Below are positions 1 to 64,000 of a DNA stretch of 64,000 nt, piece after piece (the first letter of the stretch is position 1; every line of letters begins with the position of its first letter). A model generated the notes under the pieces. It was not told the DNA's origin. It did not search any database and was given only the letters and a program-made list of their open reading frames with translations. The DNA comes from Sphaerotilus natans (GTDB lineage: Bacteria > Pseudomonadota > Gammaproteobacteria > Burkholderiales > Burkholderiaceae_C): the NCBI RefSeq assembly GCF_900156335.1, contig NZ_FTMZ01000009.1:62001-126000 (forward strand), written 5' to 3'. A program made the position numbers and the translations under genes.

Positions 1-479
1 CGCTGCTGATCCACCAGCCGAGCTACAACCTGCTGAACCGCTGGATCGAGCGCGGCCTGCTCGACACGCTGGCGGCCGAGGGCGCCGGCTGCATCGCCTT
101 CACCGCGCTGGCGCAGGGACTGCTGTCGGACAAGTATCTGAACGGCATTCCCGCGGACGCGCGCATCAACCGCCCCGGCGGCGGCTCGCTGATGCGCGAG
201 CACCTGAGCGAGGCCAACCTGGCGCGGGTGCGCGCGCTCGACGCGATCGCGCGGCGGCGCGGCCAGTCGCTGGCCCAGATGGCGCTGGCCTGGGTGCTGC
301 GCGACCCGCGGGTGACGACCACGCTGATCGGCGCCAGCAGCGCCGCGCAGATCCGCGAGAACGTCGCCGCGCTGCAGAACCTGCACTTCAGCGCCGAGGA
401 GCTGGCCGAGATCGACGCGCATGCGCAGGACGGCGGCGTCGACCTGTGGCGGGCGCCGAACACCGACTGGGCGGACTGA
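1..479 (+). CDS. Aldo/keto reductase, C-terminal part (runs off left edge)
   Basis: The frame is open from the window edge and gives about 159 residues. They resemble the C-terminal half of YghZ/Gpr-type NADPH-dependent aldo/keto reductases: the stretch QPSYNLLNRWIE, the FTALAQGLLSDKYLNG segment, and the late VTTTLIGASSAAQIREN segment that lines the NADP(H) phosphate site in this family. The WRAPNTDW tail is typical of L-glyceraldehyde-3-phosphate reductase-like members. The catalytic Tyr/Lys/His residues would lie upstream and cannot be checked. The substrate is not deducible. The next gene is convergent, so this is the end of a transcription unit. Confidence 0.85.
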   Translation, partial: LLIHQPSYNLLNRWIERGLLDTLAAEGAGCIAFTALAQGLLSDKYLNGIPADARINRPGGGSLMREHLSEANLARVRALDAIARRRGQSLAQMALAWVLRDPRVTTTLIGASSAAQIRENVAALQNLHFSAEELAEIDAHAQDGGVDLWRAPNTDWAD

Positions 480-503
480 TCGGCATTCACGTCGAAGCGC
501 GGT

Positions 504-1895
504 TCAACGCTCTCCGGCGCGATGTGGCCCCAGCCCGAGCCGCGCCAGCTTGTCGTAGAGGGTCTTGCGCGGCAGCTGCAGCCGCTCGGCCGCCCGGCTG
601 ACCTGGCCCTCGCAGACCGCCAGCGCCTCCTCGATGAGCAGCCGCTCGACCTGATCGAGCGTGTGCACCAGCCCCCCCGGCTCGGACAAGGTCTCTCCAG
701 GCTCATCCAGCCCCAGGCAGAGACGATGAGCCACGTTCTTCAGCTCACGCACATTACCGGGCCAGTCGTGCGCCAGCCAGCGAGCCAGCTGCGCAGGCGA
801 CAGGACCGGTGCCTGGCGGCGGTAGCGTGCAGCCGCCTCGGCCAGGAAATGGGCCAGCAGCAGGGGCACATCCTCGCGGCGCTGGCGCAGCGGCGGCACC
901 TGCAGCGGCGCCACATGCAGACGGTAGTAGAGGTCGGCACGGAAGGCGCCCGTCTCCGACAGCGCCAGCAGATCGACCTTGGTCGCGGCCAGGAGTCGAC
1001 AGTCCACGGCGATGATCTGGTTGCTGCCGAGCCGCTCCAGCGTGCCCTGCTGCAGCACCCGCAGCAGCTTGACCTGCAGCGAGAGCGGCATGCTCTCGAT
1101 CTCGTCCAGGAACAGCGTGCCCCCCTGCGCATGCTCGATGCGGCCGATGCGGCGCCGTCCTGCACCGGTGAAGGCCCCGCTCTCGTGGCCGAAGACCTCG
1201 CTCTCGAAGACCGATTCGGGAAGCGCGGCGCAGTTCAGCGCGACGAACTCGCCGCGCCGACCGCTGGCTTCGTGCAGTGCGCGGGCCACCTCCTCCTTGC
1301 CGCTGCCAGTTTCACCCTGGATCAACACCTCCACATCGAGGGGCGCCAGCGCCTCGATGTGGCGGCGCAGCGTGCGCATCGCCGGGGCGTCGCCGAGCAG
1401 CCTGCCACTGCCCTGTCCCCCGGCCGCCAGGCGCTCCAGCCGCGCGCGCAGGTCCTGGTTCTCCAGCGACAGCCGCTGGCGATCAAGCGCCCGGCGCACG
1501 CTCTCGACCAGACGATCGCCACCGAACGGCTTCTCGATGAAGTCGTAGGCCCCGTCGCGCATGGCCTCGACCGCCATCGCGATGTCGCCGTGGCCCGTCA
1601 CCAGGATCACCGGCAGCGACAGGCCCTGCCGAGGCAGCCGCTGCAGCAAGACCCGTCCGTCCAGGCCAGGCAGGCACACATCGGAGACGACCGCCCCCCA
1701 GGCCAGTCCGTCGGGCAGCGGCGCGGCCAGCCGCGCCAGGCCCTCCTCGGCGCTGCCCACGGCCACGACCGGCAGATCGGCCAGATCCAGCGCCTGGACA
1801 CAGACACGCCGCAGCACCGCGTCATCCTCGATGAGCAGCACCTGCAGCGAGCCTCCCGCGGTCGACGACAGAGGAGGCAAGGACATCGGATTCAT
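504..1895 (-). CDS. dctD: DctD-like sigma-54-dependent response regulator
   Basis: The product (463 aa) is an NtrC-family activator. The receiver domain covers about residues 16-130, with the phospho-acceptor Asp72 in VVSDVCLPG. The AAA+ domain covers about 165-395, with Walker A GETGSGKE (194-201) and an intact GAFTGA loop (240-245) that contacts sigma-54. A Fis-type helix-turn-helix closes the C terminus (SRAAERLQLPRKTLYDKL). It is expected to activate sigma-54 promoters of C4-dicarboxylate or related carboxylate uptake genes. Its ATG overlaps the stop of the upstream kinase gene in an ATGA arrangement, so the two are translationally coupled. No target sigma-54 promoter was identified nearby; the adjacent Bug-receptor gene is a possible partner but this is inference. 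Confidence 0.9.
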   Translation of the reverse strand: MNPMSLPPLSSTAGGSLQVLLIEDDAVLRRVCVQALDLADLPVVAVGSAEEGLARLAAPLPDGLAWGAVVSDVCLPGLDGRVLLQRLPRQGLSLPVILVTGHGDIAMAVEAMRDGAYDFIEKPFGGDRLVESVRRALDRQRLSLENQDLRARLERLAAGGQGSGRLLGDAPAMRTLRRHIEALAPLDVEVLIQGETGSGKEEVARALHEASGRRGEFVALNCAALPESVFESEVFGHESGAFTGAGRRRIGRIEHAQGGTLFLDEIESMPLSLQVKLLRVLQQGTLERLGSNQIIAVDCRLLAATKVDLLALSETGAFRADLYYRLHVAPLQVPPLRQRREDVPLLLAHFLAEAAARYRRQAPVLSPAQLARWLAHDWPGNVRELKNVAHRLCLGLDEPGETLSEPGGLVHTLDQVERLLIEEALAVCEGQVSRAAERLQLPRKTLYDKLARLGLGPHRAGER

Positions 1896-3796
1896 GCAGA
1901 GGACTCCGGAGAAGACGGAGAAGGAGCAGGCAGCACCAGCGTGAAGATCGCCCCGGATCCGGCCTCGGGGGCGACATTGCCGCCCGACAGCTCGCCGCCC
2001 AGGCCCTGGGCGATCGCGCGCGAGATCACCAGCCCCAGCCCCAGCCCCCGGCTGCGGGTGGTGAAGAAAGGCTCGAAGAGATGCTCGCTGGCCGACGAGG
2101 ACAAGCCCTGACCATGATCGCGCACCTGCAGCGCGATGCGGCCGTCTGATCGCCGATCGACATCGATCTCGACACGGCCGCAGACCCCGGCGGCAGCCAT
2201 CGCGTCAAGCGCATTGCTCAGCAGGTTCACCAGGACCTGCTCGAGCCGGACCCGGTCGGCCAGCACGCGGCCGGCGTCGGCGGCGATCCGTCGCGCGATC
2301 GTGACCCCGGTCTCGCGCAGCCGGGGCGCCAGCATCGTCTCGGCCATGTCGAGCGCATCCGTCACTGCCACCGGCAGGCAGATGGCCGAGCCCGCCCGAG
2401 CAAATCCCTTCAACGGCGCCACGAGGGCTCCCAGTCGCCCCGCCAGTTCACCCACCAGGGACAGAGACTCGCGCAGATCGGCATGGCGCCCGCGGTCAAG
2501 CTGCTTGAGCGCGTTGTCCGCGCAGGTCGCCAGAGCCGCCAGCGGCTGGTTGATCTCATGCGTGACTCCAGCGGCGAGCTGCCCGAGCACCGCCAGCTTG
2601 CCGGCCTGCACGGCCTGATCTCGGGTGGCTTGGAGAATGCGCTCGGCCTCGTTCAGGGCCTCGATGCGCTGGTGCAGCGTCTCGTTGGCCGCCATCAGCT
2701 CGGCGGTGCGGCCAGCGACCTGCTGGGCCAGGTCTTTCTGGAGGGCCTCGAGCGCCAATGCGGCATGGCGGCGCTCGTCGAGCCGGCGACGCTGCAGCCA
2801 CCACAGACCGCCCCCCGCCACCGCCAAGGCCCCCAGCAGACCGAGCGCAGCGGCCTCGATCGCCGCCGCCCGGTGCACCGGACGCAGATCGGCCGCCAGC
2901 AACAGCGTCCAGCCCCAAGCCTCGAGCCTGTGCGCCTGCAGCAGATGGCGCCCTTCGGAATCGATCACGTCGCGCTGCAGCCCGCCGGGGGACACCGGTG
3001 GCCACAGCGCCGCCAGCGGCGCCAGCTCCGGCAACCGCTGCAGATCATGCCGACCATACTGGCGCGACTCGGCCAGAGCGGCCCGGTCAGCAAGCGTCAG
3101 CGGCGCCAGCGTGCGATAGCGCCAGTCCTCGCGCGAGGCCAGGAAAAGCACCCCGCGCTCGTCGGCCAGCGCCAGCGGCTCGCCGCCGGTCGCCCAAGCC
3201 CGCTCCAGCGCCCCCAGACCGATCTTGACGACGACGACTCCGACCGCGCGGCCTTGCGCGTCGCGCAGCGCCTGCGACAGGAACAGCCCCGGGGCCTCGG
3301 TCGTCACCCCCACGGCATAGAAGACGCCCGCCCCCGCCGCCATCGCATCGCGAAAATAAGGCCGGAAGGTGTAGTTCCAGCCGACGAAGCTCGCCGGCGT
3401 GTCCCAGTTGCTTGCCGCCAGCACCAGGCCCTGACGATCCATCAGGAAGACGGCCTGCAGATCGAGCTGCTGACCGACGCTGGTCAGATGTCGGTTGACC
3501 ACGTCGACAGCCGAGGCTGGCCGGTCGGGGCCCAGCACGGTCAGCAGCCGAGGATCCATCGCCAGCAGCCGTGGCAGGTGCCGGTGCTTGTCGAAGAGCT
3601 GCATCAGGCTGGCGGCCTCTCCGGCCAGCCGGGCTGCACCGTCGGCGCGCAGGCGTTCCCGCCCCGCCTCCAGCCGAGCGTTCCAGGCCAGCCATCCGCC
3701 GGCCAGCATCAGACCGGCCACCAGCCCCAGGGCCAGCAGCAGCACGATCGGGCGGCGACGCAGCGACGAGACGACGACAGGAGCGGGCGCGGTCAT
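1892..3796 (-). CDS. dctB: DctB-like sensor histidine kinase
   Basis: A 634-residue membrane sensor kinase. An N-terminal membrane helix (about 14-37) is followed by a roughly 270-residue periplasmic sensor region of the double-PAS/dCACHE kind, a second helix (about 310-335), a coiled-coil segment, and the kinase core. The H-box is AAGVTHEINQPLAAL, which is diagnostic of the DctB/FixL-type HPK4 group. The N-box (LVNLLSNALDAM), G1 (DHGQGL) and G2 (RGLGLGLVISRAI) boxes are all present, so it should be active. It heads a two-gene operon with the response regulator. DctB proteins sense periplasmic C4-dicarboxylates; the actual ligand here is not visible from sequence. Confidence 0.9.
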   Translation of the reverse strand: MTAPAPVVVSSLRRRPIVLLLALGLVAGLMLAGGWLAWNARLEAGRERLRADGAARLAGEAASLMQLFDKHRHLPRLLAMDPRLLTVLGPDRPASAVDVVNRHLTSVGQQLDLQAVFLMDRQGLVLAASNWDTPASFVGWNYTFRPYFRDAMAAGAGVFYAVGVTTEAPGLFLSQALRDAQGRAVGVVVVKIGLGALERAWATGGEPLALADERGVLFLASREDWRYRTLAPLTLADRAALAESRQYGRHDLQRLPELAPLAALWPPVSPGGLQRDVIDSEGRHLLQAHRLEAWGWTLLLAADLRPVHRAAAIEAAALGLLGALAVAGGGLWWLQRRRLDERRHAALALEALQKDLAQQVAGRTAELMAANETLHQRIEALNEAERILQATRDQAVQAGKLAVLGQLAAGVTHEINQPLAALATCADNALKQLDRGRHADLRESLSLVGELAGRLGALVAPLKGFARAGSAICLPVAVTDALDMAETMLAPRLRETGVTIARRIAADAGRVLADRVRLEQVLVNLLSNALDAMAAAGVCGRVEIDVDRRSDGRIALQVRDHGQGLSSSASEHLFEPFFTTRSRGLGLGLVISRAIAQGLGGELSGGNVAPEAGSGAIFTLVLPAPSPSSPESSA

Positions 3797-3815
3797 GGCC
3801 CGATTGTCGACGGCC

Positions 3816-4808
3816 TCAGTCGATCGTCGCGCCGCTGAGCTTGACCAGGCGGCTCCACTTCTCGGTCTCGGTGCGCACGAAGGCGGCGAAGGCCACCGGC
3901 GTGTCGCCGACGAAGTCCGAGCCGGTCTCGGCCAGCACGCGCTGGAAGTCGGGCGACTTCATCACCTTCAGCGCCGCCTCGCTGAGCTGCTGCACGATGG
4001 GCGCCGGCGTGCCCGCGCGCACGAACAGGCCGTACCAGCCGTAGGACTCGATGCCCGGCAGGCCGGCCTCGGCCAGCGTGGGCACCTGCGGCAGCAGCGA
4101 CGAGCGCTTGGCGCCGGCCGTGGCCAGCGCGCGCACCTTGCCCGAGCGGATGTGCGGCAGGATCGACGACAGGCTGTCGAACAGCATTGGCACATGGCCG
4201 GCCATCAGGTCGGAGATCGCCGGGGCCGAGCCCTTGTAGGGTACATGCGTCATCTGCGCGCGGGCGGCGTCGGCGAACAGCTCGCCGGTCAGGTGCTGCG
4301 GCGTGCCGTTGCCCGAGGAGCCGAACACGAAGCCGGGCTTGGCGCGCACCTGCGCCAGCAGACCCTGCACATCGTTCACGCCCAGGCCGGGATGGACCAC
4401 CAGCACCTGCGGCACCTTGATGACGTTGGTCACCGGGATCAGGTCCTTGGCCGGATCGAAGGCCATCTTCTTGTACAGGCTCGGGTTGATGACGATCGGC
4501 GCGCTGCTGGTCACCAGCAGGGTGTGGCCGTCGGCCGGGGCCATCGTCACGGCGGCGGTGCCGATGTTGCCGCCGCTGCCGCCGCGGTTGTCGATCACGA
4601 AGGGCTTGCCCAGCAGGTCCTGCAAGCCCTTGGCCAGCGGCCGGGCGGCGATGTCGGAGGGGCCGCCCGGCGGCCAGGGCACGACCATCGTGACCGGCTT
4701 GGCGGGCCAAGCCTCGGCCTGTGCGAACAACGGCGCGCCCAGACTGAGCGCGGCCAGGCCGCCGATCACGGTGCGGCGGGAAGGATCGAAGGATTCAGGG
4801 ATGGACAT
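3816..4808 (-). CDS. Bug-family (TctC-like) periplasmic substrate-binding protein
   Basis: A 330-aa protein of the Bug/tripartite tricarboxylate transporter receptor family, which is greatly expanded in Burkholderiales. The N terminus has SRRTVIGGLAAL, a twin-arginine-like motif, followed by a hydrophobic stretch and an Ala-rich cleavage region. Family hallmarks are VTMVVPWPPGGPSDI near the start of the mature protein, the VIDNRGGSGGNIG segment, and HVPYKGSAPA. These proteins bind carboxylates or related acids in the periplasm. A good ribosome site (AGGAG, 8 bp upstream) supports the chosen start. No TctA/TctB membrane genes are adjacent, so it may serve a distant transporter or act as an orphan receptor. 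The neighbouring dctBD pair suggests, but does not prove, a shared carboxylate theme. Confidence 0.9.
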   Translation of the reverse strand: MSIPESFDPSRRTVIGGLAALSLGAPLFAQAEAWPAKPVTMVVPWPPGGPSDIAARPLAKGLQDLLGKPFVIDNRGGSGGNIGTAAVTMAPADGHTLLVTSSAPIVINPSLYKKMAFDPAKDLIPVTNVIKVPQVLVVHPGLGVNDVQGLLAQVRAKPGFVFGSSGNGTPQHLTGELFADAARAQMTHVPYKGSAPAISDLMAGHVPMLFDSLSSILPHIRSGKVRALATAGAKRSSLLPQVPTLAEAGLPGIESYGWYGLFVRAGTPAPIVQQLSEAALKVMKSPDFQRVLAETGSDFVGDTPVAFAAFVRTETEKWSRLVKLSGATID

Positions 4809-4971
4809 GGTCAGGTCTCCTCTTGCGTTGGACGAATCTCGAAGCGGTCACGCCCTGCGAGACGCGTGCCAGCGCGCGCACGGGCTGCTGCATGGGCAGC
4901 GCGCTCACGCCGCGTGCGGCCTGCCGCACGCGCACCGGTACGCGCTGTGCGATGCCTCGGACAGATTCGCT

Positions 4972-5481
4972 TCAGTCCCCGCCCGGCACTGGCAGCGCCA
5001 GCCCGACCTTCAGCGGCTCGATGACCACCTGCGTGGTGATACGACCGATCTGCGGCACCTGCGCCATCAGCCGCGCGCAGAGCTGGTCGTAGGCTGGCAT
5101 GTCGGCCACGCGCAGGATCACCACCAGATCGTTGTCGCCGGTGGTGCTGTAGGCCTGCTGCACCGCCGGCTCCGCCGCCAGGAGCGCGCGCAGCCGCCCC
5201 AGCGCCGCGTAGTGCTCGCGCTCGAAGCCGATGCCGGCGATCAGCGTGAGACCCGCGCCCAGCGCGGCCGGATCGAGCAGCGCGACCTCGGCGCGGATCA
5301 CGCCGCGCTCGCGCAGGCGCCGCAGCCGGCGCTGCACCGCCGAGGCCGACAGGCCGATCTCGGCGGCGATCGACTCGGCCGGGCGGTGGCAGTCCTGCTG
5401 CACCCGCGCGAGGATGCGGCGGTCGAAGGCATCGAGCGCAGGGCCGGGCTCGGCGGCGCTCAGGTCATCGGAATCGGACAT
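4972..5481 (-). CDS. Lrp/AsnC family regulator beside sulfur amino-acid genes
   Basis: 169 aa with the classic Lrp layout: N-terminal helix-turn-helix (ESIAAEIGLSASAVQRRLRRL) and a C-terminal RAM ligand-binding domain (AYSTTGDNDLVVILRVAD). The reading frame is open further upstream, but the chosen ATG is where similarity to the family begins, just before the DAFDRRILARVQQD helix. It is transcribed divergently from a PLP enzyme of methionine/cysteine metabolism, the same arrangement as MdeR and methionine gamma-lyase in pseudomonads. It is probably a local, ligand-responsive regulator of that operon; the ligand is inferred to be a sulfur amino acid. Confidence 0.88.
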   Translation of the reverse strand: MSDSDDLSAAEPGPALDAFDRRILARVQQDCHRPAESIAAEIGLSASAVQRRLRRLRERGVIRAEVALLDPAALGAGLTLIAGIGFEREHYAALGRLRALLAAEPAVQQAYSTTGDNDLVVILRVADMPAYDQLCARLMAQVPQIGRITTQVVIEPLKVGLALPVPGGD

Positions 5482-5588
5482 GGAGGCGCAGTCTAGCGGC
5501 GCGCGGCCGCGCCAGGATGCCGCGCCGCAGCGCCGCGGCCCCGGCGGATGCGGCCGCACCGCGCATCACCGCCGCGAGACTGACGGGC

Positions 5589-6812
5589 ATGAACGCCCCC
5601 TCCGATGCCCTGGCCACGCTGGCGCTGCACGCCGGCCTGCAGATCGACCCCACCACCGGCGCAATCGCGCCCGGTCTGTGCGCCTCGGTCAATCATCTGG
5701 TGAAGCCGGGCGAGGCGGCGTTCTCGGCCGAGGGCGTCGAGGATCTGGCGCAGCTGCCCTTCATGTACGCGCGCTGGACCAACCCGACGGTGCGCCAGCT
5801 CGAACAGCGCCTGGCCGCGCTGGAGGGCGGCGAGGACGCGCTGGCCACCGCCTCCGGCGTGGCCGCGATCGCCGCGGTCTGGCTGTCGCTGCTGCGCGCG
5901 GGCGACCACCTGATCGTCAGCGACGTCTGCTACGCCGGCGCCCGCGAGCTGGCCTCGCGCATGCTGCCGGACTTCGGCATCGAGGTGAGCGCCGTCAACC
6001 TCGCCGACCCGGCGGCGCTGGAGGCCGCGCTGCGCTCGAACACCCGCTGGGTCCATGCCGAGACGCCCTGCAACCCGCTGCTGCGCCTGACCGACCTGCG
6101 CGCGCTGGCCGAGCGGGTGCATGCGCACGGCGCGCGGCTGTCGGTGGACTCGACGCTGGCCACGCCGGTGGTGAGCCAGCCGCTGGCGCTGGGCGCCGAT
6201 CTGGTCATCCACTCGCTGACCAAGTTCATCAACGGCCACGGCGACGCGCTGGGCGGCGCGGTGATCGGGCCGCGCGCGCTGATCGCGCAACTGCGCGCCC
6301 GCGCCGGCGTGCACCTGGGCGCAGCGCTGTCGGCGCAAGCCGCGTGGCTGATCCTGCGCGGCATCGACACGCTGGACGTGCGGCTGCGCCGCGCCTGCGA
6401 CAGCGCCGGGCGCCTCGCGCGCTGGCTGCAGACGCACCCCCAGGTCGAGGCGGTCGTCTGGCCGGGCCTGGAGAGCCACCCGCAGCACGCGCTGGCGCAG
6501 CGGCAGATGCCGCTGGGCGGCGCGGTGCTGACCTTCCGCACCGCGCGGCCGCAGGCGATGGCGCGCCAGCTCGCCGCGCGGCTGCGCCGGGTGCACTACG
6601 CCTTCTCGCTCGGCCACCAGCGCAGCCTGGTCGTGCTGCTCGACACCGCGGCGATGATGGAGAGCTCCTACGATCTGCACGGCGAGGCGCTGGCCGACTA
6701 CCGCCGCTGGGCCGGCGACGGCATCTTCCGCCTGAGCGTCGGCCTGGAGCACCCGGACGACCTGATCGCCGACCTCGACCAGGCGCTGAGCACGCCCCTC
6801 GACACCGAATGA
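5589..6812 (+). CDS. Cys/Met metabolism PLP-dependent enzyme (gamma-lyase/synthase type)
   Basis: 407 aa, fold type I PLP enzyme of the Cys/Met metabolism family (cystathionine gamma-synthase, beta/gamma-lyases, methionine gamma-lyase). The PLP-lysine motif is HSLTKFINGHGDALGG; other family signatures are MYARWTNPTVRQLE near the N terminus, ETPCNPLLRLTDL, the VDSTLATPV PLP-aspartate segment, and SLGHQRSLV. The start is the ATG just before NAPSDALATLALHAG, where family similarity begins. It overlaps the next gene, a homocysteine methyltransferase, by 4 bp (ATGA), and is divergent from an Lrp regulator. Context favours methionine gamma-lyase or a related role in methionine/homocysteine turnover. 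Synthase versus lyase cannot be settled from sequence alone. Confidence 0.88.
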   Translation: MNAPSDALATLALHAGLQIDPTTGAIAPGLCASVNHLVKPGEAAFSAEGVEDLAQLPFMYARWTNPTVRQLEQRLAALEGGEDALATASGVAAIAAVWLSLLRAGDHLIVSDVCYAGARELASRMLPDFGIEVSAVNLADPAALEAALRSNTRWVHAETPCNPLLRLTDLRALAERVHAHGARLSVDSTLATPVVSQPLALGADLVIHSLTKFINGHGDALGGAVIGPRALIAQLRARAGVHLGAALSAQAAWLILRGIDTLDVRLRRACDSAGRLARWLQTHPQVEAVVWPGLESHPQHALAQRQMPLGGAVLTFRTARPQAMARQLAARLRRVHYAFSLGHQRSLVVLLDTAAMMESSYDLHGEALADYRRWAGDGIFRLSVGLEHPDDLIADLDQALSTPLDTE

Positions 6813-7807
6813 ATCCCGCCATGACCTCGCCCCTGACCCCGACGCCGCCCGCCGCCGAGCCCATCGATCCGATCGCCGAATGGCTGGCGCGGCGCCCGCA
6901 CCTGATCCTCGACGGCGCGCTGGCCACCGAGCTGGAGCGCCGCGGCGCCGACCTGCGCGACGCGCTGTGGTCGGCGCGGCTGCTGATCGAGCAGCCCGAG
7001 CTGATCCGCGCGGTCCACCTCGACTACTTCCGCGCCGGCGCCGATGTCGCCACCAGCGCCAGCTACCAGGCCACCTTCGAGGGCTTCGCCCGGCGCGGCC
7101 TGGACGCGGAGGCCGCCGCCGCGCTGATGCGGCGCTCGGTCGAACTGGCGCAAGAGGCCCGCGCACAGTGGCTGCGCGAGCGCCCAGGCGACGACCGGCG
7201 TCCTGCGCCGCTGGTGGCCGCCTCGGTCGGCCCCTACGGCGCGATGAAGGCCGACGGCTCGGAATACCGCGGCGACTACGGCCTGGACGAGGCCGCGCTG
7301 ATGGCCTTCCACCGCCCGCGCCTGGAGGTGCTGAAGGCCGCCGGCGCCGACCTGATGGCCTGCGAGACCCTGCCCTGCCTGGCCGAGGCGCGCGCGCTGG
7401 CGCGGCTGATGGACGAGCTGGGCCTGCGCGGCTGGATCAGCTTTTCCTGCCGTGACGGCGGCCACACCAGCCAGGGCGAGCCGATCGGCGACTGCGCCGG
7501 GGCGCTGGCGCCCTTCGCCTCGGTGGTGGCGATCGGCGTCAACTGCACCGCGCCGCAGCACATCGCGTCGCTGGTGCGCGCGATCCGCGCCCGCACCGAG
7601 CGGCCGGTGCTGGTCTACCCGAACGCGGGCGAGGTCTGGGACGCGCAGGCCAAGGTCTGGCGCGCCGGCCCCGAGTGCGCGCACCGCGCCTTCGACGCGC
7701 AGGCGATGGACTGGTCGGAGGCGGGCGCGCGGCTGATCGGCGGGTGCTGCCGCACCTCGCCGGCCGACATCGCCGCGCTGTGGCGGCGCTGGGCGCAGCA
7801 GGGCTAG
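6809..7807 (+). CDS. mmuM: Homocysteine S-methyltransferase
   Basis: 332 aa, homocysteine-binding TIM-barrel family (MmuM/BHMT type). It transfers a methyl group from S-methylmethionine or S-adenosylmethionine to homocysteine. The zinc-binding cysteines are visible: GVNCTAP, then the paired cysteines in IGGCCRTSP near the C terminus. The N-terminal ILDGALATELERRG strand-loop is also diagnostic. Translation probably starts in the ATGA overlap with the upstream PLP-enzyme gene; a second ATG 12 bp downstream is possible. The pairing with a gamma-lyase-type enzyme and an Lrp regulator makes a compact unit for methionine salvage or degradation. Confidence 0.9.
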   Translation: MNPAMTSPLTPTPPAAEPIDPIAEWLARRPHLILDGALATELERRGADLRDALWSARLLIEQPELIRAVHLDYFRAGADVATSASYQATFEGFARRGLDAEAAAALMRRSVELAQEARAQWLRERPGDDRRPAPLVAASVGPYGAMKADGSEYRGDYGLDEAALMAFHRPRLEVLKAAGADLMACETLPCLAEARALARLMDELGLRGWISFSCRDGGHTSQGEPIGDCAGALAPFASVVAIGVNCTAPQHIASLVRAIRARTERPVLVYPNAGEVWDAQAKVWRAGPECAHRAFDAQAMDWSEAGARLIGGCCRTSPADIAALWRRWAQQG

Positions 7808-7840
7808 GGCTGATCAGGGCCGAGCCGCCCCACCCGGCCG

Positions 7841-9232
7841 TTAGCTGACCGGCAGGAAGCCCAGCGGCGCATTGGCCGCGGTGACGAAGCGCGACAGATT
7901 GGGCAGCACCGTCGTCAGGTCGGAGGCCGAGGCGCCGAACCAGCGCGCCAGCGTCGCCGCATAGCGGTCGACCGGCGTGGTCGGCAGCAGCCGGCCCTGG
8001 CCGACATCCTCCGGCCCGCCCAGCGCCACCGTCGGCCACTGGCCGTAGAGCCGGTTGCCGTTGACCGCGCCGCCCATGACGAAATGATGGCTGCCCCAGC
8101 CATGGTCGGAGCCCCGGCCGTTGGACTGCAGGCCGCGGCCGAAGTCCGAGGCGGTGAAGGTGGTCACGTTCGAGGCCACGCCCAGCTCGACGGTGGCCTC
8201 GTGGAAGGCGGCCATCGCGCTGGCCAGCTCGCCCAGGCGCAGCGCCTGGTTGTCGAGCAGGTTGTCGTGGAAGTCGTAGCCGCCCTGAGCGACGAAGAAG
8301 ATCTGGCGCCGGTGGCCCAGGCCGCTGCGCGCGGCGATCAGCTGCGCGACCATGCGCAGCTGCGCGGCCAGACCGTTGGCCGGAAACACGGTCGCGAGGG
8401 CCGGCACCGACGCCAGCGCCTCCTTGGCGCGCTGGCCGGTGGCGATCGAGCGCGCACCGATGGTGGTGTAGGCCTGCTCGAGCATGTGGCTGCGCGGCTC
8501 GGTCAGCAACTTGTTCATCGCCGTCGCCATGGCCGGATCGTGGCGCCAGTGGCCGGGGCTCATCGTCTCGATCACCACCGGGCCCTGGGTGGTGACCTGG
8601 TACTGCACCACCGAGGCGCCGGCCTGCATGATGTTGTTGCCGGCCAGGGACATGCACATCGACACGCCCGCGCCGGCGTTGTAGGCGCTGCTGGTCATGT
8701 CGGCGACCCGGCCGAGCCAGCCAGTCGTCGAGGCCCGCGTCGGCAGACCGGTCTGCCAGGAGGACTGCTGGTCCGAGTGCGAGTACAGGCCCAGCGGCGT
8801 CTGCACCGTGCGGTTCTTGTACTGGGTCAGCGTCGTCGGCCAGGCCAGCGTGCCGACATTGGCGACGATGGCGCAGCGGCCGGCATCGAACAGCGGCCGG
8901 ATCGGCGCCAGCGCCGGATTGAGGCCGAGCTGCGGCCCGGTGAAGCCGCTCAGCGTCAGCGGCAGCAGCGTGGCCTGCGGCAGCGCGATCGCCGGGCGGG
9001 CGCTCAGGTAGCGCGAGTAGGCGCTCGACTCGACCGGCACGATGGTGTTGCTGTTGTCGTTGCCGCCGTGCAGGAAGATGCACACCAGCGCCTTGTGGTC
9101 GCCGGCGGTCTGCGCTGCCGCCGCACCGATGACGGCGAGGTTGGCGGCGAAGGGCGTGCCGGCCCAGGCCGTCGCCAGGGCCGTGCGGCGCAGGAAGTCG
9201 CGGCGGGCCAGATGCTTGTGGATGTAGCTCAT
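7841..9232 (-). CDS. DUF1501 family secreted protein (sulfatase-fold, Tat substrate)
   Basis: 463 aa. The N terminus reads LARRDFLRRTALATAWAG, a twin-arginine type signal, followed by an Ala-rich segment ending near AAAQ. The mature part has the DUF1501 hallmarks: ALVCIFLHGGNDNSNTIVP close to the N terminus and the late TTFTASDFGRGLQSNGRGSDHGWG segment with HHFVMGG. DUF1501 proteins adopt an alkaline-phosphatase/sulfatase-like fold, but no reaction is established. The gene follows a DUF1800 gene on the same strand with a 26-bp gap; this pairing recurs across many bacteria and implies a joint periplasmic or cell-surface role. Confidence 0.88.
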   Translation of the reverse strand: MSYIHKHLARRDFLRRTALATAWAGTPFAANLAVIGAAAAQTAGDHKALVCIFLHGGNDNSNTIVPVESSAYSRYLSARPAIALPQATLLPLTLSGFTGPQLGLNPALAPIRPLFDAGRCAIVANVGTLAWPTTLTQYKNRTVQTPLGLYSHSDQQSSWQTGLPTRASTTGWLGRVADMTSSAYNAGAGVSMCMSLAGNNIMQAGASVVQYQVTTQGPVVIETMSPGHWRHDPAMATAMNKLLTEPRSHMLEQAYTTIGARSIATGQRAKEALASVPALATVFPANGLAAQLRMVAQLIAARSGLGHRRQIFFVAQGGYDFHDNLLDNQALRLGELASAMAAFHEATVELGVASNVTTFTASDFGRGLQSNGRGSDHGWGSHHFVMGGAVNGNRLYGQWPTVALGGPEDVGQGRLLPTTPVDRYAATLARWFGASASDLTTVLPNLSRFVTAANAPLGFLPVS

Positions 9233-9258
9233 GGGGAAGGGTCCTGTCCGTCGCGCGT

Positions 9259-11139
9259 TCAGCGCTGCACCACGTACTCGGGCGAGGTCATCACCAGATA
9301 GACCGCCTTCCAGACCCGCAGCCGGCGGGCGTTGGGCAGCGTCACCGGCAGGGTGTTCATCACCTCGGTGATGGTCGCCTTGGTCGAGGCGCTCATCTGC
9401 CCGGCGGTCAGCTCCAGGTCGAGCAGGCTCAGCAGCGTCTCGGCGTTGTCGGCCACCGCCTCGTAGCGGCTGTAGCTCGGCAGGATCTTGCCGCCGAAGC
9501 CGCGCTCGGCCAGGTAGGACATGAAGTTGCTGTAGCCGGTCAGCGTCGTCTCGTGGGTGATCTGGAACTCCGGCGCGGTCAGGCCGGCGCTCAGGATCGG
9601 GCCCGGCGGCGCATAGTCGGGCCGGAAGAAGTTGAAGACGCTGGGCGAGCGCTGCGGGTTCTGGCCCAGGCTGGTCACCGGATCTTCCAGATTCCAGATC
9701 GTCCAGACGCCGTCGTTCGGCTGGGCATTGAAGGCGCGCAGCCAGTGGCCGAAGCGGATCATCGGCTCGCGCAGCTTGCCGTGGCGGGCATCGGCCAGCA
9801 TGGTGTCGCTGCGGGCTTCGGTGTCGAGCAGGATGGCGCGCAGCACCGCCGCCAGATCACCGCGCACGCCGCGGCCGTTGTTGGCCCAGACCGCCGCGAC
9901 CCGGGCCACGTAGGCGCGGCTCGGATTGCTGGTGACGAAGCGCTTGATGAGCTGCTCGCTCATGAAGGGCGCGACGTTCGGATGGTTGGCCAGCGTGTCG
10001 AGCGCGATCTTCAGCGAGGTCGGCCCGTCGGTGCCGGCCGGGATCACCACCCCGTTGACGATCGCCTTGGCCGAGGTCGAGGTGATCGCCGGGTTGTTCA
10101 TCATCGGCGCGTTCCAGGCCCGCACGCCGTTGAAGGTCCAGCCGGTGAAGACCTTGGCCATGCCCATGACCTCGGGAATGCCGTAGGTCGGGATCGGGTT
10201 GCCGCTGGCGTCGAGCTGGCGCGAGCCGTCCTGGTTGAGCTGCCACAGGCCGATGCTGAAGAGCTGCATCACCTCGCGCGCATAGTTCTCGTCGGGCAGG
10301 CGGCCGGTGGCGGCGTCTTCCTTCTGATTGTTCATGTGCGACAGGTAGATGCCCATCGCCGGACTGAGCGACACCGCCTCGAGCAGCTGGCGGTAGTTGC
10401 CGAAGGCGTGCCGGGCCAGCAGGTCGATGTAGGCGGCATGCGCGGCCGGCTGGGTGTCGATGCCGCTGTTGACCGCGCTGGTGACGAAGATCTCGGCCAG
10501 CGCGGTGGTCATGCGCTGGCGCAGCTGGTCCTGGCCGGTCACCGCCTGCGACCAGAAGCTCTCCATGAAGGCGTTGATGTGCTCCGAGGTGCCCAGCGGG
10601 CCCTTCATCGCCACATAGTCGAAGTGGCTGGGCGTGCTCAGCGGCCGGGCCAGCTGGTCGTCGATCCAGGCGGCCGGCGTCATCGTCGCGGCCCGGGCGA
10701 TCTCGCTGGCGGTCGCTCCCCAGGTCGCCTGGTTCAGCAGCCGGGCGGCCTGCTTCTGCGCGGGCGTCAGCGGCGCCGGATACGGCGTGGTCGGCGGAAT
10801 CAGCACCGTCGAGGCGGTGGCGTAGCAGAACTTCTTCTTGCCGAAGGCCGGATCCTTGCCGAAGGCCGGGCTGGAGCAGGCCTGGCTGCCGGTGGCATAG
10901 CGGTAGAGCCACTTGCCCGGAATGCCGTAGGCGATGCGGCGGGTGCCCTGGAAATAGCAGGTGCCCCACTCGGCAGCGCAAGGCGCGCTGGTGTAGGGCA
11001 CGCCATCGATCAGAAAGGTGGTGCCGGTCTGGGCGACGGCTGGGGCGCCCGCCAGCAGCAGGCCCCCCAGTGCGGTCGCCGCGCGGGCCGCGAGGCGGAT
11101 CGGCAGACGCCCGGGGCGCCGCTGTCGTCGTTCTTCCAC
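9259..11139 (-). CDS. DUF1800 family secreted protein
   Basis: About 626 aa. An Arg-rich N terminus and a hydrophobic segment (ALGGLLLAGAPAVAQ) form an export signal. The DUF1800 domain starts near AARLLNQATWGATASEI and includes the MTTALAEIFVTSAVN, ENYAREVMQLFSIGL and MAKVFTGWTFNG segments and a C-terminal NFFRPDYAPPGP region. An extra N-terminal segment of about 90 residues contains four Cys, suggesting disulphides. Start choice: a GTG with a GGAG site 6 bp upstream is preferred; a TTG four codons earlier is also in frame. It is the first gene of a pair with the DUF1501 gene. Function is unknown. Confidence 0.88.
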   Translation of the reverse strand: MEERRQRRPGRLPIRLAARAATALGGLLLAGAPAVAQTGTTFLIDGVPYTSAPCAAEWGTCYFQGTRRIAYGIPGKWLYRYATGSQACSSPAFGKDPAFGKKKFCYATASTVLIPPTTPYPAPLTPAQKQAARLLNQATWGATASEIARAATMTPAAWIDDQLARPLSTPSHFDYVAMKGPLGTSEHINAFMESFWSQAVTGQDQLRQRMTTALAEIFVTSAVNSGIDTQPAAHAAYIDLLARHAFGNYRQLLEAVSLSPAMGIYLSHMNNQKEDAATGRLPDENYAREVMQLFSIGLWQLNQDGSRQLDASGNPIPTYGIPEVMGMAKVFTGWTFNGVRAWNAPMMNNPAITSTSAKAIVNGVVIPAGTDGPTSLKIALDTLANHPNVAPFMSEQLIKRFVTSNPSRAYVARVAAVWANNGRGVRGDLAAVLRAILLDTEARSDTMLADARHGKLREPMIRFGHWLRAFNAQPNDGVWTIWNLEDPVTSLGQNPQRSPSVFNFFRPDYAPPGPILSAGLTAPEFQITHETTLTGYSNFMSYLAERGFGGKILPSYSRYEAVADNAETLLSLLDLELTAGQMSASTKATITEVMNTLPVTLPNARRLRVWKAVYLVMTSPEYVVQR

Positions 11140-11378
11140 GATCTTCTCCAAATCCTGTTGCCGCGCGAACTCCCGTTCACGCCCGATGCTTTTGCATTTT
11201 CGGCAACAGTCCGTGACATATCAGTAACCGAGCGTCAGGCGGCTGGCGAGATGCCCCCCGCAAATCAGGTGCCGGACGAGAATTCGTGTGATGCGTCACG
11301 CCCGGACACCGGGGCCAGTGTTGTCCGGGCAGCACACCCGGTCGGGCAGAGCCGGCGGGATGCGCCTATCGTGGCGCC

Positions 11379-12254
11379 ATGCTGATGCGCATCGTCTCGA
11401 TCCTGTTCCCGCTCTTCGCGATCACCGCGCTGGGCTATCTCGTCGGCCGGCGCTACCGACCCGACCTGGCCGAGGCCAACCGGCTCAACATGGAGGTCTT
11501 CACCCCGGCGCTGGTCTTCGCCGCGCTGGCCGGGCGCGAGGTCCGGCCAGCCGACGATCTGCCGCTGCTGGGTGCGACGCTGGCGGTGCTGGCCGGCAGC
11601 GGCGGCGTGGGCTGGGCGGTGGCGCGCTGGCGCGGCATCGACCCGCGCACGCTGGTGCCACCGATGATGTTCTGCAACAGCGGCAACCTTGGCCTGCCGC
11701 TGGCGGTGCTGGCCTTCGGCCCGGAGGCGCTGGCGCCGGCGGTGGTGATGTTCGCGGTGACCAATCTGGTGCACTTCTCCTTCGGCGTCTGGCTGCTGGA
11801 TCACCGCGCGCGGCTGGTCGACGCCTGGCGCTCGCCCTCGGTGCTGGCGGCCTTTGCGGGCGTGGCGGTCAGCCTGTCGGGCCTGGGCGTGTGGCCGCCG
11901 CTGATGACCGCGATCCGCATGGTCGGCGACATCGCGGTGCCGCTGATGCTGCTGGCACTGGGCGTGCGGCTGGCGGACTCGCGCATCGCCGCGGTCGGCT
12001 TCGGTCTGGCCGGCGCACTGCTGCGGCCGCTGGCCGGTGCCGGCGTCGCCTGGCTGGCCGCGCTGGCCTTCGGCCTGCCCGAGCGCGAGCAGGCGATGCT
12101 GCTGATCTACGGCGCGCTGCCGCCGGCGGTGCTGAACTACATGTTCGCCGAACGCTACGCTCAGGAGCCTGACCGGGTGGCGTCGATCGTGCTGCTCGGC
12201 AACGCGATCGCGCCGCTGGTGCTGTCGGTCGCGCTGGCGGTGGCGCTGCGCTGA
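11379..12254 (+). CDS. AEC-family permease (auxin efflux carrier superfamily)
   Basis: 291 aa, about ten predicted membrane helices with the internal-duplication layout of the AEC family (IVSILFPLFAITALGYLVG at the N terminus, FCNSGNLGLPLAVLAFG in the middle, and the late LLIYGALPPAVLNYMFAERY segment). Bacterial AEC proteins move malate, malonate and similar organic acids, or have unknown substrates. It is divergent from the DUF1800 gene and convergent with a PAP2 phosphatase gene, whose 3' end overlaps this one by 94 bp on the opposite strand. No specific substrate can be named. Confidence 0.85.
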   Translation: MLMRIVSILFPLFAITALGYLVGRRYRPDLAEANRLNMEVFTPALVFAALAGREVRPADDLPLLGATLAVLAGSGGVGWAVARWRGIDPRTLVPPMMFCNSGNLGLPLAVLAFGPEALAPAVVMFAVTNLVHFSFGVWLLDHRARLVDAWRSPSVLAAFAGVAVSLSGLGVWPPLMTAIRMVGDIAVPLMLLALGVRLADSRIAAVGFGLAGALLRPLAGAGVAWLAALAFGLPEREQAMLLIYGALPPAVLNYMFAERYAQEPDRVASIVLLGNAIAPLVLSVALAVALR

Positions 12255-12916
12255 GCCACCACGCACAGCGCGGCGCACAGCCAGGCGCTCCACAGCGTGT
12301 GGCTGGGGTAGTGCGCGCCGCGCAGCGTCTGCGCCAGCCCGAACAGCGCCCCGGCCAGCAGCGTGCCGGCCAGCCAGACCCGCGCCAGCCGCGGCCGGTG
12401 CGCACGCAGCAGGAAATGGCCGCTCAGGAAGCAGAAGGCGCCGGCCGCGTGGCCGGACGGAAAGCAGTGGCCGGCCCCGCCATCGAACACGCCCCATGCC
12501 CAGTGCGAGACATGCAGGACCGGTGCGGCCGCCTGACCTCCGAACTCAGTCAGATCCCAGGGACAGCTGGTGGTGCTGATGCGCTTGAGGCCCGGCACCA
12601 GCAGCGCCGCGGCCAGCGTGACCGCCAGCCAGCGGCGGCGCTCGGCGCGCGACGGCCCGGCCAGCAGCGGCCGCCAGGCATCGACGGCCAGCAGCGCCAG
12701 CAGCACCCAGCCGAGCCGGCGGCCGCCGTCATGCAGCAGCGTGCTGGTCCACCAGGCCTGGCGCAGCGGAAAGCCGCCGGCATCGCCCAGCAGGCGCATC
12801 ACCGTCAGGTCCAGCCCGGAGGCATCCCAGGCCAGCACCGCCAGCAGCGTCGCCAGCAGAATCTGCAGGTCACGCCGGTGCACGGCCATGGGTGTGGGCG
12901 TCACGAGCGGCGGCAT
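12161..12916 (-). CDS. PAP2-family membrane phosphatase
   Basis: 251 aa with several membrane helices and the three PAP2 phosphatase motifs: KRISTTSCPWDL (motif 1), PSGHAAGAF (motif 2 with catalytic His), and RGAHYPSHTLWSAW (motif 3 with catalytic His). It probably dephosphorylates a lipid phosphate at the outer face of the inner membrane. It lies directly after a phosphoethanolamine transferase gene, overlapping its last 16 bp from the first ATG; an ATG at residue 10 is an equally reasonable start. The C-terminal 30 residues (Ser/Thr/Ala-rich) are encoded antisense to the end of the AEC permease gene, so that tail may be non-essential. The neighbourhood suggests lipid A or polyprenyl-phosphate processing. 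Confidence 0.87.
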   Translation of the reverse strand: MPPLVTPTPMAVHRRDLQILLATLLAVLAWDASGLDLTVMRLLGDAGGFPLRQAWWTSTLLHDGGRRLGWVLLALLAVDAWRPLLAGPSRAERRRWLAVTLAAALLVPGLKRISTTSCPWDLTEFGGQAAAPVLHVSHWAWGVFDGGAGHCFPSGHAAGAFCFLSGHFLLRAHRPRLARVWLAGTLLAGALFGLAQTLRGAHYPSHTLWSAWLCAALCVVAQRSATASATDSTSGAIALPSSTIDATRSGS

Positions 12917-14577
12917 CCGGCCAGCAGGTCCAGCGCCGGCTCGTGCAGCGCGGTGCGCACGTCGAGCAGGCCCAGCAGCGTGTGGAACAGATGGTCATGC
13001 GCGGCCGGCTGCGCGGCGCGCCGGCGCAGGCAGTCGAGATCGATCCGCTCCTGGCGCGCCAGGCCGTCGGAGAACCACATCACCATCGGCACGCGCTTCT
13101 GCACCTCCGGCGCGATCGCCCAGGGCAGGCCGTGCAGATAGAGGTTCGACTCGCCCAGCGACTCGCCGTGGTCGGAGAGATAGATCATCGCGGTGTCGAC
13201 CTGGTCGGACTGCGCCTGCGCCTTCAGCCGCACGATCAGCGTCGCCAGCACATGGTCGGTGTAGAGCAGCGCGTTGTCGTAGGCGTTGGCGATGGCGGTG
13301 CTGTCGCACTGGCGCAGGTCGTCGCTCGGGCAGGCCGGCTGGAAGCGGGCGAAGCGCTCGGGGTAGCGGCGGAAATAGGCCGGGCCGTGGTTGCCGAGCA
13401 TGTGCAGCACGATGAGGCCGCTGCCCTGGGCGCGGGCCAGCCGCTCGTCCAGGCCCGCCAGCAGCGCCTCGTCGAGGCAGCGGCCGTCGGCGCACAGGCC
13501 CGGCGGGTTGATCTGGACCATCTCCTGGCTGGGCAGGCCGTCGCAGACGCCCTTGCAGCCGGACTGGTTGTCGCGCCACAGCACCTCGACGCCGGCCCGC
13601 GCGAGCACATGCAGCAGCGACTCGCTGCCGCGGATGCGCGCCTCGTCGTAGTCGCGTCGGCCCACCGGCGCGAACATGCACGGCACCGAGACCTCGGTGT
13701 TGGTGCCGCAGCTCGACACCTGCGGGAAGTTGATCAGGCCGGGCACGGCCGCCAGCTCCGGCGTGGTCTGGCGCGCGTGGCCGTTCAGACCCCAGTTGGC
13801 GGCGCGGGCCGTCTCGCCGACGACCAGGACGACGCGCATCGGCCGGGTGCGCGCGCTCATGCGCGGCCCCGGCGCGGCGTCCAGACCGATCGCCTGGCGC
13901 GGCTTGGCCGCGCCCTTGAGGTCGGCGGCGACGACGCTGCCGGTCGACCAGACCAGATTGGCCGGCGTGACCAGATAGCGCAGATCACGCTGGTTGCGCA
14001 TCATCGACGACAGCGGCCGGAACTCGACCAGGATCGCCGCCACCAGCAGCAGCAGCGCGCCCAGCAGCCACAGCGCACGCCGGCCCTGCGCGCGCCAGAA
14101 CGGCAGCCGGCGCAGCGGCACCCGCCACATCAGCGCCGCGGGCAGCACGCCCTTGAACAGCAGGCTGGCCAGCAGCGCCAGGCCGATCAGCTCGCCGGCC
14201 TCGGCCGGATCGGTGCGCAGCGCGTTGCGCAGCATCGACGGATCGAGATAGATGCCGAAGGTCGCGATGAAGTGGGAGCCGCCAGCGGCGAGCAGGATCA
14301 GAAGCGCCGCCACCGGCTTGAGCAGCCGGCCGTGGCACATCAGGCCCAGCACCAGGAAGTTCAGCGCCAGCAGCGCCACGGCCAGCGTCAGACCCCAGCC
14401 CCAGGAGGACGGATCACCGAGCGAGCGGCCGGTCAGCGCCTGACGGAAGAAGGCGGAGTTGGCGCTGAGCAAGAACACGCTGATGGCCAGCAGCAGCCCT
14501 TCCGCCGACCACGATCGGCGCCAGGACGGCGGCAGCCGCACCGGGGCGGGAAGAGCGAAGAAGGCGGAAAGATTCAT
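12901..14577 (-). CDS. eptA: Phosphoethanolamine transferase (EptA/lipid A type)
   Basis: 558 aa. The N-terminal third has about five membrane helices; the rest is a periplasmic alkaline-phosphatase-fold domain. Catalytic features are visible: VVGETARAANW contains the Thr nucleophile, and YLSDHGESLGE carries the metal-binding Asp-His. Multiple Cys in the catalytic domain (SSCGTNTEVSVPC, SGCKGVCDG, PACPSDDLRQC) are the conserved disulphide partners of this family. It modifies lipid A with phosphoethanolamine, lowering the negative surface charge. The frame is open 30 codons further upstream but the ATG before NLSAFFALPAP fits the family. It is divergent from a PmrAB-like system and precedes the PAP2 gene. 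Confidence 0.9.
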   Translation of the reverse strand: MNLSAFFALPAPVRLPPSWRRSWSAEGLLLAISVFLLSANSAFFRQALTGRSLGDPSSWGWGLTLAVALLALNFLVLGLMCHGRLLKPVAALLILLAAGGSHFIATFGIYLDPSMLRNALRTDPAEAGELIGLALLASLLFKGVLPAALMWRVPLRRLPFWRAQGRRALWLLGALLLLVAAILVEFRPLSSMMRNQRDLRYLVTPANLVWSTGSVVAADLKGAAKPRQAIGLDAAPGPRMSARTRPMRVVLVVGETARAANWGLNGHARQTTPELAAVPGLINFPQVSSCGTNTEVSVPCMFAPVGRRDYDEARIRGSESLLHVLARAGVEVLWRDNQSGCKGVCDGLPSQEMVQINPPGLCADGRCLDEALLAGLDERLARAQGSGLIVLHMLGNHGPAYFRRYPERFARFQPACPSDDLRQCDSTAIANAYDNALLYTDHVLATLIVRLKAQAQSDQVDTAMIYLSDHGESLGESNLYLHGLPWAIAPEVQKRVPMVMWFSDGLARQERIDLDCLRRRAAQPAAHDHLFHTLLGLLDVRTALHEPALDLLAGCRRS

Positions 14578-14630
14578 GCAGTCGACATGTCCAGGGCGCC
14601 CGATTGCGCCGAGCACCGATGAAGCCAGCC

Positions 14631-14650
14631 TGAACCTGCGTGAAGGTGCA
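14631..14650 (+). promoter_or_regulatory. Possible OmpR-family direct-repeat site
   Basis: Two adjacent 10-bp units beginning TGAA (TGAACCTGCG and TGAAGGTGCA) agree at seven of ten positions. They sit in the 129-bp gap between the divergent eptA and response-regulator genes. OmpR/PmrA-type regulators bind tandem direct repeats at about this spacing. This is a visual match only; the sequence is not the enterobacterial CTTAA-type PmrA box. Confidence 0.3.
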
Positions 14651-14706
14651 GCCGCCCGCCGGGACATCGCCCCGCAGCGGGGGCGGAAATGCTAGCGTCG
14701 CGCGTC

Positions 14707-15363
14707 ATGAGACTGCTCCTTCTTGAAGACGACCCCATCCTCGGCGAAGGCCTGCGCGATTTCCTGCGGGTGGAAGGCCACGGCGTCGACTGGTTCCAGC
14801 GCCTCGGCGACGCCATGCTGATGGCCGGCGAGCCCTATGACGCGCTGCTGGTCGACTGGCAGCTGCCCGACGGCTCCGGCATCGACTGGGTGCGCACGCT
14901 GCGCCGGCGCGGCCTGAGCACGCCGATCCTGATGCTGACCGCGCGCGACCGGCTCGGCGACCGCATCAACGGCCTGGACGCCGGTGCCGACGACTACCTG
15001 GTCAAGCCCTTCGAGCCGGAGGAAATGGCCGCGCGGCTGCGTGCGGTCTGCCGCCGCTCGGCCGGCAGCGCCAGCGACGTGCGGCGCATCGGCGCGGTCG
15101 AGATCGAGCTGAGCGGGCGCACCGCCCGGCTCGAGGGCCGGCGCGTCGAGCTGACCGCGCGCGAATGGGCGGTGCTGGAGGCGCTGGTGCTGCGCGCCGG
15201 GCGCATCGTCTCGAAGACCGATCTGGACGCGCTGGTGCTGGGCAACGATGCCGAGGTCGTCAGCAATGCGCTGGAGGTGCACATCTCGGCGCTGCGGCGC
15301 AAGCTCGGCCGCGAGCTGATCGAGACGGTGCGCGGCATGGGCTACCGGCTGGCGACGGCATGA
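14707..15363 (+). CDS. OmpR-family response regulator, PmrA/QseB-like
   Basis: 218 aa. The receiver domain (1-115) has the acidic pair EDD at 7-9, phospho-acceptor Asp50 in LLVDWQLPDG, and the lysine in DDYLVKPFEP. The C-terminal winged helix (about 130-218) has the LTAREWAVLEALVLRAG and VSNALEVHISALRRKLG segments. The chosen ATG begins directly with the receiver strand; an ATG six codons upstream is less likely. The kinase gene follows in an ATGA overlap. Divergent placement next to eptA suggests control of lipid A modification, as PmrAB does, though QseBC-type regulators look similar. Confidence 0.9.
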   Translation: MRLLLLEDDPILGEGLRDFLRVEGHGVDWFQRLGDAMLMAGEPYDALLVDWQLPDGSGIDWVRTLRRRGLSTPILMLTARDRLGDRINGLDAGADDYLVKPFEPEEMAARLRAVCRRSAGSASDVRRIGAVEIELSGRTARLEGRRVELTAREWAVLEALVLRAGRIVSKTDLDALVLGNDAEVVSNALEVHISALRRKLGRELIETVRGMGYRLATA

Positions 15364-16751
15364 GCCGCACCGCCGCCGCAGTGCAGTCGATCGGTGCCCG
15401 GCTGTCGTCGGCGCTGCTGTGGATCGCCGTCACCTGGGGCCTGCTGGCGGCGCTGGCGGTCTGGCTGGTGGTCGAGCACGAGGTCGACGAGCTGCTCGAT
15501 GACGCGCTGATCGCCTCGGCCGGGCTGATCTCCGGCCTGCTGCCGGATGCGGCCACCCAGGACGCGGTGCTGCGGCAGGCCGCGGCCACCGTCTCGCTGG
15601 CGCCGGGCAGCAGCCGCTTCTCCTGGCAGGTGGTCGACCGGGGCGAGCATGTGGTGATCCGCTCGTCGCGGGCGCCGACCGAGCCGCTGCTGCCGCGCCA
15701 CCGCGAAGGCCTGAGCCATTCGCCCGAGGGCTGGCGGGTCTATGGCCTGGCGCTCGGCCGCGAGGGGCGCATTCTCTATGTCGCCCAGTCGCGCGAGGAG
15801 CGGCTGGAGGCGCTGGGCGATGTCACGCTGGGCACGCTGGTGGCGGCGCTGCTGGTCGGCGTCGGCGGCGCGACCGCGCTGCGCCGGCGCGCCCGGCGCG
15901 AGCTGCTGCCGCTCGACCAGCTCTCGGCGCAGGTGCAGCACCATGATCCGATGGACAGCGGCACCGCGCTGCCGCCGGCCGAGCGGGTGGAGCTGCAGCC
16001 GATCCGCGACGCGATCGACGAGCTGGGCCGGCGCCTGGCGCAGCGCATCCGCCAGGAGCGCGCGGTGGTCGCGCATGCGGCCCACGCGCTGCGCACCCCG
16101 CTGGCCGGCATGGACGCGCAGCTGGCGGTGGCCCTGCGCGAATGCCCGCCGGAGGCGAGCGGCACCCACCAGCGCCTGCAGCGCACCCGCGAGGCCGCCG
16201 CGCGGCTGGCGCGGGTGGTGACCGCGCTGCTGACGCTGTTCCGCTCCGGGGTGGACATCGAGCGCCGGCCGGTGGATGCCGCCGAGCTGCTGGCCGACAT
16301 CCCGATGCCGGGCCTGCGGCTGGACTTTGCCCCGGCCTTCACGACGGAGGGACCGACACGCGCCGAACCCCTGTACGCCGATGCGGACCTGCTCACCGCC
16401 GCGCTGGCCAATCTGCTCGACAACGCGGTGCGCCACGGCGCGCGCCAGGTCAGCGTCGAGTCGGTCGACGCCGGCCTGCGTCTGATCGACGACGGACCCG
16501 GCATCGAGCCGGCGCGGCTGCAGGCGCTGCAGCAGGCGCTCGACACCCAGGCCTACGAGGGCCGCACCGGCCTGGGCCTGATGCTGGCCGACCTGGTGGC
16601 GCGTGCGCACGGCGGCAGACTGAGCCTGGGCCCCTCGCCCTACGGCTGCGGTCTGGCGGTGACGTTGACGCTGGGCGAGCCGGCAGATCAGCGCGACGAC
16701 GGCGCCGTCGCGGCCGGCAGCGGACCGTACTCGGCCGGCACCCAGCGGTAG
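15360..16751 (+). CDS. Sensor histidine kinase, PmrB/QseC-like
   Basis: 463 aa. Two membrane helices (about 17-37 and 155-175) bracket a short periplasmic region of about 115 residues, followed by a HAMP-like linker and the kinase core. The H-box is VAHAAHALRTPLAGM; the N-box (LANLLDNAVRHGA), G1 (DDGPGIEP) and G2 (GLGLMLADLVARAHGG) boxes are intact. It is translationally coupled to the response regulator. Its last 64 bp overlap, on the opposite strand, the end of the MBL-fold gene, and the 25-residue tail after the final ATPase strand is low-complexity, so that extension is probably dispensable. Signals sensed by PmrB/QseC relatives include metals and cationic peptides; the signal here is not known. 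Confidence 0.9.
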   Translation: MSRTAAAVQSIGARLSSALLWIAVTWGLLAALAVWLVVEHEVDELLDDALIASAGLISGLLPDAATQDAVLRQAAATVSLAPGSSRFSWQVVDRGEHVVIRSSRAPTEPLLPRHREGLSHSPEGWRVYGLALGREGRILYVAQSREERLEALGDVTLGTLVAALLVGVGGATALRRRARRELLPLDQLSAQVQHHDPMDSGTALPPAERVELQPIRDAIDELGRRLAQRIRQERAVVAHAAHALRTPLAGMDAQLAVALRECPPEASGTHQRLQRTREAAARLARVVTALLTLFRSGVDIERRPVDAAELLADIPMPGLRLDFAPAFTTEGPTRAEPLYADADLLTAALANLLDNAVRHGARQVSVESVDAGLRLIDDGPGIEPARLQALQQALDTQAYEGRTGLGLMLADLVARAHGGRLSLGPSPYGCGLAVTLTLGEPADQRDDGAVAAGSGPYSAGTQR

Positions 16752-17731
16752 GCCTCGCCCTCGCGGCCGACCCGGCCCAGGCCGGGGAAGGGCAGGTGCG
16801 CGCCGGCGATCGACCAGCCCTCGCGCACCGCCTGCTCGAACACCTTGCGCCGGGTCGCGATCGCCTGCGCCGGATCGGTGTCGAACTCGATGCTGACCGC
16901 CGGCCGTGCGAACTGCACCGCATGCGAGTGCACCAGATCACCCCAGACCAGCAGCCGGCGCCCCTGCGACTCGACCAGGAAGGAGCTGTGGCCGGGCGTG
17001 TGGCCGTTCGTCGCCATCGCGGTGACGCCGGGCAGCAGCACCTCGCCCGGCGCGAAGGTCGACAGCCGGCCGGCCTCGCGGTAAGGCGCCACCGCCTCGC
17101 TCGCCATCCGGAAGAAGCCCTGCATCTCCTTGGGCGCACCGGCGGCGATCTTCTCGTCGAGCCAGAAACCGGCATCGCGTTCAGCCACCCGCACGGTCGC
17201 GTTCGGGAAGGCCGCACGGCCCTGCGCGTCGCGTAGGCCGCAGAGGTGGTCGGCGTGCATGTGGGTCAGCAGCACCGTGTCGACCTGCTCGGGCCGGTAG
17301 CCGGCGGCCTTCAGGTTGTCCTGGATGCGGCCCAGCGTCGGGCCGAAGCACGACGCGGCACCCGCATCGACCAGCACCAGCTTCTGCCCGGTGTGGATCA
17401 GGAAGGCGTTGACCGCGGTCTGCACGCCCGGCGTGCTCTCCAGGAACATGCGCGCCAGCAGCGTCTGGATCTCGTCGGCGGCCAGGCCCTTGAGCAGCCC
17501 CGGCGCCAGCGGCACGACGCCATCGAACAGCGCGGTGACCTCGAAGTCGCCGAAGGCGGCGCGGTAGTAGCCCGGCACCTGGCTGCGCTGCTGCGCGGGC
17601 GGCGCGGCCTGCGCCTCGGCCAGCGGGGCCAGCGTCGCGCCCAGCGCGACCAGCGGCAGCAGCGCGGCGGCCACGGCGCGGCGCAGCGGGAATCTTGTGG
17701 TCTTCTTCGTCGTCTTCGGCATGATCGTCAT
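16688..17731 (-). CDS. Exported MBL-fold metallo-hydrolase
   Basis: 347 aa with a Lys/Arg-rich N terminus and hydrophobic segment ending in an Ala-rich cleavage region (LAPLAEAQAA). The metallo-beta-lactamase motif LLTHMHADHLCGL supplies the HxHxDH zinc ligands; further ligands are the His in TNGHTPGHSS and the Asp in LLVWGDLVHSH. This is the glyoxalase II-like/lactonase type of MBL hydrolase rather than an obvious beta-lactamase. The start is supported by an AGGAGA site 7 bp upstream; an ATG nine codons earlier is possible. It lies downstream of an AraC-type gene on the same strand. The substrate is unknown. Confidence 0.87.
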   Translation of the reverse strand: MTIMPKTTKKTTRFPLRRAVAAALLPLVALGATLAPLAEAQAAPPAQQRSQVPGYYRAAFGDFEVTALFDGVVPLAPGLLKGLAADEIQTLLARMFLESTPGVQTAVNAFLIHTGQKLVLVDAGAASCFGPTLGRIQDNLKAAGYRPEQVDTVLLTHMHADHLCGLRDAQGRAAFPNATVRVAERDAGFWLDEKIAAGAPKEMQGFFRMASEAVAPYREAGRLSTFAPGEVLLPGVTAMATNGHTPGHSSFLVESQGRRLLVWGDLVHSHAVQFARPAVSIEFDTDPAQAIATRRKVFEQAVREGWSIAGAHLPFPGLGRVGREGEAYRWVPAEYGPLPAATAPSSR

Positions 17732-17834
17732 CGGAATCTCTCCTGGGAGGGTCGGCACATCGATGTCGACAGCGTAGGCGGGCCGACGTGCGTGCAGCGC
17801 TCAGAGTCGTGCGCGAAACGCTCAGGCCCGGTGC

Positions 17835-18704
17835 TCAGGCCGCCAGCGGCTCGGGCAGCGGCACGCCCAGGCCGAGGCGCGAGGGCTCGACGCCGTAGCG
17901 CTCGCCGAAGCGGCGCACGAAGCTCGACACCGAGCGATAGCCCACGCGCTGCGCCACCGTCTTGACCGGCAGCCGCGTGGTGTAGAGCAGCTGCAGCGCG
18001 CAGGCCAGCCGCGCCTCGACCAGCACCCGGCGCAGGCTGGTGCCCTCGTCGGCCAGGCGCCGGCGCAGCGTCGCGCCGCTCAGATGGGTGGCGCGCTCGA
18101 TGTCGTCGGAGCTCCAGTCCCGCGCCGGGCGCTCGGCGACCATCGCGTGGATGCGTGCGGCCAGCCGCAGCTCGACCGGCGCGAGCAGGCCGGCGTGGCC
18201 CAGCTCGCACAGCCTCAGCACCAGCCCGAGCAGCGCATGATCGGCCTGCAGCGTGCGGCGCTGCTCGACGGCCAGCGCCCACTGCAGCCAGCCTTCGGCC
18301 AGCTCCGGGTGCGTGCCCAGCGTCAGCACCGCCGACACGCCGGGCTGCCCCGGCGGCGGCGCGCGCCAGAGCCGGCGTGCGGCCTCGCGCACCGGCTCTG
18401 GCACCACCAGGCCGATGGCGATGTATTCACCCGCGGCAGCATCGGGCAGGTTCTCCATGTCGATCTGACGCGCGCCCGGCACCAGCAGCAGCTCGCCGGA
18501 GCCGACAGCCAGCCGCAGTTCGCCGTCGCGCAGCCGCTTGTGCCCGACCAGCGGCAGCACCAGCAGCGGCCCGCCCAGCTCAGCCGACCTGATCGCATGG
18601 CCCTGCACCGCGCGGATGCAGCCGCACGGCGGCTGGCGCTCGTCGCGTGCCAGCGCCAGCAGTCGCGACAGCAGCAGATCGATCGGGGCGGCGGGAGCAT
18701 TCAT
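17835..18704 (-). CDS. AraC-family transcriptional regulator
   Basis: 289 aa. The N-terminal 180 residues form a cupin-like effector domain (LLVLPLVGHKRLRDGELRLAVGSGELLLV resembles AraC sugar-binding-type pockets; quoted here only as the segment near residues 46-75). The C-terminal 100 residues hold two helix-turn-helix units: WSSDDIERATHLSGATLRRR and the second around VKTVAQRVGYRSVSSFVRRF, the highly conserved AraC signature. It lies between the secreted MBL gene and the ctlX-ocd pair on the same strand, with gaps of about 100 and 56 bp, so either group could be its target. No effector can be predicted. Confidence 0.87.
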   Translation of the reverse strand: MNAPAAPIDLLLSRLLALARDERQPPCGCIRAVQGHAIRSAELGGPLLVLPLVGHKRLRDGELRLAVGSGELLLVPGARQIDMENLPDAAAGEYIAIGLVVPEPVREAARRLWRAPPPGQPGVSAVLTLGTHPELAEGWLQWALAVEQRRTLQADHALLGLVLRLCELGHAGLLAPVELRLAARIHAMVAERPARDWSSDDIERATHLSGATLRRRLADEGTSLRRVLVEARLACALQLLYTTRLPVKTVAQRVGYRSVSSFVRRFGERYGVEPSRLGLGVPLPEPLAA

Positions 18705-18760
18705 CGGCGGACCTCGGCAGATTCCCGCGCATGATGCCGCGGGCAGGCCCGGCACGCCGC

Positions 18761-19735
18761 TCAGGCGCCCGACGGACGCGGCGCCAGGTGAATGCCGGCG
18801 AGCATGCAGCGCACCGAGCCGCCGGCGCGCTCGATCGTCGGCACCGCCAGCGGCAGCAGCGGCGCGCTGCGCTCGATGCGCTGGCGCTGCGCCGGGGTCA
18901 GCGCCGCAGCCGCCCGCGCCGACAGCGCCAGCCGGCGCCCGCCCTCGCGGGTGGACAGCTCCAGCGCATTGCCGGCGAACTCGCGGATCTGTGCCTCGCT
19001 CAGCGTGATGATGTCGCGGCCGCTGTCGTGCAGCCGGCGCAGCACCTCGGCGCGCTGCCCCGGCGAGGCGATCAGGTCGGCGCCCACCAGCACGAAGTCG
19101 GTGGCGATGCACATCAGCACGTTGGTGTGATAGACCGGCCGGCCGTCGGCGTCGGCGGTGTCGAAGAGCACCGGCTCGTAGCCGAACTGGGCGCAGAAGC
19201 GCTCGAGCAGCACCGGATCGGCCCGCCGCGAGCGCGCCACCCAGGCCAGGCGGCCGACCTGGTCCAGCACCATCGCGCCCGTCCCTTCCAGGAAGCGGTC
19301 ATCGGGCTCGTGGCCGCTGTAATCGACCACGTCGCTGACGCGGTAGTAGCGCTTGAGCCACTCGATGATGTCGGCGCGGCGCTCGCGGCGTCGGTTGGGC
19401 GAACACATCGGATAGAGCGCCACCCGGCCGCCGGCATGGGTGGAGAACCAGTTGTTCGGGAAGACCGCGTCGGGCGTGTCGTGGCGGCCGTCGTCGTCGA
19501 AGCGGTGCACGGTGACGCCGGCCGACTCCAGCCGGTGCACCGCCGCGTCGAACTCGTCGCGGGCCTGGCGGGCAATGCGGGCAGTCTCGGCCGACGCGCC
19601 ACACGCGCCGCTCTGGAAGGCGTTGTCGGCCGCGGTCTCGGGATTGGGGTGGAATCGGTGCGGTCGCACCATCACCACGGCGGCTGGGGCCTGCACCGAG
19701 GCAGGCAGACGGGGGGCGTGCATCAGGGCCTCCAT
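18761..19735 (-). CDS. ctlX: CtlX-type citrulline hydrolase (amidinotransferase fold)
   Basis: 324 aa of the guanidine-modifying (pentein) superfamily. It matches the CtlX group: VVMVRPHRFHPNPETAADNAF near the N terminus (residues about 20-40), DAVFPNNWFSTH, EGTGAMVLDQVGRLAW, the YHTNVLMCIATDFVLV segment with the catalytic His, and a late Cys in GGSVRCMLAGIHL as nucleophile. CtlX proteins are associated with hydrolysis of citrulline to ornithine. The gene follows an ornithine cyclodeaminase gene by 16 bp on the same strand, which fits citrulline to ornithine to proline catabolism. The ATG has a GGGGAG site 9 bp upstream. Confidence 0.88.
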   Translation of the reverse strand: MEALMHAPRLPASVQAPAAVVMVRPHRFHPNPETAADNAFQSGACGASAETARIARQARDEFDAAVHRLESAGVTVHRFDDDGRHDTPDAVFPNNWFSTHAGGRVALYPMCSPNRRRERRADIIEWLKRYYRVSDVVDYSGHEPDDRFLEGTGAMVLDQVGRLAWVARSRRADPVLLERFCAQFGYEPVLFDTADADGRPVYHTNVLMCIATDFVLVGADLIASPGQRAEVLRRLHDSGRDIITLSEAQIREFAGNALELSTREGGRRLALSARAAAALTPAQRQRIERSAPLLPLAVPTIERAGGSVRCMLAGIHLAPRPSGA

Positions 19736-19751
19736 GCGAATCGCTCCCCGC

Positions 19752-20804
19752 TCAGGCCGCGCGGCGCAGCGCCCGGCGAGCGCGACCCCGGCGGGTGTGG
19801 CGGAACAGGTCCTTCGGATCGTCGGCCGAGGGCACCAGCTCGATCGTCTCGCCCAGGCCGAGCGCCTCGGCCCGGGCGGCCACCAGCCGCAGCGTCGAGA
19901 AGTCCTCCAGCGCGAAGCCGACCGAATCGAAGACCGTCACCTGCTCCGCCCGCTGGCGGCCCTCGACCTGGCCGGCCAGCACCCGCCACAGGTCCACGAC
20001 GGGAAAGTCGGCCGGCAGCTGCTGGATGTCGCCCTCGATGCGGGTCTGCGGCTCGTATTCGACGAAGACCCGCGCTCCCCACAGCACGTCGGCATGCAGC
20101 TCGGTCTTGCCGGGGCAGTCGCCGCCAACGGCGTTGAGGTGCATGCCTGGCTCGATCATGTCCGGCGTCAGGATGGTGGCGCGGGTCTTGTCGGCGGTGA
20201 TCGTCGTGACGATATCGGCGCCGCGCACCGCCTCATGCGTGCTGGCGGCGCGGCGCACCCGCAGGCGGGGTGCGGCCTGTGCGAGGTTGCGCATCAGCTT
20301 GTCGGTCGCGGCCGGGTCGACGTCGAAGGCGACGATCTCCTTGATGCCCAGGTGGGCGTGGAAGGCCAGCGCCTGGAACTCGGCCTGCGCGCCGTTGCCG
20401 ATCAGCGCCAGCCGCCGCGCGTCCGGCCGCGCCAGCGCACGCGCGGCCATCAGCGAGGTCGCGGCGGTGCGCAGCGCGGTGGCCAGCGTCAGCTCCGACA
20501 GCAGCACCGGCCAGCCGGTCTCGACATCGGCCAGCACGCCGAAGGCCATCACGGTGTAGAGGCCGCGCCGGGTGTTGGCCGGGTGGCCGTTGACGTACTT
20601 GAAGGCGTAGCGCTGGCGGTCGGCCGCCGGCATCAGCTCGATCACGCCGACCTCGGAATGGCTGGCCACGCGGGCGGACTTGTCGAACTCGGGCCAGCGC
20701 ACGAAGTCGGCGGCGATGGCGTCAGCCAGATCGCCCAGAAAGGTCTCGAGGCCGCATTCGGCCACCAGATCGGCCATCGTGGCCACGTCGATGAAGCGGG
20801 TCAT
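19752..20804 (-). CDS. ocd: Ornithine cyclodeaminase
   Basis: 350 aa, ornithine cyclodeaminase/mu-crystallin family, converting L-ornithine to L-proline and ammonia with bound NAD. The N-terminal region begins MTRFIDVATMADLV; the dinucleotide-binding motif is LIGNGAQAEFQALAFHAHLG; further conserved segments are FKYVNGHPANTRRGLYTV and NAVGGDCPGKTELH, the latter containing the catalytic Asp of the family. The frame is open upstream, but this ATG has a strong GGGGAG site. It forms a two-gene unit with ctlX and is divergent from an Lrp/AsnC gene that likely controls it. Confidence 0.92.
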   Translation of the reverse strand: MTRFIDVATMADLVAECGLETFLGDLADAIAADFVRWPEFDKSARVASHSEVGVIELMPAADRQRYAFKYVNGHPANTRRGLYTVMAFGVLADVETGWPVLLSELTLATALRTAATSLMAARALARPDARRLALIGNGAQAEFQALAFHAHLGIKEIVAFDVDPAATDKLMRNLAQAAPRLRVRRAASTHEAVRGADIVTTITADKTRATILTPDMIEPGMHLNAVGGDCPGKTELHADVLWGARVFVEYEPQTRIEGDIQQLPADFPVVDLWRVLAGQVEGRQRAEQVTVFDSVGFALEDFSTLRLVAARAEALGLGETIELVPSADDPKDLFRHTRRGRARRALRRAA

Positions 20805-20891
20805 GGGGGGCTCCCCTGCCGGAAAGGTTGTGGGATGCCTGAGATTCTTCCGGCGCCCTCTGCCAGAAAGAAGCCCACAGACCGATCGAAG

Positions 20892-20909
20892 TGCTCGCAA
20901 AATCGAGCA
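20892..20909 (+). promoter_or_regulatory. Palindromic operator between ocd and its Lrp gene
   Basis: A perfect inverted repeat, TGCTCG and CGAGCA, separated by an AT-rich CAAAAT spacer. It lies 23 bp upstream of the Lrp-type gene and 87 bp upstream of ocd. Lrp/AsnC operators are typically 15-18 bp palindromes with AT-rich centres, so this is a good candidate for autoregulation and control of ocd-ctlX. Confidence 0.5.
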
Positions 20910-20932
20910 TTCAGATCACCGCACCGCGCAAC

Positions 20933-21373
20933 ATGAGCCGTTCATCGACGAGCCTCGACGAGACCGACCTGAAGCTGATCGCGCTGCTGCGCCGCGACGC
21001 ACGCACGCCGGTGGTGGCGCTGGCGCGGGCGCTGGGCGTGACCCGCGCGACGGTGCAGAACCGCATCGCGCGGCTGGAGCGCGAGGGCACGATCGTCGGC
21101 TACACCGTGCAGCTGCGCCCGGACGTCGAGCGCCACGCCATCCGCGCGGTCATGAGCATCGCGGTGGAGGGCAACCGCGCCGCCGAGGTCCGCCACGCGC
21201 TGACCGGCCACCCCAACGTCGTGGCGCTGCACACCACCAACGGCCGCTGGGACCTGATCGCCGAGCTGCGCACCGACAGCCTGCAGGCATTCGACCAAGT
21301 GCTCAACACGGTGCGGCTGCTCGACGGCATCTCGACGACCGAGACCAGCCTGCTGCTGGGGACCTACAAGTAG
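20933..21373 (+). CDS. Lrp/AsnC family regulator of the ornithine genes
   Basis: 146 aa. Helix-turn-helix in VVALARALGVTRATVQNRIARLE, followed by the RAM domain with VRAVMSIAVEG-like and ALHTTNGRWDLIAEL strands. The start ATG comes just before SRSSTSLDETDLKLIALLRRD, where family similarity begins. It is divergent from ocd-ctlX across a 128-bp gap that contains an 18-bp palindrome. The likely effector is ornithine, citrulline or a related amino acid (inference from context). Confidence 0.9.
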   Translation: MSRSSTSLDETDLKLIALLRRDARTPVVALARALGVTRATVQNRIARLEREGTIVGYTVQLRPDVERHAIRAVMSIAVEGNRAAEVRHALTGHPNVVALHTTNGRWDLIAELRTDSLQAFDQVLNTVRLLDGISTTETSLLLGTYK

Positions 21374-21397
21374 GCGGCAGGCGGCGCCGGACTCAGC

Positions 21398-22864
21398 TCA
21401 GGCGTCGCGGCCATCCTGGACAGGCAGGGCCGCCAGGGCCGCGACCGCGCCCTCGATGGCCTGGGGCGTCAGCGCCGCGAAGCCCAGACGCCAGCCCTCG
21501 GTACGCGGGGCCGCGTGATAGAGATCCCCGAGGCTGGGCGTGGCGATGCCCTGCTGCGCGGCGGCGCGCGTCAGGCGCTCTTCGCTGCCCGGCGGCAGGC
21601 GCACCGCCATCTGCAGGCCGCCGCGGCTGTCGAGCGGCTCGGCCCAGGGCAGACGGGTGTGCAGGGCCTGCAGCAGCGCGTCGCGCCGGCCGCGGTAGAG
21701 CTGGCGCATCAGCCGCAGGTGGGCCGCGAAGTGGCCCTGGTCCATGAAGTCCGCCGCCACCGCCTGCATCGGCTGCGAAGGGTGGCCGTCGCAAATGGTG
21801 CGCGCCGTCACCAGGGGCGCCACCAGCGCCTCGGGCAGCACCATGTAGGCCAGCCGCACCGACGGGAACAGCGACTTGGAGAAGGTGCCGATGTAGATCA
21901 CCCGCCCCTGCTCGTCCAGCCCCTGCAGCGCGGGCATGGGCAGGTGGTCATAGAGAAATTCGCTGTCGTAGTCGTCCTCGATCAGCCAGGCGCTGCTGGT
22001 GCGGGCGTGGGCGATGAAGGCCAGCCGCCGCTCCAGCGACAGGGCCCGCCCGGTGGGGAACTGGTGCGAGGGCGTCAGGTAGACCAGGCACGGACGGGGA
22101 CGCGACGGGTCCAGCGTGGCGCCGTGCTCGTCCAGCGCCATGTCCACCAGCCGGGCGCCGGCGGCGGCAAAGGCGGTGCGAGCGCCGGGGTAGCCGGGAT
22201 CCTCCATCCACACCGCGTCGCCCTCGTCCAGCAGCGTGGACGCCAGCAGCTGCAGTGCCTGCTGCGAACTGGTCAGCACCAGCACCTGGGCCGCGGTGCA
22301 GCGCACGCCGCGCGACTGCGCGAGGTAGCGCGCGATGGCCTCGCGCAGCGCCGGCAGGCCTTGCGGGTCGCCGTAGAACATCAGCGCCGCCGCGTCGCGG
22401 CGCAGCCGCCGCTGCATGAGCTGGCGCCACAGGTCGGTGGGAAAGGCCTGCAGGTCCGGGCTGCCGGCCACGAAGGCACGCGGCCGGTCCGGCTCGGCGC
22501 AGCCGCCGGTGCCCACCATGCGCTGGCCGCGCCGTGACAGCAGCGCGGTGCCTTCCGGCACCGCCCGCGCCATCGCCGCGCGCACGGTGGCCCGCGTGGC
22601 CGCCGCGCCCATGTCGATGGCGATGAAGCTGCCCCGGCCGACCTGGCGACACAGATAGCCCTCGGCCTCGAGCTGGCCGTAGGCGGCCTCCACCGTCACG
22701 CGCGACAGGCCCAGGTCCTGCGCCAGATCGCGGCTGCTGGGCAGGCGCTCGCCCAGCCGGGTCTGACCGCTGCGCACCGCCTCGCGCAACGCCGCGCACA
22801 GGCGCTCGCGCCGGCCGTGACCGGTCTGGCCTTCGAACAGCTGCAGCAGCAGGCGCGGCTTCAT
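21398..22864 (-). CDS. MocR/PdxR-type regulator (GntR helix-turn-helix fused to aminotransferase fold)
   Basis: 488 aa. The N-terminal winged helix is of the GntR type (RLPSSRDLAQDLGLSRVTVE, then LEAEGYLCRQVGRGSF). The remaining 370 residues are a fold-type-I aminotransferase domain with the PLP-lysine in YIGTFSKSLFPSVRL and the Asp in LIEDDYDSEF. MocR proteins use PLP or PLP-amino-acid adducts as effectors and act on divergent genes. Here the divergent genes encode a rhodanese-domain protein and a GNAT acetyltransferase. The exact ligand and target are not known. Confidence 0.9.
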   Translation of the reverse strand: MKPRLLLQLFEGQTGHGRRERLCAALREAVRSGQTRLGERLPSSRDLAQDLGLSRVTVEAAYGQLEAEGYLCRQVGRGSFIAIDMGAAATRATVRAAMARAVPEGTALLSRRGQRMVGTGGCAEPDRPRAFVAGSPDLQAFPTDLWRQLMQRRLRRDAAALMFYGDPQGLPALREAIARYLAQSRGVRCTAAQVLVLTSSQQALQLLASTLLDEGDAVWMEDPGYPGARTAFAAAGARLVDMALDEHGATLDPSRPRPCLVYLTPSHQFPTGRALSLERRLAFIAHARTSSAWLIEDDYDSEFLYDHLPMPALQGLDEQGRVIYIGTFSKSLFPSVRLAYMVLPEALVAPLVTARTICDGHPSQPMQAVAADFMDQGHFAAHLRLMRQLYRGRRDALLQALHTRLPWAEPLDSRGGLQMAVRLPPGSEERLTRAAAQQGIATPSLGDLYHAAPRTEGWRLGFAALTPQAIEGAVAALAALPVQDGRDA

Positions 22865-22888
22865 GGCGGACAGTCTCCCAGGAAAATG

Positions 22889-22929
22889 GGTCTCATCAAC
22901 TGCAACAGATTGGAATTATCGATAAGACC
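22889..22929 (+). promoter_or_regulatory. Possible MocR operator
   Basis: Inverted arms GGTCT and AGACC, 31 bp apart, flank an AT-rich stretch in the 124-bp gap between the MocR gene and the divergent rhodanese gene. Extended half-sites (ATGGGTCT and AGACCAT) are related. MocR/PdxR operators often contain repeated GGTCT-like half-sites; this assignment is by eye. Confidence 0.3.
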
Positions 22930-22988
22930 ATGACGGCGCACACTGGCTGCATCCATCCCAAGCAAGCTGCTGACCCGAGAGGCCCACG

Positions 22989-23462
22989 ATGTCATTGCCC
23001 GCCACGCCCGCCGCTGTCGTCTCCCATGTGCTGGCCTTTCCGGCACCCACGCCCGAGCAGTCGTGCGACTACATGGCCGCCAAGCTCAGCTACCACGCCG
23101 ATGCCTGGGACGTGGCCGAAGACCTGCGCAACGGCATCGAGGCCATCGTCGTCATCGACACCCGCTCGGCTGCGCACTACGCCGCAGGCCATGTGCCCGG
23201 CGCGGTCAGCTTCCCGCACCGCACCATGGACGCGCAGAGCACCGCGCAGCTCGACCGCAGCAAGGTCTATGTGACCTACTGCGACGGCATCGGCTGCAAC
23301 GGCTCCACCAAGGGCGCCTACAAGCTGGCGCGGCTGGGTTTCCAGGTCAAGGAAATGCTGGGCGGGCTGGATTTCTGGATCCGCGACGGCCAGCCGGTGG
23401 CCACCGGCCCCGAGCCGGGCCGGATGCCGGCCGCCCGGCCCGCCATCGAGTGCGCATGCTGA
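22989..23462 (+). CDS. Rhodanese-like domain protein
   Basis: 157 aa, single rhodanese domain: VVIDTRSAAHYAAGHVPGAVSFPH (residues about 55-78, strand and CH2A-like region) and an active-site loop beginning VYVTYCDGIGCNGS with Cys residues in the catalytic position. The C-terminal part is GGLDFWIRDGQPV, typical of the domain end. It may act in sulfur transfer or as a regulator; single-domain rhodaneses are functionally diverse. It overlaps the following GNAT gene by 7 bp and is divergent from the MocR regulator, so the two genes form a probable operon under that regulator. Confidence 0.87.
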   Translation: MSLPATPAAVVSHVLAFPAPTPEQSCDYMAAKLSYHADAWDVAEDLRNGIEAIVVIDTRSAAHYAAGHVPGAVSFPHRTMDAQSTAQLDRSKVYVTYCDGIGCNGSTKGAYKLARLGFQVKEMLGGLDFWIRDGQPVATGPEPGRMPAARPAIECAC

Positions 23463-23929
23463 CGCGGCGCCCGTCGCCCGCAGCGTGGCGGTTGCGCCCG
23501 GCCGATGCGGCCGACGCGCCGGTGCTGGCACAGCTCTGCGCAGCGCACGCGGAGCACGAGCGCATCCCGCACCGCACCGAAGGCCACGCCGATCGGCTGG
23601 CCCGGGCGCTGGAGGCCGGCCGGCTGCAGATGTGGCTGGGCCAGCTGGACAGCACGCCGGCGGGCTACGCCAGCGCCACGCTGGACTTCTCCACGCTGGC
23701 CGGCGCGCCGTTCCTGCATCTGGACTGTCTGTACCTGGTGCCCGCCGCGCGCGGCCGGGGCCTGGGCGCGGAACTGCTGGCCGCGGTGGCCGCCCAGGCC
23801 CGCGCCCAGGGCTGCCGGCAGATGCAGTGGCAGACCCCGGTCTGGAACACGCAGGCCATCCGCTTCTATGACCGGCTGGGCGCGACCCGGCGGGACAAGT
23901 GCCGCTACACGCTGGATCTTGCGCACTGA
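23456..23929 (+). CDS. GNAT-family N-acetyltransferase
   Basis: 157 aa. The acetyl-CoA-binding motif A is LYLVPAARGRGLGAELLAAV (R/Q-x-x-G-x-G/A present as RGRGLG), followed by WNTQAIRFYDRLGA, the motif B region usual in GNAT enzymes. Translation starts in a 7-bp overlap with the rhodanese gene, showing coupling. The substrate is unknown; MocR-regulated GNATs often act on small amines or amino-acid derivatives, but that is only a hint. Confidence 0.87.
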   Translation: MLTRRPSPAAWRLRPADAADAPVLAQLCAAHAEHERIPHRTEGHADRLARALEAGRLQMWLGQLDSTPAGYASATLDFSTLAGAPFLHLDCLYLVPAARGRGLGAELLAAVAAQARAQGCRQMQWQTPVWNTQAIRFYDRLGATRRDKCRYTLDLAH

Positions 23930-23940
23930 AGACCGCGGAT

Positions 23941-24567
23941 CTACCCGAAGGCGTGCCGTGCCAGCTGCTCGGCCAGCAGCAGCAGCGCCACCGCGATCAT
24001 CGCCACGCCCGACAGGCGGCTGACCCGGCGTGCGGCCGCCGGCCGGCTGCGCAGCACCCACCGCGAGGCCACCGCCACCAGCGAATAGACCACCGCGCAG
24101 TTGATCATCTGCACCAGCCCCAGCGCGCCGATCTGCAGCTCCACCGCCCACGGCGCCTGGGCGCGGGTGAACTGCGGCAGCAGCGCCAGCATCAGCAACA
24201 GCGCCTTCGGGTTCATGCCGCTGACGAAGAAGCCGCGCCGCACCCAGTCCTGCGCCCGCCCCGCCGCGCCCTGCCCCGCCTCGGGCACCGCCGGATGGCG
24301 GATGACCTGCGCGCCCAGCCACAGCAGATAGGCCGCGCCGGCCAGGCTCATCAGCGTCAGCAGCTCCGGGTGCCGGGTCACCAGCGCGCCGACCCCGGCC
24401 GCCACCACCAGCGTGATCGCCAGATAGCCCAGCAGCATGCCGGCGATCGCCGGCGCGATGGCGCGCTCGCGCAGGCCGGCGGCGATCGCGTAGGCCCAGT
24501 CGGCGCCGGGCACCAGCACCAGCGAGATCGACACGGCCCAGAACGCGAGCAGCAGAGCGGCGGACAT
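23941..24567 (-). CDS. LysE-family amino-acid exporter
   Basis: 208 aa with about six membrane helices in the LysE/RhtB arrangement: VPGADWAYAIAAGLRERAIAPA after the first helix (residues about 18-40), the AGAAYLLWLGAQVIRHP segment after helix 3, and GFFVSGMNPKALLLMLALLPQF, the conserved NPK motif. It would export an amino acid across the inner membrane. It is divergent from an Lrp/AsnC gene across about 100 bp, matching the LysE-LysG and similar exporter/regulator pairs. Confidence 0.9.
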   Translation of the reverse strand: MSAALLLAFWAVSISLVLVPGADWAYAIAAGLRERAIAPAIAGMLLGYLAITLVVAAGVGALVTRHPELLTLMSLAGAAYLLWLGAQVIRHPAVPEAGQGAAGRAQDWVRRGFFVSGMNPKALLLMLALLPQFTRAQAPWAVELQIGALGLVQMINCAVVYSLVAVASRWVLRSRPAAARRVSRLSGVAMIAVALLLLAEQLARHAFG

Positions 24568-24613
24568 CGTGGTTTCCTTTCATCCTGGTCAGGAATCGTA
24601 GGAATTCCGGCCG

Positions 24614-24635
24614 GGAAAGTGCTGCCGATCTTTCC
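24614..24635 (+). promoter_or_regulatory. Inverted repeat in the lysE-type/Lrp intergenic region
   Basis: Arms GGAAAG and CTTTCC with a 10-bp spacer lie midway between the divergent exporter gene and Lrp-type gene. The site is a candidate operator for the Lrp regulator; the short arms leave it uncertain. Confidence 0.28.
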
Positions 24636-24669
24636 TGCCGAGACACGCATCCTGAGTAGAATTTTCCAC

Positions 24670-25122
24670 ATGGATGCCATTGACCGGAAGATTCTTGCCG
24701 AGCTGCAGCAGGATGGGCGCATTTCCATCACCGACCTGGCGCAGAAGGTGGGCCTGAGCCTGTCGCCCTGCCACCGCCGGCTGCGTGCGCTGGAGGCCGG
24801 CGGCGTCATCACCGGCTACGCGCCGAAGATCGCCGCGGCGGCGGTCGGGCTGCAGTTCTCGGCGATCGTCTTCGTCTCGCTGCGCGACACCAGCGGCGAG
24901 CGCGTGCAGGCCTTCGAGGAGGCGGTGCTGGGCGTGCAGGCGGTGATCCGCGCCGAGCGCCTGTTCGGCGATCCCGACTTCATGCTCCACGTCGTGACCC
25001 GCGACCTCGGCGCCTTCCAGATGCTGTACGACCGCGAGCTCTCGCGGCTGCCGGGCGTGCTGCGCCTGTCGTCCACCCTGGTGATGAAGAGCATCATCGC
25101 GGACCGGCCGCTGCCGCTGTGA
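24670..25122 (+). CDS. Lrp/AsnC family regulator beside amino-acid exporter
   Basis: 150 aa starting MDAIDRKILAELQQDGRIS, the canonical Lrp beginning. Helix-turn-helix: ITDLAQKVGLSLSPCHRRLR. The RAM domain contains IRAERLFGDPDFMLHVVTRD and ends with LSSTLVMKSI, both highly typical of Lrp proteins closely related to the leucine-responsive/BkdR group. It likely controls the divergent LysE-type exporter in response to the exported amino acid. Confidence 0.92.
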   Translation: MDAIDRKILAELQQDGRISITDLAQKVGLSLSPCHRRLRALEAGGVITGYAPKIAAAAVGLQFSAIVFVSLRDTSGERVQAFEEAVLGVQAVIRAERLFGDPDFMLHVVTRDLGAFQMLYDRELSRLPGVLRLSSTLVMKSIIADRPLPL

Positions 25123-25126
25123 GCGA

Positions 25127-25166
25127 CTGACACGGCCGCTTCACCGCGCTGTCACCCCCGCTTTAC
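25127..25166 (+). promoter_or_regulatory. Pho-box-like array upstream of glycerophosphodiesterase
   Basis: Four 7-bp units start exactly 11 bp apart (CTGACAC, GCTTCAC, CTGTCAC, GCTTTAC), each separated by 4 bp. One matches the PhoB half-site CTGTCAC perfectly, one at six of seven positions, and the others keep the TCAC/TTAC end. The period and sequence match a tandem PhoB box, and the next gene encodes a phosphate-scavenging enzyme. The ATG lies 38 bp beyond the array. Confidence 0.55.
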
Positions 25167-25204
25167 AGAATCTCCGTCGACATCGACACGCACGGAGACC
25201 CCTC

Positions 25205-26362
25205 ATGCGCATGCGCATCCTGGTGACTGCCGCCACCCTCTCGCTGCTGCAGGCCTGCGGCGGCGGCGACGACGACACCGCCCCGGCGCCCGCCGCCGCA
25301 CCCTACAAGACCCTGAGCGGCGCGGCCCCGCTGGTCATCGGCCACCGCGGCGCCAGCGGCGAGCTGCCCGAGCACACGCTGGCGGCCTACGAGCGCGCGA
25401 TCGCGCGCGGCGCCGACTTCATCGAGCCCGACCTGGTGCTCACCAAGGACGGCGTGATGATCGCCCGCCACGAGCCGATGCTCGACGACACCACCGACGT
25501 CGCGACCCGGTTCGACGCCAGCCGCAAGACCACGAAGCTGGTCGACGGCGTCTCGACCACCGCCTACTTCGCCAGCGACTTCACGCTGGCCGAGATCAAG
25601 ACGCTGCGCGCGAAGCAGTCGCGCGCCGGCCGCTCCACGGCCTATGACGGTCTCTACGAGATCCCGACGCTGGCCGAGGTGATCGCGCTGGCGCAGACCG
25701 AAGGCGCCAAGGTCGGCCGCAGCGTCGGCATCTATCCGGAGATCAAGCACTCGACCTTCCACAAGGGCCTGTTCGGCGCCAATGTCTTCGAAGACAAGCT
25801 GGTCGCCACGCTGCACCCGATCTACGGCAACACCGCGACGGCACCGGTCTTCATCCAGTCCTTCGAGGTCTCGAACCTGCAGTACCTGAACACCAAGACA
25901 AACATTCGCCTGGTGCAGCTGATCGACGCCGACGATGTCAAGGACGACGGCTCGATGTCGCTGGTGGCGCCCTACCGCCAGCCCTACGACTTCGTGGTGT
26001 CGGGCGACACGCGGCTGTTCTCCGACCTGCTGACCAGCACGGGTCTGGATTTCGTCAAGACCTACGCCGACGCGGTCGGCCCGTGGAAGCCCTATCTGGT
26101 CAAGACGGTCAACGACCAGGTCGATCACAACGGCGACGGCAAGATCACGATCAACGACCGCCGCGTCGACGGCAGCACCGGCGTGATCGAGATGGCACAC
26201 GCCAAGGGCCTGATGGTGCACACCTGGACCTTCCGCGACGACGCCAGCGGCTACGGCTTCGCCGACCCGAAGGCCGAGATGCAGTACTACATGAAGCTCG
26301 GCATCGACGGCGTCTTCACCGACTTTCCCGCCGCCGGCGTGGCGGCGCTGAAGGGGCTCTGA
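25205..26362 (+). CDS. glpQ: Glycerophosphodiester phosphodiesterase, lipoprotein
   Basis: 385 aa. The N terminus has a lipoprotein signal with lipobox LLQAC followed by GGGDDD, so it is probably an acylated envelope protein. The GDPD domain carries the catalytic signature GHRGASGELPEHT, the metal ligands in FIEPDLVLTKDG and the second His in ARHEPMLDDTT, as in periplasmic GlpQ. It releases glycerol-3-phosphate from deacylated phospholipids. The segment DHNGDGKITINDRR near residue 315 looks like an EF-hand-type calcium loop, consistent with the calcium dependence of GlpQ. The Pho-box-like array upstream suggests induction by phosphate starvation. Confidence 0.92.
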   Translation: MRMRILVTAATLSLLQACGGGDDDTAPAPAAAPYKTLSGAAPLVIGHRGASGELPEHTLAAYERAIARGADFIEPDLVLTKDGVMIARHEPMLDDTTDVATRFDASRKTTKLVDGVSTTAYFASDFTLAEIKTLRAKQSRAGRSTAYDGLYEIPTLAEVIALAQTEGAKVGRSVGIYPEIKHSTFHKGLFGANVFEDKLVATLHPIYGNTATAPVFIQSFEVSNLQYLNTKTNIRLVQLIDADDVKDDGSMSLVAPYRQPYDFVVSGDTRLFSDLLTSTGLDFVKTYADAVGPWKPYLVKTVNDQVDHNGDGKITINDRRVDGSTGVIEMAHAKGLMVHTWTFRDDASGYGFADPKAEMQYYMKLGIDGVFTDFPAAGVAALKGL

Positions 26363-26379
26363 GACGGGGCCGCTCAGTC

Positions 26380-26600
26380 ACGCCGAGCACCCGGCTCGGC
26401 ATCACGGCGGGAATGGCGATGTCCATCAGCGCCAACAGGGTCGGCGCCACGTCCCGGTTGCTGCAGTCGGGCAGACGCTGGCCGGCGGCGAGCGCTCCAC
26501 CACCGACTGCACCACCCAGGCGCCCTGCTGGCGCAGCCGACGGAAGTTCGGCAGAAAATGCCAGTGGCAGAAAATCTTCAAAGATTTGCGGGGCAGCTTC
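26380..26600 (-). pseudogene. Decayed alkaline-phosphatase/phosphodiesterase-fold gene fragment
   Basis: On the minus strand one frame reads FLPNFRRLRQQGAWVVQSVV, which resembles the early 'PNLxRLxxxGA' segment of type I phosphodiesterases and sulfatases. Shortly after, a different frame reads RDVAPTLLALMDIAIPAVM, like the C-terminal end of the same superfamily ('DIAPTLLxLxGIPxPxxM'). Between them almost the whole enzyme is missing and the frame changes. No start codon with a ribosome site or complete domain exists. The simplest reading is a gene reduced by internal deletion and frameshift. The parent function cannot be named beyond the superfamily. Confidence 0.4.
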
Positions 26601-26638
26601 AGATCGACAGGCAGGCGACAGATCGACAATTTTCCAGA

Positions 26639-27625
26639 TCAGGTCTGGCTTCTTTCGGCATGAAGATCCCGATCTGAACCTTCTCGGAGAACAAGAGAAG
26701 CAACCCTGATGCGATCCGGCGGGCAAGCGGAAACATCATGAAACGAATCGGCCCGTGACCGGAAAAAGAGGCTCGCCTGCTGAGCCACCCAGTCCGGATC
26801 GTCCAGCGGCAGGTCGTGCCCGGCCTGAGGGTGCTCGAGCAGCGGCACCTGCCAGGCCCGGGCCAGCCGGCGGCTGCAGACGGGATCGACCAGCCGGTCG
26901 CCCGCGCCGGCCAGCAGCAGCAGCGGCACCGGCGGCGCCTGCTCCGGCGCATGAAAGCGCGCCGCGGCCAGCAGCTGGCGCAGCGCGTTGCTGTGGCGCA
27001 CCGGCCAGGCCTGCTGCCAGCCGACCCAGTCGTCCAGCAGCGCCTTCACGCCGGGCGAATCGGCCGCGATGCGGCTGGTCAGCGCCAGGATGGCTGCCTC
27101 GCGCTCGGGCAGCGACATCAGGCCAAGCTGGCTGCGCAGCAGCACCGGCCAGGCGCGCGGCTGCAGGCGCTGCCAGAAGGGATTGAGCGGCCGCACGCTG
27201 GTGTTGATCAGCACCATGCCGGCCAGTTCGTCGGGATGGCGCTGTGCCCAGGCGATGGCCACCATCGCGCCCAGCGACATCGCCAGCAGATGCAGCGGCC
27301 GACCGCTCAGGCCCGCCGCGCCCAGCTGCGCGCGGACCTGCTCGCGCAGCGGCTCGACCATGTCCTCGACCCGGCTCGCGCTGGTCTGCAGATGCGCGCG
27401 GCCGTTGCCGGGCAGGTCGGGCCGCAGCAGCAGCGGCCGCTCGCCCGGCCAGGCCCGCGACAGCCGCGCCGGGAAATCGCCCCAGTGGCGCGCATCGCGG
27501 CCCAGCCCGCGCAGCAGCACGCAGACCGGCTCCGTGCCCGCGCCGGCCACCGATGCACCGGCCGGCACCCGCTCATCAGGCCGGCGTGACGTCATCTCGC
27601 TCAGGTCCATCATCGATCGCCTCAT
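26639..27625 (-). CDS. Alpha/beta-hydrolase fold protein
   Basis: 328 aa. Core features: the oxyanion strand CVLLRGLGRDARHWGDF, the nucleophile elbow LLAMSLGAM (A-x-S-x-G rather than G-x-S-x-G), the acid in GAGDRLVDP and the His in PQAGHDLPL. It overlaps the upstream M14-type hydrolase gene by 4 bp and is probably co-transcribed. The last 35 residues (after SLFFRSRAD) lie in sequence of lower GC and have no family counterpart, so the original C terminus may have been altered by the same rearrangement that left the adjacent pseudogene. The substrate is unknown. Confidence 0.8.
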   Translation of the reverse strand: MRRSMMDLSEMTSRRPDERVPAGASVAGAGTEPVCVLLRGLGRDARHWGDFPARLSRAWPGERPLLLRPDLPGNGRAHLQTSASRVEDMVEPLREQVRAQLGAAGLSGRPLHLLAMSLGAMVAIAWAQRHPDELAGMVLINTSVRPLNPFWQRLQPRAWPVLLRSQLGLMSLPEREAAILALTSRIAADSPGVKALLDDWVGWQQAWPVRHSNALRQLLAAARFHAPEQAPPVPLLLLAGAGDRLVDPVCSRRLARAWQVPLLEHPQAGHDLPLDDPDWVAQQASLFFRSRADSFHDVSACPPDRIRVASLVLREGSDRDLHAERSQT

Positions 27626-28686
27626 GCTCGGGCTTCATGCTCCGGATACCAGTGGGCCAGCGCCGCGCGGCGACAGCGCTCGCGCTCGGCGCCCTGCGGC
27701 AGCCACAGCGCATGACCGCTGGCCGCTCGGGTCAGGAAATCCAGCCAGCCGATGTGCCGCCGCAGCACCCGCTGCTGCCGATGCGCGATCAATGGATTGA
27801 ACAGGCCGTCGCGCGAGAAGAGCTGGCGCGGGTTCTTGCGCACCCACAGCCAGGAGCCCATCTCCAGCGTCAGCGACAGAAAGACCGCTCGGGCATCGCG
27901 CGCCTGCGCGCTCAGGCTCAGGTGGTCCCACAGGTCCCCGTGCGCGAGATAGAGCCGGCTCTGCGGCTCGAAGACATAGGGGTGATGCACCTGGCTGGCG
28001 TCGAGCAGCGCCTTCAGCGCGTGCAGCTCCGGCAGCCACCCGATCGGCTCGCGGCGGCAGGCGTACGGAAACCAGATCCGGTCATGCAGCCCGAAGCCGG
28101 AATGGCAGTCCACCGCCAGGCTGAAGGGCCGGCCGAGCAGCTCCTGCTCGACCACCTCGCACAGCGCCTGGCTCTCGGCCTGCATCGGCGCGTCGGCCGG
28201 ACCGCGGTACCAGGGCAAGGCCGCACTCAGGCGCTGGCCGCCCACCAGGAAGGGAACGCGGCCGACGGCATCCTGCGGCGCATTGCGCATCAGGTCGACG
28301 CCCTGCGGATTGGCGCGTGTGCCCAGCCACAGCCCGCCCGGATTGACCAGCGGCATGAAGACCAGCCTGAGCGACTCCAGCTGACGCTGCTGCACCCGGT
28401 CCCAGGGCAGACGGCTCACCAGGGTGCGCAGATAGGCCAGCACCACCTCGGCACCGATGCGCTCCAGGCCATGCACGCCGCCGAACAGGCCGACCGCCGG
28501 CGCCTGCGGGTCCTCGCTGCCCATCGTCACCACCGGCACCGGAAACCGGCGCCCCGCCACCTCGACCTCGCAGGCGGTGCGAACCCGAACCCAGGGGCCG
28601 GCCTCGGCCATCAGCCGCTCCAGCTCGACCAGCGCCGCCAGTTCAAGGCGTGCCGCCTGCCGATGGACCTGATCTGCTGCCGTCAC
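27622..28686 (-). CDS. M14-family hydrolase (succinylglutamate desuccinylase/carboxypeptidase-like)
   Basis: 354 aa. Zinc-site features are GGVHGLERIGAE (His and Glu), AVDCHSGFG (third His), and the catalytic Glu in LSLTLEMGSW. This arrangement belongs to the M14/aspartoacylase superfamily; the TLEMG end is nearer to carboxypeptidases. It may cleave an amide or peptide bond in a small molecule. Translation appears to begin with GTG. It is coupled by a 4-bp overlap to the downstream alpha/beta hydrolase. It is the first leftward gene from the probable replication origin. Confidence 0.82.
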   Translation of the reverse strand: MTAADQVHRQAARLELAALVELERLMAEAGPWVRVRTACEVEVAGRRFPVPVVTMGSEDPQAPAVGLFGGVHGLERIGAEVVLAYLRTLVSRLPWDRVQQRQLESLRLVFMPLVNPGGLWLGTRANPQGVDLMRNAPQDAVGRVPFLVGGQRLSAALPWYRGPADAPMQAESQALCEVVEQELLGRPFSLAVDCHSGFGLHDRIWFPYACRREPIGWLPELHALKALLDASQVHHPYVFEPQSRLYLAHGDLWDHLSLSAQARDARAVFLSLTLEMGSWLWVRKNPRQLFSRDGLFNPLIAHRQQRVLRRHIGWLDFLTRAASGHALWLPQGAERERCRRAALAHWYPEHEARA

Positions 28687-28850
28687 TCCGCCCTTTCCGT
28701 GCTGCTCGTTCGTGCAGCTTCTTGTATCGCCTTCGGGTCAGACAGGCTAGCAACCGGAAATGACAGAACCGCGACAGCTCGCCCACGTCACGGCGCTGAC
28801 ATCGGCGCCCGCCACGATCGCGCCTTTGCCCACCCGCCCAGGAGCCCGCC

Positions 28851-28982
28851 ATGACCCGTGCCCGCCTGCCTCTCACGATGCGCGTGCTGACCCATCCTCT
28901 GTTGATTCTCGGCGCCGCGGCGCTGGCCGGCACTGTGGAAATCTTCGCCCTGTGGAAATGTCGCCGCCAGCGTCAGCGCTGA
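28851..28982 (+). CDS. Small single-helix membrane protein (43 aa)
   Basis: Reads MTRARLPLTMRVLTHPLLI, continues with GAAALAGTVEIFALWK and ends in a basic tail (CRRQRQR). One hydrophobic helix (about 16-34) with positive ends is visible. An AGGAG site lies 6 bp before the ATG, which is better than many larger genes here. I do not recognise a family. It ends 12 bp before the first DnaA-box-like nonamer of the probable origin, and two weaker TGTGGAAAT sequences fall inside it, so selection for origin function could also shape this sequence. Confidence 0.5.
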   Translation: MTRARLPLTMRVLTHPLLILGAAALAGTVEIFALWKCRRQRQR

Positions 28983-28994
28983 GCCGATCCGAAC

Positions 28995-29384
28995 TGTGGA
29001 TAAGTCGAAAAAAACAGCAGGTCGTGCGGCTGCCCCCGTGAGCTCATTCTGTGGACAAGCTTGTGCATAACTCTGATGATCCTGTGCACAAGCATGATAG
29101 TTCCTGTGGACAAGTTGATCATCAGACTCAGCACGTCATATTTTTTATTAAATGAAATCAATGGCTTGTCATGATTCATCTGGTTGGATTGGACAAGTCT
29201 GTGCATGACCTGAAGAGAAGCTGTGCATAGCATGGATGATCTGATGGCTTCTGGATCACGTTCTTGCAGCAGCCTGTGGATAAATTTGTGGACAAGCCTG
29301 TGAATAACTTCACCGCTCCGCTGATCTTCTCCCCGCGAACACCGCACTGCAGTCGCTGACGACAGGCGGCCATGCTGTGGATAA
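28995..29384 (+). other. oriC: Probable chromosomal replication origin (oriC)
   Basis: This AT-richer, non-coding stretch holds eleven nonamers close to the DnaA box (written on this strand as TGTGNATAA and near variants), at 28995, 29050, 29062, 29083, 29105, 29200, 29222, 29275, 29287, 29299 and 29376. Three are exact TGTGGATAA. All point the same way; pairs and triplets are 12 or 22 bp apart. An AT-rich segment (29136-29160, with TTTTTTATTAAAT) between the two box groups is a candidate unwinding element. The mnmG-rsmG-parA block that often accompanies bacterial origins is 4-8 kb away. dnaA itself is not in the window. Transcription on both sides runs mostly away from this point close by. 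Confidence 0.75.
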
Positions 29385-29437
29385 GATGCCGTCGCCCCTC
29401 TGCCTTTCCGACGTTTCGATCTGTCTGTAGCAACCCC

Positions 29438-29953
29438 ATGGCGACCGCACTTCCTCCCCTGTTCTGGACCGAACTGGACACCCCGCTCGGCACGATGATC
29501 CTGGCGGCTCGAGGCCGGGACGACCGGGCCGCGCTGGCCGGCGCCTGGTTCGTCGGCCAGCGCCATTTCGACGGACCGCAGGCCGACTGGCAGCGCGACG
29601 ATGAGCACCCGCTGCTGCGTGAGGCAGCCACCCAGCTGCGCGACTGGCATGCCGGCCGGCGGATCGACTTCGACCTGCCGCTGGCGCCCGAAGGCAGCGC
29701 CTTCCAGCAGCGCATCTGGCAGGCGCTGGGCCGCATCCCGCATGGCCGCACCTGCAGCTATGGCGAGCTGGCCGCGGCGGTCGGGCGCCCAGGTGCGGCA
29801 CGGGCAGTCGGTGCCGCCACCGGACGCAATCCGCTGTCCATCCTGGTGCCTTGCCACCGGCTGGTCGGACATGACGGCGCCTTGACCGGCTATGCCGGCG
29901 GCATCGAGCGCAAGCGCCAGCTGCTCGCCTTCGAGGCGGCCACCGGGCGCTGA
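29438..29953 (+). CDS. ogt: Methylated-DNA-protein-cysteine methyltransferase
   Basis: 171 aa. The acceptor motif is LVPCHRLVG with Cys139; the DNA-binding helix region HGRTCSYGELAAAVGRPGAARAVG (residues about 102-125) contains the arginine finger. It repairs O6-alkylguanine and O4-alkylthymine by suicide methyl transfer. Length fits the single-domain Ogt/AGT class; it lacks the Ada N-terminal regulatory domain. The ATG is preceded by the origin region, so its promoter must lie among or beside the DnaA boxes and DnaA could influence its expression. Confidence 0.92.
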   Translation: MATALPPLFWTELDTPLGTMILAARGRDDRAALAGAWFVGQRHFDGPQADWQRDDEHPLLREAATQLRDWHAGRRIDFDLPLAPEGSAFQQRIWQALGRIPHGRTCSYGELAAAVGRPGAARAVGAATGRNPLSILVPCHRLVGHDGALTGYAGGIERKRQLLAFEAATGR

Positions 29954-30036
29954 CCACCCTCGGCACCCCTCATGGACGATTGATCAATAATTCAGCCATT
30001 TTCTTGATTCTGGTTCAGGCTTCAGCCCCAGAAAAA

Positions 30037-30912
30037 ATGGCTCAGAATGACCGTCTGGCAGCCCTTCTGCCGTGTTTTCCGCTGCGTGCCGGGCCGCTGA
30101 CGGCCCTGGACCTGTCCTGCGGGCCCCAGGTCCTGACCGGTTCGGGCCGTCTGCACCTGCTGCTGCGCGGCCCGGTGCAGATCGAGGGTGATGGCGAGGA
30201 TGCCCGGCGCCTGCCGCGCGAGCAGTGGCTGCAGCCGGCGCTGGTCTGGCTGCCGGCCCCCGCACGCCACCGGCTGATGCCGATGAGCGACCCACCGATG
30301 CAGGTCTTCGACGTACCTGTGGATTTCGGCGAATCCGGACTGAATCCGCTGCTCGATGCGCTGCCGCCCCGGCTGGTGCTGGCGCGGCGCGATCTGCCCG
30401 CCCCGATGGGCGCCACGCTGGCCCTCATCGTCGAGGAAGTGGAAGGCCAGGGCTGCGCGCACGCGCCGATGCTGTCGCGGCTGGTGGAGGTGCTGCTGCT
30501 GCAATGGCTGCGCCATCAGCTCGACAGGATGCGCGGCAGCAGCGGCAGCCTGCTGGCCGGACTGAGCGATCCCGCACTGCGCCCGGTGCTCGATGCGATC
30601 CACCGCCAGCCGGAGCATGCCTGGTCCCTGGCGGAACTGGCCCGGCTGGGCGGCCTGTCGCGCACCGCGCTGGCCGAGCGCTTCGCCAGCGTCGTCGGCC
30701 AGCCTCCGGGCGACTATCTGCTGGACTGGCGCCTGCGCCGCGCCCGGCTGCTGCTGCGCGAAGGCCTGGGCGTGGCCGAGGTGGCCACGGCCGTCGGCTA
30801 TGGCTCGGCCGCGGCGCTGACCCGCGTCTTCAGTCAGCGTCTGGGCATGGCGCCGGCGCGCTGGCGTCGAACGGATGCGGATGCCCTCAGGACCACAGAT
30901 TCCGCTCACTGA
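30037..30912 (+). CDS. AraC-family regulator (cupin-type N terminus)
   Basis: 291 aa. The N-terminal half resembles the AraC 'cupin_6' domain (LTALDLSCGPQVL, then LHLLLRGPVQIEG). The C-terminal half has two helix-turn-helix motifs: WSLAELARLGGLSRTALAER and GVAEVATAVGYGSAAALTRV, followed by FSQRLGMAPARWRR, the usual end. The first ATG in the conserved region is preferred; upstream in-frame TTG is unlikely. No ligand or target is evident. It precedes a BON-domain gene by 160 bp. Confidence 0.87.
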   Translation: MAQNDRLAALLPCFPLRAGPLTALDLSCGPQVLTGSGRLHLLLRGPVQIEGDGEDARRLPREQWLQPALVWLPAPARHRLMPMSDPPMQVFDVPVDFGESGLNPLLDALPPRLVLARRDLPAPMGATLALIVEEVEGQGCAHAPMLSRLVEVLLLQWLRHQLDRMRGSSGSLLAGLSDPALRPVLDAIHRQPEHAWSLAELARLGGLSRTALAERFASVVGQPPGDYLLDWRLRRARLLLREGLGVAEVATAVGYGSAAALTRVFSQRLGMAPARWRRTDADALRTTDSAH

Positions 30913-30949
30913 ATAATTGCATGTCGGTCGTGTAAATCAGGGTAAACCC

Positions 30950-30978
30950 TTGAACTTTGCAGAGGAGCCCCCTACTAA
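30950..30978 (+). promoter_or_regulatory. Candidate promoter of the BON-domain gene
   Basis: TTGAAC and TACTAA hexamers are 17 bp apart in the gap before the BON-domain gene, giving a leader of about 90 nt. The -35 part also reads TGAACTT, like an RpoE-type element, so an envelope-stress sigma factor is possible. The -10 match is weak. Confidence 0.3.
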
Positions 30979-31075
30979 CCCGTCATCTCGGCCGAGATTC
31001 GTTCCGCTCCCCGGGCTGCCTTTTTCCAGACAGCCGGTCGCGCGGATTCAAACGTCATACCGCATGGAGTCCCGA

Positions 31076-31396
31076 ATGAACGCGCATACCACTGCTCTGC
31101 TGAAGAAGACCCTCTCCGCCCTGACCCTGGCGAGCGTCATGGCCCTGCCCGCAGCCCATGCCGCACCGGCTGTCGATGACGCCACCCTGAGCAGCAAGAT
31201 CCAGACTGCACTGCAGCAGGACCAGAAGCTGGTCAAGCCCGAGATCAAGGTCGAGGTGCAGCCGGGTGGCCGCATCCATCTGACCGGCTGGGTCCACAAC
31301 ACCGATGACATCAACGAGGCCGCCTATGTGGCCAGCCAGATCGAGGGTGTCAGCTCGGTGACGACCTTCCTGCGCTCGTGGACGACCAACGACTGA
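31076..31396 (+). CDS. Periplasmic BON-domain protein
   Basis: 106 aa. A cleavable signal (TLASVMALPAAHA) is followed by one BON domain: DDATLSSKIQTALQQDQ, then IKVEVQPGGRIHLTGWV and the closing EGVSSVTTFLRSW. BON domains bind membranes or phospholipids and are found in osmotic-stress proteins such as OsmY. The start is the ATG with a GGAG site 5 bp upstream; an ATG four codons earlier is less likely. It is a single-gene unit. Confidence 0.87.
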   Translation: MNAHTTALLKKTLSALTLASVMALPAAHAAPAVDDATLSSKIQTALQQDQKLVKPEIKVEVQPGGRIHLTGWVHNTDDINEAAYVASQIEGVSSVTTFLRSWTTND

Positions 31397-31415
31397 GGTC
31401 GCGCCTCACGCGCGC

Positions 31416-32039
31416 TCACATGCCGGCCTTCGCGCTCGGCCGTTCAGCGACGCGGTCGCGCCAGGCCTGCAGATTCGGCAGCCCCTGCTCGCCGGGCTGC
31501 CAGCGCATCAGCCCGCGCACGAACTCGATCGCGCAGAAGGCGGTGATGTCGGCGATGCTGAAACGCTCGCCGGCCCACCACGGGCGCGACGCCAGTTCGG
31601 CATCGAAGACCTGAGCGAACTCGCGCAGCTTGCCGGCCTGCGAGGCGGCGAAGTCCGGGAACTGCGGCTGCTCCAGCGGCGCCAGGCCAGGGTGGCCGTG
31701 GCGGATCCAGTTCGCGATCGGCAGCAGCAGGTGGAACTCGGCACGGCGGTCGTGCATCTCGATGAAGGCGCGCTCGTCGACATCCCGCCCCATCAGGTTC
31801 GGCTCGGGGTGATGGCCTTCGATCCAGGCGCAGATCGCACGGGTCTCGCCGAGACAGCGGCCGTCGTCGAGCTCCAGCACCGGCACCCGGCCGAAGGGGC
31901 TGCGTGCCAGCAGCTCGCCCGAGCGGTTGGCGACGCCGTCGAGCGCGACCTCGACCGTCTCGATCTCCAGGCCCTTCTCGGACAGGAACATGTGGACGCG
32001 GCGCGGGTTGGGCGCGCGGCGGGTGGTGTGCAGTCTCAT
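31416..32039 (-). CDS. Glutathione S-transferase family protein
   Basis: 207 aa. The N-terminal thioredoxin-like domain has RRAPNPRRVHMFLSEKG, the cis-Pro segment GRVPVLELDDG and LGETRAICAWIE, the glutathione gamma-glutamyl contact. The all-helical C-terminal domain contains FSIADITAFCAIEF, the usual N-capping box. It probably conjugates or reduces electrophiles in the cytoplasm. The ATG is preferred over an immediately preceding in-frame GTG. It lies upstream of nothing obvious in an operon; the next gene on the same strand, a Cys-cluster protein, starts 350 bp upstream. Confidence 0.88.
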   Translation of the reverse strand: MRLHTTRRAPNPRRVHMFLSEKGLEIETVEVALDGVANRSGELLARSPFGRVPVLELDDGRCLGETRAICAWIEGHHPEPNLMGRDVDERAFIEMHDRRAEFHLLLPIANWIRHGHPGLAPLEQPQFPDFAASQAGKLREFAQVFDAELASRPWWAGERFSIADITAFCAIEFVRGLMRWQPGEQGLPNLQAWRDRVAERPSAKAGM

Positions 32040-32093
32040 CACGGGTCTCCTCGGTTCGGACCGGACAAGGATGAGGCCAGGCCTCGGGGCACG

Positions 32094-32393
32094 TCAGTCC
32101 GCTGCGCGACGCCCGGGCAGATCAGGCGGCGGGTCCGACTGCGGACAGGTCTGATCCTCCAGATGCCCGAGCCAGCGCAGCGCCTGCTCGCGGCTGCTGC
32201 CGCACATGTCCTCGTCTGGCTGCAGGCCGCCACAGACCGCCGGGCGCTCCGGTCGGCCGAACAGGCGGCAGCGCAGTTCCTCGTCGAGCTGCACGCAGGG
32301 CACGCCCGCCGGCTTGCCGTCCGGCATGCCGGGAATCGGGCTGGAGATCGAGGGCGCGATGCAGCAGGCAGCGCAGCGGGGGCGGCATTCCAT
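32094..32393 (-). CDS. YkgJ-like Cys-cluster protein
   Basis: 99 aa. It begins [17 protein letters not shown] and carries further Cys in [19 protein letters not shown] and EDMCGSS, which match the Cys-cluster protein family (YkgJ/UPF0153) thought to bind zinc or an Fe-S centre. The function is unknown. The start is the ATG at which the Cys cluster begins; the antisense strand carries the promoter region of the UPF0149 gene. Confidence 0.82.
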
Positions 32394-32444
32394 GGTGATC
32401 CGATCGTGCCACACTGCGACCTCCCCTTCAGCGAGGCCAGACCC

Positions 32445-33080
32445 GTGAAATTGCCCCAGTACAACCCTGCCATCGACAACCCGCCGCTGACCGAGCAGGA
32501 GATGGACGAGCTCGACGAGCTGCTGTCCTTCATCGAGGCCGACGATGCGGTCGCCGACATGGAAAGCCTCGACGGCTACCTGACCGCGCTGCTGCTGTCG
32601 CCCGCGCTGCCCGAGGCCGATGTCTGGGTCACGCGCGTCTGGGGCGGCCAGGATCCCGCGCAGGCGCCCTTCGGCAGCGGCAAGCAGACCAAGAAGGTGG
32701 CCCAGCTGGTGCTGCGCCATCTGGCCTCGATCGACCGCCAGCTGCGCGCCGATCCGGAGGCGCTGGAGCCGCTGTTCGGCATCGCCGAAGTCGAGGCCGA
32801 GGACAGCGGCGAGGTCCAGGAGATCGTCGATGCCGAGCTGTGGTGCATCGGCTTCCTGCAGGGCACCGCCATGACGCCGGAGCACTGGAACCGCATCTTC
32901 GATGACGCCGAGCTGGCCGATGCGCTGACCCCGATCGTGCTGCTCGGCAGCGATCCCGAGACGCTGACGCCGCAGCAGCAGGAACTGGTCGGCTCGCCGG
33001 AAGGCCGCGACACCCTGAGCCGCCAGGTGCCGGAGGCCATCGCCGAGCTGGCGCGCCACCCGCTCTGCACCAAGGCTTGA
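32445..33080 (+). CDS. UPF0149/YecA-family protein
   Basis: 211 aa. The UPF0149 (YgfB/YecA) signature is visible: [28 protein letters not shown], then WCIGFLQGT and [10 protein letters not shown]. No C-terminal SEC-C zinc motif is present, so it is the shorter type. YgfB-type proteins have been linked to regulation in Pseudomonas but the function here is open. The start appears to be GTG with GAGG upstream; the first ATG is 19 codons inside. Confidence 0.8.
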
Positions 33081-33186
33081 GCGCATCTATCGCAGCCATT
33101 TGATAGTCTCATCCAATGATGCAGGTCGGCATGGGAAGATGCCTCCATCGCCATCCCGCCCGCATCACCAGGACAAGGAGACCCTC

Positions 33187-33378
33187 ATGGCCAAGTCAGC
33201 GACCTTCGGCGTCATGCACATCGGCATCGCCTTCGGTGTCAGCTACTCGCTGACCGGCAGCTGGACCATCGCCGGCGCGATCACCTTCGTCGAGCCGGTG
33301 GTCAACACCGTGGCGCACTACTTCTTCGACCGCTGGTGGATGCGGCGCGAGGACAACAGCGAGATCGTCACCGCCTGA
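33187..33378 (+). CDS. Small DUF2061 membrane protein
   Basis: 63 aa, DUF2061 family: MHIGIAFGVSYSLTGSWTIA and AITFVEPVVNTVAHYFFDR contain the two hydrophobic helices and the conserved Glu-Pro and His-Tyr motifs. It is probably an inner-membrane protein of unknown role. The ATG has an AAGGAG site 8 bp upstream. It ends 90 bp before mnmG on the same strand. Confidence 0.82.
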   Translation: MAKSATFGVMHIGIAFGVSYSLTGSWTIAGAITFVEPVVNTVAHYFFDRWWMRREDNSEIVTA

Positions 33379-33470
33379 GGCCACCCCGATGCTGACGCGG
33401 AACGCGGTCAAACCTAGAATAGAAGGTTTGTCCGCGCGCCCCGCGCGGGCCCCATCTCAGGGAGCCCGTG

Positions 33471-35468
33471 ATGCTCTACCCCCAGGAATTTGACGTCATC
33501 GTCGTCGGCGGCGGCCACGCCGGCACCGAGGCGGCACTGGCCGCAGCCCGCATGGGCTGCGCCACGCTGCTGCTGACCCACAACATCGAGACCCTCGGCC
33601 AGATGAGCTGCAACCCGTCGATCGGCGGGATCGGCAAGGGCCATCTGGTCAAGGAGGTCGACGCGCTCGGCGGCGCGATGGCGCTGGCCACCGACGAGGG
33701 CGGCATCCAGTTCCGCACCCTCAACTCGAGCAAGGGCCCGGCCGTGCGCGCCACCCGCGCGCAGGCCGACCGCATCCTCTACAAGGCCGCGATCCGCCAC
33801 CGCCTGGAGAACCAGCCCAATCTGTCCATCTTCCAGCAGGCGGTCGATGACCTGATGGTCGAGGGTGACGGCGAGGGCGCGCGCGTGGTCGGCGCGGTCA
33901 CGCAGATCGGCATCCGCTTCAAGGCGCGGGCGGTGGTGCTGACCGCCGGCACCTTCCTCGACGGCAAGGTCCATGTCGGCCTGCAGAACCATCCGGCCGG
34001 CCGCGCAGGCGACCCGCCGTCGGTGAGCCTCTCAAGCCGGCTGAAGGAGCTGAAGCTGCCGCAGGGGCGCCTGAAGACCGGCACGCCGCCGCGCATCGAC
34101 GGCCGCTCGATCGACTTCTCGAAGTGCGAGGAGCAGCCCGGCGACCTCGACCCGGTGCCGGTGTTCAGCTTCCTCGGCTCGGCCGACCAGCACCCGCGCC
34201 AGGTGCCGTGCTGGATCACGCACACCAATCTGCGCACGCACGAGATCCTGCGCAGCGGCTTCGACCGCAGCCCGATGTTCACCGGCGTGATCGAGGGCGT
34301 GGGCCCGCGCTACTGCCCGTCGATCGAGGACAAGATCAACCGCTTCGCCGACAAGGACTCGCACCAGATCTTCCTGGAGCCCGAGAGCCTGACGACGACC
34401 GAGTTCTACCCGAACGGCGTCTCGACCTCGCTGCCCTTCGACGTGCAGCTGGCGGCCATCCGCTCGATGCCGGGCCTGGAGAACGCCTACATCACCCGCC
34501 CCGGCTACGCGATCGAGTACGACTACTTCGACCCGCGCGAGCTGCAATCGACCTTCGAGACGCGGGCGATCCAAGGCCTGTTTTTCGCCGGCCAGATCAA
34601 CGGCACCACCGGCTACGAGGAAGCCGCCGCGCAGGGCCTGTTCGCCGGCATCAACGCCGCGCTCAAGGTACGCGAGCAAAGCCCCTTCACGCTGCGCCGC
34701 GACCAGGCCTATCTGGGCGTGATGGTCGACGATCTGATCACCAAAGGCGTGACCGAGCCCTACCGCATGTTCACCAGCCGCGCCGAGTTCCGTCTGCAGC
34801 TGCGCGAGGACAACGCCGATCTGCGCCTGACCGAGCTGGGCCGCGCCATCGGCCTGATCGACGACGCGCGCTGGGACGCCTTCAACCGCAAGCGCGACGC
34901 CATCGCCCGCGAGACCGAGCGGCTGAAGTCGACCTGGGTCTTCCCCACCATCCTGCCCGCCGAAGACGCCGAGCCGCTGCTGGGCAAGGCGATCGAGCGC
35001 GAGTACAGCCTGGCCGACCTGCTGCGCCGCCCCGGCATCACGCACGCCACGCTGACCCAGGTGATGCAGATCGCCGACCGGCACCGCGCGAATCCGGCAC
35101 CGGAACTGATCATTTCACGTGAAACGCTCCGGGCCCAGCTCGGCGCGACGCTGGCCGACGCGGTGATCGAGCAAGTCGAGATCGCCACCAAGTACGCCGG
35201 CTACATCGACAAGCAGAACGACGAGGTGCAGCGCGCCAGCCAGTACGAGCATCTGAAGCTGCCGCCGGAGCTGGACTACGCGCAGGTCACCGCGCTGTCC
35301 TTCGAGGTGCGGCAGAAGCTCGACCGCCACCGCCCGGAAACGCTGGGCCAGGCCTCGCGCATTTCGGGCGTCACGCCGGCGGCCATCTCGCTGCTGCTGG
35401 TCCATCTGAAGAAGAACCGCTTCCGCGGTTTCACCCCCCAAGGAGCCGGCGATGTCGATGCGGCCTGA
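33471..35468 (+). CDS. mnmG: tRNA uridine 5-carboxymethylaminomethyl modification enzyme MnmG (GidA)
   Basis: 665 aa. The FAD-binding motif [19 protein letters not shown] is at residues about 11-29; [22 protein letters not shown] and [16 protein letters not shown] are MnmG signatures. With MnmE it modifies uridine 34 of several tRNAs. The ATG (GGAG, 6 bp upstream) is preferred to an adjacent GTG. It overlaps rsmG by 17 bp. A parS-like palindrome lies in its coding sequence. mnmG is a common neighbour of bacterial replication origins. Confidence 0.96.
35111..35126 (+). other. parS: parS-like ParB-binding site within mnmG
   Basis: The sequence contains a perfect 12-bp palindrome TTTCACGTGAAA and matches the conserved 16-bp bacterial parS (TGTTTCACGTGAAACA) at 13 of 16 positions; the mismatches are at the outer ends. 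It lies in coding sequence, as many parS sites do, 1.7 kb from parA and 6 kb from the probable origin. Confidence 0.75.
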
Positions 35469-36096
35469 ACTTCTGCGCGGCGCCGAGGCGCTCGGCTGCA
35501 CGCTCGACGATGCCCAGGCCGATCGCCTGCTCGGCTACCTGGACCTGATGGCGCGCTGGAACAAGGTCTACAACCTGACCGCGCTGCGCGACCCGGCGCA
35601 GATGCTCACCCACCACCTGCTCGACAGCCTGGCAGTGGTGGCGCCGCTGCGCCGCCACCGCGCGCAGGCGGCGGGCGCCGACACGCTGCTCGATGTGGGC
35701 AGCGGCGGCGGCCTGCCCGGCGTGGTGCTGGCCGCCACCGACCCGGCGCTGCAGGTGACCTGCGTCGACGCGGTGCAGAAGAAGGCGACCTTCGTGCGCC
35801 AGGTCGCCGCCGAGCTGCGCCTGCCCAATCTGCAGGCGCTGCACGCGCGCGTCGAGACGATCACGACGCAGCGCTGGCCGGTGATCACCGCGCGCGCCTT
35901 CGCCTCGCTGCCCGACATCGTCGCGCTCACCCGGCCGCTGCTGGCCGAGGGCGGCGTCTGGATGGCGATGAAGGGCCAGCACCCGGCCGACGAGATCGCC
36001 GCGCTGCCGGCGGACATCGAGGTCTTCGCGATCGAGCCGCTGGCGGTGCCCGGCCTCGGCGCCGAGCGCTGCATCGTCTGGATGCGGCCGCGCTGA
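35452..36096 (+). CDS. rsmG: 16S rRNA (guanine-527-N7)-methyltransferase RsmG (GidB)
   Basis: 214 aa. The SAM-binding motif [16 protein letters not shown] (about residues 80-95), the N-terminal [15 protein letters not shown] and the HHLLDSLAV segment are characteristic. It methylates G527 of 16S rRNA; loss gives low-level streptomycin resistance in other bacteria. The start has an AAGGAG site 6 bp upstream, inside the end of mnmG, so translation is coupled. Confidence 0.95.
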
Positions 36097-36126
36097 GCGC
36101 GCGTCCGCACCGATCGGAGCCACGCC

Positions 36127-36741
36127 ATGCACGGCATCGCCGACTTCTGGGCCTTCTGCGCCGCCATCGTCGTCTTCCTGGCGCTGCCGGGGCCGGGCAC
36201 CTTCGCGCTGCTGGGTGCGACCTCGAAAGGCGGCTTCAGGGCGGGCGCAGCGGCCACCTTCGGCCTGATCCTGGGCGACCAGATCCTGCTGTGGCTGGCG
36301 GTGGCCGGCGTGGCGGCGGTGCTGGCAGCGCATCCGGCCTGGTTCGAGGCGATCCGCTGGGCCGGCGCCAGCTACCTCGGCTGGATCGGCTGGAAGCTGC
36401 TGCGCGCCCGCGCTGGCGAAACCGCCAGCCCGGTCGAGATCACGCCCGGCCGCTACCTGCGCCAGGCGCTGCTGATCACCGTGCTGAACCCGAAGGCCAT
36501 CGTGTTCTACATGGCCTTCTTCCCGCTCTTCATCGATCCGGCCCGTCACCAGGGCCTGCCGACCTACGCGGCGATGGCGCTGACGATCGCGCTGATCACC
36601 GCCGTCTGGTGCCTGACGCTGTGCGCCTTCGCCGAGCGCATCGCCGCGCGGGTGCGTGCGCATGCGCGCGTCGGGCTGGCCTTGCAGCGCCTCGCCGGCC
36701 TGTGCATGATCGGCTTCGGCCTGCGCCTGCTGCGCAGCTGA
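36127..36741 (+). CDS. LysE-family exporter in the mnmG-parA block
   Basis: 204 aa, about six membrane helices. LysE/RhtB signatures: LPGPGTFALLGATSKGGFRAG near the first helix, WAGASYLGWIGWKLLRA, and LITVLNPKAIVFYMAFFPLF with the NPK motif. It would export an amino acid or derivative. It sits between rsmG and parA with short gaps on both sides, a location found in related Burkholderiales, and has no own regulator gene. Confidence 0.9.
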   Translation: MHGIADFWAFCAAIVVFLALPGPGTFALLGATSKGGFRAGAAATFGLILGDQILLWLAVAGVAAVLAAHPAWFEAIRWAGASYLGWIGWKLLRARAGETASPVEITPGRYLRQALLITVLNPKAIVFYMAFFPLFIDPARHQGLPTYAAMALTIALITAVWCLTLCAFAERIAARVRAHARVGLALQRLAGLCMIGFGLRLLRS

Positions 36742-36777
36742 GGCCACCACAAGAACTCCATTCCTCTCCCACGACCC

Positions 36778-37608
36778 ATGGCACGCATCTTCTGCATCGC
36801 GAACCAGAAAGGTGGCGTCGGCAAGACGACCACCACCGTCAATCTGGCCGCCGGCCTGGTGCGCATCGGCCAGCGCGTGCTGGTGGTCGACCTCGATCCG
36901 CAGGGCAACACCACGATGGGATCGGGCCTGGACAAGCGCGCGCTCGAGGCCACCGTCTACGACGTGCTGATCGGCGCCGCCCCGGCGGCCGACGCGATCC
37001 AGCATGTCGAGCGGGTCGGCTACGACGTGCTCGGCGCCAACCGCGAGCTGGCAGGCGCCGAGGTGGAGCTGGTCGAGATCGATCAGCGCGACCGGCGGCT
37101 CAAGCTCGCGCTGGCCGAGGTCCAGGACGACTACGACTTCATCCTGATCGACTGCCCGCCTTCGCTGAGCCTGCTGACCCTCAACGGCCTGACCTGCGCG
37201 CACGGCGTGATCGTGCCGATGCAGTGCGAGTACTTCGCGCTGGAGGGCCTGTCGGACCTGGTCAACTCGATCAAGCAGGTGCACGCCAACCTGAACCGCG
37301 AGCTGCACCTGATCGGCCTGCTGCGGGTGATGTTCGACCCGCGCATGACACTGCAGCAGCAGGTCAGCGACCAGCTGCAGGCGCATTTCGGCGACAAGGT
37401 CTTCAAGACCATCATCCCGCGCAATGTGCGCCTGGCCGAGGCGCCGAGCTACGGCCTGCCCGGCGTGATCTTCGATCCGACCGCCAAGGGCTCGATCGCC
37501 TTCATCGAGTTCGCGCGCGAGATGGTCGAGCGGGTCGGCGTGCGCAGTGGCCAAGCCCCCGCAGCCCCTGCGCCGACGCCGGCTGCCGCCCGGCGCAGCA
37601 AGGCCTGA
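36778..37608 (+). CDS. parA: ParA/Soj chromosome-partitioning ATPase
   Basis: 276 aa. The deviant Walker A KGGVGKTTT (residues 11-19), Walker A' VVDLDPQGNTT and Walker B FILIDCPPSLSLL mark a ParA of the chromosomal Soj type (no N-terminal helix-turn-helix). The C terminus ends in an Ala/Pro-rich tail. It should form a nucleoid gradient that moves ParB-parS complexes at the origin. parB would be expected next, but the next gene is a convergent MBL hydrolase; the two stop codons abut. Confidence 0.94.
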   Translation: MARIFCIANQKGGVGKTTTTVNLAAGLVRIGQRVLVVDLDPQGNTTMGSGLDKRALEATVYDVLIGAAPAADAIQHVERVGYDVLGANRELAGAEVELVEIDQRDRRLKLALAEVQDDYDFILIDCPPSLSLLTLNGLTCAHGVIVPMQCEYFALEGLSDLVNSIKQVHANLNRELHLIGLLRVMFDPRMTLQQQVSDQLQAHFGDKVFKTIIPRNVRLAEAPSYGLPGVIFDPTAKGSIAFIEFAREMVERVGVRSGQAPAAPAPTPAAARRSKA

Positions 37609-38691
37609 TCAGGCCGGCACGAAGCGCCAGACGCCATCGGCGCCGCGCAGCCGGCGCAGATCGCCCGCCAGCCACAGCGCATGCAGATGCGCGATCGCCT
37701 CGCCCATCGCGAAGGTGGTCTGGTGCAGGTCGAGCGCACGCCGGAACAGCACCGGCAGGATGTCCGAGGCCGAGCACGGCGCCTGCGCGCAAGCGCGCAG
37801 CACGTCGGCCAGCCGCTCCTCATGGTGCTGCTGCAGCTGCGCGATGCGCTCGTGCAGGCCGCGGAAAGGCTTGCCGTGCGAGGGCAGCACCAGCGTCATC
37901 GCCGGCAGCCGGCGCATGCGCTCGAGCGAGGCCAGGTAGAGCGGCAGCGGATCGGCCTCGGGCTCCAGGTCGATCACGCTGACATTGGTCGAGATGCGCG
38001 GCAGCACCATGTCGCCGGAGATCAGCAGGCCCAGCGCCTCGCAGTGCAGGCTGATGTGCTCGGGCGAGTGGCCGTGGCCGGCGTGACAGGTCCAGACATG
38101 CTCGCCGATGCGCAGCGCCTGGCCCTCCATCAGCCGGCGGAACTGGCCCGGCACCTCCGGCACCATGCTGCCGTAGTAGTTGCCGCGCTCGCGCACCTTC
38201 TGCTGCGCCACCGGATCGACCAGGCCGTGGCTGCCGAAGAAGGCCGCCGCCGCCTCGCCGCCAAAGCCGGTGGTCTGGCGCGAGGCGGTGCGCGCGGCGT
38301 TCCAGTCGGTGGCGCTGATCCACAGCCGGCAGGGCTGCTCGGGCGTGCTCCAGCGCGCGGTGATCCAGTGCGCCAGGCCGATGTGGTCCGGGTGCATGTG
38401 GGTGACGATGACGCGCAGCACCGGCAGGCCGTCGAGCCCCTCGGCGAAGATGCGCTCCCAGGCCTGGCGGGTCAGGTCGCTGGTGATGCCGCAGTCCACC
38501 ACCGCCCAGCCCTCGCGGCCGTCGGGGCCGGCTTCGCGGTCGCGCAGCAGCCACAGGTTGATGTGGTCGAGCGCAAAGGGCAGCCCCATGCGCACCCAGC
38601 ACACGCCCGGCGCGATCTCCAGCGTCGTGCCCGTGTCAGGCAGCTGGTCACCGAAGGGATAGGAGAGCTGATGTTCCAGCGGATTGGCCAT
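37609..38691 (-). CDS. MBL-fold metallo-hydrolase
   Basis: 360 aa. The MBL motif IVTHMHPDHIGLA provides HxHxDH ligands; further ligands are the His in CHAGHGHSPEHI and Asp in LLISGDMVLPRI. A winged-helix-like C terminal segment (residues about 285-360) is typical of the LACTB2-type MBL group. No signal peptide. It is divergent from a LiuR-like MerR gene and its operator, so it may belong to a branched-chain acyl-CoA or fatty-acid catabolic regulon; the reaction is unknown, thioester hydrolysis is possible. Confidence 0.87.
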   Translation of the reverse strand: MANPLEHQLSYPFGDQLPDTGTTLEIAPGVCWVRMGLPFALDHINLWLLRDREAGPDGREGWAVVDCGITSDLTRQAWERIFAEGLDGLPVLRVIVTHMHPDHIGLAHWITARWSTPEQPCRLWISATDWNAARTASRQTTGFGGEAAAAFFGSHGLVDPVAQQKVRERGNYYGSMVPEVPGQFRRLMEGQALRIGEHVWTCHAGHGHSPEHISLHCEALGLLISGDMVLPRISTNVSVIDLEPEADPLPLYLASLERMRRLPAMTLVLPSHGKPFRGLHERIAQLQQHHEERLADVLRACAQAPCSASDILPVLFRRALDLHQTTFAMGEAIAHLHALWLAGDLRRLRGADGVWRFVPA

Positions 38692-38716
38692 GGAGAACTC
38701 CGGGCTAGACTATGAC

Positions 38717-38731
38717 TTACGTTAACGTCAA
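38717..38731 (+). promoter_or_regulatory. LiuR/MerR-type operator
   Basis: TTACGTTAACGTCAA, built on the perfect palindrome ACGTTAACGT, lies in the 53-bp gap between the divergent MBL and MerR genes. It closely resembles the operator known for LiuR in proteobacteria (TTAC/TTGACGTnnACGTAA type). Its location implies control of both genes. Confidence 0.65.
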
Positions 38732-38744
38732 CGGCAGTGTATCC

Positions 38745-39170
38745 ATGACCTCCCCCGCCCGAGATGTCGCGCCGGCGACTTACACCATCAGCGAACTGGC
38801 CGCCGAATTCGACATCACCCCGCGCGCGATCCGCTTCTACGAGGACATGGGCCTGCTGAACCCCTCGCGCGACGGACGCAACCGCATCTACTCGGTGCGC
38901 GACCGCACCCGGCTGAAGCTGACGCTGCGCGGCAAGCGCCTGGGCCTGAGCCTGCAGGAGATCCGCCAGCTGGTGGACATGTACGAGTCGCCTTCGGACA
39001 CGGTGCAGCAGCTCACCGCCTTTCTCGCCATCCTGCAGACCCACCGCGACCAGCTCTCGCAGCAGCTCGAGGACATCCGGGTCACGCTCGAGGAGATCGA
39101 GCAGCACGAGGAACGCGCCCGCTCGCTGCTGGCCGAGGCCAGCCGCAGCGAGCCCGGCACGCCCGGATGA
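38745..39170 (+). CDS. liuR: MerR-family regulator, LiuR-like
   Basis: 141 aa. Begins with TYTISELAAEFDITPRAIRF, then YEDMGLLNPSRDGRNRIYS, the DNA-binding helix-turn-helix and wing of MerR proteins, and a C-terminal coiled coil (LSQQLEDIRVTLEEIEQHEE). The close match to LiuR, which controls leucine/isovalerate degradation, is strengthened by the LiuR-like operator upstream. The ATG at this point is preferred, because the in-frame ATG 33 bp earlier lies in the operator itself. The EamA permease gene follows in an ATGA overlap. Confidence 0.82.
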   Translation: MTSPARDVAPATYTISELAAEFDITPRAIRFYEDMGLLNPSRDGRNRIYSVRDRTRLKLTLRGKRLGLSLQEIRQLVDMYESPSDTVQQLTAFLAILQTHRDQLSQQLEDIRVTLEEIEQHEERARSLLAEASRSEPGTPG

Positions 39171-40036
39171 AGCCGCGCGACCTGCTCGACCTGACGCTGC
39201 TGGCCGCGCTCTGGGGCGGCTCCTTCCTGTTCATGCGCTATGCGGTGCCGGACTTCGGCGTGGTGCCGCTGATCTGGCTGCGGGTCGCAGTGGCCAGCGC
39301 CTGCCTGCTGCCGCTGCTGCTGATCAAGGGCCAGATGGGCGCCCTGCGCCAGCGGGCCGGCGCGGTGGCGGTCATGGGCCTGTTCAACTCCGGCCTGCCC
39401 TTCCTGCTGATCGCCTGGGCGACGCTGTCGATCACCGCCGGCCTGGCCTCGATCATGAACGCGATGACGCCGATCTGCACCGCGCTGATCGGTGCGCTCT
39501 GGCTCGGCGACCGGCTGGACGGGCGCCGCGGCCTGGGGCTGCTGATCGGTCTGGCAGGCGTCGCGCTGCTGGCCGCCGACAAGGCCGACTTCCGCCCCGG
39601 CGGCTCGGGCTGGGCGATCGTGGCGATGCTGCTGGCCACCCTCTGCTACGGCTTCGCGGCCAACCACACCCGCCGCTATCTGCAGGGCGTGCCGGCGCTG
39701 GTCAATGCCACCGGCACGCAGCTGGTGTCGGCGCTGGTGCTGCTGCCGCTGGCGCTATGGAGCTGGCCAGCTCGGTCGCCCGGCCTGGGCCCGTGGCTGG
39801 CCGCGCTGGTGCTGGGCGTGGCCTGTTCGGCGCTGGCCTATCTGCTGTTCTTCCGGCTGATCGCGCGGGTCGGCGCGAGCCGGGCGGTCACGGTCACCTT
39901 CCTGGTGCCGGTGTTCGGCACGCTGTGGGGGGCGCTGTTCCTGGGCGAGCCGGTCACCGCGTCGATGCTGGCCGGCGGCGCCGTGGTGCTGCTGGGCACC
40001 GGGCTGGCCACCGGCGTGATCGGCGGCCGGCGCTGA
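39167..40036 (+). CDS. EamA/DMT-superfamily permease
   Basis: 289 aa with ten predicted membrane helices in two EamA repeats (AALWGGSFLFMRYAVPDFG in the first; RVGASRAVTVTFLVPVFGTLWG in the second). DMT permeases export or import small metabolites such as amino acids or nucleotides. It is translationally coupled to the LiuR-like regulator gene, which makes an amino-acid or branched-chain-acid role plausible. The substrate is not deducible. Confidence 0.87.
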   Translation: MKPRDLLDLTLLAALWGGSFLFMRYAVPDFGVVPLIWLRVAVASACLLPLLLIKGQMGALRQRAGAVAVMGLFNSGLPFLLIAWATLSITAGLASIMNAMTPICTALIGALWLGDRLDGRRGLGLLIGLAGVALLAADKADFRPGGSGWAIVAMLLATLCYGFAANHTRRYLQGVPALVNATGTQLVSALVLLPLALWSWPARSPGLGPWLAALVLGVACSALAYLLFFRLIARVGASRAVTVTFLVPVFGTLWGALFLGEPVTASMLAGGAVVLLGTGLATGVIGGRR

Positions 40037-40063
40037 GGCTCGTCAGCGCCTCGGCACGTCAGA

Positions 40064-41083
40064 TCACTTCGCTGCGCGCAGCTTCGTCAGCGCCGCCTGC
40101 GTCTCGTTCCACAGGTCCATGCCGACATTGACGCCGATGCTGGCGTTGACCCGCGTCAGGCGGTCGCGCATGCGCGCGGCCTCGGCCGGCGAAAGCTCGT
40201 TGATCTGCATGCCCTTGGCCTTGAGCTCGGCCAGCGCGCGGCCCGCCTCCTCGCGGGTGTCCTTGCGCTCGAAGTCGCGGCTGGCGCGCGCGGCATCCAT
40301 CAGGATCTTCTGCTCTGCCGGACTCAGGCCGTCCCACCACTTCTTGCTGACGGTGATGATCCACGGGCTGTAGACGTGGTTGGTCACCGTCAGGTACTTC
40401 TGCACCTCGTGGAACTTGCTCGACAGGATGGTGTTGAACGGGTTCTCCTGGCCATCGACCGCCTTGGTCTCCAGCGCCGAGAACAGCTCCGAGAACGGCA
40501 TCGGCACCGCATTGGCGCCCAGGCTGCGGAAGCTGTCGAGGAAGACGTTGTTCTGCATCACGCGCAGCTTCACGCCGTCCAGGTCTTCCAGCTTCGTGAC
40601 CGGGCGCTTGCTGTTGGTCAGGTTGCGGAAGCCGTTCTCCCAGTAGACGAGGCCGACCAGGCCCTTGTCCTGCAGCCGGGCCTTGACCTTCTCGCCGATC
40701 GGGCCGTCAAGAATGACGTCGGCCTCCTTGGCGCTGTTGAACAGGAAGGGCGTGTCCCACAGCGCCATCTCCTTGGTGATGCCCACCAGCGTGGCGGTGG
40801 AGCCCACCATCATTTCCTGCGCGCCGCCGATCAGCGCCTGCTGCATCTGCGTGTCCGGGCCGAGCGCGGCGGCGCCGATGGCGCGCACCCGCATCTTGCC
40901 GCCCGAGGCCTTCTCGACCTGCTCGGCGAAGAACTTCACCGCGCGGCCCTGGTTGCTCTGCTCGTTCAGGCCGTAGCCGAAACGGATCAGGCGCGGCTTG
41001 ATGTCCTGCGCGCTGGCCAGCAGCGGCGCGGCAAGGGCAGCCACCGCAGCAGCGGCGACGACGGCACGACGGATCGGATTCAT
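40064..41083 (-). CDS. dctP: TRAP transporter substrate-binding protein DctP
   Basis: 339 aa. A signal peptide (AVVAAAAVAALAAPLLASAQ) precedes the DctP fold: IRFGYGLNEQSNQGRAVKFF, the LKVRVMQN-like segment LDGVKLRVMQNNVFLD containing the conserved carboxylate-binding Arg, and AVDGQENPFNTILSSKF. It is the periplasmic receptor of the TRAP system encoded upstream (dctQ, dctM). The upstream gluconokinase gene suggests the ligand is gluconate or a related sugar acid. Confidence 0.92.
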   Translation of the reverse strand: MNPIRRAVVAAAAVAALAAPLLASAQDIKPRLIRFGYGLNEQSNQGRAVKFFAEQVEKASGGKMRVRAIGAAALGPDTQMQQALIGGAQEMMVGSTATLVGITKEMALWDTPFLFNSAKEADVILDGPIGEKVKARLQDKGLVGLVYWENGFRNLTNSKRPVTKLEDLDGVKLRVMQNNVFLDSFRSLGANAVPMPFSELFSALETKAVDGQENPFNTILSSKFHEVQKYLTVTNHVYSPWIITVSKKWWDGLSPAEQKILMDAARASRDFERKDTREEAGRALAELKAKGMQINELSPAEAARMRDRLTRVNASIGVNVGMDLWNETQAALTKLRAAK

Positions 41084-41139
41084 CAGGTTCTCCTAGGGGG
41101 ACGGGACAGAAGACAGGGACAGAAGATGCCAGGACAGGC

Positions 41140-42447
41140 TCAGCGCAGCCACACCAGCGGCGCGGTGACGATCTGCGGGAAGACCACGAACAGGGCCAGG
41201 ATCAGCGCATAGGTGAGCAGGAAGGGATTGACGCCGCGCACCACCTGCGCCAGCGGCATGCGCCCCACCCCGGCCACGACATTGAGCACCGTGCCCACCG
41301 GCGGCGTGATCAGGCCGATGGCGCCGTTGAGCACGAACATCAGGCCGAAGTAGACCGGATCGATGCCGGCCTTGACCGCGATCGGCAGCATCACCGGCGC
41401 GAAGATCAGGATGGTCGGCGTCAGGTCCAGCGCGGTGCCGATCAGCACCAGGACGATCATCATCACCGCCATCAGCAGGCGCGGGCTCTCGACCAGGCCG
41501 CCCAGCCAGCCGGTCAGCACGCCGGGCAGATCGGCCAGCGTGATCATGTAGCTGGCGACCTGCGCGCCGGCGCACAGGAACATCACCACCGCGGTGGTGC
41601 GCCCGGCGTTGACCAGCACCGGCAGCAGCTCGGGCAGGCGCATCTCGCGGTGGATGAACAGCGCCACCACCAGCGCGTACATGGCCGCCACCACCGCCGC
41701 CTCGGTCGGGGTGAACACGCCGCTCTTCATGCCGCCGATGATGATCAGCGGCATCATGAGGGCCCAGAAGGCGCGGCCGGTGATCTTCAGGCGCTCGGCC
41801 AGCGGCACCTTGGGCTCGGCCGGCAGGTCGATGCCGCGCAGCACCCAGCGCCAGGCCAGGATCAGGCCTGCGCCCATGATCAGCCCCGGCACGATGCCCG
41901 ACAGGAACAGCGCCGAGATCGAGGTGTTGGTGGTCACGCCGTAGATCACGAAGGGCATCGACGGCGGGATGATCGGCGCGATGATGCCGCCCGAAGCCAG
42001 CAGGCCGCCCGAGGTGTGCATCGGATAGCCGCGGTCGCGCATCATCGGCAGCAGGATGGTGGCCAGCGCCGCGGTGTCGGCCAGCGCCGAGCCGCTCATC
42101 GAGGCCATCAGCACCGCCGCGCCGATGGCCACATAGCCCAGGCCGCCGCGCACATGCCCGACCCAGGCCTGCGCCATGTCGATGATGCGCCGGCTGATGC
42201 CACCGGCGTTCATCAGCTCGCCGGCCAGCACGAAGAAGGGCACCGCCAGCAGCGCGAAGCTGTCGACGCCGCCCACCAGGTTCTGCGCCAGCAGCTGCGC
42301 ATCCCAGAAGCCGAGCACCCAGGCCATGCCCGCGCCGGTCAGCACCAGCGCCAGGCCCATGTTCATGCCGATGCCCATCAGCACCAGCATGCCGACACAG
42401 AAGACGACGAAGGCCTGCGCCTCCGGCGTGAGTCCGAGGAATTCCAT
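41140..42447 (-). CDS. dctM: TRAP transporter large permease DctM
   Basis: 435 aa, about 12 membrane segments. Signatures include VPFFVLAGELMNAGGISRRI, GSALADTAALATILLPMM, and IIPPSMPFVIYGV, characteristic of DctM. The ATG before EFLGLTPEAQAF begins the first helix; the frame extends further but without support. It sits between dctQ and dctP on one strand with gaps of 25 and 56 bp. It moves the substrate with sodium ions. Confidence 0.93.
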   Translation of the reverse strand: MEFLGLTPEAQAFVVFCVGMLVLMGIGMNMGLALVLTGAGMAWVLGFWDAQLLAQNLVGGVDSFALLAVPFFVLAGELMNAGGISRRIIDMAQAWVGHVRGGLGYVAIGAAVLMASMSGSALADTAALATILLPMMRDRGYPMHTSGGLLASGGIIAPIIPPSMPFVIYGVTTNTSISALFLSGIVPGLIMGAGLILAWRWVLRGIDLPAEPKVPLAERLKITGRAFWALMMPLIIIGGMKSGVFTPTEAAVVAAMYALVVALFIHREMRLPELLPVLVNAGRTTAVVMFLCAGAQVASYMITLADLPGVLTGWLGGLVESPRLLMAVMMIVLVLIGTALDLTPTILIFAPVMLPIAVKAGIDPVYFGLMFVLNGAIGLITPPVGTVLNVVAGVGRMPLAQVVRGVNPFLLTYALILALFVVFPQIVTAPLVWLR

Positions 42448-42472
42448 CACGTGATCCTTGGCGCCTGCGCGC

Positions 42473-42997
42473 TCATTCGATGTCGGCCGCGTGGCCGAGG
42501 TCCAGCGGCGTGCCGCGCAGCAGCTCGACCAGCGCACACGCGCCGATCACGGCCGCGCACAGCAGCGCCGGCAGCGGCAGCAGCGCCAGCGGATAGCCCA
42601 TCACCGCCGAATGGCTGCCCCAGCCCACCGCCACCTGCTGCCACGCGCCCCAGCCCAGCAGCACGGCCGCCAGCAGCACCAGCAGCCGGATCAGCGCGGT
42701 GGCCAGGCGCAGCGCCAGCGGCCGGCCCTCCAGCATCGCCACCAGGCTGGTGAAAGCCATGTGCTCGCCGCGCGGATAGGCCGCGGCCGCCCCGATGAAC
42801 ACCATCCAGACGAACAGCAGCCGCGAGAGCTCCTCGCTGGCCGCGATGCCGCTGCCGAAGCCATAGCGCAGCACCACGTTCAGGAACACCGCCAGCGACA
42901 TCACCGCCAGGCAGGCCGCCACCGCCCACTGCGCCAGGCGCAGCGCCAGCGGGGTCGGCGCGGGGGAAGACAGGTTCGGGGTCGGGGTCGGGCTCAT
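42473..42997 (-). CDS. dctQ: TRAP transporter small permease DctQ
   Basis: 174 aa, four membrane helices. The DctQ motif is present in FLNVVLRYGFGSGIAASEEL, followed by LFVWMVFIGAAAAYPRGEH. The N-terminal 25 residues are Pro/Thr-rich. Its ATG overlaps the gluconokinase stop codon (ATGA), so it is coupled to gntK. Confidence 0.92.
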   Translation of the reverse strand: MSPTPTPNLSSPAPTPLALRLAQWAVAACLAVMSLAVFLNVVLRYGFGSGIAASEELSRLLFVWMVFIGAAAAYPRGEHMAFTSLVAMLEGRPLALRLATALIRLLVLLAAVLLGWGAWQQVAVGWGSHSAVMGYPLALLPLPALLCAAVIGACALVELLRGTPLDLGHAADIE

Positions 42998-43536
42998 CGG
43001 CAAACTCCAGCGACAGACACAGGTGCGGTGACGACCGCCGCGCACAGCGCCTCGATCGGCAGCGTGGCGGGCAGCGTCAGCACATCGGGCTCGGCCGCCG
43101 CCTCGGGCCGCTCCAGCGTCGCGAACTGGCTGTCGACCAGGCTGCTGGAAAAGAAATGCGACGCCCGCGACGCCACCCGGCGCAGCGCCTCGTCGCGGTC
43201 GAGATCGAGGAAGACGAAGCGCAGGCCCGGGCAGGCCGCACGCAGCCGGTCGCGGTAGGCGCGCTTCAGCGCCGAGCAGCTCAGCACCGCGCCGCCGTCC
43301 TGCGCCGCATGGCGCGCCAGCTCGGCCCCGAGCCGGTCGAGCCAGCCGGCGCGGTCGGCGTCATCCAGCGCGATGCCGCGGCTCATCTTGGCGCGGCTCT
43401 CGGCGCTGTGGTGGTCGTCGCCCTCGACCAGCGGCAGCGCCAGCGCCGCCGCCAGCGCGGCGCCCAGGCTGGACTTGCCGCAGCCAGCCACGCCCATGAC
43501 GACGAAGGAGCGATGTCGGGAACGGGAATCGGTCAT
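42994..43536 (-). CDS. gntK: Gluconokinase
   Basis: 180 aa. The P-loop is VMGVAGCGKSSLGAAL (residues about 13-28); other GntK signatures are EGDDHHSAESRAKMSRG, LSCSALKRAYRDRLR, and HFFSSSLVDSQFATLE. It phosphorylates gluconate to 6-phosphogluconate, feeding the Entner-Doudoroff or pentose phosphate pathway. It is the first gene of the gntK-dctQMP operon, divergent from a LacI-type regulator with two operators between. Confidence 0.93.
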   Translation of the reverse strand: MTDSRSRHRSFVVMGVAGCGKSSLGAALAAALALPLVEGDDHHSAESRAKMSRGIALDDADRAGWLDRLGAELARHAAQDGGAVLSCSALKRAYRDRLRAACPGLRFVFLDLDRDEALRRVASRASHFFSSSLVDSQFATLERPEAAAEPDVLTLPATLPIEALCAAVVTAPVSVAGVCR

Positions 43537-43566
43537 CGGGAAGGAATTCGTTCGGGATCTCGTGGC

Positions 43567-43584
43567 CTGGATAGCGCTATCCAG
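43567..43584 (+). promoter_or_regulatory. LacI-family operator, proximal to gntK
   Basis: A perfect 18-bp palindrome, CTGGATAGCGCTATCCAG, with the central CG/GC symmetry typical of LacI-family operators (centre AGCGCT). It lies 31 bp upstream of gntK in the divergent gap; the second copy is 66 bp away, centre to centre. Confidence 0.75.
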
Positions 43585-43634
43585 ACCGGGAAAACAAAAA
43601 GGCGCTCAGGGAGAACCCGTCTGCCGCCTTGTTT

Positions 43635-43648
43635 GGACAGCGCTATCC
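43635..43648 (+). promoter_or_regulatory. LacI-family operator, proximal to the regulator gene
   Basis: GGACAGCGCTATCC is the second copy of the neighbouring palindrome, differing at one position in one arm. It lies 78 bp upstream of the regulator gene. Two sites 66 bp apart could support DNA looping and joint control. Confidence 0.65.
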
Positions 43649-43726
43649 TAGAAACGCCGTGCCACACTCCGCATCCGTGCTAACCCTGACACCCGCCGGT
43701 TCCAAGTTGCTGTCCCGATCTGCCGC

Positions 43727-44761
43727 ATGAATTCCGATCCCCGCGCTTCTGCCCGCCGCCGCGCCACCGGGCGGGTCACGCTGGCCGATGTGGCCCAGGC
43801 CGCCGGCGTCAGCCCGATCACTGTCTCGCGCGCGCTGCGTGGCGAGCGCGCGGTCGATCCCGAGCTGGTCGAGCGGGTGCGCACGGCCGCCGCGCGCCTG
43901 GGCTATGTGCCCGATCCGGCCGCGCGCGCGCTGGCCTCGCAGCGCGGCACGCATGTGGCGGTGCTGATCCCGCTGCTGTCGAACAACCTGTTCGTCGATC
44001 TGATCGAGGCGGTGCAGCACACGCTGCGCCCGGCCGGCTACCAGGCGCTGATCGGCATCACCCACTACGACCCCTCCGAGGAGGAGCAGCTGCTGCGCGA
44101 GCAGCTGATGCACCGCCCGGCCGGCCTGATCGTCACCGGCCGCAGCCACAGCCCGGCCGCGCAGGCGCTGATCGACGCCAGCGGCGTGCCCTGCGTGCAT
44201 GTCATGGAGACGATCGACCTGCCCGGCGTGCACAGCGTCGGCTTCTCGCAGAAGGCGGCGGGCGCGGCGGTGGTACGTCACCTGATCGCGCGCGGGCGCC
44301 GGCGCATCGCCTTCGCCGGCGCGCAGCTCGACGCGCGCACGCTGCAGCGCCTGGAAGGCTGGCGCGAGGCGCTGGACGAGGCGGGCCTGCACGACGCGCG
44401 GCTGGAGTGGCTCAACCCCGCGCCGTCGTCGATGGCGCTGGGCGCGCGGCTGCTCGAACAGATCCTGTCGATGACGCCGGCGGTCGATGCGATCTTCTTC
44501 TGCAACGACGACCTGGCGCAGGGCGCGCTGCTGGCGGCGCAGCGGCTGCGGGTGGCGGTGCCGACGCAGCTGGCCATCGTCGGCTTCAACGACCTGACCG
44601 GCAGCGACCAGATGGTGCCGGCGCTGACCACGGTGCGCACCCCGCGCGGCGAGATCGGCCAGCGCGCCGCGCAGATGCTGCTGACGCTGATGCGCGGCGG
44701 CACGCCCCCAGAGCGCAGCATCGACCTCGGCTTCGAGCTGGTGGTGAGAGAGAGCAGCTGA
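43727..44761 (+). CDS. LacI-family regulator of gluconate genes (GntR type)
   Basis: 344 aa. The LacI helix-turn-helix with hinge is VTLADVAQAAGVSPITVSRA, followed by LGYVPDPAARALAS. The sugar-binding domain continues with HVAVLIPLLSNNLFVDLIE and the FCNDDLAQGALLAAQ and FNDLTGSDQMVPALTTV segments. It is divergent from gntK-TRAP genes and probably represses them in the absence of gluconate, via the two palindromes in the gap. Confidence 0.9.
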   Translation: MNSDPRASARRRATGRVTLADVAQAAGVSPITVSRALRGERAVDPELVERVRTAAARLGYVPDPAARALASQRGTHVAVLIPLLSNNLFVDLIEAVQHTLRPAGYQALIGITHYDPSEEEQLLREQLMHRPAGLIVTGRSHSPAAQALIDASGVPCVHVMETIDLPGVHSVGFSQKAAGAAVVRHLIARGRRRIAFAGAQLDARTLQRLEGWREALDEAGLHDARLEWLNPAPSSMALGARLLEQILSMTPAVDAIFFCNDDLAQGALLAAQRLRVAVPTQLAIVGFNDLTGSDQMVPALTTVRTPRGEIGQRAAQMLLTLMRGGTPPERSIDLGFELVVRESS

Positions 44762-44774
44762 GCGCCAATCCGGC

Positions 44775-45269
44775 TCAGGCCGCCGGCACCGCCACCGGCA
44801 GCCGCGCCTGCGCCTTGATCTCGCGCAGCACCACGCTGGAGCGCACATGCGTCACGCCGGGCAGGCGGAACATGGTGTCGTGCAGGAAGCGTTCGTAGGC
44901 CTTGATGTCGGCCACCAGCACGCGCAGCACATAGTCGCTCTGGCCGGTGGTGCTGTAGCCGCTGACGATCTGCGGGCAGGCGGCCACCGCGCGCTCGAAG
45001 CGCTGCACCGTCTCCTCGGTGTGCGGCGCCAGATTGACCTCGGCGATCACGCACAGCGACAGCCCGGCCTTCTCGCGGTCGACCGTCACGGTGTAGCCGG
45101 TGACCACGCCGCGAGCCTCCAGCTCGCGCAGCCGCTTCCAGCAGGAGGTGGTGGACATGCCGACGCGCTCGGCGATCTGCGCCACCGACTGGCGCGAGTC
45201 GCGCTGCAGCTCGTTGAGGATCAGCGCGTCGCGCCGATCCAGCCTGTCGGTCTGATCGGGACTGTCCAT
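44775..45269 (-). CDS. Lrp/AsnC family regulator beside indolepyruvate ferredoxin oxidoreductase
   Basis: 164 aa. Helix-turn-helix: VAQIAERVGMSTTSCWKRLR; RAM domain: PQIVSGYSTTGQSDYVLRV and FLHDTMFRLPGVTHVRSS. It is divergent from the fused indolepyruvate ferredoxin oxidoreductase gene across 128 bp. An aromatic amino acid or its oxo-acid is the likely effector, by context. No strong palindrome was seen in the gap, only short TCTTG/CAAGA arms. Confidence 0.9.
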   Translation of the reverse strand: MDSPDQTDRLDRRDALILNELQRDSRQSVAQIAERVGMSTTSCWKRLRELEARGVVTGYTVTVDREKAGLSLCVIAEVNLAPHTEETVQRFERAVAACPQIVSGYSTTGQSDYVLRVLVADIKAYERFLHDTMFRLPGVTHVRSSVVLREIKAQARLPVAVPAA

Positions 45270-45397
45270 TCATCGGTCTCCGCAGCAATCGGAATGCCTG
45301 TTCTCGAATCAGCCATCCTGCGCGAAACGAAAGAACGACGCTACCGGCATCGATCCCTAGAGTCTTGCGGCATCACGACAAGAACCGGAGACTGACG

Positions 45398-48300
45398 ATG
45401 AATGCCCCTTTGCCCGCGCACACCCTGCTGCGCCCCGAGGTTCGGCTGGAGGACGCGCTGCTGGCGCGCAGCGGCACGGTGCTGCTCAGCGGCACGCAGG
45501 CGCTGGTCCGGCTGCCGCTGATGCAGCGCGACGCGGACACCGCACGCGGCCTGGACAGCGCCGGCTTCGTCAGCGGCTACCGCGGCTCGCCGCTCGGCCA
45601 GGTGGACCAGCAGGTCTGGAAGGCCAGGGCGGCCTATGACGCGGCGGGCGTGCGCTTCCTGCCCGCCATCAACGAGGAGCTGGCCGCCACCGCGGTGCTG
45701 GGCACGCAGCGCGTCGAGGCCGATCCGCAGCGCGAGGTCGAGGGCGTGTTCGCGCTCTGGTACGGCAAGGGGCCCGGCGTGGACCGCGCGGGCGACGCGC
45801 TGCACCACGGCAACGCCTACGGCGCCTCGCCGCACGGCGGCGTGCTGGTGGTCGCGGGCGACGACCACGGCTGCGTGTCCTCGTCGATGCCGCACCAGAG
45901 CGACCGCGTCTTCCAGGCCTGGAAGATGCCAGTGCTGTCGCCCGCCAACGTCGCCGAGCTGATCGAGTTCGGGCTGCACGGCTGGGCGCTGTCGCGCTTC
46001 TCGGGCGCCTGGGTCGGGCTGACGGCGCTCTCGGAGGTGGTCGAGAGCAGCGCCACCGTCGATCTGGACACCATCGCGCGGGCGACGGCGCGTTGGCAGG
46101 ACGCCGAGGCGGTGCGGGCGCAGACCGGCTTCGCGCCGCCGGCCGACGGCCTGCACTACCGCTGGCCCGACCTGCCCTCGCTGGCGATCGAGCAGCGCCT
46201 GCACGCCAAGCTCGACGCGGTGCGCGCCTTCGCCCGCGTCAACCCGATCGACCGGATAGTGATCGAGTCGGCGCAGGCCACCGTCGGCATCGTCACCGTC
46301 GGCAAGGCGCATGCGGACCTGATGGAGGTGCTGCGCCGGCTGGCGCTGTCGCCGGCGCAGCTGGCAGCGGCCGGCGTGCGGCTCTACAAGGTGGGCCTGA
46401 GCTGGCCGGTCGAGCCCACGCGGCTGCGCGCCTTCGCGCAGGGCCTGAGCGAGATCCTGGTCGTCGAGGAGAAGGCGCCGATCGTCGAGGAGCAGCTGCG
46501 CGAGCTGCTCTATGCCGCGCCCGCCGACGCCCGGCCCGCCGTGCTGGGCAAGCGCGACCGCCACGGCGCGCCGCTGCTGAGCGAGCTGGGCGAGCTGCGC
46601 CCCTCGCGGCTGATCGAGCCGGTCGCGGCCTGGCTGGCCGGCCATGATGCGCGGCTGGACCGCCGCGCCCTCGTCGTCGACTTCACCGTGCCGCGCCTGC
46701 CCGCGGGCACGCCCGAGGCGCCGCGGCGCGCGCCGTGGTTCTGCGCCGGCTGCCCGCACAACCTGTCGACGAAAGTGCCCGAGGGCTCGCGCGCGCAGGC
46801 CGGCATCGGCTGCCATTTCATGGCGAGCTGGATGGACCGCGACACCGAGGGCCTGATCCAGATGGGCGGCGAGGGCGTGGACTGGGTCTCGCACGCGATG
46901 TTCACCCGCGAGCCGCATGTCTTCCAGAACCTCGGCGACGGCACCTATTACCACTCCGGCTACCTCGCGATCCGCCAGGCGGTGGCGGCGAAAGCGACGC
47001 TGACCTACAAGATCCTGTTCAACGACGCGGTGGCGATGACCGGCGGCCAGCCGGTCGACGGCACGACCAGCCCGGACCGCATCGCCCGCCAGGTCGAGGC
47101 CGAGGGCGTGACGCGCATCGCGCTGCTCAGCGACGACATCGCCCGGTACGACGGCCAGCGCGACCGCTTTCCGGCTGGCACCACCTTCCACGACCGCGAC
47201 GCGCTCGACGCGGTGCAGCGCGAGCTGCGCGCCACGAAGGGCGTGACGGTGCTGATCTACGAGCAGACCTGCGCGGCCGAGAAGCGCCGCCGGCGCCGCA
47301 AGGGGGCGATGGACACGCCGGCGCGGCGGCTGCACATCCACCCCGGCGTCTGCGAGGGCTGCGGCGACTGCAGCGCGCAGTCCAACTGCGTCGCGGTGCA
47401 GCCGATCGACACGCCGATGGGCCGCAAGCGCCGCATCGACGCCTCGGCCTGCAACCTCGACGAATCCTGCGCCAAGGGCTTCTGCCCGAGCTTCGTCGGC
47501 CTGGTGGGCGCCACGCCCCGGCGGCGCAGCGGCGCGCTGACCGGCGCCACCGGCGCGGGCAGCAACTTCCGCCGCCGGGTCGAGGCGCTGCCCGCGCCCG
47601 TGCGGCCCGGCACGCTGGACGAGGCGCCCTGGGACCTGCTCGTCACCGGGGTGGGCGGCACCGGCGTCATCACCGTGGGCATGCTGATCGCGATGGCGGC
47701 GCATCTGGAGGGCCGCGCGGCCAGCGTGCTCGACTTCATGGGCTTCGCGCAGAAGGGCGGCGCGGTGCTGAGCTTCGTGCGCCTGGCCGACCGGCCCGAG
47801 CTGCTGCACCCGGTGCGCATCGACGCGCAGCAGGCCGACGCGCTGCTGGCCTGCGATCTGGTGGTCGGCGCCTCGCCCGAGGCGCTGCAGACGCTGCGCC
47901 ACGGCCGCACCCGGGTGGTGGCCAACCGGCATGAGACGCCGGTCGCCGCCTCGATGCACCAGCCCGACGCGCAGGTGCCGGTGGCCGACCTGTGCCTGCG
48001 CCTGGAGCGGGCCGCCGGCGCCGACCGGCTCGACACGCTCGACGCGCAGCAGCTCGCCGAGGCCTTTCTGGGCGACACGATCGTCTCGAACATCGTCGCG
48101 CTGGGCTTTGCCTGGCAGCGCGGGCTGGTGCCGGTGGGCCTGGCGGCGCTGGAGCGCGCGATCGAGCTCAACGGCGTCGCGGTCGAGGCCAACCGGGCGG
48201 CCTTCGCGCTGGGCCGGCTGGCCGCGGGCGACGCCGAGGGCTGCCGCGCGCTGCTGGGCACGGCCACCGCGGCGCTGGCGTCCGCCGACGCGTCCGCCGA

Positions 48301-49096
48301 CGCGTCTGCCGATGCGTCTGCCGATGCGTTCGCCGAGACGCTCGATGCGCTGCTCGCCCGCGGCACCGCGCTTCTGAGCACCTACCAGGACGCCGCCTGG
48401 GCCGCGCGCTGGCGCGAGCGCGTCGAGCGGGTGCGCGCCTTCGAGGCCGCCCTGCCCCCCTTGCCCACCACGCCCCCCTTCCGTCATTCCCGCGAAAGCG
48501 GGAACCCACCCCCCACCTCCACGCCCCCCCTGCCCCTCACCCACACCGTCGCCACCCAGCTGCTGCGCCTGATGAGCGTGAAGGACGAATACGAGGTCGC
48601 GCGGCTGCTGAGCGATCCGGCCTTCCTCGACAGCCTGAAGGCGCAGTACGAGGGCGACTGGCGGCTGGAGTTCCATCTGGCGCCGCCGTGGCTGGGCACA
48701 AAAAAGCGCCGCTTCGACGCACGCTGGATGCGGCCGCTGCTGCGGCTGCTGGCGCACGGCCGAGCCTGGCGCGGCCGCTGGTTCGATCCCTTCGGCCACA
48801 GCGCCGAGCGCCGGGATGAGCGCGCGCTGCTCGCCGCCTACGAGGCGCGGGTGGACGAACTGATCGAGGCGCTGCGCCAGGACGCCGCGCCGGCCAGGCG
48901 CCGGCTGGCGCAGCAGATCGCCGCGGTGCCGGCGACGATCCGCGGCTACGGCCATGTGCGCCAGCGCCACCAGGAAACCGCCCTGGCGCAGGAGGCCGAG
49001 CTGCTGCACCGGCTCGACCCGGCGCGCCACCCCAGGCCGGCCGGCGGCGCGCAGGCCGGGCAGTTCCGGGGGATCGCGATCAGCGCGACCCGCTGA
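45398..49096 (+). CDS. Indolepyruvate ferredoxin oxidoreductase, alpha/gamma fusion (IorAB type)
   Basis: 1232 aa. The N-terminal half binds thiamine diphosphate and 2-oxo acid (GYRGSPLGQVDQQVW; GIGCHFMASWMD; GDGTYYHSG). A Cys-rich 4Fe-4S segment near residues 650-695 contains CEGCGDC and CAKGFC. The gamma domain follows (VTGVGGTGVITVG), then a C-terminal region of the DUF6537 type. It decarboxylates aryl-pyruvates from aromatic amino acids to aryl-acetyl-CoA. Two unusual stretches occur between gamma and C-terminal domains: a 12-bp tandem repeat encoding ASAD units, and an in-frame REP-like insertion encoding FRHSRESGNP. The ATG follows a GGAG site. Lrp-type regulation is suggested by the divergent gene. 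Confidence 0.93.
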   Translation: MNAPLPAHTLLRPEVRLEDALLARSGTVLLSGTQALVRLPLMQRDADTARGLDSAGFVSGYRGSPLGQVDQQVWKARAAYDAAGVRFLPAINEELAATAVLGTQRVEADPQREVEGVFALWYGKGPGVDRAGDALHHGNAYGASPHGGVLVVAGDDHGCVSSSMPHQSDRVFQAWKMPVLSPANVAELIEFGLHGWALSRFSGAWVGLTALSEVVESSATVDLDTIARATARWQDAEAVRAQTGFAPPADGLHYRWPDLPSLAIEQRLHAKLDAVRAFARVNPIDRIVIESAQATVGIVTVGKAHADLMEVLRRLALSPAQLAAAGVRLYKVGLSWPVEPTRLRAFAQGLSEILVVEEKAPIVEEQLRELLYAAPADARPAVLGKRDRHGAPLLSELGELRPSRLIEPVAAWLAGHDARLDRRALVVDFTVPRLPAGTPEAPRRAPWFCAGCPHNLSTKVPEGSRAQAGIGCHFMASWMDRDTEGLIQMGGEGVDWVSHAMFTREPHVFQNLGDGTYYHSGYLAIRQAVAAKATLTYKILFNDAVAMTGGQPVDGTTSPDRIARQVEAEGVTRIALLSDDIARYDGQRDRFPAGTTFHDRDALDAVQRELRATKGVTVLIYEQTCAAEKRRRRRKGAMDTPARRLHIHPGVCEGCGDCSAQSNCVAVQPIDTPMGRKRRIDASACNLDESCAKGFCPSFVGLVGATPRRRSGALTGATGAGSNFRRRVEALPAPVRPGTLDEAPWDLLVTGVGGTGVITVGMLIAMAAHLEGRAASVLDFMGFAQKGGAVLSFVRLADRPELLHPVRIDAQQADALLACDLVVGASPEALQTLRHGRTRVVANRHETPVAASMHQPDAQVPVADLCLRLERAAGADRLDTLDAQQLAEAFLGDTIVSNIVALGFAWQRGLVPVGLAALERAIELNGVAVEANRAAFALGRLAAGDAEGCRALLGTATAALASADASADASADASADAFAETLDALLARGTALLSTYQDAAWAARWRERVERVRAFEAALPPLPTTPPFRHSRESGNPPPTSTPPLPLTHTVATQLLRLMSVKDEYEVARLLSDPAFLDSLKAQYEGDWRLEFHLAPPWLGTKKRRFDARWMRPLLRLLAHGRAWRGRWFDPFGHSAERRDERALLAAYEARVDELIEALRQDAAPARRRLAQQIAAVPATIRGYGHVRQRHQETALAQEAELLHRLDPARHPRPAGGAQAGQFRGIAISATR
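48278..48337 (+). repeat. 12-bp tandem repeat in the oxidoreductase gene
   Basis: Five consecutive 12-bp units, two GCGTCCGCCGAC, two GCGTCTGCCGAT and one diverged GCGTTCGCCGAG, encode ASAD repeated (then AFAE). The units keep the reading frame. This is the kind of repeat that expands by slippage and probably varies among strains. Confidence 0.85.
48481..48507 (+). repeat. REP-like palindrome inserted in frame in a coding sequence
   Basis: Contains TTCCCGC and GCGGGAA around a GAAA loop, preceded by CGTCA. This is the widespread 'CGTCATTCCCGCGAAAGCGGGAA' type of short interspersed repeat found between genes in many proteobacteria. Here it lies inside the fused oxidoreductase gene and is read as part of the protein, flanked by Pro/Thr-rich low-complexity codons. 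Confidence 0.8.
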
Positions 49097-49122
49097 CAGG
49101 CCGTATCGGCCCGGCGCGATCT

Positions 49123-49482
49123 TCAGCCACGCGGCGAGCGCGCCAGCCGATAGCTCATGTAGTTGCCCTGCAGCAGCTGCGAGTACTGGCAGCTCTGCGC
49201 GTGGCCGCGGGCGCAGTAGGTGTCGAAATAGGCCAGGCCGTTGTAGAAGGCATCGCAGTCGCGCCAGTAGCTGTTGACCGCGCAGCCGTAGCCGGCGGTG
49301 TCGGTGCTGACGTAGTACTGGTAGAGCGCCAGGTCGGAGACCGGCGGTGCACTGCCGCCGCCCGAGGCTGGCGGCGGGCTGGCCGAGTCGTCTCCGCCTC
49401 CGCCTCCGCCGCAGCCGGACAGCGCCAGCGCCAGCAGCAGGACCAGAGGGCGGATCAGGCGCCGGGGTCGGGGGGTGGACAT
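49123..49482 (-). CDS. Small Cys-rich lipoprotein of unknown function
   Basis: 119 aa. Lipoprotein signal with lipobox LALSGC followed by a Gly stretch and a Ser/Pro-rich linker. The rest (about 55 residues) holds four Cys (YGCAVNSYWRDC, TYCARGHAQSC) and many Tyr/Asp, suggesting a compact disulphide-bonded domain. I do not recognise the family. It is convergent with the oxidoreductase gene. The Cys/Tyr pattern might bind metal or peptidoglycan, but this is speculation. Confidence 0.65.
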   Translation of the reverse strand: MSTPRPRRLIRPLVLLLALALSGCGGGGGGDDSASPPPASGGGSAPPVSDLALYQYYVSTDTAGYGCAVNSYWRDCDAFYNGLAYFDTYCARGHAQSCQYSQLLQGNYMSYRLARSPRG

Positions 49483-49645
49483 GGCAGGTCTCCTCGTCAG
49501 GCCGATGAATCGGCTCATTTGAAAAATCTCGATCAATCGGAAAAATATCACGACGTTCTTCACATGGGAGCAATGATTCCTGACGCAACGCCTGCAGCGA
49601 TGTCCGGACACGACAGCGCCGCGCCCGGCCGCGCACAATCTCGCC

Positions 49646-50761
49646 ATGAACACCCTCGACGATCCCCGCCACGACCGTGAAGCCGGCTCGCGCCGCAGCA
49701 CCCGCGACACCACCCGCATCGACGACACCCGCATCGACGCGGTGCGCCCCCTGATCACCCCGGCGCTGCTGCACGAGCGCCTGCCCGTGAGCGAGGCCGC
49801 GCAGGCGCTGGTCGAGCAGGCGCGCAGCGAGATCGCCGACGTGCTGCACGGCCGCGACGACCGGCTGATCGTCGTCGTCGGGCCCTGCTCGATCCACGAT
49901 CACGCGCAGGCGATGGAATACGCCGCGCGCCTGAAGCCGCTGGCCGACGAGCTGCGCGGCGAGCTGGTCACGGTGATGCGCGTCTACTTCGAGAAGCCGC
50001 GCACCACCGTGGGCTGGAAGGGCTACATCAATGACCCGCACCTGGACGGCAGCTTCGCGATCAACGAGGGCCTGGAGCGCGCGCGCGCCCTGCTGCTCGA
50101 CATCCTGGGCGCCGGCCTGCCGGCGGCCACCGAGTTCCTGGACCTGCTCAGCCCGCAGTACATCGCCGAGCTGATCTCCTGGGGCGCCATCGGCGCGCGC
50201 ACCACCGAGAGCCAGAGCCACCGCCAGCTCGCCTCGGGCCTGAGCTGCCCGGTCGGCTTCAAGAACGGCACCGACGGCAGCATCCGCATCGCCGCCGACG
50301 CCATCCTGGCCGCCAGCGCGCCGCACGCCTTCATGGGCATGACCAAGATGGGCGTGGCCGCCGTCTTCGAGACCCGCGGCAACGCCGACTGCCACGTCAT
50401 CCTGCGCGGCGGCTCGAAGGGCCCGAACCACGGCACGGCCGATGTGGACGCCGCCTGCGCGATGCTGAAGACCTCGGGCCTGCGCGAGCAGGTGATGGTC
50501 GACCTGTCGCACGCCAACAGCAGCAAGCAGCACCGCCGCCAGATCGAGGTCGCCGAGGACATCGCCACCCGCATCGCCGCCGGCGATCAACGCATCACCG
50601 GCGTGATGATCGAGAGCCACCTGGAAGAAGGCCGTCAGGACCTGGTCGCCGGCCAGCCCCTGAAGCACGGCGTGTCGATCACCGACGCCTGCATCGGCTT
50701 CGCGCAGACCGAGCCGGTGCTGCGCCGGCTGGCCGAGGCGGTGCGCGCACGCCGCGGCTGA
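49646..50761 (+). CDS. aroG: 3-deoxy-7-phosphoheptulonate synthase (type I DAHP synthase)
   Basis: 371 aa, type I DAHP synthase: VVVGPCSIHDHAQAMEYA, EKPRTTVGWKG, TESQSHRQLASGLSCPVGFK and GGSKGPNHG are the metal and phosphoenolpyruvate-binding motifs. It condenses PEP and erythrose-4-phosphate at the entry to the shikimate pathway. The isozyme (Phe-, Tyr- or Trp-sensitive) cannot be decided here. The N-terminal 30 residues are polar and rich in Asp/Arg/Thr, unlike most homologues. It stands alone, with an AT-rich 160-bp upstream gap. Confidence 0.94.
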   Translation: MNTLDDPRHDREAGSRRSTRDTTRIDDTRIDAVRPLITPALLHERLPVSEAAQALVEQARSEIADVLHGRDDRLIVVVGPCSIHDHAQAMEYAARLKPLADELRGELVTVMRVYFEKPRTTVGWKGYINDPHLDGSFAINEGLERARALLLDILGAGLPAATEFLDLLSPQYIAELISWGAIGARTTESQSHRQLASGLSCPVGFKNGTDGSIRIAADAILAASAPHAFMGMTKMGVAAVFETRGNADCHVILRGGSKGPNHGTADVDAACAMLKTSGLREQVMVDLSHANSSKQHRRQIEVAEDIATRIAAGDQRITGVMIESHLEEGRQDLVAGQPLKHGVSITDACIGFAQTEPVLRRLAEAVRARRG

Positions 50762-50781
50762 TCGGCCGGGAAATCAGGCCA

Positions 50782-52614
50782 TCAGCGGGCCGCGTCGAGC
50801 AGGGCGCCCGCCAGGGCCTGGCCCAGCACCGCCTCGAAGGGCTCGGGGCGGTGCAGCAGATGGCCCTGGGCAAAGTCGATGCCCAGCTCGCGAAGCTGCT
50901 CGAGCACGCCGGGCGCATCGACGAACTCGGCCACCGTCGTCATCCCGACCACCTGCGCGATGTCGCGGAAGCACCGCACCGTCGCCAGGTCCAGCGCATC
51001 GCGGCCCAGCTCGCGGATGAACTGGCCGTCGATCTTCAGCACATCCACCGGCAGCGTCTTCAGATAGCCGAAGGACGAGGCGCCGGCGCCGAAGTCGTCC
51101 AGCGCGATGCGGATGCCCAGCGCGCGCATCGCCGCCATGAAGCGCGCCGCATCATCCGGCCGGGTGATCGCCGCGGTCTCGGTGACCTCGAAGCACAGCG
51201 CCTGCACATCGAAGCGGGCCTCGCGCACCAGGTCGGTCACATAGTCGCGAAAGCCCCCGTCGCTGAGCGACTGGCCCGACAGATTGATCGCGACGCGCTC
51301 GGGGCGCAGCCCCGCAGCCGCGGCCCGGTCCAGCTGCGCGAACACCTGCCGCACCACCCAGCGATCGATGCGGGCGGCCAGCTGGAAGCGCTCCGCCGCC
51401 GGCAGGAAATGGCCGGGCGGCACCAGCGCGCCGTCGTCGCCGTCACGCAGCCGCAGCAGCACCTCGCAGTGCAGACCGCCGCCCTGCCGGCCGATCGGCA
51501 GGATGCGCTGCGCGTGCAGCTCGAAGCGGTCCTCGTCGAGCGCCTGCTCGAGCCGGCGCGCCCAGTGCATCTGGCCCTGGTGCTGGCGCAGCGTCTCGTC
51601 GGTGTCGAACCAGAGGTGCACCCGGTTGCGCCCGGCCTCCTTGGCGACATAGCAGGCCGAATCGGCCGCCTGCATCACCGCATCGGCCTGGCGCCAGCGT
51701 GCATCCAGCGGCACCAGACCGATGCTCGCCCCCACACGGAAGCGCCGGCCGTCATGCACGAAGCGGAATTCCTCCATGCGCTCGCAGATCAGCTGCGCGA
51801 CACGCTGCGCCTGATGAACGCCGCAGCGCTCCAGCAGCACGCCGAACTCGTCACCGCCCAGACGCGCCAGCGTGTCGCCCGGACGCACGCAGCCGCCCAG
51901 CAGCTGGCCGATCTGCAGCAGCAGCCGATCTCCGGTCGGGTGGCCGCAGGCGTCGTTGATCAGCTTGAACTGGTCCAGATCGAGATAGAGCAGCGCATGG
52001 CGGGTGCCCTCCTCGCGCGAACGCTGCAGCACCTGCTGCAGGCGCCGGTCGAACTCGCCCCGGTTGAGCAGCCCGGTCAGCAGGTCGTGGCTGGCGCGCC
52101 AGCGCATCTCGCGGTCGAGCCGGCGCTGTTCGGTCACATCGTGGAAGACCAGCACCACGCCGGACAGCCGCCCCTGCGCATCATGGATGGGCGCCGCCGA
52201 ATCCTCGATGCCGCATTCGTCGCCACTGCGAGAAATCAGCCGCATCGGCTGGCTGCCGCGCACCGCACGGCCCTCGGCCAGACAGCGCTGCAGGGGATGC
52301 ATGCCGAGCGGCAGGCCCTGCTCCTCGTCGACCGGCTGGTAGACCGCCTCGACCGGCAGCCCCTGCGCCGCGCCATGACACCAGCCGGTCATGCGCTCGG
52401 CCGCCGGATTCATCCACAGCACATGGCCGGCGGCATCGGTGGTGATGACCGCATCGGCGATCGCATGCAGCGTGACCTGCAGCAGCTCGCGGCTGTGGTG
52501 CAGGGCCTCGACCGTCTGCGCCACCTGCCCGCGCAGCTGGGTCAGCTCGTCAGGGCAGGATGCGGTCAGGGTGTCGAGAATGTGCAGCGCGGACGTCAGA
52601 TCGACAGGAGACAT
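50782..52614 (-). CDS. PAS-GGDEF-EAL cyclic-di-GMP signalling protein
   Basis: 610 aa. A PAS domain covers about residues 45-170 (ITTDAAGHVLWMNPAAERM), then GGDEF (about 180-345; RLGGDEFGVLLE, intact) and EAL (about 350-605). The EAL motif is EVL (CEVLLRL), but the other catalytic positions (INLSGQSL, CFEVTET, LDDFGAG, VLKIDG, TTVAEF, FAQGHLL) are largely kept. So both cyclase and phosphodiesterase activity remain possible. No membrane helix is seen, so it is cytosolic, and the PAS ligand is unknown. It is divergent from the LRR-kinase gene. Confidence 0.92.
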   Translation of the reverse strand: MSPVDLTSALHILDTLTASCPDELTQLRGQVAQTVEALHHSRELLQVTLHAIADAVITTDAAGHVLWMNPAAERMTGWCHGAAQGLPVEAVYQPVDEEQGLPLGMHPLQRCLAEGRAVRGSQPMRLISRSGDECGIEDSAAPIHDAQGRLSGVVLVFHDVTEQRRLDREMRWRASHDLLTGLLNRGEFDRRLQQVLQRSREEGTRHALLYLDLDQFKLINDACGHPTGDRLLLQIGQLLGGCVRPGDTLARLGGDEFGVLLERCGVHQAQRVAQLICERMEEFRFVHDGRRFRVGASIGLVPLDARWRQADAVMQAADSACYVAKEAGRNRVHLWFDTDETLRQHQGQMHWARRLEQALDEDRFELHAQRILPIGRQGGGLHCEVLLRLRDGDDGALVPPGHFLPAAERFQLAARIDRWVVRQVFAQLDRAAAAGLRPERVAINLSGQSLSDGGFRDYVTDLVREARFDVQALCFEVTETAAITRPDDAARFMAAMRALGIRIALDDFGAGASSFGYLKTLPVDVLKIDGQFIRELGRDALDLATVRCFRDIAQVVGMTTVAEFVDAPGVLEQLRELGIDFAQGHLLHRPEPFEAVLGQALAGALLDAAR

Positions 52615-52720
52615 GGACGGTTCAGGGATTCAGGACGGCAAGGTTGATCTCGTCAGCCAGGTACAGCACTGATCCACGGGCCGAGTGTGTCTGCAAATGA
52701 AGAAATTCCCGTTCTCGCCA

Positions 52721-52741
52721 TTGTTCCTGTTATGTGAACAA
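52721..52741 (+). promoter_or_regulatory. Inverted repeat upstream of the LRR-kinase gene
   Basis: TTGTTC and GAACAA arms flank a 9-bp spacer in the AT-rich gap before the LRR-kinase gene. The right arm is part of a DnaA-box-like nonamer. It may be an operator; the regulator is not known. Confidence 0.3.
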
Positions 52742-52778
52742 ATTGCGAATTAATCAAAAAATGAATCATTCTTTGAAC

Positions 52779-54113
52779 ATGATCAAATCCGAATCCACAC
52801 TGGCGGCCCTGCGGCGCGGCGACCTGGCCGGCACACGCCGGCTCGACCTGCGCGGCTGCAATCTCGAGCGGCTGCCCGAGGAGGTCTTCGCGCTGGCCGA
52901 CACGCTCGAGGAACTCGACCTTGGCGACAACCGGCTGAGCACGCTGCCCGACACGCTGCCGCGCCTGCACCGGCTGCGGGTGATCTTCGGTTCCGGCAAC
53001 CCGTTCACCGAACTGCCGGAAGTGCTCGGCGCCTGTGGACAACTTTCGATGATCGGCTTCCGCGGCTGCCAGATCGACACCATTTCCGGCGCAGCGCTGC
53101 CCCCACGGCTGCGCTGGCTGATCCTGACCGACAACCGCATCTCACGGTTGCCAGACGCCTTGGCTGAACGCCCCGATATGGAAAAGCTTATGCTGGCCGG
53201 CAACCGTCTCGAGGCCCTTCCCGACCTGTCGGCCAGCCCGCGTCTGGCGCTGCTGCGCCTGGCGGCAAACCACTTTTCCACAGCCCCCGGCTGGCTGGTC
53301 AGACACCCTGCCCTGGCCTGGCTGGCGCTGTCCGGAAATCCATTTGTCCACAGACTTTTCCACAGGCTTTCACCGTCCGGGATCACCACGCTATCCCCTT
53401 GTCAGATCAAGGAAGATCAGCTGATCGGTGAAGGCGCATCCGGACTTATCCACAGGGCATGGCTGAACGAGAATCCGCCCCTGCCGGCCCGCCCGGTCGC
53501 GCTCAAGCGCTTCAAGGCGGCGATGACCAGCGACGGTCTGCCCGACTGCGAACAGGCCGCCTGCCTGGCCGCTGCCGGCCATGCGTCGATCGTCGCCGCC
53601 GAGGCCCGGGTCGCCGATGCGCAGGGACGCACCGAAGCGCTGGTGCTGCCGCTGCTCGGCCCGGAATTTCGCCCGCTCGCCGGCCCGCCAAGCCTCGCCT
53701 CCTGCAGTCGCGATGTCTATGCCGACGGGCTGACCATGCCTGTGGACAAGCTGTGGATAATTCTGCAGTCGATCGCCTCCGCAGCCGCCCATCTTCACCG
53801 TGTCGGCCTGATGCATGGCGACCTCTATGCCCACAACATCCTGTGGAACGGCGAGGATCGTGCGCTGCTGAGCGACTTCGGCGCCGCCAGCTTCCTGCCC
53901 GAGGCCGCCGGACTGCGCGCCGGTCTGGAGCGGCTGGAGGTGCGCGCCTTCGGGCTGCTGGTCGAGGAGCTGCTGCAGCGCGCCGACGATCCGGCCGATG
54001 CCCGCTGCGCGCAGCTGGCCGCGCTGCGCGAGGACTGCCTGCAGCCGGAGGTGGCGCGGCGGCCGGCATTCGGCGAGATCAGCGCGCGGCTCGGGCCTGC
54101 CAGCGCGCGATGA
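52779..54113 (+). CDS. Leucine-rich-repeat serine/threonine kinase
   Basis: 444 aa. The N-terminal part (about 10-205) holds 7-8 bacterial-type leucine-rich repeats (LEELDLGDNRLSTLPDTLPR and similar). The C-terminal part is a protein-kinase domain: Lys243 in VALKRF, catalytic loop HGDLYAHNIL (Asp348), and DFG at 366-368. All key residues are present, so it is probably active. Such kinases occur in Pseudomonas and Burkholderiales and look eukaryote-like; targets are unknown. The preferred ATG begins the conserved part; an ATG six codons earlier and a GTG are also in frame. DnaA-box-like nonamers lie at six or more places in it. The 3' end overlaps the DTW gene by 35 bp. Confidence 0.85.
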   Translation: MIKSESTLAALRRGDLAGTRRLDLRGCNLERLPEEVFALADTLEELDLGDNRLSTLPDTLPRLHRLRVIFGSGNPFTELPEVLGACGQLSMIGFRGCQIDTISGAALPPRLRWLILTDNRISRLPDALAERPDMEKLMLAGNRLEALPDLSASPRLALLRLAANHFSTAPGWLVRHPALAWLALSGNPFVHRLFHRLSPSGITTLSPCQIKEDQLIGEGASGLIHRAWLNENPPLPARPVALKRFKAAMTSDGLPDCEQAACLAAAGHASIVAAEARVADAQGRTEALVLPLLGPEFRPLAGPPSLASCSRDVYADGLTMPVDKLWIILQSIASAAAHLHRVGLMHGDLYAHNILWNGEDRALLSDFGAASFLPEAAGLRAGLERLEVRAFGLLVEELLQRADDPADARCAQLAALREDCLQPEVARRPAFGEISARLGPASAR

Positions 54114-54717
54114 AGCGCTCGAAGCCGTCGAGCATCGGCTGGTAGCGCGTCTCGTCCTGCTCCAGCTGCGCCAGCGCGGTGCAGACCGCCTCCAGCGTCG
54201 AGAGCTGGTCCGCCCGGCGGGCGCGGCGCATCGCGCGGTAGCGCGGCGGCGGCAGGTCCTGCAGGGCCAGCCGCGGCAGCGCCATCAGCGCTGGATTGAG
54301 ATGCAGCATCTTCAGGCTCTTGCGCCAGGTCGCGTCCAGCACCACCAGCCGGCTCACCGCGCCCGCCTCGGCAGGTAACCGGAATTTCGTGTTTTCCACA
54401 GCCTGAGGCGATGTCGACGGCATCGGCGTCTGTGGATAAAGCAGCCGGGCGCCCGGGCCGAGCCCGTCCGACAGCGCCTGCGCATCGAAGCGCTCGCCGA
54501 TCTCGAGCCGCACCCGGGTCAGGCCGAGCGCCAGCAGCGCCACGCTGTTCTTCGCCTCGTGCGCCTCCAGCGGATGCTGCAGGATCAGCACCTCGATGCG
54601 GTTGTCCACAGGCGTCACCAGATCGCACAGGCAGGCGGGCAGCGGCCGGATGCAGCGCGGGCAGAGCGGGCGACGGGGCTTCGCTGTGAGTAACTTTATT
54701 TCAAGAAAATCGGTCAT
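54079..54717 (-). CDS. DTW-domain tRNA-uridine aminocarboxypropyltransferase
   Basis: 212 aa. The DTW signature [14 protein letters not shown] (DxTW as DATW), Cys-rich zinc ribbon [17 protein letters not shown] and [15 protein letters not shown] belong to the TapT/TuaA-type enzymes that make acp3U in tRNA from SAM. The ATG begins the family match; the frame upstream is open but unsupported. It contains three DnaA-box-like nonamers in its coding sequence. Divergent to the luciferase-like gene and convergent with the LRR-kinase gene. Confidence 0.88.
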
Positions 54718-54772
54718 GGGGACATGTTGCGGCCACGCGGACGCCGACGGCGATCCGGCGCAAGATGGCGCG

Positions 54773-55783
54773 ATGATCCCAGCCTCCGAACCGATTCCGC
54801 TGTCCGTGCTCGATCTGGTGCCGATCGCCGAGGGCGGCGATGCCGCCACCGCGCTGAAGCACGCACTCGAGCTCGCCCGCCATGCCGAGCGCTGCGGCTA
54901 CCGCCGCTACTGGCTCGCCGAGCACCACAACATGGACGGCCTGGCCTGCTCGGCCACCGCCGTGCTGATCGCGCACATCGCCGCGCACACCCGCACGATC
55001 CGCATCGGCGCCGGCGGCATCATGCTGCCCAACCATGCGCCGCTGGTGGTGGCCGAGCAGTTCGGCACGCTGGCGACGCTGCATCCGGGACGCATCGAGC
55101 TCAGCCTGGGCCGCGCGCCCGGTACCGACCGCGCGACGATGCGGGCGCTGCGGCGCTCGCTCGACAGCCGCGGCGAGGACGCCTTTCCCGAGGATGTCGC
55201 CGAGCTGATCGGCTACCTGGACGAGGCCCGGCCCGGCGCCCCGGTGCGCGCGCTGCCGGGCCAGGGCACGCAGGTGCCGATCTGGCTGCTGGGCTCGAGC
55301 CTGCACGGCGCGCAGCTGGCGGCCTGGCTGGGCCGGCCCTACGCCTTCGCGGCGCATTTCGCGCCCGACCTGCTCGAGCAGGCGGCCGAGATCTACCGCA
55401 GCACCTTCCGCCCCTCGCCGGTCTGCCCGCGCCCGCACCTGATGGTCGGCACGCAGGTCCTGGTCGCCGACAGCGACGCGGCCGCGCAGCGACTGTTCAC
55501 CTCGACGCAGCAGCGCTTTCTCGGCATGGTGCGCAACCAGCGCGGCCCGCTGCCGCCGCCGGTGGACAGCTTCGACGCGCTGTGCAGCCCGCAGGAGCGT
55601 CGCCAGGTCGACCGCATGCTGGCCGAGGCCATCGTCGGCGCACCGCACACGGTGCGCGCCGGTCTGCGCGCGCTGGTCGAGCGCACGCAGGCCGACGAGA
55701 TCATCCTGACCGGCGCGACCTTCGATCCGGCCGCACGGCTGCGCTCGCTGGAGCTGGCCATCGGCTGCGCCGATCCGAGTTGA
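54773..55783 (+). CDS. LLM-class flavin-dependent oxidoreductase (luciferase-like)
   Basis: 336 aa. The MsnO8-type luciferase-like fold: [12 protein letters not shown], then [20 protein letters not shown] and [19 protein letters not shown], and [18 protein letters not shown]. These enzymes use reduced flavin with oxygen on unknown organic substrates. The start ATG precedes the first strand. Its stop codon abuts that of the convergent Crp-type gene within TGATCA. Confidence 0.88.
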
Positions 55784-56566
55784 TCACATCTTGTCCACAG
55801 GCTTATCAACAAGCTTATCCACAGCATCGGCGGTGGCGGCTCCTGAAGAACTGCCGGATCCTGCATCCTCCTTTTGCAGGCGTTCCGGATCCAGAAGCTC
55901 GATGACACGACGGCGGCGGCGGATCAACCCATCCGCCTCCAGCCCGGCCAGCACCTCGTTGACCGTCTGGCGCGACAGCGACAGCATGCGCGCGAGCTGC
56001 TCCTGCGACAGCACGAGCTCGCGGCGCAGCGTCGGCCGGTCGACCTGGTGATCGGCGGCCATCATCACCAGCCGGCGCGCCACCCGGGCGCGCGGCGGCA
56101 GCATCTGCATCTGCTCGAAGGAGACAAAGACGCTGCGCATCTTGCCGGCCAGCATGCGCCCCAGATGCCGCCAGCCCTCGGGCTCGCGCTCGAGCACCGC
56201 CAGCATGGCGGTCTGCGGCAGATGCAGCAGCACGACGTCGGTCTCGGCGTGAACGTCATGGGTGCGCGGCGCACCATCGAACAGGCCCAGCTCGCCGAAC
56301 CAGTGCGGTGGCTGGACCATCGCCAGCAGCGCCTCGCCCCCATCGCCGGTGCTGCCGACGCGCAGGATGCCGTCGGACAGGCCGTAGAAGCCGTCGGAAG
56401 GATCGCCCCGTGCGCACAGCCGCTCGCCGGCACGCAGATAGCGCGGCTGGACGCGCCAGGCCAGCTCGATCTGCAGCGCACGCGGCAGCGTCTGGAACCA
56501 GCTCTCCGGCGCCAGCATCGCGCGCGCGACGCGCGGATCACCGAAATCGCGATGCAGCGCGTTCAT
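55784..56566 (-). CDS. Crp/Fnr-family regulator
   Basis: 260 aa. An N-terminal cyclic-nucleotide-binding-type beta-barrel (about 40-150; GDPSDGFYGLSDGILRVG, WFGELGLFDGAPRTHDV) and a C-terminal winged helix (LVLSQEQLARMLSLSRQTV) are clear. The N-terminal Cys of FNR are absent, so an oxygen-sensing cluster is unlikely. The extreme C terminus, DAVDKLVDKPVDKM, is unusual and is encoded by three DnaA-box-like nonamers spaced 12 bp apart. The start ATG precedes NALHRDFGDP. It ends against the LLM gene. Confidence 0.87.
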   Translation of the reverse strand: MNALHRDFGDPRVARAMLAPESWFQTLPRALQIELAWRVQPRYLRAGERLCARGDPSDGFYGLSDGILRVGSTGDGGEALLAMVQPPHWFGELGLFDGAPRTHDVHAETDVVLLHLPQTAMLAVLEREPEGWRHLGRMLAGKMRSVFVSFEQMQMLPPRARVARRLVMMAADHQVDRPTLRRELVLSQEQLARMLSLSRQTVNEVLAGLEADGLIRRRRRVIELLDPERLQKEDAGSGSSSGAATADAVDKLVDKPVDKM

Positions 56567-56618
56567 GACGCACCGCCTTGCCGGGACATCACCGCATGGC
56601 CCCCCTCCATGCGGTGCA

Positions 56619-57938
56619 TCACTCGGCGGCTGCGGCGCGCAGCGTGTCCAGCGCCTGCGCCAGCTCCTCGGCCGCCACGCCCTCGCCCGGCATGACCGGC
56701 GCGCCCTCCAGCGCCGCAGCACCTTCGGTCTTCAGGCGCTTGACCCATTCGCCGGCCTCACGGCCGCCGGCGAACGCCGTGCTCTGCAGCAGCACGCGGC
56801 CGTCCGCGGCGGCGAGCTTGAAGTAGAACTGGCCGTCGGCCTCGCGGTACTGCTTGAAGACCGGCAGCGCGGCCTTCTCGGCCCGGGCCTTCGGCGCGGC
56901 GCTGACCGGCGCGGCCACCATGCGGCGCAGGCCGACGGCGTGGCGCAGCTCGGCCAGCAGCGGCGCGGCCGTCGCGCGGGCCTTGGCGGCGCCGGCCATC
57001 AGGATGGCCTCCAGCTCGGCCGGCTGCGCGATCAGCGCCTCGTAGCGCGCGCGCATCGGCGCGATCTCGGCGTCGATCAGCTCGAACAGGCGCTGCTTGG
57101 CCTCGCCCCAGCCCAGGCCGGCCACCAGCTCGGCGCGGAAGGCGGTGGCCTGCTCCGGCGTCGCGAAGGCCTCGAACAGCGTCACCAGCGAGGTGCTGTC
57201 CGGGTCCTTGGGCTCGCCCGGCAGCTTCGAGTCGGTGACGATGCGCGCGATCGCCTCCTTCAGCGCCTTGGCACCGCCCGCGAACAGCGGGATGGTGTTG
57301 TCGTAGCTCTTGCTCATCTTGCGGCCGTCGAGGCCGGGCAGCACCGCCACCTGCTCCTCGATCACCGCCTCGGGCAGCACGAAGAACTCGCGCCCGCTGG
57401 CCGCGCCGAACAGGTGGTTGAAGCGCTGCGCGACATCGCGCGCCATCTCGATGTGCTGGATCTGGTCGCGCCCGACCGGCACCTGGTGCGCGTTGAACAT
57501 CAGGATGTCGGCAGCCATCAGGATCGGGTAGCAGTACAGCCCCATCGTCACGCCGGCGTCGGTGTCCTCGCCGGCGGCGGTGTTGGCATCGGCGGCGGCC
57601 TTGTAGGCGTGGGCGCGGTTCATCTGGCCTTTGGCGGTGACGCAGGTCAGCAGCCAGGTCAGCTCCGGGATCTCGGGAATGTCGCTCTGGCGGTAGAAGG
57701 TGACACGCTCCGGGTCCAGGCCCGCGGCCAGCCAGGTCGCGGCCAGCTCCATGCGCGAGCGCTCGATGCGCGCCGGGTCGTCGCACTTGATCAGCGCGTG
57801 GTAGTCGGCCAGGAACAGGAAGCTCTCGACCTCGGCCTGACGGCTCGCGGCGATGGCCGGGCGGATGGCGCCGACGTAGTTGCCGAGGTGGGGAGTGCCG
57901 GTGGTGGTGATGCCGGTCAGGACGCGGGTGGTGGGCAT
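56619..57938 (-). CDS. trpS: Tryptophanyl-tRNA synthetase with C-terminal extension
   Basis: 439 aa, class I TrpRS. The HIGH-type motif is TPHLGNY (15-21) and the KMSKS motif is intact (207-211). Residues 1-340 correspond to a standard bacterial TrpRS; about 95 residues follow, in which [19 protein letters not shown] (371-389) resembles a DUF1508/YegP-like strand pair. This extended form is seen in betaproteobacteria. The ATG fits the family. The opposite-strand neighbour is the exported DUF4197 gene. Confidence 0.93.
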
Positions 57939-58195
57939 GGTGATCAGACGAGACAAAAGCCGTCGAGGCGACAGATCGCATGATTGTCGCGGGATCTGGC
58001 AATAACGACAGGATGTCGTCAGATTCGGATGAATCCACCGGGTCGCGCCGATCTCGCTGCGACCGACACAGCGCGGCACGGTCGGGGGAATGTTTCTGCA
58101 CGCTTGTCCCCGACTCCGGCACGGCGCCCAAGACGGCCGGCGCAGGGCATCATCCCGTCGTCGAGATGAAGAACCGCTGCTGGAGGAATGCCGCC

Positions 58196-58924
58196 ATGTC
58201 CCGCTCCCCGTCGTCCGTCGACCTGATGATCGCCCCGGCCCGTCTGCCCCGCCGCGGGCTGCTGGCGCTGGGCCTGCTCGGCCTGGCGCCGTTCGCGTGG
58301 CGCCCGGCCCAGGCGCTGGGCGAAGGCGAGGCCGCCCAGGGCCTGCGCGCGGCGCTCGAGCGCGGCGCGGGCGTGGCGGTCGACACGCTCGGCCGCGACG
58401 GCGGCTACCTGAACAACCCGCTGGTGCGCATCGCGCTGCCCGAAGGGCTGCAGCAGGCCGCGCAGCTGATGCGCACGCTCGGCCAGGGCGCGCGCGTCGA
58501 TGCGCTCGAGACCGCGATGAACCGCGCCGCCGAGCAGGCGGTGCCGCAGGCGAAGTCGCTGCTGGTCGGCGCGGTCAAGTCGATGTCCGTCAAGGACGCG
58601 CTGCAGGTGCTGCAGGGCGGCGAGACCGCCGCGACCGAGTTCTTCCGCGAGCGCACCCGCACGCCGATGGGAGAGAAGTTCCTGCCCATCGTCACCGCCG
58701 CGACGCAGCAGGTCTCGCTGGCACAGAAGTACAACGCCATCGCTGGCCAGGCGCAGAAGCTCGGCCTGCTCGGCGAGCAGCACGCCAGCATCGAGCGCTA
58801 CGTCACCGAGCGTGCGCTCGACGGCGTCTACACGATGATCGCCGAGGAGGAGAAGAAGATCCGCCAGGACCCGATCGGCACCGGCAGCCGGATTCTCAAG
58901 TCGGTGTTCGGCGCGCTGAAGTGA
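58196..58924 (+). CDS. Exported DUF4197 protein
   Basis: 242 aa. A twin-arginine-like segment [19 protein letters not shown] precedes an Ala-rich cleavage area. The DUF4197 domain covers about residues 45-240: [49 protein letters not shown], and the final [18 protein letters not shown]. Members are periplasmic and of unknown function. A GGAGG site lies 9 bp before the ATG. An in-frame ATG 30 bp upstream is possible. Confidence 0.86.
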
Positions 58925-58940
58925 GCGGCGCTGACCGGCC

Positions 58941-59765
58941 TCAGCCCGCCAGCGCCGGCGTCTCGCCCGCCGGCCAGCCGAAGGCGGTGTAGGCCTTGAC
59001 GAACGGGCCCTTGAGCGCCGCGCCGGCCTTCAGCAGCTCGGCCTCGGGCGCACCGGCGGCCAGCGCCTGCGACAGCCGGGCCAGCGCACGGTCCTCGTCG
59101 GCCAGGCCCTGGCGAAGCTGCGCCTGCCGCGCCGGCGACAGGCCCCAGCGCGCCGGGTCGAGCTCCAGCCGCTCGATGCGGCGCCACAGCGCCCGCGCGC
59201 GGGCGTAGTCCTGCTCGAGCGCCTCGCGCTGCGCCGTGGGCACCGCGCTGCGGTTGGCGATCGCCTCCATCGCGCCGTGAAAGGCGGTGAAGTCGTCGAG
59301 CGCGTAGTCGATGCCGAGCGCGCGCCGGGCCTCGAACAGCGTCTCGCGCACCCGCTCGAGCGTCTCGTGCGAGGTCTCCCAGCGGCGCTCGCCGACCTCG
59401 GCGCTCGCCCGGGCCAGATGGCGCTCCACCGCCACCAGCGCCTCGCGCCAGGGGCGCGCCGACGGCGCCAGCGCCAGCAGCGCGGCGCGCTGCTGCGGCC
59501 ACGCCTGCTGCAGGCGCTGCATCGCCGCACCCGCGCGGGCGGGTCCGTCATCGGACTTGGGCGCAGCGCCCGTCAGGAACAGCGCCGGAATGTAGAGCCC
59601 GTCGAACGCGACCATCGCCGCCTGCGATCCCGGCGGCAGGGCCGCGCGCGCCGGGCGGGCGGTCGACAGCGCCAGGGCTGGCAGCGACAGCAGGGCCAGC
59701 GCCTGCGTCAGGCGGCGGCGCGAGACCGGCAGGGCAAGAGAGCGCGGAAAAGACGAGGCAGGCAT
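58941..59765 (-). CDS. Exported protein of unknown function, alpha-helical
   Basis: 274 aa. The N terminus has SRRRLTQALALLSLPALALS, a probable Tat/Sec signal, then ARPARAALPPG. The mature protein is largely helical (many Ala/Arg/Glu/Leu, with QRLQQAWPQQRAALL and RVRETLFEARRALG segments). I do not recognise a specific family. It is convergent with the DUF4197 gene, with a 16-bp gap, and the two may be functionally linked as two exported proteins. An ATG 14 codons further upstream is less likely. Confidence 0.65.
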   Translation of the reverse strand: MPASSFPRSLALPVSRRRLTQALALLSLPALALSTARPARAALPPGSQAAMVAFDGLYIPALFLTGAAPKSDDGPARAGAAMQRLQQAWPQQRAALLALAPSARPWREALVAVERHLARASAEVGERRWETSHETLERVRETLFEARRALGIDYALDDFTAFHGAMEAIANRSAVPTAQREALEQDYARARALWRRIERLELDPARWGLSPARQAQLRQGLADEDRALARLSQALAAGAPEAELLKAGAALKGPFVKAYTAFGWPAGETPALAG

Positions 59766-59831
59766 GACGGACTCCGGCAGAACGGCCGCCGCAGGGGCAG
59801 CAGCCACGCCGTCAATATGCCCAAACGGGTA

Positions 59832-61130
59832 TCAGGAGTCTTGATCGGCGTCACGCGCCGGTGCGCCCTCGGCCGGTCGGCCGGCGCGGTTCGAGCCCGC
59901 GACCAGATCGAAGCGCAGCAGCCGGCACTCGATCGGGCCGTTCCACATCGGCACGCGCCGGCTCTCCTTCAGGCGCATCGCCTGGCCGAGCTTGGCGTCG
60001 GGCGTGAGCACCCAGGCGGTCCAGCCGGCGTGGTGGCGCTTCCAGTGCGCCGCCAGCGACGAGAAGAAGGCCTGCGAGGTGCCGCCGCCCTCGAAGTCCT
60101 CGCGCACCAGCCGCGCGGCCTGGCCGGCCGAGCCGGTGCCCTTGGCGTCGATGCGCTCGCCGTAGGGCGGGTTGAGCACCAGCACGCCGCGCTCGGCCGG
60201 GCAGGGGCGCTGCAGCGCGTCCATCGTCTTGAACTCGATCGCGTGCGCCACGCCCGCGCGCTCGGCGTTGCGGGTGGCGAAGTCGGTCATGCGGAAGGAC
60301 ACGTCGCCGGCGAAGATCGGCACCGCCGGCGCATGCACGCGCGCGCGCGCCTCGGCCTTCATCGCCTGCCAGGCCGGCGCCTCCAGGCGGAAGGGCTGCA
60401 GGCGCTCGAAGGCGAAGCTGCGCTGCAGGCCCGGCGCGATGCCGCAGGCGATCTGCGCCGCCTCGATGGCGATGGTGCCGGCGCCGCAGCAGGGGTCGAG
60501 CAGCGCGCCATCCTCGGGGCGGCCGTGCCAGCCGGCGGCGGCCAGCATCGCCGCGGCCAGCGTCTCCTTCAGCGGCGCCTCGCCCTTGGCCTCGCGCCAG
60601 CCGCGCTTGAACAGCGCCTCGCCGCTGGTGTCGATCGACAGCGTGGCGTGGTCCTCGTGCAGGTGCAGCACCAGCGACAGGTCGGGGCGGTGCGGATCGA
60701 CGTTCGGGCGCTCGCCGCTGTCCTCGCGCATGACGTCGCAGACGGCATCCTTGATGCGCAGCGAGGCGAAGTGCAGGCTGTGCAGCGGCGAGCGCACCGC
60801 GGTGGTGTCCACCCGCAGCGTCTGGCGCGGCGTGATCCACTCGGACCAGCGCACGCTGCAGGCCAGCTCGTAGAGGTCGCGCTCGTCGCGGTAGCCGCCC
60901 TCGGCCACCTGCCACAGCACGCGCTGGGCCAGCCGGCTCTCCAGATTGAGCCGCATCGCGGTGGCGGCGCTGCCGATCAGCGCGACGCCGCCCCGCTCGG
61001 CGCGCACCGACTCGGCCGCACGCGGCGCGCCGGCGGCGGTCAGGATGGCGCGCACCTCGTCGGCCAGCAGCGGCTCGACGCCGGCGGCGCAGGGAAGAAA
61101 CAGGGGCGAGGGGTTCAGGACGGCAGGCAT
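59832..61130 (-). CDS. THUMP-domain class I RNA methyltransferase (RlmL N-terminal type)
   Basis: 432 aa. An N-terminal ferredoxin-like/THUMP region (residues about 10-160) precedes a Rossmann methyltransferase: the SAM motif LLDPCCGAGTIAIEAAQIA and the catalytic NPPYGERIDAKG segment mark the N2-guanine rRNA methyltransferases (RlmL/YcbY N-half). It probably makes m2G2445 in 23S rRNA. It lacks the C-terminal RlmK domain found in enterobacterial RlmL fusions. The ATG before PAVLNPSPLFLPC is chosen. Confidence 0.88.
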   Translation of the reverse strand: MPAVLNPSPLFLPCAAGVEPLLADEVRAILTAAGAPRAAESVRAERGGVALIGSAATAMRLNLESRLAQRVLWQVAEGGYRDERDLYELACSVRWSEWITPRQTLRVDTTAVRSPLHSLHFASLRIKDAVCDVMREDSGERPNVDPHRPDLSLVLHLHEDHATLSIDTSGEALFKRGWREAKGEAPLKETLAAAMLAAAGWHGRPEDGALLDPCCGAGTIAIEAAQIACGIAPGLQRSFAFERLQPFRLEAPAWQAMKAEARARVHAPAVPIFAGDVSFRMTDFATRNAERAGVAHAIEFKTMDALQRPCPAERGVLVLNPPYGERIDAKGTGSAGQAARLVREDFEGGGTSQAFFSSLAAHWKRHHAGWTAWVLTPDAKLGQAMRLKESRRVPMWNGPIECRLLRFDLVAGSNRAGRPAEGAPARDADQDS

Positions 61131-61332
61131 GGCGCGATTGTCGCCGCCCAGACCCGCCGCCATGCGGACAGACGCGATGCAAGGAACAGATACAGCCGTT
61201 GCAGCATGACGGCGATCTTCTTAAGCCAGCCGGAATCGAAGTGTCGTCAACCGCGACAGACTCTGCCGCGTCATAGAGACACCGGCCGGTTCCAGAACCA
61301 TCAGGCCGGCCCACCTTGCCTGGAGAACACGC

Positions 61333-62001
61333 ATGAACAAGACTTTCCTCCGTCCCGCATCGCCCGCTCTCGTCGCCACCGTCGCCGCCGCGCTGCTGCT
61401 GGGCGGCTGCGCGAACATGAGCGAGCGCCAGAAGGGCACCGCGGTCGGCGCGGGCATCGGCGCCGGCGTCGGCGCGGTGATCGGCAAGACCACCGGCGGC
61501 AAGGCCGGCACCGGCGCGGTCGTCGGCGGCGCCATCGGCGCGGTCGCCGGCAACCTGTGGTCCAAGCGCATGGAGGACAAGCGCCGCGAGATGGAGCAGG
61601 CCACCGCCGGCACCGGCGTGACCGTGGCCCGCACCGACGACAACCAGCTGCGCGTCAATCTGCCCGGCGACATTTCCTTCGACACCGGCCGCTCCAACAT
61701 CCGCCCCGACATGGCGCCGATCCTGAGCAAGTTCGCGCAGGGTCTGGACGGCTCGATGAACGTGCAGATCACCGGCCACACCGACAGCCAGGGCAGCGAC
61801 GCGATCAACAACCCGCTGTCGAAGGACCGCGCCGACGCGGTGCGCGACTATCTGGTCGCCCAGGGCGTGCCGGCCACCCGCATCAGCACCGTCGGCCGCG
61901 GCGAGCACCAGCCGATCGCCGACAACACCACCGCAGAAGGCCGCGCCAAGAACCGCCGCGTCGAGATCTTCCTGCGCGAGCCGGCCAAGACCGGCGGCTG
62001 A
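61333..62001 (+). CDS. OmpA-family lipoprotein with glycine-zipper domain
   Basis: 222 aa. Lipoprotein signal with lipobox LLGGC; a Gly-rich zipper (about residues 35-75, GAGIGAGVGAVIG repeat) follows; then an OmpA C-terminal peptidoglycan-binding domain (NVQITGHTDSQGSDAINNPL; RADAVRDYLV; GRAKNRRVEIFL). It likely tethers the outer membrane to peptidoglycan. A single-gene unit, with a 200-bp gap to the rRNA methyltransferase gene. Confidence 0.9.
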   Translation: MNKTFLRPASPALVATVAAALLLGGCANMSERQKGTAVGAGIGAGVGAVIGKTTGGKAGTGAVVGGAIGAVAGNLWSKRMEDKRREMEQATAGTGVTVARTDDNQLRVNLPGDISFDTGRSNIRPDMAPILSKFAQGLDGSMNVQITGHTDSQGSDAINNPLSKDRADAVRDYLVAQGVPATRISTVGRGEHQPIADNTTAEGRAKNRRVEIFLREPAKTGG

Positions 62002-62008
62002 GGCCGGC

Positions 62009-62305
62009 TCAGTCCCACATCAGCAGTTCGGCCAGACGGCGCGTCACCCAGCGCGCCTCGTCCGCGGAGAAGCCGGACTCGGGCTGCGCCAGCCCCTGCT
62101 CGATGCGCGCCAGCACCTCGTCCTCCGACACGCCGAGGTCGAAGTGGATGTGCTGCGCCTGCGCCACCAGCTGCTGCGACAGGTCCTCGCACAGCTCGTA
62201 GCGCTCGCGCACCTGCGCCACCGGCGTGCGCAGCCGGGTGCGGCTGCGGTCGCGGTGCAGGTCGAGGAAGGACTCGGGGATGAGGATCTGGTTCTCGTCG
62301 GACAT
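62009..62305 (-). CDS. Conserved hypothetical protein (98 aa)
   Basis: A small soluble, mostly helical protein, acidic and rich in Glu/Leu (MSDENQILIPESFLDLH; VRERYELCEDLSQQLV; EDEVLARIEQGL). I do not recognise a family. It ends 7 bp from the OmpA-type gene (convergent) and its ATG lies 7 bp downstream of the MFS stop on the same strand, so it may be co-transcribed with that pump. The WVTRRLAELLMWD end is hydrophobic. Confidence 0.65.
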   Translation of the reverse strand: MSDENQILIPESFLDLHRDRSRTRLRTPVAQVRERYELCEDLSQQLVAQAQHIHFDLGVSEDEVLARIEQGLAQPESGFSADEARWVTRRLAELLMWD

Positions 62306-62312
62306 GGCCGGA

Positions 62313-63539
62313 TCAGTGTAGTGCCGCGCCGGCCGGCGTCTGGCGCAGCGCCGGACGACCGACAAGAAGGGCCAGCAACGCGCAGCCCGCCACGCCGGCC
62401 ACCATCGGCAGCGCGCCATGCGCGTGGCCGCCGAGGGCCGACACCAGCGCCATCACCAGCGCGCCGCAGACCATCTGCACCGTGCCGATCAGCGCCGAGG
62501 CGGTGCCGGCCACCGCGCCGTGCTGCTCCAGCGCCAGCACCGGCACCGTCGGCGCCACCAGCCCCAGGAAGCCATAGGCGACGAACAGCAGCGCCACCAG
62601 CACCTCGAGGCGGTCGATGCCGGCCAGCGTCAATGCCAGCAGCAGCGCGCTGGCGGCCAGATAGCCGCTCAGCCCGAGGCGGATCACCGCCGGCAGGCCC
62701 AGACGCCGGCACAGCCGCGCGTTGATCTGCGCCGCGCCGATGAAGGCGGCGGCGTTCAGGCCGAACAGCATCCCGTACTGCGTCGGCGTCACGCCGTGGT
62801 GCTCGATGATCACGAAGGACGAATGGCCCAGATAGGCCATGAAGCCCGACATCGCGAAGGCACCGGTCAGCGCCAGCGCGATGAAGTGGCGGTCGCGCAG
62901 CAGCTCGGCCACCGCCGCGAGCGTGCCCGCCAGCGTGGTGCCGCGACGCGCCTCGACCGGGCGGCTCTCCTGCAGCGCCCACAGCACCAGGCCCAGCGCG
63001 AGCAGCCCCAGCACGACGATGCTGCCGAAGATCCAGCGCCATCCCGCCAGCGCCACCACCAGGCTGCCGGCCAGCGGCGCCAGGATCGGCGAGACGCTGA
63101 ACACCAGCATCAGCATCGCGCCCAGCCGCGCGGCCTCAGCGCCGGTGTGCAGATCGCGCACGACCGCGCGCGGAATGACCATGCCGGCGCAGGCGCCCAC
63201 GCCGGCGATGAAGCGCATCACGATCAGCGTGTGGGCGTCGGGCGCCAGCGCGCAGCCCAGGCTGCCCAGCACGAACAGCCCCAGCCCCGCCATCAGCGGC
63301 ACCCGCCGCCCGAAACGATCCGACAGCGGCCCGTAGAGCATCTGGCACAGCCCGAGCGCGATGAAGAAGGCGGTCAGGCTCATCTGCACCTCGCCCGCGC
63401 TCGCGCCCAGCGCCTGCGCCATCTGCGGCATCGCTGGCAGGTACATGTCGATCGCGAACGGCCCGATCGCGGAGATCAGGCCCAGGATCACGGCGTGGCG
63501 AAGCAGGGAGGCGTCAGCGGACGGGGATGAGGCGGGCAT
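62313..63539 (-). CDS. Bcr/CflA-type multidrug efflux permease
   Basis: 408 aa, 12 membrane helices. Bcr/CflA signatures: GPFAIDMYLPAMPQMAQALG in helix 1, YGPLSDRFGRRVPLMAGLG in loop 2-3 and VRDLHTGAEAARLGAML. It exports drugs by proton antiport. The start is the ATG preceding PASSPSADASLL; the open frame upstream carries unlikely sequence. It is divergent from the AlbA_2-domain gene across 100 bp. Confidence 0.88.
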   Translation of the reverse strand: MPASSPSADASLLRHAVILGLISAIGPFAIDMYLPAMPQMAQALGASAGEVQMSLTAFFIALGLCQMLYGPLSDRFGRRVPLMAGLGLFVLGSLGCALAPDAHTLIVMRFIAGVGACAGMVIPRAVVRDLHTGAEAARLGAMLMLVFSVSPILAPLAGSLVVALAGWRWIFGSIVVLGLLALGLVLWALQESRPVEARRGTTLAGTLAAVAELLRDRHFIALALTGAFAMSGFMAYLGHSSFVIIEHHGVTPTQYGMLFGLNAAAFIGAAQINARLCRRLGLPAVIRLGLSGYLAASALLLALTLAGIDRLEVLVALLFVAYGFLGLVAPTVPVLALEQHGAVAGTASALIGTVQMVCGALVMALVSALGGHAHGALPMVAGVAGCALLALLVGRPALRQTPAGAALH

Positions 63540-63639
63540 CGGGCAACAGCGCGGGCAAAGAGGGCATTGCACCATCTTCCGCGCGGCCGCGTCGTCACAG
63601 GCATGGGAACATCGCCGGATCCGACCCGTAGCCCCACCC

Positions 63640-64000
63640 ATGAGTGACTCCCATACCTCCCTGACAACCAGCAAGATTGCAGCACTGCTTGCCACCTCGG
63701 AAAGCAAGTCGTTGGACTTCAAGCGCATCAGTGGCAAGCAGACACGGCTCTACGAGACTGTCTGCGCATTCGCCAATACCGATGGTGGCTGGCTGGTCAT
63801 CGGTGTCGGAGACGCCAAAGCCACGAAGCCTGGCGACAAGCCAGCCTCCCGTCTGTATGGCGTTGAGGAGAACCCCGAAGGCTTCGATGACTTTCGGCGT
63901 GAATTGCTGCAACGCTTCACGCCCGCGATCGCAGGACTGCACTGGCAGCTTCTCCCCTGTGCTTTGCGCGACGGGAAGCCAGGGCATGTGGCACTGCTGA
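63640..64000 (+). CDS. AlbA_2/Schlafen-type DNA-binding or NTPase protein, N-terminal part (runs off right edge)
   Basis: 120 residues before the edge. The N-terminal segment KIAALLATSESKSLDFKRIS, then LYETVCAFANTDGGWLVIGV, is the AlbA_2 (Schlafen-like) domain signature (E-x-x-x-x-FK and ANT-x-GG). Such proteins act in ATP-binding regulation or phage/mobile element defence. Codon use is clearly less GC-biased than in its neighbours, suggesting transfer or the start of an accessory island beyond this window. An exact function cannot be given from the fragment. Confidence 0.78.
   Translation, partial: MSDSHTSLTTSKIAALLATSESKSLDFKRISGKQTRLYETVCAFANTDGGWLVIGVGDAKATKPGDKPASRLYGVEENPEGFDDFRRELLQRFTPAIAGLHWQLLPCALRDGKPGHVALL

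Follow-up and report, generated by a model that had tools for sequence, protein, structure and literature searches.

The locus lies in a window of 64,000 nucleotides (the whole stretch of Sphaerotilus natans DNA that was analysed) and begins with a gene encoding LRR and protein-kinase-like domains (52761–54113, + strand; Pfam LRR_8 and PK_Tyr_Ser-Thr, from a scan of the frame begun at GTG 52734). It is followed by a DTW-domain gene (54079–54849, − strand; Pfam DTW, 7e-40) with a likely start near 54717, an open reading frame taken from the ORF list (54596–55783, + strand), and a gene for a Crp-family regulator (55784–56722, − strand; Pfam cNMP_binding and HTH_Crp_2). ORFs at 54724, 45341, 56565, and 28973 had no Pfam match.

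Our motif scan of 52733–55823 recovered the same 14 DnaA-box-like nonamers that an earlier note on this DNA had counted in about 3.1 kb, and 12 of them, spanning 2.8 kb, are exact matches to TTNTCCACA. That note had also described the boxes as nearly all coding, and 13 of the 14 indeed fall in reading frames: 7 exact boxes in that of the LRR-kinase gene, 3 exact in DTW, and 2 exact plus TTATCAACA in Crp. The sole exception is the near-consensus box TTGTTCACA (52733–52741, − strand), upstream of the ATG (52761) that starts the LRR-kinase gene. The boxes of the LRR-kinase gene are TTGTCCACA at 53034–53042 (−), 53344–53352 (+), and 53741–53749 (−), TTTTCCACA at 53274–53282 (+) and 53356–53364 (+, 12 bp past box 53344), and TTATCCACA at 53446–53454 (+) and 53752–53760 (−, 11 bp from box 53741). 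The DTW gene contains TTTTCCACA at 54392–54400 (+), TTATCCACA at 54431–54439 (−), and TTGTCCACA at 54602–54610 (+), this last being the single box of the 54596–55783 frame, within its overlap with DTW. At the 3′ end of the Crp gene, a trio spaced 12 bp apart consists of TTGTCCACA (55791–55799, +), the near-consensus TTATCAACA (55803–55811, +), and TTATCCACA (55815–55823, +).

Chance would produce very few such sites. The whole window holds 19 exact sites against 0.40 expected (maximum of 2 in 100 shuffles), and at the rate found outside clusters the probability of at least 12 sites in 2.8 kb is ~3e-32.

Genome-wide distribution and distance to oriC

The genome-wide box scan that the earlier note had asked for found 68 exact sites, compared to 14 for a reversed control pattern, and ranked the present cluster as the largest. 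It is the richest 3-kb stretch on contigs C35 and C23, while other contigs contain only far-apart sites. Six clusters outside oriC account for 40 of the 68 sites (41 when one single site between clusters is counted), all within 139 kb, so that 41 of the 61 non-oriC sites are packed into 3% of the genome. The 20 sites outside the clusters and oriC are close in number to the control count; a similar box density throughout the genome, which the earlier note had named as evidence against its reading, was thus not found. In neighbouring clusters, unrelated genes likewise carry boxes. The full motif is a decamer, since 39 of 42 sites (one of the 42 lying outside the clusters) have G at position 10.

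The earlier note had placed a probable origin about 24 kb from the locus, but the candidate dnaA-oriC at 29 kb was ruled out by the position of dnaA on a different contig (C23), without linkage. A profile search of the genome found one Bac_DnaA_C gene, whose DNA-binding domain motif we take to be the one familiar from E. coli, and the ~0.7 kb preceding its likely start holds 7 exact boxes. Assuming that two contig ends are joined, as synteny indicates, the dnaA-oriC region is ~341 kb from the locus (7% of the genome); in the relative G009 this separation is ~487 kb and the cluster order is rearranged. Loss of Hda as a cause of the extra boxes is unsupported: a separate Hda-like gene matches in all 13 genomes searched, above the curated cut-off in seven and below it in G000, G001, G006, G007, G002, and G008.

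What the earlier note took for the probable origin is cluster A (28995–29384, − strand), a group of same-facing boxes without dnaA linkage that includes 6 exact TTNTCCACA sites, 5 of them intergenic. Between its boxes lies an exact match to the IHF consensus (AATCAATGGCTTG, 29156–29168, + strand), of which 0.02 were expected in the window. The open frame at 28973–29872 remains open in the relative G006, but its substitutions by codon position (55, 38, and 39) lack the third-position excess seen in neighbouring genes, and we therefore read it as non-coding. From these sequence features, cluster A appears better read as datA-like. Cluster B, on contig C23, combines an opposed box pair and a third box with an exact IHF site ~200 bp away.

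Conservation of the boxes among relatives

The LRR gene was matched in 39 of 100 genomes, and the 19 near-full-length matches (the window's own included) were used for comparison, the others being partial kinase matches. Three entries, L046, L047, and L048, equal contigs of G001, G007, and G006 in length and were therefore not treated as additional species. All seven species compared at both genes carry boxes, with 6–8 in the LRR gene and 3–5 in DTW (codon-shuffle means of 0.09–0.31), and the cluster reaches 16 exact boxes in G004 and G009. Outgroups are boxless, with none in 12 LRR homologues and none in 6 DTW loci (a count that leaves out the second, weak DTW match of G010, L128). The 19 LRR proteins gave a tree in which the seven box-bearing species form one group (support 89/98), and the presence of boxes requires one change, a value equalled in 0 of 500 label shuffles.

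Within the LRR gene, box turnover is evident. Three of the seven boxes (53034, 53446, and 53741) are common to all seven box-bearing species, whereas box 53344 occurs in six, 53752 in four, 53356 in three, and 53274 in just two (G000 and G001). In DTW, boxes 54392 and 54602 are retained in G006, G001, and G009, and box 54431 in G006 and G001 but not G009; at the Crp 3′ end, box 55791 aligns base for base in G001 but not G006, and box 55815 in G006 but not G001. The encoded residues track the box variant (TTG, PFVHR; TTA, PFIHR; TTT, PVFHR), and at box 53344 the third base and the amino acid covary.

Comparison with phase-matched windows showed that more distant relatives retain LRR boxes well above expectation (G007, 6 of 7 versus 1.29, P = 2e-4; G009, 4 of 7 versus 0.55, P = 1e-3), so that the loss of boxes at synonymous positions in close relatives, the other outcome the earlier note had named as contrary to its reading, did not occur. 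Per-gene retention was weak in the two closest relatives (LRR, P = 0.10 and 0.04; DTW, P = 0.26 and 0.10). Across clusters A–E, the eight fixed box bases diverged by 0.012 in G006 (32 boxes) and 0.037 in G001 (27 boxes), compared to 0.151 and 0.231 in the flanks of the same aligned boxes (6- to 13-fold higher), in a test biased toward conservation by its omission of unaligned boxes (5 of 37 for G006 and 8 of 37 for G001, where a gap or over 3 differences excluded 2 further boxes). The free third base diverged by 0.188 and 0.333, respectively, with no reduction relative to flanks. Retention, codon-shuffle, and fixed-base divergence tests together strongly support the proposal, also made in the earlier note, that selection acts on the boxes as DNA. 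That the clustering is neutral, a product of chance or base composition or what is left of an old replicon, is extremely improbable: GC3 of the box-bearing LRR genes is somewhat below that of most high-GC outgroup genes, as such an origin might predict, but shuffle controls, presence in seven species, and position-specific constraint oppose it, unless alignment bias explains all of these results.

Candidate roles of the array

We infer that DnaA binds these boxes, and consider it probable that the locus is a selected, coding-embedded DnaA-binding array, one island in a series of box clusters that all lie to the same side of oriC. Of the roles the earlier note had suggested, titration fits best, and the array is most likely a coding-embedded variant of known DnaA titration systems. 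Since a region near oriC would be copied soon after initiation, box number there would double early, lowering free DnaA and thereby delaying re-initiation (initiator titration). The same-strand pairs 11–12 bp apart may aid side-by-side DnaA binding.

An alternative is that the locus works as a datA- or DARS-type element in its own right, altering the nucleotide state of DnaA through ATP hydrolysis or ADP release. Its dense boxes and oriC-proximal place resemble datA, and exact IHF sites are present in the neighbouring clusters A and B, but the motif scan found no exact IHF consensus (WATCAANNNNTTR) within the locus. The one-mismatch site at 52752 is shared by one of six relatives (G006), and a second at 53747 is box sequence. 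In G005 and G009, a box variant overlaps the exact IHF matches. Every pair of neighbouring boxes closer than 30 bp is same-strand, and the nearest opposed pair in the locus (54392/54431) is 39 bp apart. The E. coli DARS1 region, examined at its presumed position (those of datA and rpmH-like genes were likewise assumed), has such a pair at 14 bp. Given also that the array is coding, we regard a catalytic role of this kind as unlikely for the locus.

The last suggestion of the earlier note, that DnaA on these boxes controls how the LRR-kinase, DTW, or Crp gene is transcribed and so couples it to the cell cycle, is quite improbable. DnaA doubles as a transcription factor, and the LRR gene has a near-consensus box upstream, at 52733; that site, however, is found in one of six relatives, and other clusters place boxes in unrelated genes. 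Because all 12 exact boxes fall within coding sequence, transcriptional coupling has little support. It is highly improbable, too, that some protein other than DnaA, such as a chromosome-organising factor, binds the motif TTNTCCACAG. The spread of the clusters across 139 kb and the decamer form of the motif would suit such a factor, but identical motif forms cluster just upstream of dnaA, and the genome search for a DnaA paralogue as binder returned a single gene with the DnaA C-terminal, DNA-binding domain.

Returning to titration, clusters A and B, with their IHF-consensus sites, may be datA- and DARS-like switches and the coding clusters passive sinks. We tentatively extend this to a possible domain of 70–140 kb for DnaA control, in which nodes A (datA-like) and B (DARS2-like) would bracket coding titration arrays where selection for binding sets codons and amino acids in unrelated host genes, the whole having perhaps expanded within a single Sphaerotilus/Leptothrix lineage, with at least one intergenic cluster (B, and perhaps A) as its ancestral core.

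Relation to known systems and wider meaning

In E. coli, boxes are over-represented near oriC and many are copied soon after initiation (PMC12371093), an oriC-proximal enrichment shared by our genome. The E. coli boxes, however, number hundreds across the chromosome under a looser motif (PMC12371093), whereas the excess here is confined to one 139-kb region and oriC. Unlike those of E. coli, the Sphaerotilus boxes form tight clusters at homologous intragenic positions. The DnaA-box clusters (DBCs) of B. subtilis also comprise several clusters outside the origin, and deleting six of them leads to early initiation (PMC5295017). The Sphaerotilus clusters outside oriC differ in belonging to an unrelated phylum, in being largely coding, and in holding up to 16 exact boxes.

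E. coli datA is described as non-coding, with an IHF site between its boxes (PMC4585315, PMC5295017). The locus shares with datA its dense boxes and its distance from oriC, in both cases a few percent of the chromosome, but is coding and has no exact IHF site between its boxes; cluster A, with the IHF site at 29156 between boxes, is the better match. Likeness to DARS1 and DARS2, as presented in PMC8682772, is seen in cluster B only (opposed pair, third box, and IHF site), and the DARS core of three close boxes, with box I opposed to box II, is absent from the locus.

Until recently, according to the authors of PMC12371093, DnaA titration had no experimental support even in E. coli. With 41 of 61 non-oriC sites in 3% of the genome and under measurable selection, titration could be probed in Sphaerotilus by recoding a few genes. 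A literature search of a limited collection returned no datA- or DARS-like loci in the Sphaerotilus/Leptothrix lineage; our findings point to such loci there, and provide a clear example of unrelated proteins whose amino-acid sequence is shaped by what appears to be a DNA-binding role.

Distribution of DnaA-box-like sites around the coding cluster

A pattern scan of window 52733-55823 (cluster C) found 12 exact copies of TTNTCCACA, a pattern of eight fixed bases with a free third base, together with TTATCAACA and TTGTTCACA, matching the fourteen box-like sites counted there in the earlier note. All 12 exact sites are coding: seven lie in a gene with LRR and kinase domains, a DTW gene holds three more, and the other two are in the 3' end of a Crp-family gene. 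Relatives of the LRR-kinase gene come from Sphaerotilus sulfidivorans D-501, Leptothrix sp. C29 and a metagenome bin. The whole window contains 19 exact sites, against 0.40 expected from dinucleotide shuffles. Within the locus, an IHF consensus scan found no exact site, and a check of box spacing and orientation found no close opposed pair. Elsewhere in the window, the minus strand carries an open frame of 1775 codons (45341-50668) that has no Pfam match and is overlapped by a plus-strand frame of 1243 codons.

Across the 4.63-Mb genome (57 contigs), TTNTCCACA occurs 68 times versus 14 for the reversed pattern used as control, and the 12 sites of cluster C make it the richest 3-kb stretch. The earlier note placed the probable origin at window 29 kb. 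The single dnaA found maps to another contig, C23, where the ~0.7 kb before its likely start contains seven exact boxes, so the 29-kb cluster is not the origin linked to dnaA. Synteny with G006 and G001, the two closest species, indicates that the ends of C23 and C35 (which carries the window at 62001-126000) meet, and in the joined coordinates the clusters outside oriC lie 228 to 366 kb from it: A (window 29 kb, six sites) at 366 kb, C at 341 kb, D (C35:149.8 kb, six) at 307 kb, E (C35:156 kb, nine) at 300 kb, B (C23:345 kb, three) at 295 kb and F (C23:278 kb, four) at 228 kb. Together with a lone site, these six clusters account for 41 of the 68 sites within 139 kb, or 3.0% of the genome; oriC holds seven, and the other 20 are close to the control level.

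Site totals (controls in parentheses) were 71 (18), 58 (11), 95 (20) and 92 (33) in the box-bearing genomes G006, G001, G004 and G009, and 24 (15), 46 (33), 21 (11), 26 (17), 28 (23) and 17 (11) in G010, G012, G002, G008, G003 and G011, other species of the genus. On the 4.83-Mb main contig of G009, ~487 kb separates dnaA (1.327 Mb) from the homologous locus (1.812 Mb), which has 16 sites. The G009 positions cover 80 of its 92 sites, so that a cluster beyond 2.88 Mb could be missed. Cluster order in G009 is rearranged relative to the window's genome.

The window's genome has 15 same-strand box pairs with gaps of at most 28 bp, four of them at oriC; the maximum was five (G009) in the other 199 family genomes and five in the other 299 order genomes, samples that are even and partly overlapping, the family sample having just three species of the genus. 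Several closely paired boxes also occur in two family genomes, G238 (C75:66600-66659) and G177 (four places), possibly as independent cases.

At the dnaA locus, six sites, five exact and one near-consensus, precede the likely start of dnaA by ~0.6 kb (L012:6112-6204); the first five of the six are in 12-bp register. The DnaA encoded there (L012:6625-8844) has a very long domain II, with ~285 residues separating the N-terminal and ATPase domains, and dnaA open frames tend to be longer in box-bearing species than in others, with overlapping ranges.

Selection on boxes within coding sequence

The seven box-bearing species (G000, which is the window's own genome, G006, G001, G007, G004, G005 and G009) carry six to eight boxes in the LRR gene and three to five in the DTW gene, with LRR protein identity to the window's copy down to 57%. 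Codon shuffles preserving both proteins gave means of 0.09-0.31 boxes and a maximum of three in 2000. No boxes lay inside the gene in 12 LRR homologues of lower identity (46-54%), although one of these, G024, has a site at the edge of its flank; six outgroup DTW loci had none. In a tree of 19 LRR proteins, the seven box-bearing species form one group (support 89/98) with a single label change.

Of the window's seven LRR boxes, three occur in every box-bearing species; the remaining four are found in six, four, three and two of these species. We compared retention of the eight fixed bases with a phase-matched rate for each gene. It exceeded that rate in the more distant species: LRR boxes were retained at 6/7 in G007 (1.29 expected, P 2e-4), 4/7 in G004 (P 0.002), 3/7 in G005 (P 0.03) and 4/7 in G009 (P 0.001), and P values for DTW boxes in the more distant species were 0.004-0.03. 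The excess was weak in the two closest species (LRR, P 0.10 and 0.04; DTW, P 0.26 and 0.10). Across aligned boxes of clusters A-E, the fixed positions diverge by 0.012 in G006 (32 of 37 boxes) and 0.037 in G001 (27 of 37; two set aside, eight unaligned), against 0.151 and 0.231 for their flanks, a test that omission of unaligned boxes biases toward conservation. Position 3 diverges by 0.188 and 0.333, respectively. This is the pattern predicted for a binding site that tolerates change at the third base only. At one LRR box, residues PFVHR, PFIHR and PVFHR accompany TTG, TTA and TTT; the protein residues follow the box sequence.

Between the window's genome and G006, substitutions fall at third positions in 61 of 115 cases for the LRR gene, 20 of 44 for DTW and 62 of 122 for Crp (window 52761-56722); the M14 peptidase gene at 27622-28686 has 47 of 54, an excess far above those three. 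Proteins under weak constraint may be those able to host boxes. Elsewhere, five boxes lie in a gene with MazG-like and 2OG-Fe(II) domains (L011:10837-11261), mostly between the two, and boxes may favour inter-domain linkers.

Candidate datA-like and DARS-like loci

Cluster A (window 28995-29384) is a candidate datA-like locus and probably the most regulatory-looking of the window. Its same-facing boxes flank an exact IHF consensus, 0.02 of which are expected in the whole window; in E. coli datA the order is boxes, an opposite-facing IHF site, and boxes with the last one turned. Five of its six exact boxes lie in DNA without coding-like substitution, and the sixth (29376) where a coding-looking plus-strand frame begins. 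G006 has this exact IHF site too, with an identical 51-bp distance to a box, but cluster A of G001 and the near-A clusters of G002, G008 and G012 lack an exact copy.

Cluster B contains TTATCCACC(+)-TTATCCACA(-)-TTGTCCACA(-) with gaps of 2 and 5 bp, a triplet arranged like that in the E. coli DARS1 region (gaps 5 and 3 bp). An exact IHF site lies ~200 bp away, and the whole (L014:6815-7076, that is C23:344814-345075) adjoins a SET-domain gene. The triplet is kept in G006 and not in G001; exact IHF matches occur near B homologues in G006, G001, G003 and G009, with none in G010. Opposed boxes TTGTCCACA/TGTGGACAA abut near the G003 homologue (L099:5011-5028). In the stretches scanned, eight of the 13 exact IHF matches have an exact box no more than 200 bp away (in one case the match overlaps a box variant), and an IHF alpha gene is present in all six genomes tested.

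Because smaller clusters in G003 and G010 adjoin homologues of the SET-domain gene neighbouring cluster B, and those in G002, G008 and G012 have as neighbours homologues of genes located 3-10 kb from cluster A, cluster B looks ancestral, cluster A is possibly so, and the coding boxes of cluster C were apparently acquired later, in a single lineage.

A putative DnaA titration array

Published work describes chromosomal DnaA titration and box enrichment near oriC in E. coli (PMC12371093), and earlier initiation in B. subtilis after deletion of six DnaA-box clusters (PMC5295017). Our literature search, which covered few subscription papers and in which datA was confounded with 'data', found no description of such clusters for this lineage. 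Three features appear to be novel: nearly all excess over control is packed into a single region and oriC, boxes are conserved within coding sequences, and they influence the sequence of the encoded proteins. The most economical reading of cluster C is a DnaA titration array, with both DnaA binding and an effect on initiation inferred from sequence. Its boxes would double soon after initiation and thereby titrate DnaA, in a region that may also hold datA-like and DARS-like nodes.
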